This document shows, piece after piece, positions 1 to 42,006 of a DNA stretch of 42,006 bases. The notes beneath the pieces were generated by a model. It made no database searches, was not told the DNA's origin, and was given only the letters and a program-made list of their open reading frames with translations. Each line of letters starts with the position of its first letter. The first letter of the stretch is position 1. The stretch spans positions 1 through 42,006 of the IMG/VR virus record IMGVR_UViG_3300010938_000317; one strand, 5' to 3'. The translations under genes were made by a program, and so were the position numbers. Source of the stretch: a virus.

Positions 1-296
1 TTGGCCAGCCGCGCCAGGTAGCTTTCGCGGATGGCCCGCGCGCGGAAGTAATCGATCGCACCTGCCGTTTGCTGTTCCGCAGGCTCCCGGGCTGCTGATG
101 CAGTCGAACGAGCGCGATGCTGGCTGGGTCGTGTATTTGATTTCCACTCGGCATCGGCGCGATCGCTGTCGATCAGCCCCTCCGCGTTGGGCGTGATCCG
201 CCCGGACCGAATCGCTTTTTGCACGGCCGCCAGGCTCACCCCGCGATGCCTGGCGTAGGCGCGCAGGCTCAGCAAAGGCATGGAATTGATTTGCAT
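1..296 (-). CDS. Terminase small subunit, partial (C-terminus outside window)
   Basis: Reading the minus strand from an ATG at 296 gives an open frame that runs off the left edge. The N-terminal part reads like the winged-helix DNA-binding domain of lambda Nu1-type small terminases: a Y-A-R-H-R-G-V-S start, then AAVQKAIRSGRITPN and a GLIDSDRADAEW stretch. The last visible residues (DYFRARAIRESYLARLA) match the usual start of the terminase-binding helix. An in-frame ATG at 281 is an alternative start; 296 is preferred because AAGG lies just upstream. It follows the radical SAM gene after a TAATG junction. In the family it binds the packaging site and recruits the large subunit. The large subunit should come next and is found at the opposite edge of the window. 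Confidence 0.8.
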   Translation of the reverse strand, partial: MQINSMPLLSLRAYARHRGVSLAAVQKAIRSGRITPNAEGLIDSDRADAEWKSNTRPSQHRARSTASAAREPAEQQTAGAIDYFRARAIRESYLARLA

Positions 297-311
297 CTCC
301 CTTCGCAGTCA

Positions 312-1688
312 TTAGGCAGCCGCCGGAGCAAACGATTGAATCTGGAACAAATGCGAGAGCCTTTGATGCGCCGGCGGTCTGGTAATCCTGTCCCACGGCG
401 CAGTACCGGGAACGATCTTGCCGCAGTACCGCTCCGGTCCTCCGAAGCGGTTGAGAACAGATGCCAGTCGGCGCTGGTCCAGCACAACTGGTCGCCCCGC
501 CCTGACCGCAATGGCTTTGTCTCTGGTAAGCTGCCGCTCGATCTCGGCGAACTCCTCTCCAGCCCGCATGCTCAGCATGGCGAGGAGGCGCATTCCAGGC
601 GAAAACACGCGCGTGCGCTCGGCCATGATTACGCCCCAATCGCGGTCTTCGCCGCGCCCGAAAAGCTTCTCCCACTTGGTCCTGTAGTCGCTGTCCCAGT
701 GGATGGCCTCGTATTGCATTGGGGTATGGGGCGTCGGCAGAAATACGTTCGGACTCGGCTTCAAAACGAATTTGTCCGCGCCGGGCAATTCGCTCACTCG
801 CCGCAGCAGCTCCGCGAATTCCTCCCAATCGCTTTCGTTCTCCCCGGGCAAATCGAGGATCATGTACCAGAACATCCCGCGGCGGCCTTCTTGGATTGCT
901 TGCCGTACGGCCTCTACGATCTGATCGTTGCGGTATGGCTTTTTTACCATGCGGCGCAAACGCTCGCTTAGGCCCTCGACGCCTACCCTTGGCACGGAAT
1001 CTTTGCGCCGCGTGACTCGGTCGATTCGAACGTCGCTGTCAACGCGGATCTTGCCCATGCGGTGAGCGATCTTCGTGATCTCCTCATCCTGCGTATGGAT
1101 CGTAGGCTCCGGCGCGAAAAGGGCCACTCGCTTGCACCGCGCCATTTTCAGCGCCTCGACAACTCCATCAAGCGGGAGCTCGCGGTAGGGCTTCCAGAAT
1201 GTGACAGCGCAGAATGTGCAAGCGAATTTGCAGCCGCGCGCGACCTCAATCCGTGCGACGTTGTTTGTCTCGTGCGCAAATGGTCGCAGTGTCGGAGCAA
1301 CACCGGGAGATGGAGTTGGGCCGCCATCGTACAGCACGCACGGCGGGATCTCGCCATCGATGAGATGAGACAGCACGCCCTCACCGTCGCCGACACAGAC
1401 GTAATCCACGAGGCCGGAAAAGGCGTAGGGATTCATCGTGTTGAATCCGCCGATTACGGTCTTCGGTCTGCGAGTCTTTGCTTTTTCGCATCCGGCCTTC
1501 CGCAGGAAGTCGGCGATAACGTAGATGTGCTCCCACCAGAATGCGGAGAACACGAGCCAATCGACGAGCTTCGAGGTGCGGGGCGTGATGCGATAGATCT
1601 CGTGGCCCTGGTGCTTGACCTCATCCAGCACAAGCGCCAAGCCGTAGCCGAAATCATCTCTGCCACATGTCAGGTAGCCGATTTTCAC
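312..1688 (-). CDS. Radical SAM protein with B12-binding-like N-terminal region
   Basis: A 458-residue protein. The radical SAM cluster motif CxxxCxxC is at C153, C157 and C160 (GCKFACTFC), so it should bind a [4Fe-4S] cluster and S-adenosylmethionine. Residues 1-115 (KTVIGGF... VDYVCVGDGEGV) resemble the Rossmann-like N-terminal domain of B12-dependent radical SAM enzymes, but I see no DxHxxG cobalamin motif. The middle (MFWYMILDLPGENESDWEEF) fits the barrel of B12-radical-SAM/MiaB-like enzymes. The substrate cannot be told. It overlaps the ParB-like gene by ATGA and precedes the terminase small subunit. A role in nucleic-acid modification is possible but unproven; no other modification genes are adjacent. 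Confidence 0.85.
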   Translation of the reverse strand: MKIGYLTCGRDDFGYGLALVLDEVKHQGHEIYRITPRTSKLVDWLVFSAFWWEHIYVIADFLRKAGCEKAKTRRPKTVIGGFNTMNPYAFSGLVDYVCVGDGEGVLSHLIDGEIPPCVLYDGGPTPSPGVAPTLRPFAHETNNVARIEVARGCKFACTFCAVTFWKPYRELPLDGVVEALKMARCKRVALFAPEPTIHTQDEEITKIAHRMGKIRVDSDVRIDRVTRRKDSVPRVGVEGLSERLRRMVKKPYRNDQIVEAVRQAIQEGRRGMFWYMILDLPGENESDWEEFAELLRRVSELPGADKFVLKPSPNVFLPTPHTPMQYEAIHWDSDYRTKWEKLFGRGEDRDWGVIMAERTRVFSPGMRLLAMLSMRAGEEFAEIERQLTRDKAIAVRAGRPVVLDQRRLASVLNRFGGPERYCGKIVPGTAPWDRITRPPAHQRLSHLFQIQSFAPAAA

Positions 1689-2290
1689 TCGTCTATCCTG
1701 TAATCCCAGAGGTATTTCTTCCCGAGAGCTTCGAGTTTTTCGATGATGGTCTGACGATTTCCAAGCCAGACCGAAGCCGGGATGGACAGCCTGACGATGA
1801 TGTTCGCCCGGGACCCTTCTTCCTCGTCTCCAGATTCTGGCTGCTCTTCCGGTGAGTCTGAGGTCCCGAGCAGGTCTGCGATCTGCTCGTCTGAAAAACC
1901 GATGACGTCCAGACCAAATCCGCTCTCCTCCAGCGCCGCAAGCTCCTGCTTCAGGAGCTCATCGTCCCATCCGGCTAACTCTGACAGCCGGTTATCAGCG
2001 ATGACCAGCGCCCGCCGCTGCGCCTCAGTCAGGTGATCGAGCACGATCACCGGAACCTCGGCGAGGCCAAGCTTCTTCGCCGCCAGCAACCGCCCGTGGC
2101 CAGCAATGATTCCGTCCCTGGAGTCAACCAGGATCGGATTCACGAACCCGAACTCGGCAATCGAGGCCGAGATCTGCGTGACTTGCTCCTCGGAATGCGT
2201 GCGAGGATTGCGGTCGTATGGGATCAGCCTGTCAACCGGCCAGAGCTCGATACGTCGCGCCATCGCGGGCGCTACAAGACGGGTCGACAT
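1685..2290 (-). CDS. ParB/Srx-fold domain protein
   Basis: A 201-residue protein with the ParB N-terminal nuclease-like fold: RLIPYDRNPRTHSEEQV, then ASIAEFGFVNPILVD and the signature GIIAGHGRLLAAKKLG near residues 62-77. Phages often carry such single-domain ParB-like proteins near packaging or DNA-methylase genes; roles proposed include DNA binding, CTP binding or nicking. There is no obvious C-terminal dimerisation domain; the acidic stretch after residue 145 is followed by a basic tail. No strong ribosome binding site supports the start at 2290, and the ATG at 2263 (MARRIELWPV) is an alternative. It ends by overlapping the radical SAM start. No ParA is present, so plasmid-style partition is not supported. 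Confidence 0.8.
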   Translation of the reverse strand: MSTRLVAPAMARRIELWPVDRLIPYDRNPRTHSEEQVTQISASIAEFGFVNPILVDSRDGIIAGHGRLLAAKKLGLAEVPVIVLDHLTEAQRRALVIADNRLSELAGWDDELLKQELAALEESGFGLDVIGFSDEQIADLLGTSDSPEEQPESGDEEEGSRANIIVRLSIPASVWLGNRQTIIEKLEALGKKYLWDYRIDE

Positions 2291-2408
2291 GGCGACAACC
2301 GACTACCGACAACCTTTTCCGAACCGAGACGCAAGCGAAATCGCGCAAGAAATCCACCCGCCCGCGCCGCGCGCGAGGAAGGACCCGCGCCAAATAACTC
2401 ATGTGCCA

Positions 2409-2786
2409 TCAATGGATTACGAGGCACTCAGTCAACACCCGCAAAAAAATGGGGCGGAGCTCGTCGCCCCGCCCCAGCCGCCGCAGCACCCATGTCTGGC
2501 CGCACTGGAGATGTTGGAGATAGCTGTACCGCTGACCCATGTACGACGTCAGCCTGCCCGGAGCCTCAAGTCCGTCGCGTGGGCGCAGGTATGCCCGAGC
2601 AGGGGAGCCGTCGCGCCGGCGCACGATGCGCGCAACGAGACCGCGAGCATCGAGCTGCGCGAGTTCGCGCTCGCTAGCGTAATCCATGCGGCGCCCGGCC
2701 GCTGAGTAGATCGGGATCTGAGACAATACAGCCCCGCGGCCCGCATGAGCGGGCAATAATGCGGAGTACTCGGAGGGGTCCACCAC
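2409..2786 (-). CDS. Hypothetical protein, first gene of the ParB-radical SAM block
   Basis: A 125-residue open frame starting at tandem GTG codons. The central part (MDYASERELAQLDARGLVARIVRRRDGSPARAYLRP) has the amphipathic, basic look of a small DNA-binding protein, but I recognise no family. The start is uncertain: GTG at 2786 has a GGAG about 10 bases upstream, and an internal ATG at about 2687 (MDYASER) is also possible. It sits just downstream of the divergent control region and would be the first gene read leftward from there. About 118 bases between its end and the ParB-like gene carry nothing I can name. Confidence 0.5.
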   Translation of the reverse strand: MVDPSEYSALLPAHAGRGAVLSQIPIYSAAGRRMDYASERELAQLDARGLVARIVRRRDGSPARAYLRPRDGLEAPGRLTSYMGQRYSYLQHLQCGQTWVLRRLGRGDELRPIFLRVLTECLVIH

Positions 2787-2810
2787 CCACCAGGCGCTCC
2801 GGCGCTCATG

Positions 2811-2842
2811 ATTATCGTGCCGCGCGCCGAAACATTTGTCAA
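2811..2842 (-). promoter_or_regulatory. Possible leftward promoter
   Basis: On the minus strand a perfect TTGACA (2842-2837) is followed by GATAAT (2816-2811). The spacing is 20 bases, longer than the usual 16-18, so this is a weak call. If real, it would drive the block 2786 to terminase and lie back to back with the rightward promoter at 2943. Confidence 0.3.
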
Positions 2843-2942
2843 GGGAAATGTGTGTTGGTGCTTGTATCTGATTGATAGCTATAGGATTGCGCGCTCGCGC
2901 TTGTGTTGCTCGCAGATTAACAAAGTTTAATGCAGAAAAGTA

Positions 2943-2971
2943 TTGACAGCGCGGTGAAGTGGTGATAGTCT
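2943..2971 (+). promoter_or_regulatory. Rightward sigma70-like promoter for the plus-strand mini-operon
   Basis: TTGACA at 2943-2948, 17 bases, then TAGTCT at 2966-2971, about 45 bases ahead of the first plus-strand gene. The surrounding stretch 2843-2945 is more AT-rich than its neighbours and holds the 8-bp palindrome ATAGCTAT at 2875-2882. The segment TGAAGTGGTGA inside the promoter spacer also occurs exactly in the other large intergenic gap (12901-12911). Confidence 0.55.
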
Positions 2972-3015
2972 TAAAGTGTGAATGGCGGCAGGACGCCGCA
3001 GAAAGGATCTAAAAA

Positions 3016-3228
3016 ATGACGACCAGGAATCAGAATCAAGCCGAATACATTGCCAAGATTGAGACGCCTCTTGGCGATGTGACCGTGACTTACAACGACG
3101 ATCAGATCGACCGCATCGGCGGGCTGCCCGCCCTGCTGCGGGACGCCCTCAGTGAGGGCGCGTACGTTGCACCATCTGAGATCGCCGCAGCGGCATACCG
3201 TTGCGAGGCAGAGGACACAGCCGCCTGA
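3016..3228 (+). CDS. Small hypothetical protein
   Basis: A 70-residue, acidic protein with an AGAAAGGA ribosome binding site 10 bases before the ATG and a promoter-like sequence upstream. Its middle (GDVTVTYNDDQIDRIGGLPALLRDAL) suggests a beta hairpin followed by helices. I recognise no family. It is the first of three short plus-strand genes, the only genes transcribed rightward in this window. The opposite frames across this stretch are weaker and lack ribosome binding sites. Confidence 0.65.
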   Translation: MTTRNQNQAEYIAKIETPLGDVTVTYNDDQIDRIGGLPALLRDALSEGAYVAPSEIAAAAYRCEAEDTAA

Positions 3229-3231
3229 CGA

Positions 3232-3271
3232 GCCCGGTGCGGCACCGGGCGAAACGCCCCGCGAGGGGCGT
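3232..3271. repeat. Two tandem inverted repeats after the first plus-strand gene
   Basis: GCCCGGTGC (3232-3240) and GCACCGGGC (3242-3250) form a near-perfect palindrome with one central base; ACGCCCC (3254-3260) and GGGGCGT (3265-3271) form a second hairpin with a GCGA loop. No T-tract follows, so attenuation, an operator, or mRNA stabilisation between genes is as likely as termination. Confidence 0.5.
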
Positions 3272-3299
3272 CGCGGAATTGCCGCAGAAAGGAAAAGGG

Positions 3300-3401
3300 A
3301 TGCGAATCACGATCCAATTGACGGGCCGCATGGCACGGGTTGCCCGCCGCATCGCGGCGTGGCTGGAAGGTGTCCAATCTGCACTCCGGGGGGTAGCTTG
3401 A
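3300..3401 (+). CDS. Very small basic protein
   Basis: A 33-residue frame starting at an ATG preceded by AAAGGAAAAGGG. The product (MRITIQLTGRMARVAR then RIAAWLEG) is basic and amphipathic. It ends one base before the start of the next gene, which supports real coupling. No family is recognised, and a chance frame cannot be excluded at this length. Confidence 0.4.
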   Translation: MRITIQLTGRMARVARRIAAWLEGVQSALRGVA

Positions 3402-3402
3402 G

Positions 3403-3597
3403 ATGTCCCGCCCACGCTTCTCGATCTCCATAACCCCGGGTTTGCACAAACGCCTGGAGCGCGAGCGATGGCGGCGCAAGGCACGCTCCATGAGCGCTCT
3501 CATCGAGTCGCTGCTCTGGCAAGCGCTCGATCAGAGTGCCGCTCCCCAGACAACTCCAGCCAAGCCCACCGACACTAACCACACCGGAGGCTCCTGA
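3403..3597 (+). CDS. Ribbon-helix-helix-like DNA-binding protein
   Basis: A 64-residue basic protein. The N-terminal beta strand (RPRFSISITPGLHKRLERER) followed by helices (RRKARSMSALIESLLWQALDQ) matches the Arc/CopG ribbon-helix-helix layout: a strand that inserts into the major groove, then helix, short turn, helix. The Pro/Thr-rich tail is likely disordered. Its place as last gene of the divergent control operon suggests an early regulator, and the palindromes at 2875 and 3232 are candidate sites. No cI-like repressor was seen. Confidence 0.6.
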   Translation: MSRPRFSISITPGLHKRLERERWRRKARSMSALIESLLWQALDQSAAPQTTPAKPTDTNHTGGS

Positions 3598-3622
3598 TCC
3601 GCCCATCCTCTCCCGCCCCCAC

Positions 3623-3653
3623 AGCCCCGGCAGCCGGTCAAGCTGCCGGGGCT
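3623..3653. terminator. Hairpin terminator between convergent operons
   Basis: A perfect 12-bp stem, AGCCCCGGCAGC (3623-3634) with GCTGCCGGGGCT (3642-3653), around a 7-base loop, followed by CCTAATTTG. It lies between the end of the plus-strand operon and the end of the early minus-strand operon, so it probably stops transcripts from both sides. The T-tract is weak. The rest of 3654-3755 shows nothing else. Confidence 0.65.
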
Positions 3654-3755
3654 CCTAATTTGCCCTATAACGAGCCGCCGCGCGACGCCCGCACCCAACC
3701 CACTCCCCACCCCGCTCCGGCTCGTCCTGGGCTAAATCTGCGCGAGGGCGGGGCA

Positions 3756-4796
3756 TCAGGATGCGACTGCCGCCTCAGAGAGCGCCACGAACCAGCCCCA
3801 GCCCTGGACGCTCCCTGGGTGTTTGCCTCGCCGGCGCAGATCGAGCAGCCAGTCGCCGATGCGCTCCGGGCTCATCCCGTGAGCCTCCAGCAGCCGCCGG
3901 CATAGCGCCTCGTCTGGCGGGCCGAGCGCGGAAGCCCGTCCGTCCATCCAGTCGCAAAGCATGCGACCGACCACCGCGACCGCCAGCTCGCTCTCCGTGC
4001 GCGGCTGCGGTGGCGCTCTCCTCTGCCGCGGCTCCATCGACCGGCGCTCGGCGAGGATGGATATGGCCTGTCTTGGGTCTGTCAGCGGCGGCGACACAGC
4101 ACTGCCAGTCTGCTGTGCCTTGCCTGGCGAGATTTCCACAGGTTTTTCCACATGTTTAAGCGGCGGCGGCGCATCTGTGGGGGGTAGGGGGGTGTTGGGG
4201 AGTTTACGCGCCGCTGAAGTAGAGGTAATGGTAGAGGTAATAGTAACGCTGACATTGTCATTCCAATTCCCGGGAATTGTCGTGACAATGTCACGAGATT
4301 CGTGTGAATGTGTGAAGTTTCTCGTGACATTGTCAGGACGTTTTCCTGACAATGTAATGGAATTGTCCTGACAATGTACTGGAGACGTCGTTACATTGTC
4401 GTGGCGAGGTCGCGATGATGGTGATGCATCGCTGTGGCGTCCGCCGTCATCGTCCCGGATTTGCGGTGGCGGCGGAATGCGGCTTGATCTCTCGTTCGGG
4501 TGGATAGGCTGATGGCGTTTGAATGTGCGAATTTGTATGTAACTGTGACCGCAGGTCTGGTAGCGGATGATGTAGTTGGCGGATGCGAGCATCTCCAGCC
4601 AGCGGCGCACGTCGTCGATGATGCCATCGTCTCGGTACGGCCAGATGCTGCCGGCGATCATCATTGGTGAGTCCAGCAGGCGACCCTCACGGTCCGCGAG
4701 CGACCAGAGCCCGACGAACAGGAGGCGGGCGCCGTCCGGCATGCGGCCCAGATCCGGGTCGTCCCAGAACTCGGCTTTGATCACCCTGCTCCTCAT
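3756..4796 (-). CDS. Phage replication initiator (replisome organiser-like), gene contains iterons
   Basis: A 346-residue protein. Residues 1-100 (MRSRVIKAEFWDDPDLGR, ARLLFVGLWSLADREGRL, a WPYRDDGI stretch, then QTCGHSYIQIRTF) match the winged-helix N-terminal domain of phage replisome-organiser/lambda O-like proteins, which bind origin repeats. Residues about 105-230 are a low-complexity linker with repeated D-N-V-T units encoded by the iterons at 4250-4401. The C-terminal quarter (GWGWFVALSEA) may contact a helicase or loader, as is typical of the family. The ATG at 4796 overlaps the previous stop (ATGA). No helicase or primase gene was found, so host replication proteins are probably recruited. 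As in lambda O, the origin seems to be inside the initiator gene. Confidence 0.75.
   Translation of the reverse strand: MRSRVIKAEFWDDPDLGRMPDGARLLFVGLWSLADREGRLLDSPMMIAGSIWPYRDDGIIDDVRRWLEMLASANYIIRYQTCGHSYIQIRTFKRHQPIHPNERSSRIPPPPQIRDDDGGRHSDASPSSRPRHDNVTTSPVHCQDNSITLSGKRPDNVTRNFTHSHESRDIVTTIPGNWNDNVSVTITSTITSTSAARKLPNTPLPPTDAPPPLKHVEKPVEISPGKAQQTGSAVSPPLTDPRQAISILAERRSMEPRQRRAPPQPRTESELAVAVVGRMLCDWMDGRASALGPPDEALCRRLLEAHGMSPERIGDWLLDLRRRGKHPGSVQGWGWFVALSEAAVAS
4132..4152 (+). promoter_or_regulatory. Two DnaA-box-like sites beside the iterons
   Basis: On the plus strand ATTTCCACA (4132-4140) and TTTTCCACA (4144-4152) lie 12 bases apart. The second matches the DnaA box consensus TTWTNCACA fully, the first misses one base. 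They sit about 100 bases from the iteron cluster, inside the initiator gene. The phage also encodes a DnaA domain IV-like protein (5437-5697), which makes the sites more interesting. Confidence 0.45.
4250..4401. repeat. Iteron cluster, putative replication origin
   Basis: Six copies of an 11-base near-palindrome occur in 152 bases: TGACATTGTCA at 4250 and 4325, TGACAATGTCA at 4283, TGACAATGTAA at 4347, TGACAATGTAC at 4369, and TTACATTGTCG at 4391. Two extra AATTGTC half-sites are at 4275 and 4361. The copies alternate in orientation, are 22-42 bases apart, and lie in a local AT-richer stretch. They are inside the coding region of the initiator, as in the lambda origin. Confidence 0.7.
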
Positions 4797-5107
4797 TGCA
4801 CATCCTCCCATGCCTCCTGCTCACGCAGATCCTCGATGGCTCCGAGGACAAACCGGGCGGCCTCTTTGACGTGGCCGGCCGCTATCCTGATGCCTATCAA
4901 TACTCCGTCGGGGCGATCTGGCAGCCGCCTGACCTGCCTGTCGGCCTCGTCCAGGTAGTTCAGCGCGTCCAGCGCCTCCTCGTAGCATTCGATGAGCGGG
5001 TGCTTTCCGGAGAACGGCGCGTCATCATCCATGCCATTGCGCTCTCGAAACTTGCGCCATTTTTCCCTCCTGTCATGCTCGATTTTCTCGTATGGTGACG
5101 GTCTCAT
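4793..5107 (-). CDS. Hypothetical protein
   Basis: A 104-residue, charged, largely helical protein (KIEHDRREKWRKFRERNG at the start; CYEEALDALNYLDEADRQV in the middle). The ATG at 5107 has AGGAGA six bases upstream. It overlaps the initiator start by ATGA, so the two are probably translationally coupled. I recognise no family. Its position next to the initiator would suit a replication accessory, but nothing in the sequence proves it. Confidence 0.6.
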   Translation of the reverse strand: MRPSPYEKIEHDRREKWRKFRERNGMDDDAPFSGKHPLIECYEEALDALNYLDEADRQVRRLPDRPDGVLIGIRIAAGHVKEAARFVLGAIEDLREQEAWEDVQ

Positions 5108-5158
5108 TCAGGTCTCCTATCTGTGCAATTCGTCCCCGTCGCGTGCCAGGCCTACGGG

Positions 5159-5440
5159 TTAATCGGCAGATCCATCGATCTCCTCTGCTAGGTCAGTGCT
5201 CGCATCCACGCAGACCCACACTCGACCGGTGTATCTGTCGATCCGCCAGCATGGGCGGAATTGACGCCTGTGGCAGGCGTTGATGTAGTCTGCGACCGTG
5301 GCGCGCGCTAGCGCCTCGTTGGAGCAATAGCGCAGGCCGCTCTCGGCCCATGTGAGCGATGCTCCGCCTGTGCCCTCCCACCGGACCACCCATGGATGGC
5401 GCGCGAGCACGTCTTCCCATGTCTGATGATTGCGTCTCAT
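5159..5440 (-). CDS. Hypothetical protein
   Basis: A 93-residue protein starting MRRNHQTWEDVLARHP, with many Trp residues (W8, W15, W18 and others) and a central CSNEALARATVADYINACH segment. It overlaps the stop of the DnaA-like gene by ATGA. No family is recognised. A short gap of 51 bases separates it from the next gene and shows nothing beyond that gene's ribosome binding site. Confidence 0.6.
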   Translation of the reverse strand: MRRNHQTWEDVLARHPWVVRWEGTGGASLTWAESGLRYCSNEALARATVADYINACHRRQFRPCWRIDRYTGRVWVCVDASTDLAEEIDGSAD

Positions 5441-5697
5441 GTCGGCCTCCTGTCTGTGCGCAACAGCGCAAGTATCGTGGTGTGGTGCCGCCCGCCGAGA
5501 GCCATGCCGATCTCGCGCAGGCTGTAGCCGCACTCGTAGAGGTACCGCGCGATCACTCGGCGAGCCGCGGACAGCCTCCGGCTGCGCTGGCAGCCCGTGA
5601 TCTCCTGGGGCACCAGCCCGAAGCGCTCCGCGGTCTCGGCGATGATGCCGCGGACGGAGCCGTAGCGGTATTCGGGGTGGCGTGGTTCAATGCTCAT
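5437..5697 (-). CDS. DnaA domain IV-like DNA-binding protein
   Basis: An 86-residue protein resembling the C-terminal (box-binding) domain of DnaA: a GSVRGIIAETAERFGLVPQE helix, then RSRRLSAARRVIARYLYEC, then SLREIGMALGGRHHTTILAL. The last part matches the DnaA signature around the GGRdHsTV motif. There is no AAA+ domain, so it cannot load helicase by itself; it could bind DnaA boxes at the phage or host origin. The start is ATG 5697, because GGAGGT stands five to six bases upstream; the ATG at 5709 is also in frame. That ribosome binding site lies inside the last, degenerate CRISPR repeat, which directly abuts this start codon. Confidence 0.75.
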   Translation of the reverse strand: MSIEPRHPEYRYGSVRGIIAETAERFGLVPQEITGCQRSRRLSAARRVIARYLYECGYSLREIGMALGGRHHTTILALLRTDRRPT

Positions 5698-6094
5698 TTC
5701 GACCTCCATGAAACTTCCTGTGCTTGCTGCGACCCAGGTAGACGCTTTCTCGCGCCCTGGTCACGCCGACATCTCGCACTCCATGAAACTTCCTGTGCTT
5801 GCTGCAACGTTTGCAGGTCGGTCTGCTTCTTGTACCCGAACCCCTCGCACTCCATGAATCCTTCCTCGGCTACTGCAACTCGTGCGCGCCGTTTCGCTTG
5901 GCGTCGAGTTGCTCTCGCACTCCATGAATCCTTCCTCGGCTACTGCGACCGCGGGTGGATTGGATTGCACGACCGCGCTAGCTGCTCGCACTCCATGAAT
6001 CCTTCCTCGGCTACTGCAACAGGCGAAAACGCGGGGCGCACGCGGGGCGGAGGCGCAACTCGCACTCCATGAATCCTTCCTCGGCTACTGCAAC
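5698..6094 (-). CRISPR. CRISPR array, six 36-nt repeats and five spacers
   Basis: Repeats (minus-strand sense) lie at 6094-6059, 6020-5985, 5949-5914, 5879-5844, 5808-5773 and 5733-5698, with spacers of 38, 35, 34, 35 and 39 nt. Each repeat starts GTTGCAG (GTCGCAG in two) and, except the last, ends TTCATGGAGTGCGAG, so the ends can pair through UUGCA/UGCGA. The four copies nearest the Cas12-like gene are identical except one base. The next has a different middle, and the last is also altered at its 3' end. Orientation follows the gene direction and recalls Cas12f-type repeats, which also start GTTGCAG and end in an ATGxAGxxTGC pattern (from memory). No spacer matches elsewhere in the window were noticed by eye. 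There are no cas1 or cas2 genes, so new spacers could only come from elsewhere or by recombination. Confidence 0.93.
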
Positions 6095-6151
6095 AGCCTC
6101 TCGCAAACTCCAATCGCTGCAATGCCGTGCGACCAGGTTTGCGAGAGGCTG
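6094..6151 (-). ncRNA. Array-proximal inverted repeat: candidate leader hairpin or tracr-like RNA
   Basis: A perfect 15-bp inverted repeat (6094-6108 with 6137-6151; arm CAGCCTCTCGCAAAC on the plus strand) flanks a 28-base loop and touches the first repeat. There is no U-tract, so it is not a normal terminator. In the transcript the upstream arm contains CUCGCA, complementary to the UGCGAG at the 3' end of the repeats, and just before the first repeat TTGGAGTTTGCGAG echoes the repeat end. It could be a leader structure, a tracrRNA-like partner or a processing signal. No RNA evidence is available. Confidence 0.45.
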
Positions 6152-6166
6152 CCATTTATTCGCCTT

Positions 6167-6502
6167 CTACCTGCCCTTTTTTATATGGGCGCTCGCGCCA
6201 GCATCGGCTTGCGCGCTCTCGATGGCTTTCTGCGCACGCTCGGCAGCCTCGCTGCCCGCGAGCTGCCGCCAGAGCGGCACCAGTTCCTGCTTCGGTACCT
6301 CAAGCGTCCGCGCCAGCCGGAACGCCAGCGCCATGCGATTGGTCTCGGCGCTGTAGCGGCCGCTTCCGATGCGCAACAGCTTGATCGCCATGTTGGCTTT
6401 TTCCATCGTGTCGTCGTCCATGTGCCCGCTGAAAATCGCCTCAATGTCGGTCAATCCGCGGCGCGCGATGGCATCCAGTTCGCTCGTCGAGATAATGCTC
6501 AT
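6167..6502 (-). CDS. Small helical protein between effector and CRISPR array
   Basis: A 111-residue protein, predicted almost wholly helical (SELDAIARRGLTDIEAIF, ANMAIKLLRIGSGRYSAET, ALAFRLARTLEVPKQEL, GSEAAERAQKAIESAQA). Its start overlaps the effector stop by ATGA, so the two are made together, and it ends 72 bases before the first repeat. I recognise no family. It does not look like Cas1, Cas2 or Cas4. By position it may assist the effector or guide RNA, or it may be just another small early protein. Confidence 0.7.
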   Translation of the reverse strand: MSIISTSELDAIARRGLTDIEAIFSGHMDDDTMEKANMAIKLLRIGSGRYSAETNRMALAFRLARTLEVPKQELVPLWRQLAGSEAAERAQKAIESAQADAGASAHIKKGR

Positions 6503-7761
6503 CGTTCGGTCTCCTTGATCTGGTGTGTGATCTCTCGCAGGGCTTCCCTGCGCTTCTTGGCCTTGGCTGAGCGGCGGCGGAGCTCACTCTCAGCCGCCCG
6601 CTCGCCGGGCTCAGTGGTCACGTCAGCGCCGGTCGCGACGCTGATGCCATGCTGCTCGGCCTTGTAGGCGAGCAACTGGCGGAACTGCGCAGCAGGCCAC
6701 GTCAAAGCGCCAATCTCGGCGATCTCGATCGTGCCCACAAGCTGCGATCGGCACCACTGCACAATCTCGGCCGTCCAGCGGTGCAGAAAGTCGTTGAGCC
6801 AATCATGCCAGCCGAGGCGCGCGATCGCCTCGCGCTTGCGCCGGGCGTGCCCCTTGCGACGTCCGCATTGCGCCAGCACGCGGCGGCGGATCAGCTCCCA
6901 CTCGTCCGATCGCCGCAGCAAGTGCTGGTAGCGGTCGGTGAAGCATTTGGTTTGCGTTTCGGTGCGCACCAGGAATCTCCCGTCCTGCGTGATCGAGATC
7001 ACGGCTCGGCGCTCTCCCGGCGGAGGCAGCGCTGGCAGCGCCAGCGGGTAGGTGATCCGCACCGTGATGCCGCGCCGCTCGACGTGCACGGTGGCCTTTT
7101 TCATCGAGATTTCCCAGCACAGCATCTTGTCGAGGATCGGCCCTTGCCACTCGTCGCGCGCGGAGCCGCGCTTGACGGGGATCTCGATCCATGAGCCGCG
7201 CGGGTCTTTGTTCGATCGAGCGCGCAACCGCACAACGTACTCGTCGCCGCGCTTCACGAGCTGGACGCCGGAGTCCTCGCGCTTCGCCTTGCCGGTGACG
7301 GACAGAGCAGCATCTGGTCGCCATTCGGGCAGGGGCGCGCCGGCGATGATGCGCTTGCCCTCGCGCGTCCAGACACCCTGCACCTCCATCTCGGCGGCGC
7401 TATAGGCGTCGCCGGAAAGCTCGCCCTTTTCCCGCTGACGCACCTCTTTGCTCGGGGCGGCCTTGTCATCTGGAGCACTCGGAGCCGTCCAGCCGTATGC
7501 CTGCGCCCATTTCGCGCGCAGCATCATGTTGCGGTAGTGGGCTGCTTGCCAGCCCAGATCTCTGAGCTCCTGGTACAGCTCTCGGTGCGAAGGAATGGAC
7601 CAGTCCAGCGCGGCCCGCAGAGCGAGCACGCGCTGGACGATCCTGGGCTCCCTTCCGGGAGCCTCGGCCGATTGTTGCGCTGCCACGTCACACGGCGGGT
7701 GCGAACCGCCTCGCGACATAGTCAGATCATGGTCGACGTTTGGCGCTATCGGCAAAGCCAT
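6499..7761 (-). CDS. Hypercompact TnpB/Cas12-like effector, RuvC probably inactive
   Basis: A 420-residue protein with the layout of TnpB/type V-U effectors. Residues 41-92 are helical (IPSHRELYQELRDLGW); 137-240 are beta-rich, like a wedge/OB domain ending in a KATVHVERRGITVRITY strand; 252-266 (RAVISITQDGRFLVR) is at the RuvC-I position; 294-312 form a basic bridge-helix-like segment; 323-350 include NDFLHRWTAEIVQWC and TIEIAEIGAL, with E349 at the RuvC-II position; 355-375 (FRQLLAYKAEQHGISV) matches the conserved stretch before the target-nucleic-acid finger. T258 stands where Asp is expected. After T382-T383 there are no CxxC pairs and no RuvC-III Asp, so cutting is unlikely. The ATG at 7761 has GGAGGG five bases upstream. 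No TnpA or transposon ends are present. It lies ten bases after a VRR-NUC gene and one small gene before the array. The assignment rests on motif reading alone. Confidence 0.8.
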   Translation of the reverse strand: MALPIAPNVDHDLTMSRGGSHPPCDVAAQQSAEAPGREPRIVQRVLALRAALDWSIPSHRELYQELRDLGWQAAHYRNMMLRAKWAQAYGWTAPSAPDDKAAPSKEVRQREKGELSGDAYSAAEMEVQGVWTREGKRIIAGAPLPEWRPDAALSVTGKAKREDSGVQLVKRGDEYVVRLRARSNKDPRGSWIEIPVKRGSARDEWQGPILDKMLCWEISMKKATVHVERRGITVRITYPLALPALPPPGERRAVISITQDGRFLVRTETQTKCFTDRYQHLLRRSDEWELIRRRVLAQCGRRKGHARRKREAIARLGWHDWLNDFLHRWTAEIVQWCRSQLVGTIEIAEIGALTWPAAQFRQLLAYKAEQHGISVATGADVTTEPGERAAESELRRRSAKAKKRREALREITHQIKETER

Positions 7762-7771
7762 AATTCCCTCC

Positions 7772-8110
7772 TCAATCCTCCCTCATCCACACCATCCCTG
7801 CCGCCACCAGATCCTCGACGCTCGAAGCCACGACCACATTCCAGCCGCGCTTGCGCGCGTCATCGATCCAGATCTGCTGCGAGCGGCGCAGCCGTCCGCC
7901 GGGACGCTTGACCTCGACGTACCAGACATCGCACCCTGGGCCATCGGCGCACTGCCGCACGGCGATGTAGTCCGGCGTACCGATCTCCTCGCGCTTGACG
8001 CGAGCGCGGGGCCCGCGCAGGTCGGCCTCCAGACGGTGGACGCGCCAGCCGTGGAGACGGAGGTAGTCGCAGATCTGCTGGGCGATCTGGTTTTCGGTGG
8101 GGCGCATCAT
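7772..8110 (-). CDS. VRR-NUC domain nuclease
   Basis: A 112-residue protein with the PD-(D/E)xK-type VRR-NUC core: ENQIAQQICDYLRLHGW (E near residue 7), GTPDYIAV (catalytic Asp), then VWYVEVKRPGGRLRRSQQ, where E-V-K supplies the metal-binding Glu and Lys. The length is typical for stand-alone phage VRR-NUC proteins, which are thought to cut branched or damaged DNA during replication and recombination. It starts at an ATG overlapping the previous gene's stop (ATGA). It lies directly upstream of the Cas12-like gene. As the effector itself seems nuclease-dead, a partnership is conceivable, but VRR-NUC genes are common in phages without CRISPR. Confidence 0.85.
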   Translation of the reverse strand: MMRPTENQIAQQICDYLRLHGWRVHRLEADLRGPRARVKREEIGTPDYIAVRQCADGPGCDVWYVEVKRPGGRLRRSQQIWIDDARKRGWNVVVASSVEDLVAAGMVWMRED

Positions 8111-8589
8111 GGCTCCAGCACCTCTCTCGCCTCCGCCAACGCCTCCAGCAGCATGCGCGCTTCGTGTGAGTCGCAGAGCGCTTGGCATGCTGCTTGCCAG
8201 CCGCGCTCGTAGTCCTCCGATGGGCACGGATCGGGTGGAATGAATCCATGCTGCATCAGGCTCACGAGCAGCCCCGCACTCATAATCAGAGGCCGCGGCT
8301 CGTCGATCGATGAGCCGGACGCAATCATGCGCACGGCGTCCAGCGGAAGCGGTCCATCCACGGCTCTTGCCATACGCATCTCCCGCATCAGGGCGCACCA
8401 GCCTTGCGCAAAGTGCCATGAGCTAGGCGGTGCCGGGAGCCCTCTCATGCACAATTCCCTGGCGGCAGCGGACGCCGCGATCACACGAATCAGGCTCAGA
8501 CGCCGGCGCAGCTTGCGCGCCTCGTCTGCGATGGTCGCGGAGGCCTCGGTGTCTTCGCGCTGTCTGATCAGGTCGTCATAGTAATCCAT
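8107..8589 (-). CDS. Hypothetical protein
   Basis: A 160-residue protein starting MDYYDDLIRQREDTEASA; a GAGGAG site seven bases upstream supports the ATG at 8589 over an in-frame TTG at 8604. It is mostly helical with several Cys and Trp residues (CMRGLPAPPSSWHFAQGWCAL; ERGWQAACQALCDSHEARM). No family is recognised. It is translationally coupled to the VRR-NUC gene by an ATGA overlap. Confidence 0.65.
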   Translation of the reverse strand: MDYYDDLIRQREDTEASATIADEARKLRRRLSLIRVIAASAAARELCMRGLPAPPSSWHFAQGWCALMREMRMARAVDGPLPLDAVRMIASGSSIDEPRPLIMSAGLLVSLMQHGFIPPDPCPSEDYERGWQAACQALCDSHEARMLLEALAEAREVLEP

Positions 8590-8600
8590 GTGTGCGCTCC

Positions 8601-8822
8601 TCAATCCTCCAGCTCCTCCTCTGCTTCCCAGATCGCGTGCTGAATCAGCTCCGGCACGGGATCGTCCGCAGAGTACAGGCCAAGGGCCAGCTTGCGCGCC
8701 TCATGCAGCTTGCAAACCAGCTTCTGAATCTGGTCGTAATGCTCTTTCACCCACAGGCGCTGCTCGCGCCTGCGGCGTTCATCATGCATGCCGGCGAGAT
8801 CGGCAGGGTCAGGAAGTGGCAT
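8601..8822 (-). CDS. Small helical hypothetical protein
   Basis: A 73-residue, strongly charged protein (MPLPDPADLAGMHDERRRRE; later DQIQKLVCKLHEARKLALG) ending in an acidic EAEEELED tail. The ATG at 8822 has GGAGGT five to six bases upstream; an in-frame ATG at 8834 would add four residues. It may form a coiled coil. No function is recognised. Confidence 0.6.
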   Translation of the reverse strand: MPLPDPADLAGMHDERRRREQRLWVKEHYDQIQKLVCKLHEARKLALGLYSADDPVPELIQHAIWEAEEELED

Positions 8823-8866
8823 CGTAACCTCCATGGTCTTCCTTCGAGCAACTGATTGCGGTGTTA

Positions 8867-9058
8867 TCAAATCCTGCCATCTATCCGTTCGCCCACCCGC
8901 CAGCGCAGCGCAAACACCCACACTGCCCACGCACGACGCCATCCGTGGCTCTCCAGGAGCCAGGGCCACGGAGTGATGCGCACTAGCGCGCATAGCAGTG
9001 CGTACTGAGCCGATAGCGCCATGCGCATGATGCCTCGCGGCTCCTGTAGCGATGCCAT
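8867..9058 (-). CDS. Small Trp-rich, probably membrane-associated protein
   Basis: A 63-residue protein (MASLQEPRGIMRMALSAQY...) with one hydrophobic stretch around residues 17-30 and many Trp residues toward the end (WPWLLESHGWRRAWAVWVFALRW). Its start overlaps the previous stop by one base (TGATG). No family is recognised. A single membrane segment or membrane-surface helix is likely. Confidence 0.5.
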   Translation of the reverse strand: MASLQEPRGIMRMALSAQYALLCALVRITPWPWLLESHGWRRAWAVWVFALRWRVGERIDGRI

Positions 9059-9330
9059 CACCACCCTCCTCTCCGCGCGATGGCCGCAAGCAGCGTCGCC
9101 GCGATGCTCGCAGCCGCGCACAGCAGCCCGAGGCAGCCCCAGAGACGCCAGCGCCGGGCTTCAGCCCGGGCGAGGCGCTCGCTCGCCGCCAGATCGGCGA
9201 TGTGGTCGTTCAGCGCGATGATGATTTCGTCGTCGCGCGTGAGCGCAGTCTTACGCTTCGGCCGCTCCGGCTCGGCCCAGACGCCGAGAGCGCGGAGACG
9301 CAGGACGTCGGCAGGAGTGAGCTCGATCAT
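9058..9330 (-). CDS. Small protein with C-terminal membrane segment
   Basis: A 90-residue protein: a soluble helical N-terminal half (ELTPADVLRLRALGVWAE; TRDDEIIIALNDHIADLAA) and a hydrophobic C-terminal segment (LWGCLGLLCAAASIAATLLA) followed by RRGGW, i.e. a tail-anchored type with the bulk in the cytoplasm. It starts one base after the upstream stop. No family is recognised. Confidence 0.55.
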   Translation of the reverse strand: MIELTPADVLRLRALGVWAEPERPKRKTALTRDDEIIIALNDHIADLAASERLARAEARRWRLWGCLGLLCAAASIAATLLAAIARRGGW

Positions 9331-9331
9331 T

Positions 9332-9589
9332 TCACCATCTCCTTCTCGCCATTGGGGCGCTGTAGTAGGACACGAAGCGTCCATAGGGATCGACCAGTCC
9401 GACCATGCCCTGCCGCGCCCGAATCCGCTCCCTCTCGTACCGCGCGCGAGCTAGCACATCACCTCGGTAGCGCCAGAGTATGCGGATTCGGCCCCCGGGC
9501 CGCCCGCGCCGGACCACAGTCCATAGCCCATCCATCGGGCAATCAGCGAGAGTGTCTTTGATGTCGGCAACATCGTCAGCTCGTATCAT
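9332..9589 (-). CDS. Hypothetical protein
   Basis: An 85-residue basic protein (MIRADDVADIKDTLADCPMD; later RILWRYRGDVLARARYERER). It overlaps the previous gene's stop by ATGA. Nothing identifies a family. Confidence 0.5.
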   Translation of the reverse strand: MIRADDVADIKDTLADCPMDGLWTVVRRGRPGGRIRILWRYRGDVLARARYERERIRARQGMVGLVDPYGRFVSYYSAPMARRRW

Positions 9590-9825
9590 TCGGTTACCCT
9601 CCCTCGGCCCCGCTCCCGTATGGCCGCTATATGCGGCCGCGGGTCCTCTTGATCACGCATGCATTGCAGGATTTGCTGATAGATCGGATCGTTGCTCGTG
9701 CAATCGCTCATGCCATGCCAGCCAATGGCAGGTCTTGGGCGGAGCCGCTCCCACGTCATGACGACACGCGCTTGCCGCGCGAGTGTGCCTCCACACCAAG
9801 CGCAGAGCGGCAGACGTCGCGCCAT
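9586..9825 (-). CDS. Small CxxC protein
   Basis: A 79-residue protein starting MARRLPLCAWCGGTLARQAR. The CAWCGG knuckle resembles half of a zinc ribbon; no clear second CxxC pair follows (only C42 and C54 are spaced farther). Residues 40-75 are charged and helical. Its ATG overlaps the previous stop (TGATG). Function unknown. Confidence 0.5.
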   Translation of the reverse strand: MARRLPLCAWCGGTLARQARVVMTWERLRPRPAIGWHGMSDCTSNDPIYQQILQCMRDQEDPRPHIAAIRERGRGRVTE

Positions 9826-10049
9826 CACCTCACCTCCGCATACATCGGGACGTGGCTTTCCCGGATCTCCTGCCGCGCCGAGCGGTAGCGGCAAAGAGCG
9901 CTGTCCGCGGCTTGCGCCGCGGCGTAGGAGATCGCCGCGGCGCGGTACAAAGAGTCCACCAGCCGCTCAGCGAGCGAGCGGTGCCGATGGGCGACGTGCA
10001 GGCAAGCGGCGGCTACGAGAGCCGCGCAGGCGAGAGCAAGCTCTGTCAT
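9825..10049 (-). CDS. Small protein with N-terminal membrane helix
   Basis: A 74-residue protein (MTELALACAALVAAACLHVA) with a hydrophobic N-terminal helix, a His/Arg boundary (HRHRS), then an Ala-rich helix (AAISYAAAQAADSALCRYRS). It looks like an anchored cytoplasmic helix of the kind seen in Rz-like or membrane-attached phage proteins, though its early position makes a lysis role unlikely. ATGA overlap with the preceding gene. Confidence 0.5.
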   Translation of the reverse strand: MTELALACAALVAAACLHVAHRHRSLAERLVDSLYRAAAISYAAAQAADSALCRYRSARQEIRESHVPMYAEVR

Positions 10050-10504
10050 GGCTGCCTCCTCATCCATCGCGCCGGCACGCTGCCGTCGGTAGCGGCAAGC
10101 CCATGCCGGCGCAGCGCACGCAGCGCAGCATCTGCCGTAGGCAGCTCCAGCCCGGTGCGCTGAGCGAGATCGCGCACTGTCACGGGCGCATTGGTAAGAG
10201 CATCCCACGCCGCGCGCTGGGCTGTCGCGCGGGGGTCCTGGAGCGGCTTTGGGTAGCCGGATAGGTCGGCGGCAGCGGGAGAGGAGGCGCTGCCGCCTGG
10301 CTTGCGGGAGACCCGCCGATGTCCGGCAGGCCGGTCGTTGGAGCCCTGCGGGCGTCCGGCAGGTAATCGTTCGGCTTCGGCCAGTCGTCGCAACTCCATG
10401 CGGAGACCGTCTTCGAGCGCCTCGGGCTCCTCGCCCAGCAGCCGCGCCAGTGCTGAGATCGGCGCTCCCGAGATCCAGCAGGTGAGCAGATCCTCGCGGG
10501 TCAT
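10046..10504 (-). CDS. Putative helix-turn-helix protein
   Basis: A 152-residue protein. The N-terminal stretch (LLTCWISGAPISALARLLGEEPEAL) and the C-terminal stretch (APVTVRDLAQRTGLELPTAD then AALRALRRHG) both read like helix-turn-helix units, the latter like a winged-helix domain. They are joined by a disordered Gly/Pro/Ser/Arg linker (about residues 45-90). It is probably a DNA-binding early regulator or recombination accessory. ATGA overlap with the gene upstream. Confidence 0.55.
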   Translation of the reverse strand: MTREDLLTCWISGAPISALARLLGEEPEALEDGLRMELRRLAEAERLPAGRPQGSNDRPAGHRRVSRKPGGSASSPAAADLSGYPKPLQDPRATAQRAAWDALTNAPVTVRDLAQRTGLELPTADAALRALRRHGLAATDGSVPARWMRRQP

Positions 10505-10689
10505 AGCTGCTCCTCCAGATCCATCTGCGGATCCTCGCCGCGGATTTTGGCGCAATAGCGGCGCAGGTCGGTCTCGAATTGTTGCTTGGTCTCTCGAAAT
10601 TCCCGCATGGCCTCTGCGCGCCGGCGCTCGAGGTCGGCGAGTGCGGCGATGGTATCTGCTATCGCCAGGGCGTAATCCTCGCGCGTCAT
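10501..10689 (-). CDS. Small coiled-coil protein
   Basis: A 62-residue helical protein (YALAIADTIAALADLERRRA, EAMREFRETKQQFETDLRR), rich in charged heptad-like residues and probably a short coiled coil. It is coupled by ATGA overlaps on both sides in the recombination operon. No function is recognised. Confidence 0.55.
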   Translation of the reverse strand: MTREDYALAIADTIAALADLERRRAEAMREFRETKQQFETDLRRYCAKIRGEDPQMDLEEQL

Positions 10690-10937
10690 TTCTGCTCCTC
10701 CTGTACCTCCCGCACCATGCGCTTTATCATCGAGGTGGCAATCTCATTGATCGCGCTTGCAATATCCGATGCGACCACCATCAGGCGGTCGCTGCTGTAT
10801 GCACCTTCCCGGGCCTGGTCGATGATGTTGTCTAGAAGCAGTGCCAGGTCTTTGATGTGGTTGGCCATGCACTGCAGATGCATAGGCAAGCTCGGCGGCT
10901 TGTTGCTCGCATGGCAATTGGATTGGTCTGTTGTCAT
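10686..10937 (-). CDS. Small helical protein downstream of RecT
   Basis: An 83-residue protein (MHLQCMANHIKDLALLLDNI; later VASDIASAINEIATSMIKRM), all helical, coupled to recT by ATGA. No family is recognised. A role with the recombinase is possible from position only. Confidence 0.55.
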   Translation of the reverse strand: MTTDQSNCHASNKPPSLPMHLQCMANHIKDLALLLDNIIDQAREGAYSSDRLMVVASDIASAINEIATSMIKRMVREVQEEQK

Positions 10938-11821
10938 CGCCGCGCCTCCTCGATGCTGTCCTCGCCTAGCGCCCCGGAGATCAGGTCAGCCTCCGGCGCC
11001 GTCCGCGGAGCAGGCACCTGATCGGTCTGCGGCTCGGCGACCTCGACCTCGATCACATCTCCAGTTGCAAGCGGCGACTCTTGCGGCTCTCCGCGATCGG
11101 CGCGCTCATCCTGCTCGATGGCCTGCGCGAGCTCGATCGAAATTGGAAGGTACTTGAAAAGCCGCCTGATGACAGTTTTGAGCGCCATCGCCTCGTAGTG
11201 CGTCTGCCATGGGCCGCTCGTCGCTGCTTTGCTCTGCGCCCTCACGGCCTCGATCTCGCGACGGGACATCACATCGAACTGAATGCCGCCGTCCTTTAGC
11301 TTGGCCACCGCATAAACGAACCGCAGCTTGTCCGGCTGCGTGCGATTGGGATTGTCGAAGTCCGGGATGTGGCTGAGGTCGCTGTCGAGCCCAAACCGCA
11401 CGTCGAATCGATCGCCCTCGTAGACTGCGCGGGCCTCGATGCTCTGGATCTGCCCCGAGCGGCGAGCCAGATCGATCATGCCGCGGTAGCCGATGATAAA
11501 CTGCACCTCGGTGCGGCCAGCTTTTCGGTTCTCAAACGGGACCAGGTAGGCATGACCCAGGGTCCCTCCTGGCTCAAGCCCGAGTTGGGCGCATGTCATG
11601 ATCGCGCCCAAGAACGACATCAGATCGCACTTGGCGAGCGCCGGCGTGCGGCGCACTTCCGTCAGCGCCACGCGCGCCAGCCTGTCGGCAGTAACGTGCC
11701 GGGGCAACGCGAGCGCCATCTGCTGTTTGATTTTCGGATCGTTGAGCAGCGCCGCAATGTCGTTGGCGCGGCGCTGCTGGACACTGCCGCCAGTGACGGC
11801 GGCCTTCAGTGCTGTGCTCAT
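10934..11821 (-). CDS. recT: RecT-family single-strand annealing protein
   Basis: A 295-residue protein, close to the usual RecT length. The family signature is clear: MTCAQLGLEPGGTLGHAYLV, then EVQFIIGYRGMIDLARRSGQ (about residues 75-125). It anneals single-stranded DNA for recombination-dependent replication and repair, working with a 5'-3' exonuclease. The YqaJ exonuclease gene lies immediately upstream with an ATGA overlap, giving a complete lambda Red-like pair. The acidic, Pro-rich C-terminal tail (residues 235-295) is typical of the family and may contact partner proteins. Confidence 0.93.
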   Translation of the reverse strand: MSTALKAAVTGGSVQQRRANDIAALLNDPKIKQQMALALPRHVTADRLARVALTEVRRTPALAKCDLMSFLGAIMTCAQLGLEPGGTLGHAYLVPFENRKAGRTEVQFIIGYRGMIDLARRSGQIQSIEARAVYEGDRFDVRFGLDSDLSHIPDFDNPNRTQPDKLRFVYAVAKLKDGGIQFDVMSRREIEAVRAQSKAATSGPWQTHYEAMALKTVIRRLFKYLPISIELAQAIEQDERADRGEPQESPLATGDVIEVEVAEPQTDQVPAPRTAPEADLISGALGEDSIEEARR

Positions 11822-12780
11822 TTGGGCTCCTTGAGAACGAACCGGCGTGAGCCGGGCTGTGTTGTGCTGTGCTTCGCGATGATCTCTGCTGGCACATTCG
11901 CCTCGCGGATCACCGCCTCATAGTCAACCTTCTGGCGCGCTGCGCTTGCGCGCCAGGTAGCAATGGGACGGCCTTGCAGCGTGAGCGCGCTGCGCTCGCC
12001 GAGGGCGAGCTTGATGCGCTCCACTGCCGCCTCGTAATCACTCTCGGCCTCTGTGATGCGGGCGCGCGCCTCGCGCGCGGCATTGTAGGCTGCGATCAAC
12101 TGCTCGTCTGCCTCCAGCGATTCTCCATTGTCGCTTGGCCATGCCTGCCCGGCCTCTTTTGCAGTTGTTGGAGGGGGAGGAACGCGCGCCAGAACATGAT
12201 CGCGCCAGAACGTTTCAGCGCGGGCGAACATGGCCGCGATGGTCTCCTCGTCGCGCTCGATTCGCCGCACGACGAGCCGCTGCCCGCCGATGAGTGCGGC
12301 GACGTCACACCACGGCAGCCCGGTCACGCCGAGATACCACATGCACTGGGCCGCGTAGTGCAGAGGAACCGCGTCCGGATCATCGCCGTGGCCCCATTGG
12401 TCGGCGCTGAATGCGTTGACGAGCTTGCATTCGAGGACGCCTTCTGCCCCGCGCAGCTCGCCACTGTGAAGACGCGCGCGCGTACCTGCGGGCACGATCA
12501 CGCGATCGAGCGAGGCGATCGCCCAGTCTCGCCCGGGCGCACGCAGGAGATCGTTGATGCGCTGGACGCGGACGCCAGCGCGCTGCGCGTACTCGCGCGC
12601 GATGGCATCCTCCAATATGATGCCCCAGCGCATCGCCTCGGTCTCGGGCTGGTCTGCGCCCTCTACCTTGTCTTTATAGACGTCGAGCGGCGTACGCCAC
12701 GGGCTGAGACCAAGGATGGGGGCGATGTCCGAGCCGCCGATGCCGGTACGTCTGGCAGCCAGCCATTCTTCGCGCGTCAT
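11818..12780 (-). CDS. YqaJ-family viral recombination exonuclease
   Basis: A 320-residue PD-(D/E)xK nuclease of the lambda-exonuclease/YqaJ family. The N-terminal TGIGGSDIAPILGLSPWRTP motif is diagnostic. Then come MRWGIILEDAIAREYA (catalytic Glu), ASLDRVIV (Asp), GVLECKLVNA (E-x-K) and HYAAQCMWYLGVTGLPWCDV (Gln motif). The C-terminal third is a helical extension. It degrades the 5' strand at double-strand ends and feeds the RecT protein. The ATG at 12780 is chosen by family fit; no good ribosome binding site precedes it, so a leaderless or short-leader mRNA is possible. It is the first gene of the early operon. Confidence 0.92.
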   Translation of the reverse strand: MTREEWLAARRTGIGGSDIAPILGLSPWRTPLDVYKDKVEGADQPETEAMRWGIILEDAIAREYAQRAGVRVQRINDLLRAPGRDWAIASLDRVIVPAGTRARLHSGELRGAEGVLECKLVNAFSADQWGHGDDPDAVPLHYAAQCMWYLGVTGLPWCDVAALIGGQRLVVRRIERDEETIAAMFARAETFWRDHVLARVPPPPTTAKEAGQAWPSDNGESLEADEQLIAAYNAAREARARITEAESDYEAAVERIKLALGERSALTLQGRPIATWRASAARQKVDYEAVIREANVPAEIIAKHSTTQPGSRRFVLKEPK

Positions 12781-12928
12781 GGCATGATGATGCACGCACG
12801 AGCGCCGCGCGGGCAAGAAGAGAGCGGATTAAATTGTCTTAATGAGCGGTAAAGGTGTGAAATGGCGCGAGATGTTGCCAGCAAAGTCGCGCCAGTGTGA
12901 TGAAGTGGTGAGCCATCTATGCGCGGAC
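12781..12928. promoter_or_regulatory. Intergenic control region between tail-fibre and early genes
   Basis: This 148-base gap ends the late block and heads the early block. It holds an imperfect hairpin: TGGCGCGA (12863-12870) pairs with TCGCGCCA (12887-12894), with inner TTGC/GCAA arms. It also has an AT-rich stretch (GACAATTTAAT on the minus strand near 12830) that could be a -10 region for the early operon, although no clear -35 is seen. Three short motifs are shared with the control region at 2955-2989: GTCTTAA, AAAG(G)TGTGAA(A)TGGCG, and TGAAGTGGTGA. Confidence 0.5.
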
Positions 12929-14050
12929 TTACGGGGCTGTGGTGCTGTGCTGCCAGGTGACGCCCGTGCCGGTGAGATCCAGGTATTTGTATCGCACGGT
13001 GCCTGCATCGTTGTACTGGATTACCAATTTTCCGTTCGTGATGTAGATCTTGCCTTCGGAGGAAACAGCCGGATTAGATGGCGTCTGCATCGCCGGCTGC
13101 AACACCATTGCGCCCTCTCCCTCTATCCGCATCCTCTCTGCCGGCGGGAATCCAGCCTGATTCGGGCCGTTCGCCAGGAACCGGATCAAGCTGTGCCGGT
13201 TGCTATCCGACCAATTGCTGGCCGCCTCGATGGATACCATCGCACCTGTGCCTTGTGTCGTTTGTTGCTGCCCGGTGCCAATCAGTGCAAGCAAGCGGTC
13301 ACCCGTCTGTACCGCTACTGGCGATGCCTTTGTGCCCCGGGAACCATGGCCAACAAAGTAGCTGCCTACCGGAGTGCCGGTGCCCGACCACGACAGACAG
13401 CGCACCTGTGCCACCGCGCCCGCTGCGCCGTAGTTGTTCTCGACCCAGACGCCCGTGGCTGAGGCGGACTGATCGTAGACGTGCAGGTGATAGTCCGGCC
13501 AGACTTCATCAGGAAGGTTGATGCCTAACCGAGTGGGTATTTTGCTGTACCAGCCGGAATGCAATTGCAGCCGCATGTTCTGCGATGAGTCGAAAAGCTG
13601 AATCACACCACCAGCACTGTCTTGTGCAATCAGCGCCCTTGCGCTGCCGGCGCGATCCAACCGGAACCCCTGCCAGTCTGCTGATGCGTTGCCGTGCAGC
13701 GGGTGAGCCGCCGCGGTGCCGATACCAATGCGGCCAGACGCATCTACCATTAGCCCAGCAGATGGCTCCCACGCCGATCCGCTCCAGCGCATGAGGTTGC
13801 CGCTGGATGCACCACCGGCTGTGATATCGCTCGGTGCTATTGACGCCCACTGCTGATCTCCGCGCAGGAACGTGGAAGCCGACGCTGTGCCGGAGCCGAG
13901 CCGGGCGGTGGCCAGCACGCCTGAATTGATCGCGGAGGCACTGTGCTGATGGTTTCCCAGCTCGGTGTTCAGCGCCGTGAAATTCGAGTTGATGCTGCTG
14001 AGACTGGCGTCCACCGGATCATCCAGGGTAAGCACTATGATGTTCGCCAT
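12929..14050 (-). CDS. Tail fibre-like protein
   Basis: A 373-residue protein beginning MANIIVLTLDDPVDASLSSI. Fibre-like features are an N-terminal coiled region, a HQHSASAIN... tail-fibre-type stretch, LRGDQQWASI (a common phage fibre repeat), MRWSGSAWEP and a Gly/Ser/Thr/Ala-rich beta region with no Cys cluster. The C-terminal part (YITNGKLVIQYNDAGTVRYK) is typical of trimeric fibre tips. It presumably forms a host-binding appendage. It is the last gene of the late block, with a 16-base overlap with the gene upstream. Confidence 0.7.
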   Translation of the reverse strand: MANIIVLTLDDPVDASLSSINSNFTALNTELGNHQHSASAINSGVLATARLGSGTASASTFLRGDQQWASIAPSDITAGGASSGNLMRWSGSAWEPSAGLMVDASGRIGIGTAAAHPLHGNASADWQGFRLDRAGSARALIAQDSAGGVIQLFDSSQNMRLQLHSGWYSKIPTRLGINLPDEVWPDYHLHVYDQSASATGVWVENNYGAAGAVAQVRCLSWSGTGTPVGSYFVGHGSRGTKASPVAVQTGDRLLALIGTGQQQTTQGTGAMVSIEAASNWSDSNRHSLIRFLANGPNQAGFPPAERMRIEGEGAMVLQPAMQTPSNPAVSSEGKIYITNGKLVIQYNDAGTVRYKYLDLTGTGVTWQHSTTAP

Positions 14051-14379
14051 GTCGCCCTCCCTCTTTGCATTCTGCTCGCTGGCGCAATCGTAAATGCAAA
14101 TGGCCCGTCAAGTTGAGCCTGCGCCGGGATTACAGTGAAGCCGATAAGCTGCGGTTGAAGCGCGCGAAGCGGCAGCACGCCTGCATTTTGTGGAGATATT
14201 GCCCCGATCGCGACGGCTTGTGGCGCAACATGCATCGCGTAGGCAACCGTCGCATTCCCCGGGTCTGTCGACATCAACGCCTGCGGAGCACAAAAACCGC
14301 GCCATGACTGCGTATAGCTGCGCCATGTGCCAGTGAGAATGCCCCAGCGCGGATAGCATGGCGAGACGAAATGCGTCAT
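14035..14379 (-). CDS. Hypothetical tail-accessory protein
   Basis: A 114-residue protein (MTHFVSPCYPRWGILTGTWR...) rich in Ala, Gln and Pro. No family is recognised. It is coupled by ATGA to the preceding tail protein and overlaps the fibre gene, so a role in fibre attachment or as a small structural protein is plausible. Confidence 0.5.
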   Translation of the reverse strand: MTHFVSPCYPRWGILTGTWRSYTQSWRGFCAPQALMSTDPGNATVAYAMHVAPQAVAIGAISPQNAGVLPLRALQPQLIGFTVIPAQAQLDGPFAFTIAPASRMQRGRATWRTS

Positions 14380-14720
14380 GACATCTGCACGACCCAGGTG
14401 GAAGCGTTGAGCACCAAGCCGTCACCCGCCGTCACCGTCTTGGCCTGAGTCAAAGATGAGCCGAAAAGGAATGTGGAACCGCGCCACAAGCCAACATGCG
14501 TCACAGTGCAGGACGGCAGATTGGTCCACAACGCCGCATTGCTGTTCGAACTCTGCGCGCCCGAAGCTGGCGCGAACATGATGGCGGCGCGTGAATAGCC
14601 TCCCCCGGTCACCTCGTTTGCGCCATTGATGTCAGGGTCCGCCGTGTGCAGGCTCACGGTCAGCGTGGCCTGCAGAATGCCATCGAGCCCGAAGTTCTTC
14701 GCGGCCGTCGTAACAGCCAT
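14376..14720 (-). CDS. Phage minor structural protein (LHTADPxxxGANEVTGGGY type)
   Basis: A 114-residue beta-rich protein. The segment SLHTADPDINGANEVTGGGY is a recurrent signature of small phage virion proteins found next to tail-tip or fibre genes; the remainder (SCTVTHVGLWRGSTFLFGSS, KTVTAGDGLVLNASTW) fits the same family. It probably decorates the tail tip or fibre. The exact function is not established from sequence. Confidence 0.65.
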   Translation of the reverse strand: MAVTTAAKNFGLDGILQATLTVSLHTADPDINGANEVTGGGYSRAAIMFAPASGAQSSNSNAALWTNLPSCTVTHVGLWRGSTFLFGSSLTQAKTVTAGDGLVLNASTWVVQMS

Positions 14721-14728
14721 GTTTCACC

Positions 14729-15034
14729 TCACGATTTCGGCGCAGCGGTGCGGACATTGACAATGGCCGACTGCGCTTCTTTGATTTGATGCTCCAACGC
14801 CTGAAGCTGCTCCTTCAGCTGCCTCACTGATGGCGGGTCGTAACGCCCATGCAGGACCTGTGCGATGTTCTGCCTGAGGACCTCGCGGAGGTAATCGTCG
14901 ACGTTCCGGAACAGTGGCTCGACGATTGTGCGCTCAGGGTTCTCCGGGTCCTGTTTTGGTTGCGTTGCTGCGCGACGCCACTGGTTCAGCGCGTCGTAAA
15001 CATCATCCGGCAATTCGATTTGAATAATCGGCAT
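14729..15034 (-). CDS. Small hypothetical protein, possible tail-tip accessory
   Basis: A 101-residue protein. The N-terminal half (MPIIQIELPDDVYDALNQWR) resembles a short strand plus helix of ribbon-helix-helix type, and the C-terminal half (KEQLQALEHQIKEAQSAIVN) is a coiled coil. It follows the hub gene. No firm family is seen; it may be a structural coiled coil or a DNA-binding protein. Confidence 0.55.
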   Translation of the reverse strand: MPIIQIELPDDVYDALNQWRRAATQPKQDPENPERTIVEPLFRNVDDYLREVLRQNIAQVLHGRYDPPSVRQLKEQLQALEHQIKEAQSAIVNVRTAAPKS

Positions 15035-15048
15035 TTGTCTCTCCTGAT

Positions 15049-18000
15049 TTACGGGATTATTGGGATTTTTCCCAGATAGTTGCCTGAGCTGTCATATGCA
15101 GGCACCCATTTTGTGGCAGTTAGGCTGCCAAGATCCAGGTTCTCATTGTACACGTTGGCCCAACGGAAATTTGACGATGAATCAATCACGACGTTTGAGC
15201 CGAGCCTGTATTCGTTCACAGCCACGTATGCTCCGGCCCCAAGAGATATCAAAGCTGCGGCAGTGGATGAGACTACCATCCTGAGTCCGCGCGTGCTGGT
15301 GTTTCCAACCTCCACATAAGCCATACCGGAGCCAGAGTACAAACGCGCGAATGCATGAGGATAGATGGATGTAGCATCGGCCATTAATCCGGACGTTTCT
15401 AGCTGGCTGTACGGACCGCCTCCTGATACCGGCTCAAATCGCAGATTGCCGTACCGCAGCCTGGCACGGATGTTCCCTCCGGAACTGGACACCATCAGCC
15501 CATTTGCCGGAGATATTTCCGTTGTGTATGAGTATGTATCCAAAGAATTCACCAAAAGGACAACATCGTTGAGCTGGGCAGACGTAGACGACAAATCGAT
15601 TTTCGGATTCGAAAACGTCCCGCCGAACCGACCTCGCGCCGACCACATGCCGACGAAGCCCACGCCGTCGTCACCCACGAAGCCAATCGTCGCCCCAAAT
15701 GCGTCTTTGACGACAAAGCGCGGAGGCTTTCCGCCACCGCCTCCAACCAGAATTTCTGTCGCGGCGAGCTGCTGCGTGCCTATTGCGCCAGCCGAGATCT
15801 GTCCGGCCTCGAGCTTGTTTACTGTGAGCTGGTCCTTGATCTCAAGGCCAGTGAGAGGGAGCACATAGGCGCTTCCGTTCCAGCGGTACAGCTTGCCGTC
15901 GGCGGTGTTGTAAATGGTGCGCCCGCTGAAGGCCCCAGGAACAGAACTGAAAATCCGGATCGGCTCGATGCTCGCTGCGAATTCGGAAGCAGTGAGGCCG
16001 TCGATCTGAAGCTGCGCTTTGATCTCGGAGCTGTTGACGACCGCCACATAGGCTGATCCATTCCAGCGGTAGATCCTGCCGTTGGCTGTCCAATAGACGA
16101 AATTGCTGCCCTGATAGGGCAGCATGGTCGGATCGCTGCCGACGATGACAGGCACATCGCGATTGGTCGCCGTGGTGATCCGACCTGAGCCATCCACCGT
16201 TAGAGGACCGATCGCCATTGCCGGCTTCGCCTTGGTTGCGCTTACCCCTGCCGACGTTGGTACCGAGATGAAGAATTCCGGAGGAGAAGCGGTATTTTCC
16301 TGCCCGAGGCTGTTGCAGGCCACGGCCCTGAAGATCCAGTATTCGGGGGCGCTCGGAAGCGGCCACCAGCCGCCCGGACCTCCAGTAATGATGCTGGCGA
16401 CCTTGTCCGGCAGCCAATCGCCGATTGGCTGCCCGCTGCTATTTGCAGGCCTGCGGTAAATGTGGACGTGGTGGTAATCAGGGTCCGACGGAGGAGTGAA
16501 CGAGAACACGAAGCGCCCGCGCGGAATGTCTTGGGTCTGGTCAGTCTCCACCGTGACGGAGAACCCGGTAACCTGATCGCTCAGCCCGGCGATGGGCAGG
16601 AGCACAGAAGCGATGGGCAGATTGCCTGGCGGATAGTCGGTAGGCGATGGCCAAATCCCATCGTCTGGGACGTTGCAGACGAGCGCAAGATGGAGATATT
16701 CAGCGGCGCCTTTCGGTGGAGCGACCCATATGGTGAGAGCGCTGGACGCCGTGTTCGCCTCAGTGCGCTGAAACGCCACATAGGCCGGCGGCGAAGGGCT
16801 CGACGTTCTCGCCTCCCAAATGCCGTAAATGATGCCGGTCTTTGGCAGAGGCGTCCATGAGACATCCACCTTCCCGAGGCGAACGCCGTTGCCATCGTCC
16901 CAGTAGCCAGCGAGCACGGCCTGCAGTCCGAAATTGTGCCCCGCGCCGGGCAGCACACTGCCGAGCCCCAGCGCGATGGACGTCGGCCCATGTTGCTGGC
17001 CCCACCGGCGGATAGCGCCGGATTCGCTCCGGCTGACCGGGCGCAGATAGAACTGCGTGCTCGTTCCCGGCCGGATCTCGTACCAGTCAGAGTGCACCGT
17101 GGCGGGCGCGCCGGCATTGTGCGCAGCGACGTGCCGCAGCGTCGTCCAGCCCTCGTCCTGCGCCGGCGCGGGCTCGTCTGTGAAGCGCAGCCATACGTCC
17201 GTGCCGCCGTAGTCGATGTTCGTGAGCGCCGCTCCCTCGAGCGTAATGGTGATGCGATATGCCCAGCCGCCCTCGGTATCGCGGTACTCCACCGAGGCTG
17301 ACTGGATCTCTGCAGAAGACGACAATTGCGGGCCTCCAGAGAGCACCCACGCGGTGAAATCGAGTAGCACGGAGACGTGCGGCGTAGCGCCGACAGGCTG
17401 CGGCGGGCTCAGTTGCGTGAGCCTGACCAGCGGAACATCCTCTCGCCATGTTGATGTCGCGACGTACAAAATCCAGCGGACTTCTTTTGATGAGAGCCCC
17501 TGCAGCCAGGCGAATGGCGGGTATGGCACTGACAGCTCCAGGAGCACCGGCTCCCCTGTTTTGGCGTATTGATTTGCGACAAATAAGAGCTGCCCGGGGA
17601 GCGTGGGATTCGCTGGGTTTGGATCATCCTCCTTGGGTGTCTCGACATAGCAGCGGAAATGCGACAGGCCCTCAAGTTGTGGCGCCGTCCCGGACAACTT
17701 GATCGTCACCTGTTGCGTCTCATCATCAAGAGACGTCGAGACCACGTTGAGATTTTTGATTGGGATTTCCGGAACTTGCTCTTGCGGAACCGGGTCCGGC
17801 TGGACGTCTTGGGGCTTCGGGCCGACGAGCATGTCGTACATGGAGTCCGTTGTCGTCCGGCCCTGCACCTCGATGCTGTAGTCGCCATTAAGCCGCCAGC
17901 CGGTGACGCGGAATTCGCCTGTGCCACCAGGCATGTCGGGATGCGTGAGCGAGCAGACCATGCCGGGCTCGGTGTTCAGCGCCAGCACGGTGGTCTTGAA

Positions 18001-20163
18001 GGCGACATGGCGCGCGCGCTCCCATTCGCTCTGCGAGATCCCTCCGAGCTCCTCGCGCAGGCGCGTAGTGATAATGCGCGCGGCCTGGGATTTCGATGCT
18101 GTGCCAGCGAGGTTGACAGTGGACTTCAGGAAGAGCGGGCCCGCACCGCCTCCGACCAGCGTCGCGTGGTCGATGTCGTAGAGCGAGATGGAGTTGGCGA
18201 CGTACTGGTAATCCTCGTCGGCAAAATTCGCCGTGAGGTGATTGAATGATGGCCGCAACGGCGCAAGCTGCAGGCTGTTAAAGAGAATGTTGCCCTCGGT
18301 GAATGCCTCCGCCGTCGATGAATTCACGCGCACGCCGAACTTGAGCTTGCCGTTCGCGAAGGTGTAGTAGCCCAGGCAATTCATCAGGACTTCCTGGAGC
18401 CAGTCGCGAAGGGGTTTCTCCTCCTGAAGGACGCCTCGGAATTTGAATTGAGTCTCCGTGCCAGAGCCGATGAGCTTGGCGACCTGCTGGTCGCAGATAG
18501 CCGCTGCCGCAACGGCTGCATCGACATCGAACAGCGTCTCTGCGAAATCGAGTTGCTGTGCGGTGAGGTTTTGCCCGGTCCGCAGCCCCCGCGCTCGCAT
18601 GACCATGTTGACCGCGACCCAGATCGGGTTAGTCAGAGCGGATTGCCACGTGCGGTTTCCAGGCGATGTCCACTTCCAGCCGCCCAAGCCCTGCGAGACC
18701 ACGGCCTCCATCGCATGCTCTGTGAGCCGCGAGAGCTGCAAGCCTTTGGAGTCCGAGCGCCGGATCATGACGAAGGCCGTCCCGGCTGTGCGCTCGGTGA
18801 TCGCGGGGCCATCTGTGTCAAAGCCGAATGGCGTCGGATTGGGATCGGGCCCGAGATTTTCTAACAGACCCAGCGGCCCCGGATAGCCGTGGTGCGGCTG
18901 CCCATCGAGCTTGTGCCCCGCTCCGTATGCGCCCAGCGGCCCCTCGCCCACGATACCGACGGCTGCGTAGAAATCGCTCTCGTCGCGCCCCATGGCGATC
19001 TTGGCGTTCACCGGCATGGCCGAGTCGGTGTAGATCTCGGGCACTACCTGGTCGTAAATCGAGTCCGCCACAAGCGAGACGGAGGTAAGCGTCGAGCGCC
19101 CGAAGCCCCAGACGCCAGTCGAGTTGTCCTTGATGCGCACGCCCTGCGGCTTCGCAATGATGCCGCCGAAATAGTTGTCCATGCCATGCGCCCGGCAACC
19201 GTTCGGAGTATCGAAGCCTTTGTCGCACGACTCATGCGGACCCGAATACGGGCAGCCGGGCCCCTTGAATTGCTTCCAGCAGGTGCGCGAGATGCGGCGC
19301 GTGGGGTAGGGCAGATTGAGTTCGTAGAGCCCGTCGGCAGCAGTTACCTCGAATTCCGGCCCGCTGTCGCTCGACCAGTTGGTGATGTTGCCGGACCACA
19401 GATCGAGCTTGATGCCTGTGCCGACATGGTACAGGCCGAACGAAATCTGCGCGCGGTACAGGTCCGTGTCGTTCGCGAGATCGCGCATGACGCGGTCGGC
19501 GTTTCCGAAAACAAATCTGGCCTCATCCGTTTCAGCGCCGATCGACTGCGAGATGCCGTCGAATTGGACTAGCCGCGCCTGATAAAGCTGACCGCCAATG
19601 ATGCAGCGGCGATCGGATAGATAGATGGCCGGGTAGCCAGGCTCAAGCGGCTGAATGCGGATGAGCGGGATGATCTCCTGCGTCTGCGAGAGCAGCGCGG
19701 TCTGCAATGCGGTCGGCGGAAAGCGATTGACGGACTGGTTGAGCGGATAGGATGGCGTCGTCTGCGGGATCTCGATGAGCGTCACGCCGAGCGAGCAGGC
19801 CCAATCGGAGATCACCTCCCACGAGAGCGGCTCGTTGGCGAACCGGACAGTTACCGAATCCGTGCCGCTCCCGTCCTCGCGGGGCGCGTTGAAGGTGAAC
19901 GCGCCGTATGGGCCGTACTTGCTCTCCCAGAAATTCCGCAGCGCAATGCGCTCCGCATCGCGGACTAAACGCTTGCGGATGGTCCAACGGCGCACGCCGG
20001 TGCCGATGAGAAATCGCTGCTCGATCTTGGCGTTGCCGCTGCCGAACTGGTGCACCGCGACCTCATAATCGCGGCGCATCTCGACTGGATAATCTGGCGT
20101 CAGCGGGAATGTCCCGCTCGGCGTGATCTCGGGGACAGGGATGTTTCCGATGTAGTCAGGCAT
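15049..20163 (-). CDS. Giant tail-tip/host-specificity hub (DIT-like + L-like + J-like)
   Basis: A 1704-residue protein joining parts that are separate in lambda. Residues 25-130 resemble a distal-tail (DUF2460/gpM-like) domain (KRLVRDAERIALRNFWESKY). Residues 165-330 resemble gpL, with four Cys at 295, 304, 313 and 323 (CDKGFDTPNGCRAHG) that may hold an iron-sulphur cluster as in lambda gpL. Residues about 480-800 look like the baseplate-hub core of gpJ. Then come Pro-rich and fibronectin-III-like segments, two copies of a YRWNGSAYV module (15850-15900 and 16040-16075) each followed by an E-I-K-x-Q-L segment as in J proteins, and a beta-rich receptor-binding C-terminus. The ATG overlaps the previous stop (TGATG). 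It likely closes the tail tube and binds the host. Confidence 0.85.
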   Translation of the reverse strand: MPDYIGNIPVPEITPSGTFPLTPDYPVEMRRDYEVAVHQFGSGNAKIEQRFLIGTGVRRWTIRKRLVRDAERIALRNFWESKYGPYGAFTFNAPREDGSGTDSVTVRFANEPLSWEVISDWACSLGVTLIEIPQTTPSYPLNQSVNRFPPTALQTALLSQTQEIIPLIRIQPLEPGYPAIYLSDRRCIIGGQLYQARLVQFDGISQSIGAETDEARFVFGNADRVMRDLANDTDLYRAQISFGLYHVGTGIKLDLWSGNITNWSSDSGPEFEVTAADGLYELNLPYPTRRISRTCWKQFKGPGCPYSGPHESCDKGFDTPNGCRAHGMDNYFGGIIAKPQGVRIKDNSTGVWGFGRSTLTSVSLVADSIYDQVVPEIYTDSAMPVNAKIAMGRDESDFYAAVGIVGEGPLGAYGAGHKLDGQPHHGYPGPLGLLENLGPDPNPTPFGFDTDGPAITERTAGTAFVMIRRSDSKGLQLSRLTEHAMEAVVSQGLGGWKWTSPGNRTWQSALTNPIWVAVNMVMRARGLRTGQNLTAQQLDFAETLFDVDAAVAAAAICDQQVAKLIGSGTETQFKFRGVLQEEKPLRDWLQEVLMNCLGYYTFANGKLKFGVRVNSSTAEAFTEGNILFNSLQLAPLRPSFNHLTANFADEDYQYVANSISLYDIDHATLVGGGAGPLFLKSTVNLAGTASKSQAARIITTRLREELGGISQSEWERARHVAFKTTVLALNTEPGMVCSLTHPDMPGGTGEFRVTGWRLNGDYSIEVQGRTTTDSMYDMLVGPKPQDVQPDPVPQEQVPEIPIKNLNVVSTSLDDETQQVTIKLSGTAPQLEGLSHFRCYVETPKEDDPNPANPTLPGQLLFVANQYAKTGEPVLLELSVPYPPFAWLQGLSSKEVRWILYVATSTWREDVPLVRLTQLSPPQPVGATPHVSVLLDFTAWVLSGGPQLSSSAEIQSASVEYRDTEGGWAYRITITLEGAALTNIDYGGTDVWLRFTDEPAPAQDEGWTTLRHVAAHNAGAPATVHSDWYEIRPGTSTQFYLRPVSRSESGAIRRWGQQHGPTSIALGLGSVLPGAGHNFGLQAVLAGYWDDGNGVRLGKVDVSWTPLPKTGIIYGIWEARTSSPSPPAYVAFQRTEANTASSALTIWVAPPKGAAEYLHLALVCNVPDDGIWPSPTDYPPGNLPIASVLLPIAGLSDQVTGFSVTVETDQTQDIPRGRFVFSFTPPSDPDYHHVHIYRRPANSSGQPIGDWLPDKVASIITGGPGGWWPLPSAPEYWIFRAVACNSLGQENTASPPEFFISVPTSAGVSATKAKPAMAIGPLTVDGSGRITTATNRDVPVIVGSDPTMLPYQGSNFVYWTANGRIYRWNGSAYVAVVNSSEIKAQLQIDGLTASEFAASIEPIRIFSSVPGAFSGRTIYNTADGKLYRWNGSAYVLPLTGLEIKDQLTVNKLEAGQISAGAIGTQQLAATEILVGGGGGKPPRFVVKDAFGATIGFVGDDGVGFVGMWSARGRFGGTFSNPKIDLSSTSAQLNDVVLLVNSLDTYSYTTEISPANGLMVSSSGGNIRARLRYGNLRFEPVSGGGPYSQLETSGLMADATSIYPHAFARLYSGSGMAYVEVGNTSTRGLRMVVSSTAAALISLGAGAYVAVNEYRLGSNVVIDSSSNFRWANVYNENLDLGSLTATKWVPAYDSSGNYLGKIPIIP

Positions 20164-20564
20164 CAGGCAAGCTCCATCAATGCAAGCGACGCATCAATCC
20201 TGCCCAGTTGCAAAGCCTGTTCCCATGGCCCATCGAAGCGGACGGTGTAGCGACCAATGATTGCCTGCCCCGTCGGGTCGTGGGAGAATTTCGGGCTGGT
20301 CTCGTACGGGTCGTAGAAGTAGAAGGGCTCGGCAGGGCCTTTGCGAGCCTCGTAGAAGCTGCGCAGCGCAGCGAGCTGCGCTGCCGTCAGTCGCTTCGAG
20401 AGCATCCAGGATTTCCGGCTGTTCGTTGCCTGCGCCGAGCGCTGAGACTCGCCGTTTCGGTACACGTTATCGAGCACCGGGTAGCTCTGCGCGCGTGCGA
20501 ACGCAGTCGACAGGCTCGCCGGGAGCACGGCGGACGGGGCAGCGTTTTGCACAGATCCTGGCAT
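20163..20564 (-). CDS. Minor tail protein, DUF2460/gpM-like
   Basis: A 133-residue protein. The stretch SWMLSKRLTAAQLAALRSFY followed by PAEPFYFYDPYET and RYTVRFDGPWEQALQLGR is typical of distal-tail proteins and repeats the theme of the first 130 residues of the hub, so the two may be related by duplication. It links the tail tube to the tip complex in this family. TAATG junction with the JAB protease upstream. Confidence 0.7.
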   Translation of the reverse strand: MPGSVQNAAPSAVLPASLSTAFARAQSYPVLDNVYRNGESQRSAQATNSRKSWMLSKRLTAAQLAALRSFYEARKGPAEPFYFYDPYETSPKFSHDPTGQAIIGRYTVRFDGPWEQALQLGRIDASLALMELA

Positions 20565-21034
20565 TACTGCTGCGCCTCCATTACCACGACCTCGCCCGGC
20601 GCCCGGCAGAACCACGTGCTGGCCCGCAGACGTCCGCGGTATTGCCAGACTACCGTGATGCCCGCGAGTGCTCCTTCGGCCCAATAGCGGACATCAGCCT
20701 CGCTCAATGTCCTGTCGGGTGGGCGCATCTGAGAGTACTCGTGCTCCCGGTAGGGATGCGTGTGGATGTCCCCGAGCACCTGCCAGTCCTCGTCCTCGGC
20801 GATGTGCGCCGCCTCAGCCATCCAGTCCGGGTGCGGCGCGACCCATGAGTCGCTCGCACGCTCGGCGACATCGGGCGGCGACCAGATCTGCTCGATGACT
20901 GCGGCGGCCGTTGCTTCAATGCGTCGGCCGAGCAGAATGCCGTAATGTTCGCGCGGCCACGCGGCGCGGGCGGCCGCATGCCAGCGGCGCTTCAGCGCCG
21001 GCGGCCAGATGACTGCTTCGATTCGGCGAGCCAA
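20564..21034 (-). CDS. JAB/JAMM-family metalloprotease, lambda K-like tail-assembly protein
   Basis: A protein of about 156 residues with the JAMM zinc-protease pattern: HYGILLG at the start of the fold, DIHTHPYREHEYS with the paired histidines, then LSEADV giving the S-x-x-D, with an unusually long loop in between. In lambda K this domain sits beside an NlpC/P60 domain; here no P60 domain is fused, but a papain-like peptidase is encoded nearby at 22777-23262. The start is inferred as TTG 21034, preceded by AGAGG; it overlaps the upstream winged-helix gene by 43 bases. It probably takes part in tail-tip maturation or peptidoglycan crossing. Confidence 0.75.
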   Translation of the reverse strand: MARRIEAVIWPPALKRRWHAAARAAWPREHYGILLGRRIEATAAAVIEQIWSPPDVAERASDSWVAPHPDWMAEAAHIAEDEDWQVLGDIHTHPYREHEYSQMRPPDRTLSEADVRYWAEGALAGITVVWQYRGRLRASTWFCRAPGEVVVMEAQQ

Positions 21035-21252
21035 TAGTACCTCTGATACACGCGCCCGCGTTTGATGGTGCAGCACTGGATTGCTCCCGCCCGCAGCAGT
21101 TTGGCCAGATGTAGCCGGGCTGTGTGCACGGTAACGCCATACCGCTGGCCGTACTCCTCGGCCGTCCATGAGTCCGGGGGCGGTTCGGTCAGCGCGTCGG
21201 TGACGATGCCTGCCGCGCGCCGCAACTCGTCAACCTGCTCCCATGCTTTCAT
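20992..21252 (-). CDS. Winged-helix DNA-binding protein
   Basis: An 86-residue protein with a helix-turn-helix core: DSWTAEEYGQRYGVTVHTAR then LHLAKLLRAGAIQ (recognition helix), followed by the wing strands TIKRGRVYQRYYWL. It resembles the small ArsR/MarR-like domains that read DNA. It overlaps the metallophosphoesterase stop by ATGA. A regulator embedded between tail-tip genes is unexpected; it could control late expression. Confidence 0.7.
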   Translation of the reverse strand: MKAWEQVDELRRAAGIVTDALTEPPPDSWTAEEYGQRYGVTVHTARLHLAKLLRAGAIQCCTIKRGRVYQRYYWLAESKQSSGRRR

Positions 21253-22082
21253 CGCATCGTCACCTCCCACTTGCCGGAGCGCTCGAGTATGACGCGCCCC
21301 ATCATGGTCCCGCTTGGCGCAAGCGCAGCAGTCTCGGCGTAACTGTTCCAGTAATCCAAAAATGACGACGACATAATCCCTGCGATTTTCTCCGTTTGGA
21401 TTTTTCCGTGTTTGCGGCGATGCCGCCAGTCGAACAGCACAAAGGCATCATGGAGATGCCCCACCATGTAAACCTGAGAATCGGCCTGACCCATGAATCG
21501 GTGCAGCATCTGTGCTTTCGCCCCTTTCGTGCGTGCATGGCCGCCACCATGCCAGACGGACATTTTGAATGGCGCGTGCTCGCCGAACCAGATGTCGATG
21601 TGCTGCACGCCGCGGCTGTAGGGCACGCCCAGTTGCTGCGAGATCAAGCGGCCGACATCGCCGAAAGTAGCGATCGTGCGCCGTTCGTGATTGCCGCCGA
21701 CGTAGCCCAGAATCCGCTTGCCCTCGGCGAGCGGCGCGAGCAGCGCCACGACTTGGCTCACCTGGTCAATTGGCTCGGCAGTGTTTTCGTACGGCGAGCC
21801 AATGGACAGGACCGTCGCTGCGTCAATCAGATCGCCACCGAGCACGCAGTAGCGCACTGGCGAGGCGAGGATCCAGTCGCGGTAGGCAACGAATTTCTCG
21901 CGTAGGAAATTTTTGTGGCCATACTGGAGGTCTGTGAGGTGCGAGATCTCGATGTGGTCGGCATCCGACTCACGCAGGTCAATCTTGACCAGTTTTGTTT
22001 CGTCGGCGCAGACGTGAGATTTTGTAACGGCTGGCGCGATGAATTCCTCGCGCAGCTTGTCAACGGCGGCCCATTTTCTCAT
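21249..22082 (-). CDS. Calcineurin-like metallophosphoesterase
   Basis: A 277-residue protein with the metallophosphoesterase motifs: LTDLQYGH (D51), LGGDLID (D84), GGNHERR (N131-H132), VWHGGGH (H178) and GHLHD (H209, H211). These bind two metals and hydrolyse phosphoesters; the substrate cannot be told. The first motif is D-L-Q where D-x-H is usual, so one metal ligand may be missing. Some phages carry such enzymes as nucleases or phosphatases. It is coupled by ATGA to the next gene and sits among tail genes. Confidence 0.85.
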   Translation of the reverse strand: MRKWAAVDKLREEFIAPAVTKSHVCADETKLVKIDLRESDADHIEISHLTDLQYGHKNFLREKFVAYRDWILASPVRYCVLGGDLIDAATVLSIGSPYENTAEPIDQVSQVVALLAPLAEGKRILGYVGGNHERRTIATFGDVGRLISQQLGVPYSRGVQHIDIWFGEHAPFKMSVWHGGGHARTKGAKAQMLHRFMGQADSQVYMVGHLHDAFVLFDWRHRRKHGKIQTEKIAGIMSSSFLDYWNSYAETAALAPSGTMMGRVILERSGKWEVTMR

Positions 22083-22798
22083 CGAGCACTCCTCACTGCA
22101 AACGGCAGCGCCACCTGACTGACCGGCACGGCGATGCTCGCCCCAAGCCCGACATAGCGCAGCCAGCGGGGACCGGGCTGCGTGAGGCGCGCGAGATTGG
22201 CGCTCGTCTGCGCCGATGCCTCCGCGGTCGCCTGGATGCCGCGGGCAGCGCCGTCAGCAGCCCTCACGATGTCCGGCACCGCGCGCCCAACTGCGAGCGC
22301 GCTCTGACGGGTTTGCATGAGCGTGTCGGTCAGCAGCCCTTGCCAGCAGAGGCCGTTCGATTCGCAGTCGGTCCAGTAGTCGATGCGCCGAACAAAATCG
22401 CGCTGATTTGTTCTTACGTCCGCGAGGAGGGCGGTGGCCTCGGCCGCGGTTTCTGTAGCCCGGCTCAGCACGCCGACCACCGCCCCCTCGATTGCCGCCG
22501 TCCTGGCGTCGAGCCGGGCCCCGGCGGCGTCCGCGCGTGCAAGGAGCCCCACGCGCGATACCTGGATCTCCTCCCTGAGCTCGCGCCTCGTCTGGGCGAG
22601 CTCCTCTCTGGCGTCGCGCCGCAGCAGCGATATCTGCTCGTCGGCGAGAGCGACGGTCTCCGCTGCGCGCGCATCAGCGACGGCGATGAGCTCCTCCGGC
22701 ACGCTGCGCCATCGGCGCACCGTCAGCGCGCACTCGGCGACCAGCCAGCAGAGGCATGCGAGCGCAGCGCTGGCGATCAGTCTGTGAGCGGTCTGCAT
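22079..22798 (-). CDS. Membrane-anchored coiled-coil protein
   Basis: A 239-residue protein: hydrophobic N-terminal segment (IASAALACLCWLVAECAL, residues 7-24), a long charged coiled coil (EELIAVADARAAETVALADE and onward to about residue 105), an Ala-rich helical stretch, and a C-terminal hydrophobic segment (YVGLGASIAVPVSQVALPFA). It resembles DUF948-type or phage structural coiled-coil proteins but cannot be assigned. It overlaps the upstream papain-like gene by 22 bases. The ATG at 22798 is preferred because the frame upstream of it is a shadow of that gene. Confidence 0.6.
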   Translation of the reverse strand: MQTAHRLIASAALACLCWLVAECALTVRRWRSVPEELIAVADARAAETVALADEQISLLRRDAREELAQTRRELREEIQVSRVGLLARADAAGARLDARTAAIEGAVVGVLSRATETAAEATALLADVRTNQRDFVRRIDYWTDCESNGLCWQGLLTDTLMQTRQSALAVGRAVPDIVRAADGAARGIQATAEASAQTSANLARLTQPGPRWLRYVGLGASIAVPVSQVALPFAVRSAR

Positions 22799-23262
22799 GA
22801 ATCCAGCGCCTCTTCCCGCGCACGCGCCATCAGCCAGAGCTGCATGGGGTCTACGCCCCGCGGGTCGGCAAAGCGAAAAATGCCCGCCGCGCGCAGCGAT
22901 GCCGCGCAGGCCTCCGAGCAGACGAATGCACGATCGTCGCTCGTCGGACGCCCCAGAAAAATCTCGACTAGCCCGACGGCATCGTAGGCCGCTCCAATAT
23001 GAGAGGCCCACCAGCCCCTGATGATCGCGATCTGGGCGGTGGTCGCCTCGACCGGCACAACCTCTGCGACATCAGCGGGCAGCTCCGCGGCGAACCACTG
23101 CCGCACGCCTCCCTCGCGGGATTCGAGCGCCTCCCATCCGCGCGCGCCCGCATCGATCGCCATTCGGACGTGCGACCACGGGCCGCGCTGCCGCCACTGG
23201 ATCAGGCGCTGGAACCAGTTCGGCCGCTGTGGCCGCGAGAACCACAGCCAGACTCGGGGCAT
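22777..23262 (-). CDS. Permuted papain-like cysteine peptidase/amidase (YiiX-like)
   Basis: A 161-residue protein with the circularly permuted papain-like order: an early His in WSHVRMAID (H31) and a late nucleophile in FVCSEACAASLRAAG (C115). YiiX/C92-type and NlpC/P60-related proteins share this plan and cut amide bonds in peptides or cell-wall peptides. In this tail-tip block it could open the cell wall during injection, or act with the JAB protease as lambda K does in one chain. It starts one base after the upstream stop. Confidence 0.75.
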   Translation of the reverse strand: MPRVWLWFSRPQRPNWFQRLIQWRQRGPWSHVRMAIDAGARGWEALESREGGVRQWFAAELPADVAEVVPVEATTAQIAIIRGWWASHIGAAYDAVGLVEIFLGRPTSDDRAFVCSEACAASLRAAGIFRFADPRGVDPMQLWLMARAREEALDSCRPLTD

Positions 23263-23263
23263 G

Positions 23264-23755
23264 TCAGGCTCCCAGAATTTTCGCGATCTCTCGCAGCTTG
23301 TCCCGGATCTCGACCAGCACGGCTCGGTCAGCAGCCGTGAAGTGGCCAGAGGCCTGCTGCTGAGTCTGCTCCTCCGCTGCGGTGGTCAGCACGGGAATCC
23401 CGCCGAATCCGAGCCGGATTTTCTCGCCCGGGAGCAGGCCGCGCGTGAGAGGCACGGGAACGACGTCCGGATTTGCTCCCGCTGGAGACGGCTGGTCAGG
23501 AGGAATGTTCACGCGGACGGCCTCAGCGACCGGGACGACGAACGGGCCGATCGTCCAATCTCCCGCCTCCGTGCGCACGAGACCGTACTCGTAAAGCATG
23601 GCCTGACCGATTTTCCGGCCGAGCTTCAGGCCTGGATCTTCCCAGTATTTTTGGGGCTTCGATGGGTCGTAGATCGGGCATGATTTTCCGGTGCGCCGCT
23701 CGTATTCGTCGCGGCGCTGGTATACCGAGGTCGCGTATAGGTCCTGAATCATCAT
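23264..23755 (-). CDS. Hypothetical protein
   Basis: A 163-residue protein (MMIQDLYATSVYQRRDEYER...) with AGGAGG four to five bases before the ATG at 23755. A hydrophobic or beta-rich middle (TIGPFVVPVAEAVRVNIPPD) is followed by a helical C-terminus (ADRAVLVEIRDKLREIAKIL). Nothing identifies a family. It separates the exported-protein cluster from the papain-like gene. Confidence 0.6.
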   Translation of the reverse strand: MMIQDLYATSVYQRRDEYERRTGKSCPIYDPSKPQKYWEDPGLKLGRKIGQAMLYEYGLVRTEAGDWTIGPFVVPVAEAVRVNIPPDQPSPAGANPDVVPVPLTRGLLPGEKIRLGFGGIPVLTTAAEEQTQQQASGHFTAADRAVLVEIRDKLREIAKILGA

Positions 23756-23763
23756 GGCACCTC

Positions 23764-24180
23764 CTAGTGGCACTCTGCGATCACTACGTCGTCCGGCTCG
23801 CTCGGGTCGCCCTGCGAGTCGGAAAATCTGACGGCGCCCTGGTCGATGGAGTAATCAAGGCCCGGCCACTGGCGCAGTCCGTTGCGGTAGATTACTGGCG
23901 CGGGGCAGGCGGCGGGGAATGTCCACGCACCCGTCGCCGACCGGCTCAGACGCATCTCGCTGACCGATTGAGGCGCAACGCGCAGCTCGTAGCCCGATCC
24001 AACCTGCACGAGCTGGACGCCGGTGCCGATCGAGACGGTGGCGATTCGCCCATTCACGAGAGCCAGAATCTTACCATCCGCGACCACGGGGCCTCTGATC
24101 TGGCTGATGCTAGGGCGGGTCTGGGCGAGGGCGAAGATGGTGGCTCCGGCGATGGTCACTGCGATCAGAGTCTTTCGCAT
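23764..24180 (-). CDS. Exported hypothetical protein
   Basis: A 138-residue protein with a classic signal peptide (MRKTLIAVTIAGATIFALAQ), probably cut after A-L-A or at the A-Q junction. The mature part is beta-rich (VVADGKILALVNGRIATVSI, RFSDSQGDPSEPDDV). GGAGG precedes the ATG by five bases. Last of seven consecutive genes for exported proteins. No family is recognised. Confidence 0.65.
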   Translation of the reverse strand: MRKTLIAVTIAGATIFALAQTRPSISQIRGPVVADGKILALVNGRIATVSIGTGVQLVQVGSGYELRVAPQSVSEMRLSRSATGAWTFPAACPAPVIYRNGLRQWPGLDYSIDQGAVRFSDSQGDPSEPDDVVIAECH

Positions 24181-24182
24181 TG

Positions 24183-24536
24183 CTACCTCCACAATGCAGC
24201 CGTGAAAGTGCTTGCTGGCACAGTCACAGGCTGCGATCCAACGTTGCACAGGCGCACCAGGACGCTGTCGAGTCCTGAGCGCATGATTCCCACAGTCTTG
24301 TCCGGCAAATCCGGAGGCCAGCCAGGCATCACAGGCTGACCGAACGATGCACCGGGCGCAGGGATTGCGAACTCGATACAAGATCCGGCTGAAATGTTTT
24401 GGGCCTGGAAGCCCTGCGCGTAGAAGTAGCCTCCCGTCATCGGGATGAAGTCGCGCACCTGGCGCGGACCGCTGACTCGCGTCTGTGCGGCGAGCAGGAG
24501 GCTAACGCAGAAAAGCAACCATCGACGACCCGCCAT
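24183..24536 (-). CDS. Exported hypothetical protein
   Basis: A 117-residue protein with N-terminal signal (MAGRRWLLFCVSLLLAAQ) and a mature domain rich in beta strands (SCIEFAIPAPGASFGQPV, LVRLCNVGSQPVTVPASTF), with two Cys that could form a disulphide outside the cytoplasm. GGAGG lies four bases upstream of the ATG at 24536. It overlaps the upstream gene's 3' end by 35 bases. Function unknown. Confidence 0.6.
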   Translation of the reverse strand: MAGRRWLLFCVSLLLAAQTRVSGPRQVRDFIPMTGGYFYAQGFQAQNISAGSCIEFAIPAPGASFGQPVMPGWPPDLPDKTVGIMRSGLDSVLVRLCNVGSQPVTVPASTFTAALWR

Positions 24537-26247
24537 TGAGCCTCCAGGAGCCATAGCCGCCATACCCCAGGATTTCGGCACTGCAAACCGTACCTTGGCA
24601 TTGTTTGTTGAATCCGGGGAACCATATGCCATCTGCCTGGTACTCCACGGTATCAGCCATTGTTCCGACCCAGCTCACCGTCGTACGCTGCGCAGCGCGG
24701 AGCGGTCGCCGGGCGATGAACGCATGGAGCTTTCCGTTGCCGCGCCCGAGATCCGGTTTGGCGCGTTGTGCGGGCATGTTGTAGCTGCTATCAATCCAGC
24801 TGGAGCCGCCCCAGTAATAGATGCGCCAGTCGCTCGTGGTAATGCCCGGCTGGTACAGCGGCACGCTGGTCGGAAGCTCGGCGACGGTCGCCGCGCACAC
24901 ATAGTCTCCGCTCGTGCAGCAGGTCTCGCGCCCGACATGCCAGCAGGCGTCCGTCCGGCCCTCGGGCCGGTAGGTGCCTGCGCGTCCATCCAGCGGCAGG
25001 GTGATGGAGCCGCCTTCGTACCGACCGCTCCACACAGGCGGTCCGACCATATTCCACGCGTCGATCACCTCGTAGTATTGGCCCACCGTCCAGACTCCGC
25101 TCATGTCGACCTGCTGGCTGCCTGTGTTTTCCCAGTTATAGATTCCGATGTGAGCACGACCCTCCTCGAACGTGTTTGGATAGACGACGACCCAATTGCT
25201 GGTGGGCGTTCCGGTCTGGTTTCCGCTCACAGTAGGAGCTGTGCAGGCTTCTCCCTCGGGCAGAGTGGAGCAGGTAGTGACAGAGAAGCCCCCGACGGCC
25301 CAGTTGTTGCTATAGGTACCGCCGCTGGCGCGAGCATTGATATAGCTGGTCGCCATCAGGTTGCCTGTGACAACGGCGTCCTTCGCAGTATTACAGCCAT
25401 AGGGCAGGCTCACCCCATAGAACAATAGCGAGTCTTGGAGGTACATCTCCTTCATGGAGATTGAGCAGCCTCCATAGCTGCCAATCCCCAGGCTCACAGC
25501 GCTGATGATGTTTTTGAGCCTGATGCGCTGCATATATGCAGCCTGCGAAGCGGTGGCTTGCCATGCGGGACTGGTACGATAGCCGGACAGAGCGATGACG
25601 TTCTCGACAAATTCCGGCTCGCCTATCGAGTCATAGTTCTGCTGGTAGGCTACGGCTCCGTGTCCCCGATCAGGGCCCTCTCCTCCGTCAGTATGGCTGA
25701 CGTGCCCGTAGATCAGCGTGCCTCTGTCTGATCCATGCGCCCATCCAACTGCATCACCAGGGCCCAATGTTACGTTGTTGATGGATCTGTTGTACACCCC
25801 ATATGTCATCGCAAATCCGCTAGGGACTGCGTTGCCGACTGGGTTGCTACCGCCGATCAACTCGATCCTTGAGCGTCTGTATACCCACCAAATGCCCCAG
25901 AGGTCGAAATATTGGCTGTTGTTGAACGCAGCGCAGAATGCATTGCTGGAAAAATCAGGAACAATTACCGGTCGTTCTCCAGGAAAGGCCCGTAGCGCAA
26001 TTCGCTGCGATGCAGTGCCAACAAATTTGCAGGAAAGCGGAGCAGTGATGATGTATTCTCCGCCCCGCATCCAGATTGTATCCCCGGGCTGGATCGGCGA
26101 TGGGTTCGCGTTCCCGGTGCAGATCTTGCCCAGCGACCACGGATCGTTGATGGTTCCTGCCGCTGTGGGCGATCCGTAAGGGGCCACGTAGTAATCCGCC
26201 CCCGCACAGATGGCTGATACCGCAATCAAAAGCGCAAAGGCCTTCAT
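24502..26247 (-). CDS. Exported beta-helix-like protein
   Basis: A 581-residue protein with a signal peptide (MKAFALLIAVSAICAGAD). The start of the mature part (DYYVAPYGSPTAAGTINDPW followed by PIQPGDTIWMRGGEYI) is the typical entry of right-handed parallel beta-helix/pectate-lyase-fold proteins, followed by repeated short strands (YFDLWGIWW; NVTLGPGD; LYQDS-like turns). Many Cys residues suggest disulphides. Phage tailspikes use this fold, but they have no signal peptide; an exported enzyme or surface protein is more likely here. ATGA overlap with the upstream gene. Substrate unknown. Confidence 0.65.
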   Translation of the reverse strand: MKAFALLIAVSAICAGADYYVAPYGSPTAAGTINDPWSLGKICTGNANPSPIQPGDTIWMRGGEYIITAPLSCKFVGTASQRIALRAFPGERPVIVPDFSSNAFCAAFNNSQYFDLWGIWWVYRRSRIELIGGSNPVGNAVPSGFAMTYGVYNRSINNVTLGPGDAVGWAHGSDRGTLIYGHVSHTDGGEGPDRGHGAVAYQQNYDSIGEPEFVENVIALSGYRTSPAWQATASQAAYMQRIRLKNIISAVSLGIGSYGGCSISMKEMYLQDSLLFYGVSLPYGCNTAKDAVVTGNLMATSYINARASGGTYSNNWAVGGFSVTTCSTLPEGEACTAPTVSGNQTGTPTSNWVVVYPNTFEEGRAHIGIYNWENTGSQQVDMSGVWTVGQYYEVIDAWNMVGPPVWSGRYEGGSITLPLDGRAGTYRPEGRTDACWHVGRETCCTSGDYVCAATVAELPTSVPLYQPGITTSDWRIYYWGGSSWIDSSYNMPAQRAKPDLGRGNGKLHAFIARRPLRAAQRTTVSWVGTMADTVEYQADGIWFPGFNKQCQGTVCSAEILGYGGYGSWRLNGGSSMVAFLR

Positions 26248-27299
26248 TGCTGGGTGATGAAACCTCCGCCAAGGATTGTGCTACGTCCAGAGATCGGAAA
26301 GAACAAATGACACTGTGTCGTAGATGTAATGTTGTCAGATGCGTCCGCCGCTCCGCACATAGGAGATTCTACGTATGAGAACAATCGCTTTACCCAATTC
26401 CAAAGCGGCCACATATCAACGTGCTGATCGATTTGTCGAGCTTGGTATATTTTCCAAGAGCCTCCCGTGCAATACAAGATCAATTTGACCCTGTTTCCGG
26501 GCGCTACCGTCACCGGATTTGCAAAGTAAGCATACCTGCGATTGGGCGTCGTGGCCGTGGATCCATATGTCGGAATGGAGACCTGCGCGGTCAGCGTCCC
26601 GTTGCGATAAAGGCGAATCTCGCCGGCGAAAACCTGATCCGAATTGGAAACCCACTGCGCCCCGGCAATCGTAATGGCCTTGGTCGCTGTAAATTCAAAA
26701 GCCGCCTTGCCTCCTGCGCCAATGTACGACCCGGAGTACGCTGCGATCGGAACGCTCACGTGGGGCACCAGCGCCCCGCTGTGGTCGTAGAGCAGGAATG
26801 CTGTCGAGCCAGACCTGTCATAGCTCGCCGTCCAGCTGCTACCGTCGAACCGCGCCCGCAGCGGAAGGTAGTGCGACAGCAAACGAGCGCCCTGCAAATT
26901 CACAAGCACTGCCATATTCCCGCCGGAATAGCTTGGATAATCCCACACCATGAAATAATCGATACCCGCTGCCAATGTAACCTGTGACGAAAACAGCGTC
27001 TTCTGCCATCCGGACGCTGTGACAGAAGTGGTACCGGACGCGATAATGTTGCCATCTGGCCTCAGAGACGAGACACCTTGGATGCTGACGCGCACCGTAT
27101 CGCCAGTAGTCACAGGGGACGCTGCCCACAGAACTCCCGACACTGTCAAATTGCGCGGAACGCGGAACAGTACCGCAGCTTTTTGTCCATCCGCACTTAG
27201 CGTATATGATGCGGATTCCTCATACGAGATGCTTCCAAAACCCGCAATCTGGGCAAATGCTGAACAACAGAAGACCAGAAGCATTGCCATGTTTTTCAT
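26244..27299 (-). CDS. Exported beta-rich protein, paralogue of the next upstream gene
   Basis: A 351-residue protein with a signal peptide (MKNMAMLLVFCCSAFAQ). The mature part contains TTGDTVRVSIQGVSSL, FMVWDYPSYSGGNMAVLVN and YGSTATTPNRRYAYFANPV, a jelly-roll-like pattern of strands. Very similar phrases (SGDTIRVSLQYADAAG; FVIYDYETYTSGNLNINAY) occur at matching places in the gene at 27296-28321, so the two arose by tandem duplication. The ATG at 27299 overlaps the upstream stop. Function unknown; a surface or carbohydrate-binding role is possible. Confidence 0.65.
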   Translation of the reverse strand: MKNMAMLLVFCCSAFAQIAGFGSISYEESASYTLSADGQKAAVLFRVPRNLTVSGVLWAASPVTTGDTVRVSIQGVSSLRPDGNIIASGTTSVTASGWQKTLFSSQVTLAAGIDYFMVWDYPSYSGGNMAVLVNLQGARLLSHYLPLRARFDGSSWTASYDRSGSTAFLLYDHSGALVPHVSVPIAAYSGSYIGAGGKAAFEFTATKAITIAGAQWVSNSDQVFAGEIRLYRNGTLTAQVSIPTYGSTATTPNRRYAYFANPVTVAPGNRVKLILYCTGGSWKIYQARQIDQHVDMWPLWNWVKRLFSYVESPMCGAADASDNITSTTQCHLFFPISGRSTILGGGFITQQ

Positions 27300-28321
27300 T
27301 GCACGCTCCCAAGTATTTCTTCGATGATCGGGTAGACATACCACAATTGGGTGCCGCTGTTATACGTCCACGCCCCTCCATATTGCCTCGTGGCAAGCCT
27401 GCACATTCCTCCGGTATAGGCTGTGAACCAGTCGTTATACTGCGATGGAAAACCAGGACTCGATAATGTAATTGCGCTGGCAGTAGTAGTAGTTGGCCTC
27501 CACGCGAAGATGTACTCTGTCCCCGGCTGTGCGATGATTGGCTGGTCAAGCATTGCTGGGAGCCATACATAGACAGAAGAGGCTGTTGTATCAGCAGCTG
27601 GCGAGTTTACCGACCACAGCAACAAGCTGCCCTGGTAGATGGAGTAGACGCTGTTGATTGCCGAAACGCTTGTGTTGACCATCCTAGCCACGCCAACAAT
27701 CCTCACCGGTCTATCAAACGTGCAAGCAATGCCACCCTCGTTTGGGTTATTGCTGGAGCTGCGAGAGGCTCCGCCGGTCGAGTTAATGAATGCGCCTAGC
27801 CCAACAACACTGCCATCGGATTTACGGATAAATGAAGATGGCTGTCTCTCATTTAACGTCCATGATGTCCCGTTATATGTGCCGTTGACGTTTCGCCATC
27901 CAGCATCGGATCCACCATAGGCATTGATATTCAGGTTCCCCGAAGTATAAGTCTCGTAATCGTAGATCACAAAGAGCTGTCGTGGCGTTCCAGTCACTGA
28001 ATGTGCTGTTGCGAAGGTGATTTCCTGCCATGTATTTTGCATGGCGGTCATTACTGCCAGCGACGTGCTGACAAGTGGTGTACCACTTGGCAGGCCTGCC
28101 GCATCAGCGTATTGTAGGCTTACGCGGATCGTATCACCACTGGTAACGGTTCCGACGTAAAACAAGACATGTTTTATGTCCGTCGTCTTGTCGATCCAAA
28201 GGCCGTGAGCACACTTTACCGCAGCGGAATTCAGCGCACATGAAGATGTGCTTGTCTGATACGGCAAAACTGGAAGATTAAACGGGATATACGCTTGCAG
28301 AAACGCAACGAGGAAAATCAT
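27296..28321 (-). CDS. Exported beta-rich protein, paralogue of the next downstream gene
   Basis: A 341-residue protein starting MIFLVAFLQAYIPFNLPV, a hydrophobic leader that may be a signal or anchor. The mature region (SGDTIRVSLQYADAAGLPSG; FVIYDYETYTSGNLNINAY; TASSVYVWLPAMLDQPI) matches the neighbour at 26244-27299. The start at 28321 is chosen by the ATGA overlap with the upstream stop; longer starts run into that gene. Base composition is slightly less GC-rich than the head genes. Confidence 0.6.
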   Translation of the reverse strand: MIFLVAFLQAYIPFNLPVLPYQTSTSSCALNSAAVKCAHGLWIDKTTDIKHVLFYVGTVTSGDTIRVSLQYADAAGLPSGTPLVSTSLAVMTAMQNTWQEITFATAHSVTGTPRQLFVIYDYETYTSGNLNINAYGGSDAGWRNVNGTYNGTSWTLNERQPSSFIRKSDGSVVGLGAFINSTGGASRSSSNNPNEGGIACTFDRPVRIVGVARMVNTSVSAINSVYSIYQGSLLLWSVNSPAADTTASSVYVWLPAMLDQPIIAQPGTEYIFAWRPTTTTASAITLSSPGFPSQYNDWFTAYTGGMCRLATRQYGGAWTYNSGTQLWYVYPIIEEILGSVQ

Positions 28322-29412
28322 CTGACAATCACCCATGTCAAACCGATAAGCTCGGCTGTCGCGTTCAGATTGTCGCTCGGGTGCGCTGGATCGCGGAAAA
28401 AGCGCACCCACATCGTCTGACCGGCGCTGCACGAAGTCACGCCCACAAGCGAAAACTGGTTGAGCTGATTGGCCGTCGATTTGGCTACGTCAACAATGGT
28501 TTGCGCAGTATTCCAGGACGGATCTGTCCCATCCCCGTCGCCAGCACAGGCAGTCTGCATCTGCCAAACCACGCTGCCGCTCGTAGCCGACGTGCGCCAG
28601 TGGCCCAGTAGATCGATCCGTGTAAACGTACCCTCAGGGCGGAGCATGGTCTGCACACTCTGTGTGGCCGTGTCCGCGAACTGCAAAACGCCAAGATTGA
28701 TGTTCGTGCCCTCGTAGCATGTCGGCGTTGGCGCATCCGCCGCGCGGAGCGAAAAGCTCGTCGCGCCCGCGCCGAACTGGCAGTTGGCTGCGGGCATGCC
28801 AATGTAAGTGTTTCCGCTGCCACCGCCGCCGGACCCGCCATCGCCCAGCGGCACCCATGCCGAGCCGCTGTCCCGGCACAGAGCCAAAGCCACGCCGCCA
28901 CCAGCCGTACAACTGCCCGCTGCCGCCGCATCTGTCACTACCGCCAGCCGCCCGACAGTACCTGGAGTCGGAAGTGTGGCCACAGTGTAGGACGTGATCT
29001 TCGGCAGCGTTAGTATTGTGTCATTGATCGTGGCGAACGTAGCCTCAAGGTACGTCCACGTATTGGCCGCCGTGCAAAGAGCGATGTTTCTCCCGGCCGC
29101 CGCGTCCGTGTCAAAAAACCAATCGCCCACCGTGCAACTCCCGGGCGGCGTCGTCCCGGTCTTCACCGGAGCCGTGCGGCCCGCCCCGGTATAGTCGACC
29201 ACATCCGGCGCGCTGCCCGTGTAGTTGATCGTCACCGAGCAGGTGCCGTCAGCGCATGAGAGGCTGTAGGTTGTCCCGGTGCCCGGCACAAACTCGATGG
29301 TCCTTGCCGCCTCGGTAGTTGATCCGACCTTGACCTGGGTTGGCTTCGCCCGCGGCGCGGGCGGCTGCGCAAGCAGCGGCAGCGCGAACAGAATGTACAG
29401 GCTTTGTTTCAC
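28318..29412 (-). CDS. Exported protein with Gly-rich linker
   Basis: A 364-residue protein with a signal peptide (MKQSLYILFALPLLAQ). The first half resembles phage-fibre-type N-termini (TYSLSCADGTCSVTINYTGS; VGDWFFDTDAAAGRNIALCT), then a Gly-rich hinge (GDGGSGGGGSGN), then a beta-sandwich-like C-terminal half ending LIGLTWVIVR. Paired Cys residues suggest disulphides. The GTG start at 29412 has GAGG six bases upstream. Fibre-like features together with a signal peptide are odd. Confidence 0.6.
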   Translation of the reverse strand: MKQSLYILFALPLLAQPPAPRAKPTQVKVGSTTEAARTIEFVPGTGTTYSLSCADGTCSVTINYTGSAPDVVDYTGAGRTAPVKTGTTPPGSCTVGDWFFDTDAAAGRNIALCTAANTWTYLEATFATINDTILTLPKITSYTVATLPTPGTVGRLAVVTDAAAAGSCTAGGGVALALCRDSGSAWVPLGDGGSGGGGSGNTYIGMPAANCQFGAGATSFSLRAADAPTPTCYEGTNINLGVLQFADTATQSVQTMLRPEGTFTRIDLLGHWRTSATSGSVVWQMQTACAGDGDGTDPSWNTAQTIVDVAKSTANQLNQFSLVGVTSCSAGQTMWVRFFRDPAHPSDNLNATAELIGLTWVIVR

Positions 29413-29415
29413 GGC

Positions 29416-29817
29416 TCACCTCACGGTCACGGTCAGCGCCCGGGCCGCACCCTGGTTGACGTCGCTCGTGCCGCCCACGGCCACAGAGCGAAACCTGATG
29501 CGCGGCAGACCCCAGAACACCGACCCATCGAGCACGATCATGCGGCTTGCATCAGCCTTGACCCGCACGCGCGCGCCGTCCGAGTCATACACCGGAAGCC
29601 ACGTCGAGCCGTCCGTGCTCGCCTCGATGAGCAGGTCGGCAGCCGTCCATGCAGACGGCATCGCAAGCGCCATCGCAGTCGACCGGCTCATGCCGGTGAC
29701 GCGCGGGTCAATCGCCAACTCGCCGCTGACGGCCTGTCCGCTCGGAATCGTGATCTGATAGACACCCTGCGCAAGTGCGCTCGCGGCGCACAGGACCAGC
29801 AATGCAATCAGCCTCAT
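29416..29817 (-). CDS. Exported hypothetical protein
   Basis: A 133-residue protein with a signal peptide (MRLIALLVLCAASALAQG). The mature part is beta-rich (VYQITIPSGQAVSGELAID; AADLLIEASTDGSTWLPVYD; PRIRFRSVAVGG), resembling small phage 'discoidin-like' or fibre-decoration domains. It begins right after the endolysin gene. Its position suggests co-expression with lysis functions. Confidence 0.6.
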   Translation of the reverse strand: MRLIALLVLCAASALAQGVYQITIPSGQAVSGELAIDPRVTGMSRSTAMALAMPSAWTAADLLIEASTDGSTWLPVYDSDGARVRVKADASRMIVLDGSVFWGLPRIRFRSVAVGGTSDVNQGAARALTVTVR

Positions 29818-29818
29818 G

Positions 29819-30385
29819 TCACACCTCCCTCAAATCTCTAGCTGCCCTCGCCGCTGCGAGAGCCTGCGCCGCGCGCTCATCGAGCATTGCGAGCACCTTG
29901 TTGTCATAGTCAGGCGCGGTAGCGTAGCCGACCGCAGCGATGTCGCGTACGAGCTGCCGCCAGTCGCGCGTCTCCTGATAGCTCCGCCACCCCTGCTCGT
30001 AGCGTCCGCGGGTGAGCAAGCGGACGTAGTCGGCGCAGGCATCGGCGAGCGATTGGTATGCGGCAAACCAGTCCATGACGACGTAGAGCCGTCGCCCCAG
30101 CCTGTCCGTATGCTGCTCCTCGCGCACCACGGCGCGACCCGGCATGCGCTCTAGCCATGCGCGCAGCTCGTCCGTCGTAAACCACTCGCGCGTACGGAGG
30201 AGCTGCTTCTGCGCGTGTCGGCCAGGTACATACTTGATGCCGAAGGCGTTGTTCCCAGGGGCGCTCTTGAGCCACCCGCTCTCAAGTGCGCACTGCGCGA
30301 ACAGCACCTCGGCCGGCCAGCCCGTTCGCCGCTCGACATCGACGGCAGCCGCGGCGATCTGCTGCATGGCCTCCTCGCGCGTCAC
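29819..30385 (-). CDS. Endolysin, glucosaminidase (FlgJ-like)
   Basis: A 188-residue enzyme of the N-acetylglucosaminidase/FlgJ family. EVLFAQCALESGWLKSAPGN contains the catalytic Glu (E35), followed by NNAFGIK. Then comes a typical DWFAAYQSLADACADYVRLL segment, and YATAPDYDNKVLAML closes the domain. It cuts peptidoglycan sugar chains to release progeny. There is no signal peptide, so it needs a holin or pinholin; small membrane proteins lie just upstream. Its start overlaps the upstream stop (GTGA). Confidence 0.88.
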   Translation of the reverse strand: MTREEAMQQIAAAAVDVERRTGWPAEVLFAQCALESGWLKSAPGNNAFGIKYVPGRHAQKQLLRTREWFTTDELRAWLERMPGRAVVREEQHTDRLGRRLYVVMDWFAAYQSLADACADYVRLLTRGRYEQGWRSYQETRDWRQLVRDIAAVGYATAPDYDNKVLAMLDERAAQALAAARAARDLREV

Positions 30386-30717
30386 GGCCGCATTGCTCCG
30401 TAAGCCAGCTCAATCGCGCGCCTGATGCGCCGCTCTGGCACATCCGGCCACCGCTTTTTTGCTGCGGCTACAATGATATCGGCGATCACTTTCCCGCGGT
30501 CCTCTCTGCTGGCCGGGAGCCGCAGCAGGCGCGGCACGCCGAGCTCATCGCAAAGCGCGAAAATCTCGTCGTCCATGCGCGTCGGAGTGAGTTCCGCGGC
30601 CCGGCGCACAAGTTGATAAATCTCGCCGACGTACGGCGCTGCCATGCGGATGCCCAGGCTGACACCGGCGCCCAGCGATCCGAACAGTCGCTTGATCCAA
30701 TCAATCAGCTTTCCCAT
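30382..30717 (-). CDS. Hypothetical protein of the lysis block
   Basis: A 111-residue protein (MGKLIDWIKRLFGSLGAGVS...). An amphipathic N-terminus with a moderately hydrophobic segment is followed by helical, charged regions (TRMDDEIFALCDELGVPRLL; RGKVIADIIVAAAKKRWPDV). It could be membrane-associated. It lies between the two small membrane proteins and the endolysin. No family is recognised. Confidence 0.55.
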   Translation of the reverse strand: MGKLIDWIKRLFGSLGAGVSLGIRMAAPYVGEIYQLVRRAAELTPTRMDDEIFALCDELGVPRLLRLPASREDRGKVIADIIVAAAKKRWPDVPERRIRRAIELAYGAMRP

Positions 30718-30901
30718 TGTTGCGACCCTCCTCCGCGGCCACCATCGACCGCGCGATCACGCCGAGTGCGAACGGCAGCACATCCTCCGCTTTCGGCACG
30801 CCGAGCTTCCACAGCCCCGCGCCAATGAGCAGCAGCAGCACGCCGACTATGATGTGCCCGGCCTGCCGCTCGAGAGCCTCAATCCAGCTCATGCCTCTCA
30901 T
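30701..30901 (-). CDS. Small membrane protein, holin candidate
   Basis: A 66-residue protein with one clear membrane helix (AGHIIVGVLLLLIGAGLW, about residues 14-31) and a charged C-terminus (AAEEGRNNGKAD). ATG 30901 has GGAGGT four bases upstream. By size, topology and location before the endolysin it is a holin or antiholin candidate, but sequence alone cannot prove this. Confidence 0.5.
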   Translation of the reverse strand: MRGMSWIEALERQAGHIIVGVLLLLIGAGLWKLGVPKAEDVLPFALGVIARSMVAAEEGRNNGKAD

Positions 30902-31082
30902 CACACCTCCGTAGCCACTGCTCCCATTCGACGCGCTGTACGTACCTGCGGTCGAGCGTTTCCAGCAGATGCAGTTCCATGCGGGTCACCGCCGAGCCTA
31001 TGGCTTGCCGGATGAACAGCCCAAGCAGCGAGCCAACGATCACGATCACCGCGCAGATCGCCGTAACAGCCTCCCATGGCAT
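30879..31082 (-). CDS. Small membrane protein, holin/antiholin candidate
   Basis: A 67-residue protein with an N-terminal membrane helix (VTAICAVIVIVGSLLGLFI, residues 6-24), then an amphipathic charged helix (RMELHLLETLDRRYVQRVEW). This resembles phage DUF-type holin-associated or haemolysin-XhlA-like proteins. Overlaps the next gene by about 23 bases. Could act with the 66-residue protein in membrane permeabilisation. Confidence 0.5.
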   Translation of the reverse strand: MPWEAVTAICAVIVIVGSLLGLFIRQAIGSAVTRMELHLLETLDRRYVQRVEWEQWLRRCDERHELD

Positions 31083-31096
31083 TGATGTTGCACCTC

Positions 31097-34000
31097 CTAC
31101 GCAGTGATGAGACCAGGCGAGAGCTGCAGCGCAGCGGATTCGCGCCGACCGCTATTTGCCTTCATCGCCGACATCGTCGCAGATTGCACCGCGCGCGGAT
31201 TGTCCACTACGACGCGCACCGTCTCCTTCTCGAAGAACTCCTTTGCTCCCGGCACGCTGATGTTGATGACGATCGGTGCGCCTCCGCTCGGAGCGCCCGC
31301 ATCGATTCTGTCGAGAGCAAATCCGGTGTTCTGCTGGAACAGGCTGCCGCCTTGCTGCAGCATTGATACTGGACGCATTGTGGCCGGGAGCCCGGCGGTG
31401 CTCTGCCCCGTCGACAGCGCATAGAGCTCTACCAGGTCGCGAACCTGCGGGCTACGGATGGCCATGTCGAGGTTCCCGCCGAAGGCTTGTTTGGAGATAT
31501 TGACGACCTCGCGGAGAACGTTCTTTTCGCGGATGTCGACGCCGTAAGTCGCTTTGATTTTCTCGCGGGCCTTTTCCTGCGCGCCTTTGACGAACAGCCG
31601 CACCAGCCCGGCCACGGCGCCGATGCCAGCGCCTATGGCCGCGCCAATCGGACCGCCGAACTGAAGTCCAAGAATCGCCCCGCCCGCGGCGCTCATGCCG
31701 AGCCCGCCCCAGCCTCCCCGCATTAGTCCGGCGGCGATTAGGCCGGCTCCGGCACCGCCGACCATGCCGAGCTGCGTGCCCGTGACGCCTACACGCGCGA
31801 GGCCGAGCGAGGAGCCTAGTATCGTCATTAATGCATTACCACGGGCCATGCCCCCGAGCATTAATCCGAGGCCTCCCACAGTCGCCAAGCCGCCGAGGCC
31901 TCCGGCGACGCCAAGCAGCCCGCCGAATCCTCCGAAGCCACCCCCGCCAGCAGGCACGAACGGCGGCGTGCCCATTCCGCCCATCGCGCCCCCAGGGATC
32001 ATGCCAGCCATCGCAGGCAGTGCGCCGGCCATGCCGAGGCCTGCTCCGCGAACCCCGCCGACGGGAAGCCGCGCGCCGGCGAAGAGCTGCATCAGCATGG
32101 CGGCGATTCGGCTGGTGACGACCTCCTTGATCGCGGTCAGCAGCGCCGTCTTGAGCGCGTTGCCAATTGCTGACCAGACGGATTGGGATCTGGTGAGCAG
32201 CGCATCGAACACCCCCTCCGCTTGCCGCTTTAACGAGTCAAAGATCCTCTGGTTTTGGTCGCGCACAATCTGCGCCTGCCGGATCGCTGCGCTGTCGCGC
32301 GCGGCGTCGATGGCGGCCTGGGTTTGGGCCTCCAGTTGTCGAGCGCGCTCGGCATAATCCTGGAGGATGGCATCTCGCCGCGCGGCGATCTGCTCCTCGG
32401 CGATACCGCGCGCCCGGGCGATCGCCTCCATTGTGGCGATCTCCAGCTCGGACTCGCGGCGCAGCTCATCGGCGCGCAAAGCGAAACGCCGGAGCAGGTA
32501 GTCCTCCTCAATCTGGAGCCGCCGCTGCTGCAGCGCGATCTGCTGCTCGACCGTCTGTGCGCCGACGAGATCGAGCTGCCGGAGCTGGACGTCGCGGATT
32601 TGCTCTGCGGCTGTCTCCTCATAGCGCAGGCGCTCGCGAGCAGTCTGCTGGGCGAGCTCCAGAGTATCGGACGACCACTCAAGCTCCTGCCGCAGGCGCT
32701 CGGCCTGAGCGCGGCGGTCGAGCTCCGCGCGCCGCTCCATCTCGCCGGCGGCCCCCTCGGCGGCCTTGCGCAGCTCGTCGCGCGCCTCGGCGCGGATGCG
32801 GATTTGCATTGCCTCGGCGAGATCCCGCTGCGCCTTCGCAGTCAGGCCCAGCTCGCGGCGGTAGCGCTCATACTCGGCGCTGATTTTCGCGACGCCAGTC
32901 AGCTCGCTCTCGCGAGCCTGGCGGAGGAGTTCTGCTGACCGTTTCTCGGCCTCGGCGGCCTTCTGGCGCTGGCGGATGAGCTCCTCGACGTCGATGTCCT
33001 GCACGAGGCGGCGCGCGCCTGTGGCTCGCTCAGGGCCTCCGAAGACTGACTTGATGGCGGCCTCGTCGTAGCCCTGCTTCCGCAGTTGATCGAGCGTGGC
33101 TCCTTCGGAGATCTTTTTCAGCAGCGCCGCTTTCTCGGCAGCTTTGGCCGCGGAGTCCTGAAAATCGTCCATCCGCTGTTTCTCGCGGTAGAGCACCACT
33201 CCAAGCGTTGCGATGCCGGCGGCAGCCAGACCCCACGGATTGGCGAGCAGCGCCGCATTGAGCCCGCCGGCAGCAATCGCTGCAGCGCGCATGGCGCTCG
33301 CCAGATCCAGCACGTGCCTGACTACGGAGTACCCAGCGATCCAGAGCCCGATGTTCTTCGCCCATTCCGCGGCGTCGCGAAGATACTGCACGAGCCGCTC
33401 CATGCCGCCATCGCGCACCCATTTGATGATGGCATCCGTGATGCGTATTGCGGCCGGCACGGCGCGCTGGGCGATCTCGAACGATAGCCCCTCAAGTGCT
33501 CCTTTGAGGCGAGTGATGTTGTCGTTGAGGTGCTCGGCTCGTTTGGCGGTGTCCTCATCGATCACGCGACCCAGATCGCGCGCCTCGCGCGCCATCGCCT
33601 CCAGTCCTGCGCGGCCGCCATTGAGCAGCGGGATTAAATCCTTGCCGGACCTGCCAAATAGGTCGATGGCTAAAGCGGTCTTGCTCACGCCATCAGGCAT
33701 CCGCGCAAACCTGTCTGCAACGTCGGCGAGGATCTCCGATGTGGCACGGAGCGCCCCGTCCTGCTTGCGGGTCGCCACGCCGAGCGTATCGAGCTCCTTG
33801 CTACCCTTTGCCACGTTCGAAGAGAACCGACCCAATGAAACCGTCAGTGACTCAAATGTCACATCGCTCAGCTCGGCGGCGTGACGCAGCGCGCTGAGCT
33901 CGCTCACGCTGATGCCAACCTTCTGCGCGGTCTTGCCAAGAGCGTCTTGTGAGTTAATGGCTCCGATAGTGAGAGACTGCAACGCCCTTGCCGCGGCCAC

Positions 34001-34201
34001 TACGGCTCCATAAATCGCCTGGCCGGCCGCTACGGCTTTGGCCATGCTGAGAGTCATTGAGTCGATGCCCTGGGACGCGCCGCGCGCGCTGCGCACGGCT
34101 GCCTGCTCCATCGAGCCGAGCGCGGCGTTGACCGATTTGATGTTGGCGTTGGCCGTCTTGGTATCGACCTCGACTACCAGCTCAAGCCTGTTGTCGGCCA
34201 T
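31097..34201 (-). CDS. Tail tape-measure protein
   Basis: A 1034-residue protein. The N-terminus (RLELVVEVDTKTANANIKSV...) and the following SMEQAAVRSARGASQG region are typical of siphovirus tape measures. Residues 280-345 include hydrophobic helices (LLANPWGLAAAGIATLGVVL), 350-680 form long charged coiled coils (arrays of RRAELDRRAQAERLRQELE type), and 720-860 are Gly/Met/Ala-rich with membrane-spanning potential (GGLGGLATVGGLGLMLGGMA). The C-terminal end (APIVINISVPGAKEFFEKET) is a small domain. By the usual 0.15 nm per residue the tail would be about 150 nm. The start overlaps the chaperone fusion. Confidence 0.93.
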   Translation of the reverse strand: MADNRLELVVEVDTKTANANIKSVNAALGSMEQAAVRSARGASQGIDSMTLSMAKAVAAGQAIYGAVVAAARALQSLTIGAINSQDALGKTAQKVGISVSELSALRHAAELSDVTFESLTVSLGRFSSNVAKGSKELDTLGVATRKQDGALRATSEILADVADRFARMPDGVSKTALAIDLFGRSGKDLIPLLNGGRAGLEAMAREARDLGRVIDEDTAKRAEHLNDNITRLKGALEGLSFEIAQRAVPAAIRITDAIIKWVRDGGMERLVQYLRDAAEWAKNIGLWIAGYSVVRHVLDLASAMRAAAIAAGGLNAALLANPWGLAAAGIATLGVVLYREKQRMDDFQDSAAKAAEKAALLKKISEGATLDQLRKQGYDEAAIKSVFGGPERATGARRLVQDIDVEELIRQRQKAAEAEKRSAELLRQARESELTGVAKISAEYERYRRELGLTAKAQRDLAEAMQIRIRAEARDELRKAAEGAAGEMERRAELDRRAQAERLRQELEWSSDTLELAQQTARERLRYEETAAEQIRDVQLRQLDLVGAQTVEQQIALQQRRLQIEEDYLLRRFALRADELRRESELEIATMEAIARARGIAEEQIAARRDAILQDYAERARQLEAQTQAAIDAARDSAAIRQAQIVRDQNQRIFDSLKRQAEGVFDALLTRSQSVWSAIGNALKTALLTAIKEVVTSRIAAMLMQLFAGARLPVGGVRGAGLGMAGALPAMAGMIPGGAMGGMGTPPFVPAGGGGFGGFGGLLGVAGGLGGLATVGGLGLMLGGMARGNALMTILGSSLGLARVGVTGTQLGMVGGAGAGLIAAGLMRGGWGGLGMSAAGGAILGLQFGGPIGAAIGAGIGAVAGLVRLFVKGAQEKAREKIKATYGVDIREKNVLREVVNISKQAFGGNLDMAIRSPQVRDLVELYALSTGQSTAGLPATMRPVSMLQQGGSLFQQNTGFALDRIDAGAPSGGAPIVINISVPGAKEFFEKETVRVVVDNPRAVQSATMSAMKANSGRRESAALQLSPGLITA

Positions 34202-35116
34202 TCTGCGCCCTCTCCTGCTCCCATTTTGCCTGCTCGTCCTCGATCAGCAGCATGGCGCTTAGCTCGTCAGCGCGGATGTCATCTAGGGTAACGTGCACGC
34301 CCAGCTTGATCGCCGCCCGCAGATCGATCGCGCGCCGCAGCAGTTGCCCTGCCTCCGAATTTTGCGCTGCATCCAGCTCGTCCAAGGGACATCGATTACA
34401 GCGCCCTCCGTCATCTGGGGCATCCGGGCAGAGCCGCGGATCGCAAAGCTCCTCGCGCCGAAGCGCCCAGTGGATCAGGAACCGCAGGGATGGGCGTTCT
34501 GGCCACTCCCGCGGCGAGGTCAGTTTGGGTCCGCGCCATCATCGAGCCCGGCCTCGATCGCATCAATCGCGGCTTTGACGGCGACCGCCTGGTGGATGAT
34601 CGGGACGGCGCCGCTGTAGCCGTCCGTGGATTGCGCGAGCTTTCCCCAGAGTTGGCCTGCGGTGGCGAGATTGATCGTGATCTCCTGGCGATTATATGGC
34701 AGGTCGACCACGCGCGCAAAGCTACGCCTGTACTCGATGACGTCTCTGGCGGAGGGGATCTGGAGGAGATGTGTGACCTCTCCGGCAACGGTGCGGAGCT
34801 TCACGCGTACGGTCGGTCCGTCGCGCTCTACCTCATCGACGTCTGCTTGGCTCAGCCTGTCGATCACGATCGAGGCCTCGTACGGGTCGACGGAACCGCC
34901 GTCGTCCAGGCGGATCCTGGCTAGGAGCGCCGCGTCGGATTCGGCGGAGTCCGGGACGATCGTCTCGGACATCCCGCGCCCAATCTGCTTGACGATGACC
35001 TTGCGCTTGCGCTGGCGCTCGACCCATTCATCGTCCGAAGGCCAGCGGACACGGACGATTTTCTCGCCAGCGGGCGTATTCAGCTTGATGGTGATTGGCT
35101 GTTCGACATCGAACAT
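34182..35116 (-). CDS. Tail assembly chaperone fusion made by -1 frameshift (G-T-like)
   Basis: The zero frame (34520-35116) ends TGA right after the heptamer C CCA AAC (34529-34523). Slipping back one base continues in an open frame to 34182, giving a 311-residue fusion whose last 113 residues include a CPDAPDDGGRCNRCPLDELD segment and a helical tail (RADELSAMLLIEDEQAKWEQ). No good start codon explains the downstream frame, except a TTG at 34385 inside it. This mirrors the lambda G/GT and HK97 arrangement, where the fusion binds the tape measure during tail assembly. The CxxC-like Cys pair is seen in some such T domains. Confidence 0.75.
34520..35116 (-). CDS. Tail assembly chaperone, short form (G-like)
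   Basis: The 198-residue zero-frame product. It starts MFDVEQPITIKLNTPAGEKI and reads as a beta-rich N-terminal part, then helices (SDAALLARIRLDDGGSVDPY; DVIEYRRSFARVVDLP). In the family the short form is made in excess over the frameshift fusion and coats the tape measure before tail-tube polymerisation. It follows the tail tube gene and precedes the tape measure, the expected place. Confidence 0.75.
   Translation of the reverse strand: MFDVEQPITIKLNTPAGEKIVRVRWPSDDEWVERQRKRKVIVKQIGRGMSETIVPDSAESDAALLARIRLDDGGSVDPYEASIVIDRLSQADVDEVERDGPTVRVKLRTVAGEVTHLLQIPSARDVIEYRRSFARVVDLPYNRQEITINLATAGQLWGKLAQSTDGYSGAVPIIHQAVAVKAAIDAIEAGLDDGADPN
34523..34529 (-). other. Slippery heptamer for programmed -1 frameshift
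   Basis: CCCAAAC on the minus strand, set in the zero frame as C CCA AAC with TGA directly after. It has the X XXY YYZ form used for -1 slippage; both P- and A-site tRNAs can re-pair on CCC and AAA. The stop codon next to the heptamer is likely to add a pause. A structured RNA downstream was not modelled. Confidence 0.7.
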
Positions 35117-35140
35117 TTCAAGCTCCTTGTGTCTGCAACC

Positions 35141-36163
35141 TTATGCGCCGATGTTGTCGACGTTGCACTTTGCAACGGCCGTCAGGATGCCGTTGGTGCT
35201 GTGGTATAGCGGCTCGATCTCGCAGTCCACGACAGCGAATCCGTCGGCCTCGGTGAATTCGATCGACCGGACCACGGCGCGATGATAGGTGATCGAGAGG
35301 CTGTTGTTGGTATCGTAGATCAGCGTAAGCGTGGCCGTTCCCTCGGTTTGATTCTGGAGGCGCTGAATTTCCGGCGTCGGCTGGTCCATCATCGCGCGGA
35401 ATTTCAATGTCGCAGCCTGCACGCCAAAGAGGATTCGTCCGGACACGGCCGCCCCGTTTTGCGATCCAGAGCCCGGATAGTAGCCCTGGTCAACCATCAG
35501 GTTGTTCTGCCAGCCAGCCTCCAACGTCAGAAGCCGCCGCGTTGCGATGTAGTCGGTGCCGTGCGCCGCGAAGGTGAGAGAGCCATTTGACAGGAATTTC
35601 TCCGTTAGGGTCGTGGGCAGAGTGATTCCGCTCGGCTGACTGAATCGGCCGCTTCCGACGTACTCGATGGTGATCTTCGAATTCTCGCGCGAGGGGCCGC
35701 TGCCAAGCGTGATCTGCCAGGAATTCACCGCGCAGCCGATGACGGCATAATCAGCCGCTGGCGTTCCGCCCGGGCGGATCTGCGCGACAGTCGTGAAATA
35801 GGGCAGCTCGTCTGCGTCTCCAGCCGTTGGATTCAGGGGGGTGCACGTGTAGGTGAAATTCGGATTTGTTCCGGATTTCACCACCTTTCCCAAGCCGAAT
35901 GCCATCGCCCATGCGGCGATTTCCGCGCTCAGGTATTTCTCTAGCGTCCCGCCGGAGCGCCACGCCGTCAGAAATACCTGCTCAGCGTATGGGTGGCCCT
36001 TGCCATATTCTGCGGCGTCGCTCTCTGTCTGGAGCGTCGGGAGTGGGAGCTGCGCATTGGTTTTGCGCAGCCGCCACATCTGCGCCTCTGTGTTGGCCGT
36101 GGCAATGTTAGTCTGCTTGCGAAACGCCAGGCCGAATTGCTGCTCCTGCATCCTGATCGGCAT
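35141..36163 (-). CDS. Major tail tube protein
   Basis: A 340-residue protein. The sequence (MQEQQFGLAFRKQTNIATAN; NPNFTYTCTPLNPTAGDADE; NSWQITLGSGPSRENSKITI) matches siphovirus tail tube subunits. The start ATG 36163 has GGAGG nine bases upstream; an earlier TTG at 36169 is less likely. It forms the hexameric rings of the tail tube. It overlaps the preceding small gene by 56 bases. The length is larger than lambda gpV, with an extra domain in the second half (MDQPTPEIQRLQNQTEG). Confidence 0.85.
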   Translation of the reverse strand: MPIRMQEQQFGLAFRKQTNIATANTEAQMWRLRKTNAQLPLPTLQTESDAAEYGKGHPYAEQVFLTAWRSGGTLEKYLSAEIAAWAMAFGLGKVVKSGTNPNFTYTCTPLNPTAGDADELPYFTTVAQIRPGGTPAADYAVIGCAVNSWQITLGSGPSRENSKITIEYVGSGRFSQPSGITLPTTLTEKFLSNGSLTFAAHGTDYIATRRLLTLEAGWQNNLMVDQGYYPGSGSQNGAAVSGRILFGVQAATLKFRAMMDQPTPEIQRLQNQTEGTATLTLIYDTNNSLSITYHRAVVRSIEFTEADGFAVVDCEIEPLYHSTNGILTAVAKCNVDNIGA

Positions 36164-36290
36164 TGTCAATGTCCTCCTTCTGGATCACTTGGTGCCAGCC
36201 ATGCGCCATCAGCGGGCTCAGCGCCTCGACCGTGGCCTCCACCTCAATCACCTCGCCCCAGGGGGCGCGCATCAGAACTCTCTCACTCAT
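36108..36290 (-). CDS. Small neck or tail accessory protein
   Basis: A 60-residue protein starting MSERVLMRAPWGEVIEVEAT, with a VEALSPLMAHGWHQV stretch typical of small phage proteins encoded between tail terminator and tail tube. It overlaps the upstream gene by 8 bases and the tail tube gene by 56. Function not known. Confidence 0.6.
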   Translation of the reverse strand: MSERVLMRAPWGEVIEVEATVEALSPLMAHGWHQVIQKEDIDNADQDAGAAIRPGVSQAD

Positions 36291-36729
36291 CGCCGTACTC
36301 CAGGAAGCTGACGTCCGCCTCGAAATAGTCGAGCTGCTCTGCATCCGTGCGCCGCTCGATGCGAGGCAGATCCATGGGCAGGCAGGACGAATGCACGGTT
36401 GCGCGCAGCATCGGAACGCCGACGCTCGTCGGAACTCCATGTCTCAGCAGGCCGCATACCGTGTAGTAGTTGCGCGCGCGAATCGAGACCCGTAATTTCT
36501 GCCGATAGGCCTGCAATTCTCCGATGGATCCCGGTTCCTCGCCCATCCACGCGACAAGGATGCCCGGCGCTTGCATGGTATGCACAGCGCTCTCCAGGCT
36601 GGAGGCCTCCGGGTAACTGTCGTGGTAGGCGCGGATTCGGCTGGAATCGCCGTCCATTTCAGCGACTAATTCCGGGATTTGTCTAAGCAGCGCGACAAAA
36701 TTGTCGACCAATTCACGGGCGTTTGTCAT
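36283..36729 (-). CDS. Tail terminator-like protein
   Basis: A 148-residue protein in the tail-terminator position, between a tail completion-type protein and the tail tube. Pattern: helical N-terminus (ARELVDNFVALLRQIPELVA), then beta-alpha-beta-like strands (GILVAWMGEE, QKLRVSIRARNYYTVCGLLR) and FEADVSFLEYGDE at the end. It presumably caps the tail tube at the neck end. Overlap with the upstream stop (ATGA). Confidence 0.6.
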   Translation of the reverse strand: MTNARELVDNFVALLRQIPELVAEMDGDSSRIRAYHDSYPEASSLESAVHTMQAPGILVAWMGEEPGSIGELQAYRQKLRVSIRARNYYTVCGLLRHGVPTSVGVPMLRATVHSSCLPMDLPRIERRTDAEQLDYFEADVSFLEYGDE

Positions 36730-37181
36730 CGCTGCCTTCCCCCGAGCGCGCGCTCGATGACCAGCCGCGGCTTCATCGCCTCAAGCATCTGCTGCGCGGC
36801 GTTTTTCACCGCCTCGCGATTGCGCGGCGAGAAAACCATCCACTGCTCGCGCTTCTGGTTGACCCAGGCTTTGATGCGCGCCTTGCGGGTTGAAAGGCTG
36901 GCCTTGGCACGGTTCTCGCTAACCGTGCGGACCTGGAAGTTCCGCAGCAGGTCGCCGGTGAGGGTCAGGTTCCGGCGGTTGCCCCTGCCCTTCCGGGTCT
37001 TCCAGATGGCGTAGCGCTTGGTGAGCGGCTTGGCCGCGGAATCAGTGGGACCCTGCGCTGCCGCCAGCCGTGCCTTCACCGCCGCGACGCCCGCGTTGCC
37101 CAGCTCATACATCTGCCTCTGGCGAAAGTTGAGCAGATCGAGTCGGAGTTGCCGCTTCTGATAGACGCGAACGCTGGGCAC
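36726..37181 (-). CDS. Tail completion or neck protein (HK97 gp10/virion morphogenesis-like)
   Basis: A 151-residue basic protein. The middle (AKPLTKRYAIWKTRKGRGNR followed by NLTLTGDLLRNFQVRT) is typical of phage virion-morphogenesis proteins: a positively charged loop and an L-x-x-T-G-x-L-x-x-S/F-like motif. It likely joins the neck to the tail. One-base overlap with the gene upstream. Confidence 0.65.
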   Translation of the reverse strand: MPSVRVYQKRQLRLDLLNFRQRQMYELGNAGVAAVKARLAAAQGPTDSAAKPLTKRYAIWKTRKGRGNRRNLTLTGDLLRNFQVRTVSENRAKASLSTRKARIKAWVNQKREQWMVFSPRNREAVKNAAQQMLEAMKPRLVIERALGGRQR

Positions 37182-37477
37182 TAGTCGATCCTCCGCAGCC
37201 TGAACACGACTCCGCCTTCCGAGTCTCCGTCGATGTCGAAAACCGAATAGCGCTCGGCTCCGATTTCAACCTCGTCGCCGCGCATGGGCGGAGCGGGCAA
37301 GTCCGCCTGCCGCACGAACAGGACAGCATAGACGCCGGGCGAGGTATCCTCTGGTTCGGCTGTGCGCTGGTAAATGCCCAGCGCCGCAATTTGCCCGCCG
37401 GCCTTCGGGAGGTAAATGATGCCCCTCCCGAAGGCCGCAATGCATGCTGCGTCCATGCTGGCAAAATCGTGCAGCAT
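37181..37477 (-). CDS. Head-tail connector, gpFII-like
   Basis: A 98-residue protein resembling phage head-tail attachment proteins: MLHDFASMDAACIAAFGRGI, then RGDEVEIGAERYSVFDIDGD and a final VVFRLRRID strand. The family binds the connector and prepares it for tail joining. It lies at the expected place, after capsid and cement genes. Confidence 0.7.
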   Translation of the reverse strand: MLHDFASMDAACIAAFGRGIIYLPKAGGQIAALGIYQRTAEPEDTSPGVYAVLFVRQADLPAPPMRGDEVEIGAERYSVFDIDGDSEGGVVFRLRRID

Positions 37478-37485
37478 GGCGTCAA

Positions 37486-37833
37486 TCAGTTCGCTAGCAG
37501 GACGTTGATGGTCGCCGTAGCGCCGGAGCTCACGGCTCCGAGCGCGTATCCGAAGAAAGTCCCGGAGGTCTTTTTGCTGATGGGAGGCGTGTCGGCGTCG
37601 ACGTAATACAGCTTGTCCCCGACGGCGACGGCCGAGTTGCCGCCTCCGTCAACGCCTTTGACCGAGACGGAGACCACTCCGGTGATCTTGACCGTGGTAT
37701 TGCCGTCTGCCTGCTTGTCTGCGACAGCGACGCCGCAGAAGCCGCCGATACGGACAGGCGAGCCCGAGATCGGGCTCGCCGGATGGCTCACCGCGATGGT
37801 GAGCGTCTTGGCTTCCTGCACATAGTTCTTCAT
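37486..37833 (-). CDS. Capsid cement/decoration protein (DUF2190-like)
   Basis: A 115-residue protein of the DUF2190 type (MKNYVQEAKTLTIAVSHPAS, then VRIGGFCGVAVAD, GDKLYYVDADTPPISK, GTFFGYALGAVSSGATATIN). DUF2190 proteins trimerise on the capsid surface and stabilise it, as lambda gpD does. It follows directly after the capsid gene. Confidence 0.85.
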   Translation of the reverse strand: MKNYVQEAKTLTIAVSHPASPISGSPVRIGGFCGVAVADKQADGNTTVKITGVVSVSVKGVDGGGNSAVAVGDKLYYVDADTPPISKKTSGTFFGYALGAVSSGATATINVLLAN

Positions 37834-37862
37834 CTGTTTGTTCCTCCTTCTTCACTCAGCGC

Positions 37863-39839
37863 TCACGCACCGGGGTTCTTGTACAGCCCGCGCCAATCAA
37901 TGGCTTTGGCACCGAAATCGAGCCACGCTTTGACCTTCAGTCCAAGCGTGTCATCCGGATTCTCGACGCGCTCGACCTGCGGCCCCTGCGCGCCTTCGAG
38001 GTAGGCGTATTCGACCGTCGGAACGGCCATCGGATCAGCGGCGAGGAACCACGCCGTTGTCGATGTGGTGTCCAGATTGGCGTCGGTGATGACCTCCAGC
38101 TGGCCCGCGAACGGGTTGAAGTCGGTCTGCTTGGTGACAACGATGTTCGGAACGTTGGTGAACTGAATCGCCGACACACGCTTCGCAACTGGAACAATCA
38201 GGAACCGAGGCGCGATGTTGAGCGGCGTCACTCCATCGAGACCCTTCTGGGTCATCATCGCCGCCATTCCGGCATCGAGCGTGGCGATAGAAATGGCGCC
38301 GCCGGTTCCAGCCAGGTTTCCGTGGTTCGCGTGGAACAGCGCGACTCCGTCGCTCATCGTCGGGTTGCTGGTCAGCACCGTATAGACTGTGGTGTTTTCG
38401 AGCACCGCGGCCTGCACGCCGATGCCGGCGAAGAGCTGCTGGATCGCACCGAGGTCATCATTGACGATCATCTCGCGCGTGATGTACAGGCCCTTCGCAT
38501 AGGTTGCGATCGCGTACTGCTCTTTGGTCTCAGTAGTCGAACCGAACGTGATGGTGCCGCCTTCGGCGAGCTTCGTGAACGCCGGGAACTCGCCGATGCG
38601 GAGCCTGCTAACCGGCTTGAAGTCTGGCACGGTGCTCTGCTTGGCCCACCGCTTGTAGGTCGGAGAGGCGTACTGATAGGCATCAAGCAGAGTTTTGTTC
38701 GCGACGTTGGCGAGGATGTTCGGGAAATCGCTCGTGCTGAGAGCGAACCTCACAAGCTCATTTGGCGACGCGGGCCGCCCGCGACCAGCGAGTCGCACAC
38801 ACTCTTCGGCCATGCGCGACAGGCGCATGCCCCGCCACTCGTTCTGCCCGTCGACCTGATATCGCCCCGGAGCGATCTGGTGCATGAGCGCGGTGGTCAT
38901 TGCCTCGATGCGCTTGTCGACAGCATCGTGCTCGATGCTCGCGACACGCGAACGAGTCGGAGCCTTCTCGTAGCGCGAGGCGAGCTCTTCGAAAATCTTC
39001 GCGCGAGCCTCTTCCAGGGTCACGCCGGAAGCGCACAGCTCATCGGCAAACTTCTCGTCCAAGCCTGCGCCTTTGACGGCGGCCCTGATTTTCTGCTGTT
39101 CCGCCGCAATCTGCGCGCGCAGAGCGGCGACGTCTACGGTTTCGCGGGCAGTGATTCCCGCCTCATTTTCAGCCATGATCTGTTCCTCCTCACTGGAAGT
39201 CGAGCGGGCCAATACCCGCGATTCATCACTCAGAACGGTAGCTCCGGGATCGGCAGGAACCGGTACGATCGAGATCTCCATCGGCTCCCAATCCGTCGCC
39301 AGATACGTTCCGTCCTGTTGCTTTTCGCGCTTATAAATCAGCGCACCGATCGAGACGTTACGAATGATTCCGTCCCGAATATCGTTCCAGATCGGCTCCA
39401 CATCTGGGCGTGAGCTGAAGCGCAATTTTGCGATAAGCTTTCCGCCGTCGACTCTGGCCTCCTCGACGACGCCGATTTGGTCGGAAACGCTCTCGTCGCT
39501 ATGGGAATCCAGCACCGGGGCGCCGGTCAGCCTGCCCATTCGGACCTGGCCGGACTCAAGCCCGAGCCGGAGCTGGTAGGTATCTCCGGTCCACATGTCG
39601 ATTCGCAGGACCGGAATGCCAGAATATGCCACAACCTCGACGGTTCGCTGCTCGTTGTTGACCGTCGATGGAGCGAGGGCGCGAAAGGAAATGCGTTCTG
39701 GATTTGCGCGTTCTGTTGCCGCTCCCGTCAGATCTGGTGGCGAAGAGCCACTATCAGATGAATGCGCGGCGTAGACTACCGCGGGAGCGCCCAAGGCGGC
39801 GCCGCTTATCCCAATGTGATGGATTCCATGTTCAGGCAT
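37863..39839 (-). CDS. Prohead protease-major capsid fusion protein
   Basis: A 658-residue fusion. Residues about 45-200 form a HK97-type (S78) prohead protease: His in LDSHSDES (H113), Ser in NVSIGALI (S163), then EPMEISIVPVPADPGA. Residues about 220-345 are a helical scaffold-like segment; 345-658 form the HK97-fold capsid subunit (QYASPTYKRWAKQSTV; GTDGV-like ALFHANHGNLAGTGGAI; LEVITDANLDTTSTTAWFLA). Natural fusions of this type are known. The ATG at 39839 follows the portal stop by one base. An internal start at 39176 with its own ribosome binding site could yield the capsid part alone. Confidence 0.85.
   Translation of the reverse strand: MPEHGIHHIGISGAALGAPAVVYAAHSSDSGSSPPDLTGAATERANPERISFRALAPSTVNNEQRTVEVVAYSGIPVLRIDMWTGDTYQLRLGLESGQVRMGRLTGAPVLDSHSDESVSDQIGVVEEARVDGGKLIAKLRFSSRPDVEPIWNDIRDGIIRNVSIGALIYKREKQQDGTYLATDWEPMEISIVPVPADPGATVLSDESRVLARSTSSEEEQIMAENEAGITARETVDVAALRAQIAAEQQKIRAAVKGAGLDEKFADELCASGVTLEEARAKIFEELASRYEKAPTRSRVASIEHDAVDKRIEAMTTALMHQIAPGRYQVDGQNEWRGMRLSRMAEECVRLAGRGRPASPNELVRFALSTSDFPNILANVANKTLLDAYQYASPTYKRWAKQSTVPDFKPVSRLRIGEFPAFTKLAEGGTITFGSTTETKEQYAIATYAKGLYITREMIVNDDLGAIQQLFAGIGVQAAVLENTTVYTVLTSNPTMSDGVALFHANHGNLAGTGGAISIATLDAGMAAMMTQKGLDGVTPLNIAPRFLIVPVAKRVSAIQFTNVPNIVVTKQTDFNPFAGQLEVITDANLDTTSTTAWFLAADPMAVPTVEYAYLEGAQGPQVERVENPDDTLGLKVKAWLDFGAKAIDWRGLYKNPGA
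39174..39190 (-). promoter_or_regulatory. Internal ribosome binding site and start for scaffold-capsid product
   Basis: Minus strand GAGGAGGAAC stands 8 bases ahead of an in-frame ATG at 39176-39174 (MAENEAGITARETVDV). It lies at the junction between protease and scaffold regions, as the lambda Nu3 start lies inside gene C. This could supply separate scaffold-capsid chains without protease. Confidence 0.45.
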
Positions 39840-39840
39840 G

Positions 39841-41268
39841 TCAGCCCTCCTTTTGCTGCGCCCCTGTGGCTGTAACCCTCCTCGGATCGCAGTCGAGGAT
39901 GATGCCAAGCTTGTCTAGCGCCTCATTTGTCGCCGCGATTTCGGCAAGCTGCTCGTCCGGGTCATAGCCCATTTCCGAGATCGCCTCGCGCAGCGTTGTA
40001 AGACCGTTGCGGATGTTCGTCTGCACTGCAGCAGCTTCCTTGACCGGATCGACCCATTCCCATTTCGGAGGAGTCCACGTCACGCTGGCCTCGATTCCGG
40101 CGAGTGATGTCACGCGGTCCCATACCGGCTGGCAGAACTGCGGTATGAGAATCTGCCAGCGGAATTGATCGATCATTCGCCGGAATTCAAGCATCCCGGC
40201 GCGAATGCTTGAGTAATTCGTCTGCGATAAATCGCCAGTCAGCACCTCATATGGGACGCCAAGGCCAGCAGAAATCGAACGGAGCTGGTGCCTCACGTAA
40301 TCTGGGTAGCCAGCGGACGGCTGAGGCGTCGCAAATCTCACATCCTCGCCGTCGCCCAGGTAGGCGATCATGCCCGGCTCGAACGTTTCGATGCGCTGCG
40401 AGTCCTGCATCTGCGACGTGCCAAGCGTGCGTCCCGGATCGCCTCCGAGAATGAACGCCGCAAAACAGGCCTCGATTTTCTTTCGGACTAGCTCGGCCTC
40501 CTCATAGTCGTCCAGATCGCGCATGCGCATGATGACTGGCGCAAGCCACGGCACGCCGCGCTCCTGACCTGGGCGATCCTTGCGGTAGATGTGCAAAACC
40601 TGATTGGCCGGTACGAGTTTGCTCATGGGGAGAGTCGACCCAACGAGCGTTGCCGCCTCGCCCGGATGGCGGTCATAGAGCCAATAGCCAATGCGTCGCC
40701 CGATAAGGTCGTACTGGACTCCCTGAATCGAATAGCCTGTGTCGGTCGGTCCTGTTTTCGATGAGTCCAGATAATCGGGCTCAAGCACCTGCAATTGCAG
40801 CGGAGGATTTATGCCGTCTTCTATCCTGCGTGGTCGGAATCGAACCAGACATTCGCCGCTTTCGACTACAGTGCGGGCAATGAGCGCCTGAAGCCCATAC
40901 AGGTCAAGCGCGCCATCTGAATCGCAAATCTCGACCCATCGCTTCCACATCGAGGCAGCACTCTGCTGCTGCGTGCGCGCGACAATGCCGGCTCCAATCG
41001 CGTTCTGGGTGATTGCCGAAACCGCGCGCGCCGCATAAGCGTTGTTCCGCACCAGATCGCGAGACCTCGCTCGTAACTTTTGCGCTGCGCCGGCGATCTC
41101 GGAGTTTGGTCCTGTATCGTGGGCGATCCATCCCGTGGTTCGCCGCGTCGACCGAGCGCCCTCGTAGGCGAAGCGTTCTGCTGCGCGCATCGACATGCGT
41201 GCATGCACACGGCGACTCGCCCGGGAGGGGTCAAACCAAGCGATGATTCGGTCCAATAAGTTGCTCAT
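39841..41268 (-). CDS. Portal protein, lambda gpB type
   Basis: A 475-residue portal of the lambda type: N-terminal LLDRIIAWFDPSRASRRVHA and RARSRDLVRNNAYAARAVSA, then ITQNAIGAGI and MWKRWVEICDSDGALDLYGL typical of the family; FLxxG-like GECLVRFRPRR and QLQVLEPDYLDS follow. The dodecamer at one capsid vertex conducts DNA. ATGA overlap with the gpW-like gene. Confidence 0.93.
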   Translation of the reverse strand: MSNLLDRIIAWFDPSRASRRVHARMSMRAAERFAYEGARSTRRTTGWIAHDTGPNSEIAGAAQKLRARSRDLVRNNAYAARAVSAITQNAIGAGIVARTQQQSAASMWKRWVEICDSDGALDLYGLQALIARTVVESGECLVRFRPRRIEDGINPPLQLQVLEPDYLDSSKTGPTDTGYSIQGVQYDLIGRRIGYWLYDRHPGEAATLVGSTLPMSKLVPANQVLHIYRKDRPGQERGVPWLAPVIMRMRDLDDYEEAELVRKKIEACFAAFILGGDPGRTLGTSQMQDSQRIETFEPGMIAYLGDGEDVRFATPQPSAGYPDYVRHQLRSISAGLGVPYEVLTGDLSQTNYSSIRAGMLEFRRMIDQFRWQILIPQFCQPVWDRVTSLAGIEASVTWTPPKWEWVDPVKEAAAVQTNIRNGLTTLREAISEMGYDPDEQLAEIAATNEALDKLGIILDCDPRRVTATGAQQKEG

Positions 41269-41459
41269 CCCTTTTGGAATTGTGCGTAGCTCACGCTGCG
41301 CTGTGACTGCTGCTGCAATTTGGCGATCTCCGCGTCGATTGCAGCGAGAGCCTTGGTCTGATCGGAATACTGCACGGAACGCTCACCAAATTGCACTCGA
41401 TAGACTCCTATTGTTTTCAAAATTTCCTCGCGTCGAGCCTGCAATTCTTCAAGCGTCAT
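41265..41459 (-). CDS. gpW-like head-tail joining protein
   Basis: A 64-residue protein (MTLEELQARREEILKTIGVY ... QYSDQTKALAAIDAEIAKLQ) of the gpW/small head-joining type seen between terminase and portal. The start ATG at 41459 overlaps the terminase stop (ATGA); a longer frame from 41489 would lie inside the terminase gene. In lambda it seals the connector and stabilises DNA in the head. Confidence 0.75.
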   Translation of the reverse strand: MTLEELQARREEILKTIGVYRVQFGERSVQYSDQTKALAAIDAEIAKLQQQSQRSVSYAQFQKG

Positions 41460-42006
41460 GAGAGCCAACCCCTCTTTTTGGGAAGCCACGCAATTCGCGG
41501 TCTCGTTTCCGACTTGCCGGCTGGGTCAGTACGAGGCCCAGCCGAATCAACCGCCCGCCCCTCAGCGTTTGATGGGAGCAGCGCCTCGAGTTCCCTCCAA
41601 TGCTTCTCTGAAAAGCGGTCGATGCCATAGATCGACGCGGCCGCGCGCGCATACACCCGGCAGTCGAGCGCCTCGTTGCGGCGGTTGGGCGCAACCACCC
41701 AGTGGCCCTTGACCAGGCTCTCGGCGGTCAACTGCCGGAAATACTCTTCCTCGTAGCGCGGGAAGTGGCAGTAGCCCGCCGGAAATGGCTCGCCGCTTTC
41801 TTCTGTCGGCGGCGCGAGGCGCAGACGGCTGTAGAGTTCCGACTTCGCCACGGGCGTGCCCAGCATCCACAGGCGTGTCCCGCGCTTCTTGCTCGCATCC
41901 ACCGGCGAGGCGCCCAGAATCAGCCGGTCCGTACGCGCCGTGCCCTTGATCGCCACGGCGGTCTTCGGATGAGCGGCCCGCGCGCCGGCGGGGCCCCAGG
42001 AGGCTT
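41456..42006 (-). CDS. Terminase large subunit, partial (C-terminal nuclease part)
   Basis: The frame is open to the right edge and includes the gpA-type nuclease region: RLILGASPVDASKKRGTRLW, then LGTPVAKSELYSRLRLAP, a YCHFPRYEEEYFRQLTAESL segment and the NEALDCRVYARAA end. The ATPase domain and N-terminus are outside the window, so about 1.3 kb is missing. It cuts and translocates DNA into the prohead. The GTG at 41956 is not a true start because the frame stays open upstream. Confidence 0.9.
   Translation of the reverse strand, partial: ASWGPAGARAAHPKTAVAIKGTARTDRLILGASPVDASKKRGTRLWMLGTPVAKSELYSRLRLAPPTEESGEPFPAGYCHFPRYEEEYFRQLTAESLVKGHWVVAPNRRNEALDCRVYARAAASIYGIDRFSEKHWRELEALLPSNAEGRAVDSAGPRTDPAGKSETRPRIAWLPKKRGWLS

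Follow-up and report, generated by a model that had tools for sequence, protein, structure and literature searches.

A virus-borne CRISPR array that lies beside a TnpB/Cas12f-like effector carries two spacers whose content can be read: spacer 5, which is well supported as a putative coding-strand piece of an SF1A helicase gene of the UvrD/PcrA/Rep type, and spacer 4, which matches a gene in the tail module of related phages. The DNA analyzed here (the window) is the 42,006-base IMG/VR virus record, in which the array occupies positions 5698–6094 and consists of six 36-nt repeats and five spacers of 34–39 nt. We think it somewhat more probable than otherwise that the array and its effector are guided to genes of competing mobile elements, probably binding rather than cutting them, and that spacer 5 represents the helicase of one such rival element.

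Architecture of the array and its effector

As expected of a CRISPR array, the locus has regular repeats and unique spacers, and its distal repeat is degenerate (Table 1). We infer that the array sense is the minus strand and that the array is transcribed together with the effector, because the effector and a small open reading frame (ORF) lie upstream, a hairpin abuts the first repeat, and the distal repeat at 5698–5733 has decayed at its 3' end. A second locus, L005, follows the same order on one strand, with effector, small ORF, hairpin and array in succession; its equivalent hairpin precedes the array at 11580–11645 (+). The inner sequences of the two hairpins differ, while an outer stem of GCCTCTCGC paired to GAGAGGC is common to both, and the element could be tracr-like or a terminator. 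The small ORF is without any family match and has counterparts at 11214–11573 in L005 and 11241–11573 in L006, which makes it a candidate accessory gene. Neither Cas1 nor Cas2 was identified, an Rfam search of the locus returned no matches, and the L005 spacers, when searched, also gave none.

Within each of the two arrays (window 5698–6094; L005 11645–11936), the repeats diverge in the middle to about 70% identity and are constant at their ends, and the fixed ends are able to pair, UYGCA with UGCGA. Such strongly divergent middles between fixed ends are unusual for a CRISPR array, and the constant ends hint that selection acts on the end stem alone. Elsewhere in the window, imperfect GACATTGTC/GACAATGTC repeats cluster at 4251–4415 within the ORF at 3756–4811 (−), possibly an origin or operator region.

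Table 1. Positions of the array components, neighboring genes and target homologue in the window.
Feature	Positions	Strand	Description
Terminal repeat	5698–5733	−	Variant as at 5773–5808, degenerate 3' end (GGAGGTCGAA); overlaps start of ORF 5437–5709
Spacer 5	5734–5772	−	Leader-distal, 39 nt; sense strand reads (Y)VGVTRARESVYL, SF1A helicase motif VI
Variant repeat	5773–5808	−	GTTGCAGCAAGCACAGGAAGTTTCATGGAGTGCGAG; intact 3' end; precedes spacer 5 in array sense
Spacer 4	5809–5843	−	35 nt; sense strand reads GFGYKKQTDLQ; protospacer near start of tail-module gene in related phages
Main repeat (four copies)	5844–6094 (span)	−	GTTGCAGTAGCCGAGGAAGGATTCATGGAGTGCGAG; starts at 5844, 5914, 5985, 6059
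Spacer 3	5880–5913	−	34 nt; weak lead to portal gene 3' end in L040, L072, L073, L074
Spacer 2	5950–5984	−	35 nt; nothing above shuffles
Spacer 1	6021–6058	−	Leader-proximal, 38 nt; nothing above shuffles
Hairpin	6095–6153	−	Directly before first repeat; MFE −48.7 kcal/mol, z −5.4 (hairpin plus first repeat)
Small ORF	6167–6502	−	111 aa; between effector and array; same place in L005, L006
TnpB/Cas12f-like effector	6499–7761	−	420 aa; C-terminal RuvC-like fold, degenerate catalytic positions
Homologue of spacer 4 target gene	35141–36169	−	19/35 nt at site

The effector resembles TnpB, Cas12u3 and Cas12f weakly in sequence, below curated cut-offs: the NCBIfam guided_TnpB model scored 7.6e-7, under its cut-off, and the PADLOC Cas12 models 3e-4, with Cas12u3/Cas12f as the best. 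In a Foldseek search, Cas12f and TnpB structures were the best matches (Cas12f, 4e-8) to a low-confidence model of mean pLDDT 50, in which the RuvC-like half mostly reaches 55–86. A C-terminal RuvC-like domain similar to that of Cas12f/TnpB, the feature expected of a type V effector, is thus present. The catalytic positions of this domain, which we presume from known TnpB/Cas12 motifs, look degenerate, and for this reason a loss of nuclease activity is proposed. Where the protein aligns without gaps to Cas12f1 (9i8y), the RuvC-II Glu falls opposite Ala348, and the RuvC-III position 387 is E, E and K across three relatives, all of these being weak alignments. This reading, which depends on such alignments and on the low-confidence model, suggests that the effector may no longer cut DNA. 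The L006 effector is 85% identical to that of the window; none was detected in INPHARED or PLSDB, nor in 46 related records by a search run without a positive control.

A helicase motif in spacer 5

In array sense, the reverse complement of spacer 5 is ATGTCGGCGTGACCAGGGCGCGAGAAAGCGTCTACCTGG, the third frame of which encodes VGVTRARESVYL. This single frame contains the SF1A motif VI, [VI][AG]xTRA with hydrophobic ends; solved proteins carry RLAYVGVTRAMQKLTL (E. coli UvrD) and RLAYVGITRAEEELVL (PcrA) at the same place. The preliminary description had read a helicase motif VI from this minus-strand frame, and the motif proves to be of near-perfect UvrD/PcrA/Rep form. Spacer 5 shares with these helicases the VGVTRA motif at the correct spacing and with hydrophobic ends, in a comparison covering just the 12–13 residues known of the source gene, and compared with UvrD and PcrA it has the same VG at motif positions 1–2. 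Motif VI is usually preceded by Tyr, and the leading bases of the spacer, AT, are compatible with a Tyr codon, TAT, ahead of the motif.

Two lines of evidence point to a helicase origin: i) motif VI itself, and ii) the best match in a blind nucleotide search. When spacer 5 was shuffled 2,000,000 times and read in six frames, the short core of the motif arose 2636 times, the loose motif 35 times and the strict motif not once, and a coincidental helicase reading is unlikely even if five spacers and about a thousand recognizable motifs are allowed for. Querying 7.3 Gb of plasmid sequence by blastn returned, as the best match, a UvrD-family helicase gene on a Rhizobium megaplasmid, aligned over 32/38 nt (E 0.01) in the same frame; it was the single match below E 1, the next ones being at E about 2 or worse. 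The absence of a near-identical source from the searched collections, described below, would fit a spacer taken from some other gene or frame, with the motif arising by accident. This we regard as highly improbable in view of the shuffles, of the blind match to a helicase in the correct frame, and of the agreement between the flanking AT and a Tyr codon. The earlier proposals that the spacer was copied from a helicase gene and that its strand, in array sense, equals the coding strand are both upheld by the motif, the shuffles and the in-frame UvrD match; a best nucleotide match in another gene or frame, which had been named as grounds for rejecting them, was looked for, and the plasmid best was the in-frame UvrD gene.

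Spacer matches in related phages and the possible source of spacer 5

Spacer 5 had been described as the only spacer with a recognizable motif; spacer 4, however, is also readable. A codon-degenerate scan with its peptide, GFGYKKQTDLQ, led to the locus L007, which encodes the identical peptide, and a search with the target gene family recovered 80 related phage loci. The spacer matches 34/35 nt, that is, a mobile-element protospacer, in five IMG/VR contigs (L058, L063, L072, L073 and L074) and 30/35 in three further ones (L007/L066, L065 and L054), against a maximum of 23/35 for the shuffled spacer. These matches establish a tail-module gene of related phages as the predicted target of spacer 4. 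By gene order it takes the place of the major tail protein; no Pfam family was found for the window or phage copy, and no PHROG for the window copy. The divergence of the window's own copy at this site (Table 1) means that self-targeting is avoided. One of the targeted contigs, L072, and the effector relative L006 come from a single metagenome, 3300031950.

The remaining spacers yielded less. Spacer 3 points weakly to the portal gene in related phages: at the 3' end of this gene it matches 20/22 neighboring bases and 23–24/34 overall (L073:720, L072:2114, L074:5422 and L040:4561 (−)), with a segment score of 16, slightly above the shuffled maximum of 15 of 25. Three of these four loci (L072, L073 and L074) also have the spacer 4 target. 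No match of spacer 1 or 2 exceeded shuffles, and spacers 2 and 3 had no blastn matches among plasmids.

The source of spacer 5 was sought at several levels of stringency. IMG/VR does not contain the exact 39-mer, and no near-identical source was found there or in the GTDB representatives, INPHARED or PLSDB. Codon-degenerate patterns for VGVTRARESVYL recovered nothing from IMG/VR or the GTDB genomes, nor did the wider pattern V.VTRARE.[VL]YL from IMG/VR. A still wider pattern retrieved 11 viral UvrD genes, none of them close (23–29/39 nt to spacer 5), a recovery that showed the pattern engine to work. Two other candidates were set aside: 25-nt matches to integrases, the only ones that blastn gave among phages and at E 2 attributable to chance, and self-targeting within the window, where the best site (24/39) is at shuffle level.

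A rival phage, a plasmid or other element, and the host chromosome are all possible origins for spacer 5. It would most likely have come from a helicase gene of a competing phage, of a plasmid or of an integrated element, a view drawn from the target of spacer 4, which moves the balance toward competing mobile elements, and from the presence of UvrD genes in 2/36 related phage records (G016 and G018). The UvrD-like helicase of G016 (743 aa; L041 12057–14288 (−)) is inserted between tail genes on the opposite strand, in the manner of cargo; the four nearest records contain no UvrD gene. Against a phage source, the closest DNA to spacer 5 is a plasmid-borne helicase gene. This observation and the rarity of UvrD in sequenced phages (57/50,697 records) leave room for a host target, in which spacer 5 would be aimed at a chromosomal helicase and would disable repair or defense during infection. 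UvrD-family helicases are common in bacteria (12/14 control genomes), and the closest DNA was that of a rhizobial megaplasmid. We nevertheless consider a host target rather unlikely, as neither the peptide VGVTRARExVYL nor a tighter pattern was found in GTDB, searched as 84,980 species with one genome apiece, and spacer 4, alone in having a certain target, hits rival phages. The more specific suggestion of host AddAB/RecBCD as the target gained no support: a matching host gene was not found in the GTDB species genomes, and in the comparison with UvrD and PcrA the VG-TRA form fits the UvrD/PcrA/Rep type.

Proposed mode of action and comparison with known systems

For the favored reading, in which competing mobile elements are the targets, a model can be outlined. 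Array and effector would be transcribed jointly in the minus-strand direction, giving guides with a 5' part ending in ...TGGAGTGCGAG followed by the spacer; these would direct the effector onto genes carried by competing mobile elements, where it would probably bind and block transcription without cutting. In array sense, spacers 4 and 5, the two that can be read, both correspond to the coding strand. Guides made from them would therefore base-pair with the template strand, a pattern that two cases do no more than suggest. A fuller version is possible but tentative, and we hold it with more doubt than confidence: a TnpB/Cas12f-like effector, nuclease-dead and served by an array of its own, would silence the structural genes of related phages and the helicases of other elements by template-strand binding, amounting to RNA-guided superinfection exclusion without DNA cutting.

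Spacer 5 might contribute nothing to such a system if the distal array is a remnant, since a spacer between two divergent repeats may give no working guide, whatever its source. The terminal repeat, which has lost its conserved 3' end and runs into the start of an ORF, is consistent with decay of this kind. The repeat that precedes spacer 5 in array sense, however, retains the conserved ...GGAGTGCGAG end, the copies of the main repeat are uniform, and a match of 34/35 to sampled rivals is still seen for spacer 4, all of which make a remnant improbable.

Through spacer 4, a phage-encoded array with a single effector acquires a concrete target: a structural gene that belongs to sister phages from the same kind of sample. 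With a 420-residue effector and a known protospacer, it becomes directly testable whether a compact type V system is used by one phage against another. The helicase spacer would extend the targets to a second rival element or, alternatively, to an enzyme of host repair or defense.

Several known systems bear comparison. The hairpin abutting the first repeat in the window and in L005 recalls the leader-repeat hairpins of Cas13 systems, which block the first repeat (PMC13187072). Cas12m (subtype V-M) is a compact type V effector that has lost cutting and silences its targets (PMC10442227, PMC11013384), and the subtype occurs on mobile elements (PMC11656645). Its non-cutting silencing resembles the mode proposed here; Cas12m2, however, has 596 aa and an HCCC zinc finger, whereas the window effector has 420 aa and a C-terminal domain without zinc-finger cysteines. 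Nor is Cas12m the closest match to this effector, the PADLOC best being Cas12u3/Cas12f and Cas12m2 ranking only 29 by fold. In the mini-CRISPR arrays of Saccharolobus portogloboviruses, spacers match closely related viruses from the same setting, and, as here, the diverged own copy avoids self-targeting (PMC6858448). In the window, only spacer 4 matches related viruses and not its carrier. Those mini-arrays have 1–2 spacers with repeats of host type and lack a cas gene; the present array, with five spacers and an adjacent virus-encoded effector, is not a mini-array in that sense. The type V-U2 locus of cyanophage vB_AphaS-CL131 shares with the window a phage array of 36-nt repeats and a single TnpB-like effector, with no further cas genes noted there (PMC6293099). 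Its effector is V-U2, while that of the window is placed as TnpB/Cas12f-like by similarity; among its ten spacers, one matched a primase pseudogene from a cyanobacterium, whereas here a spacer matches related phages.
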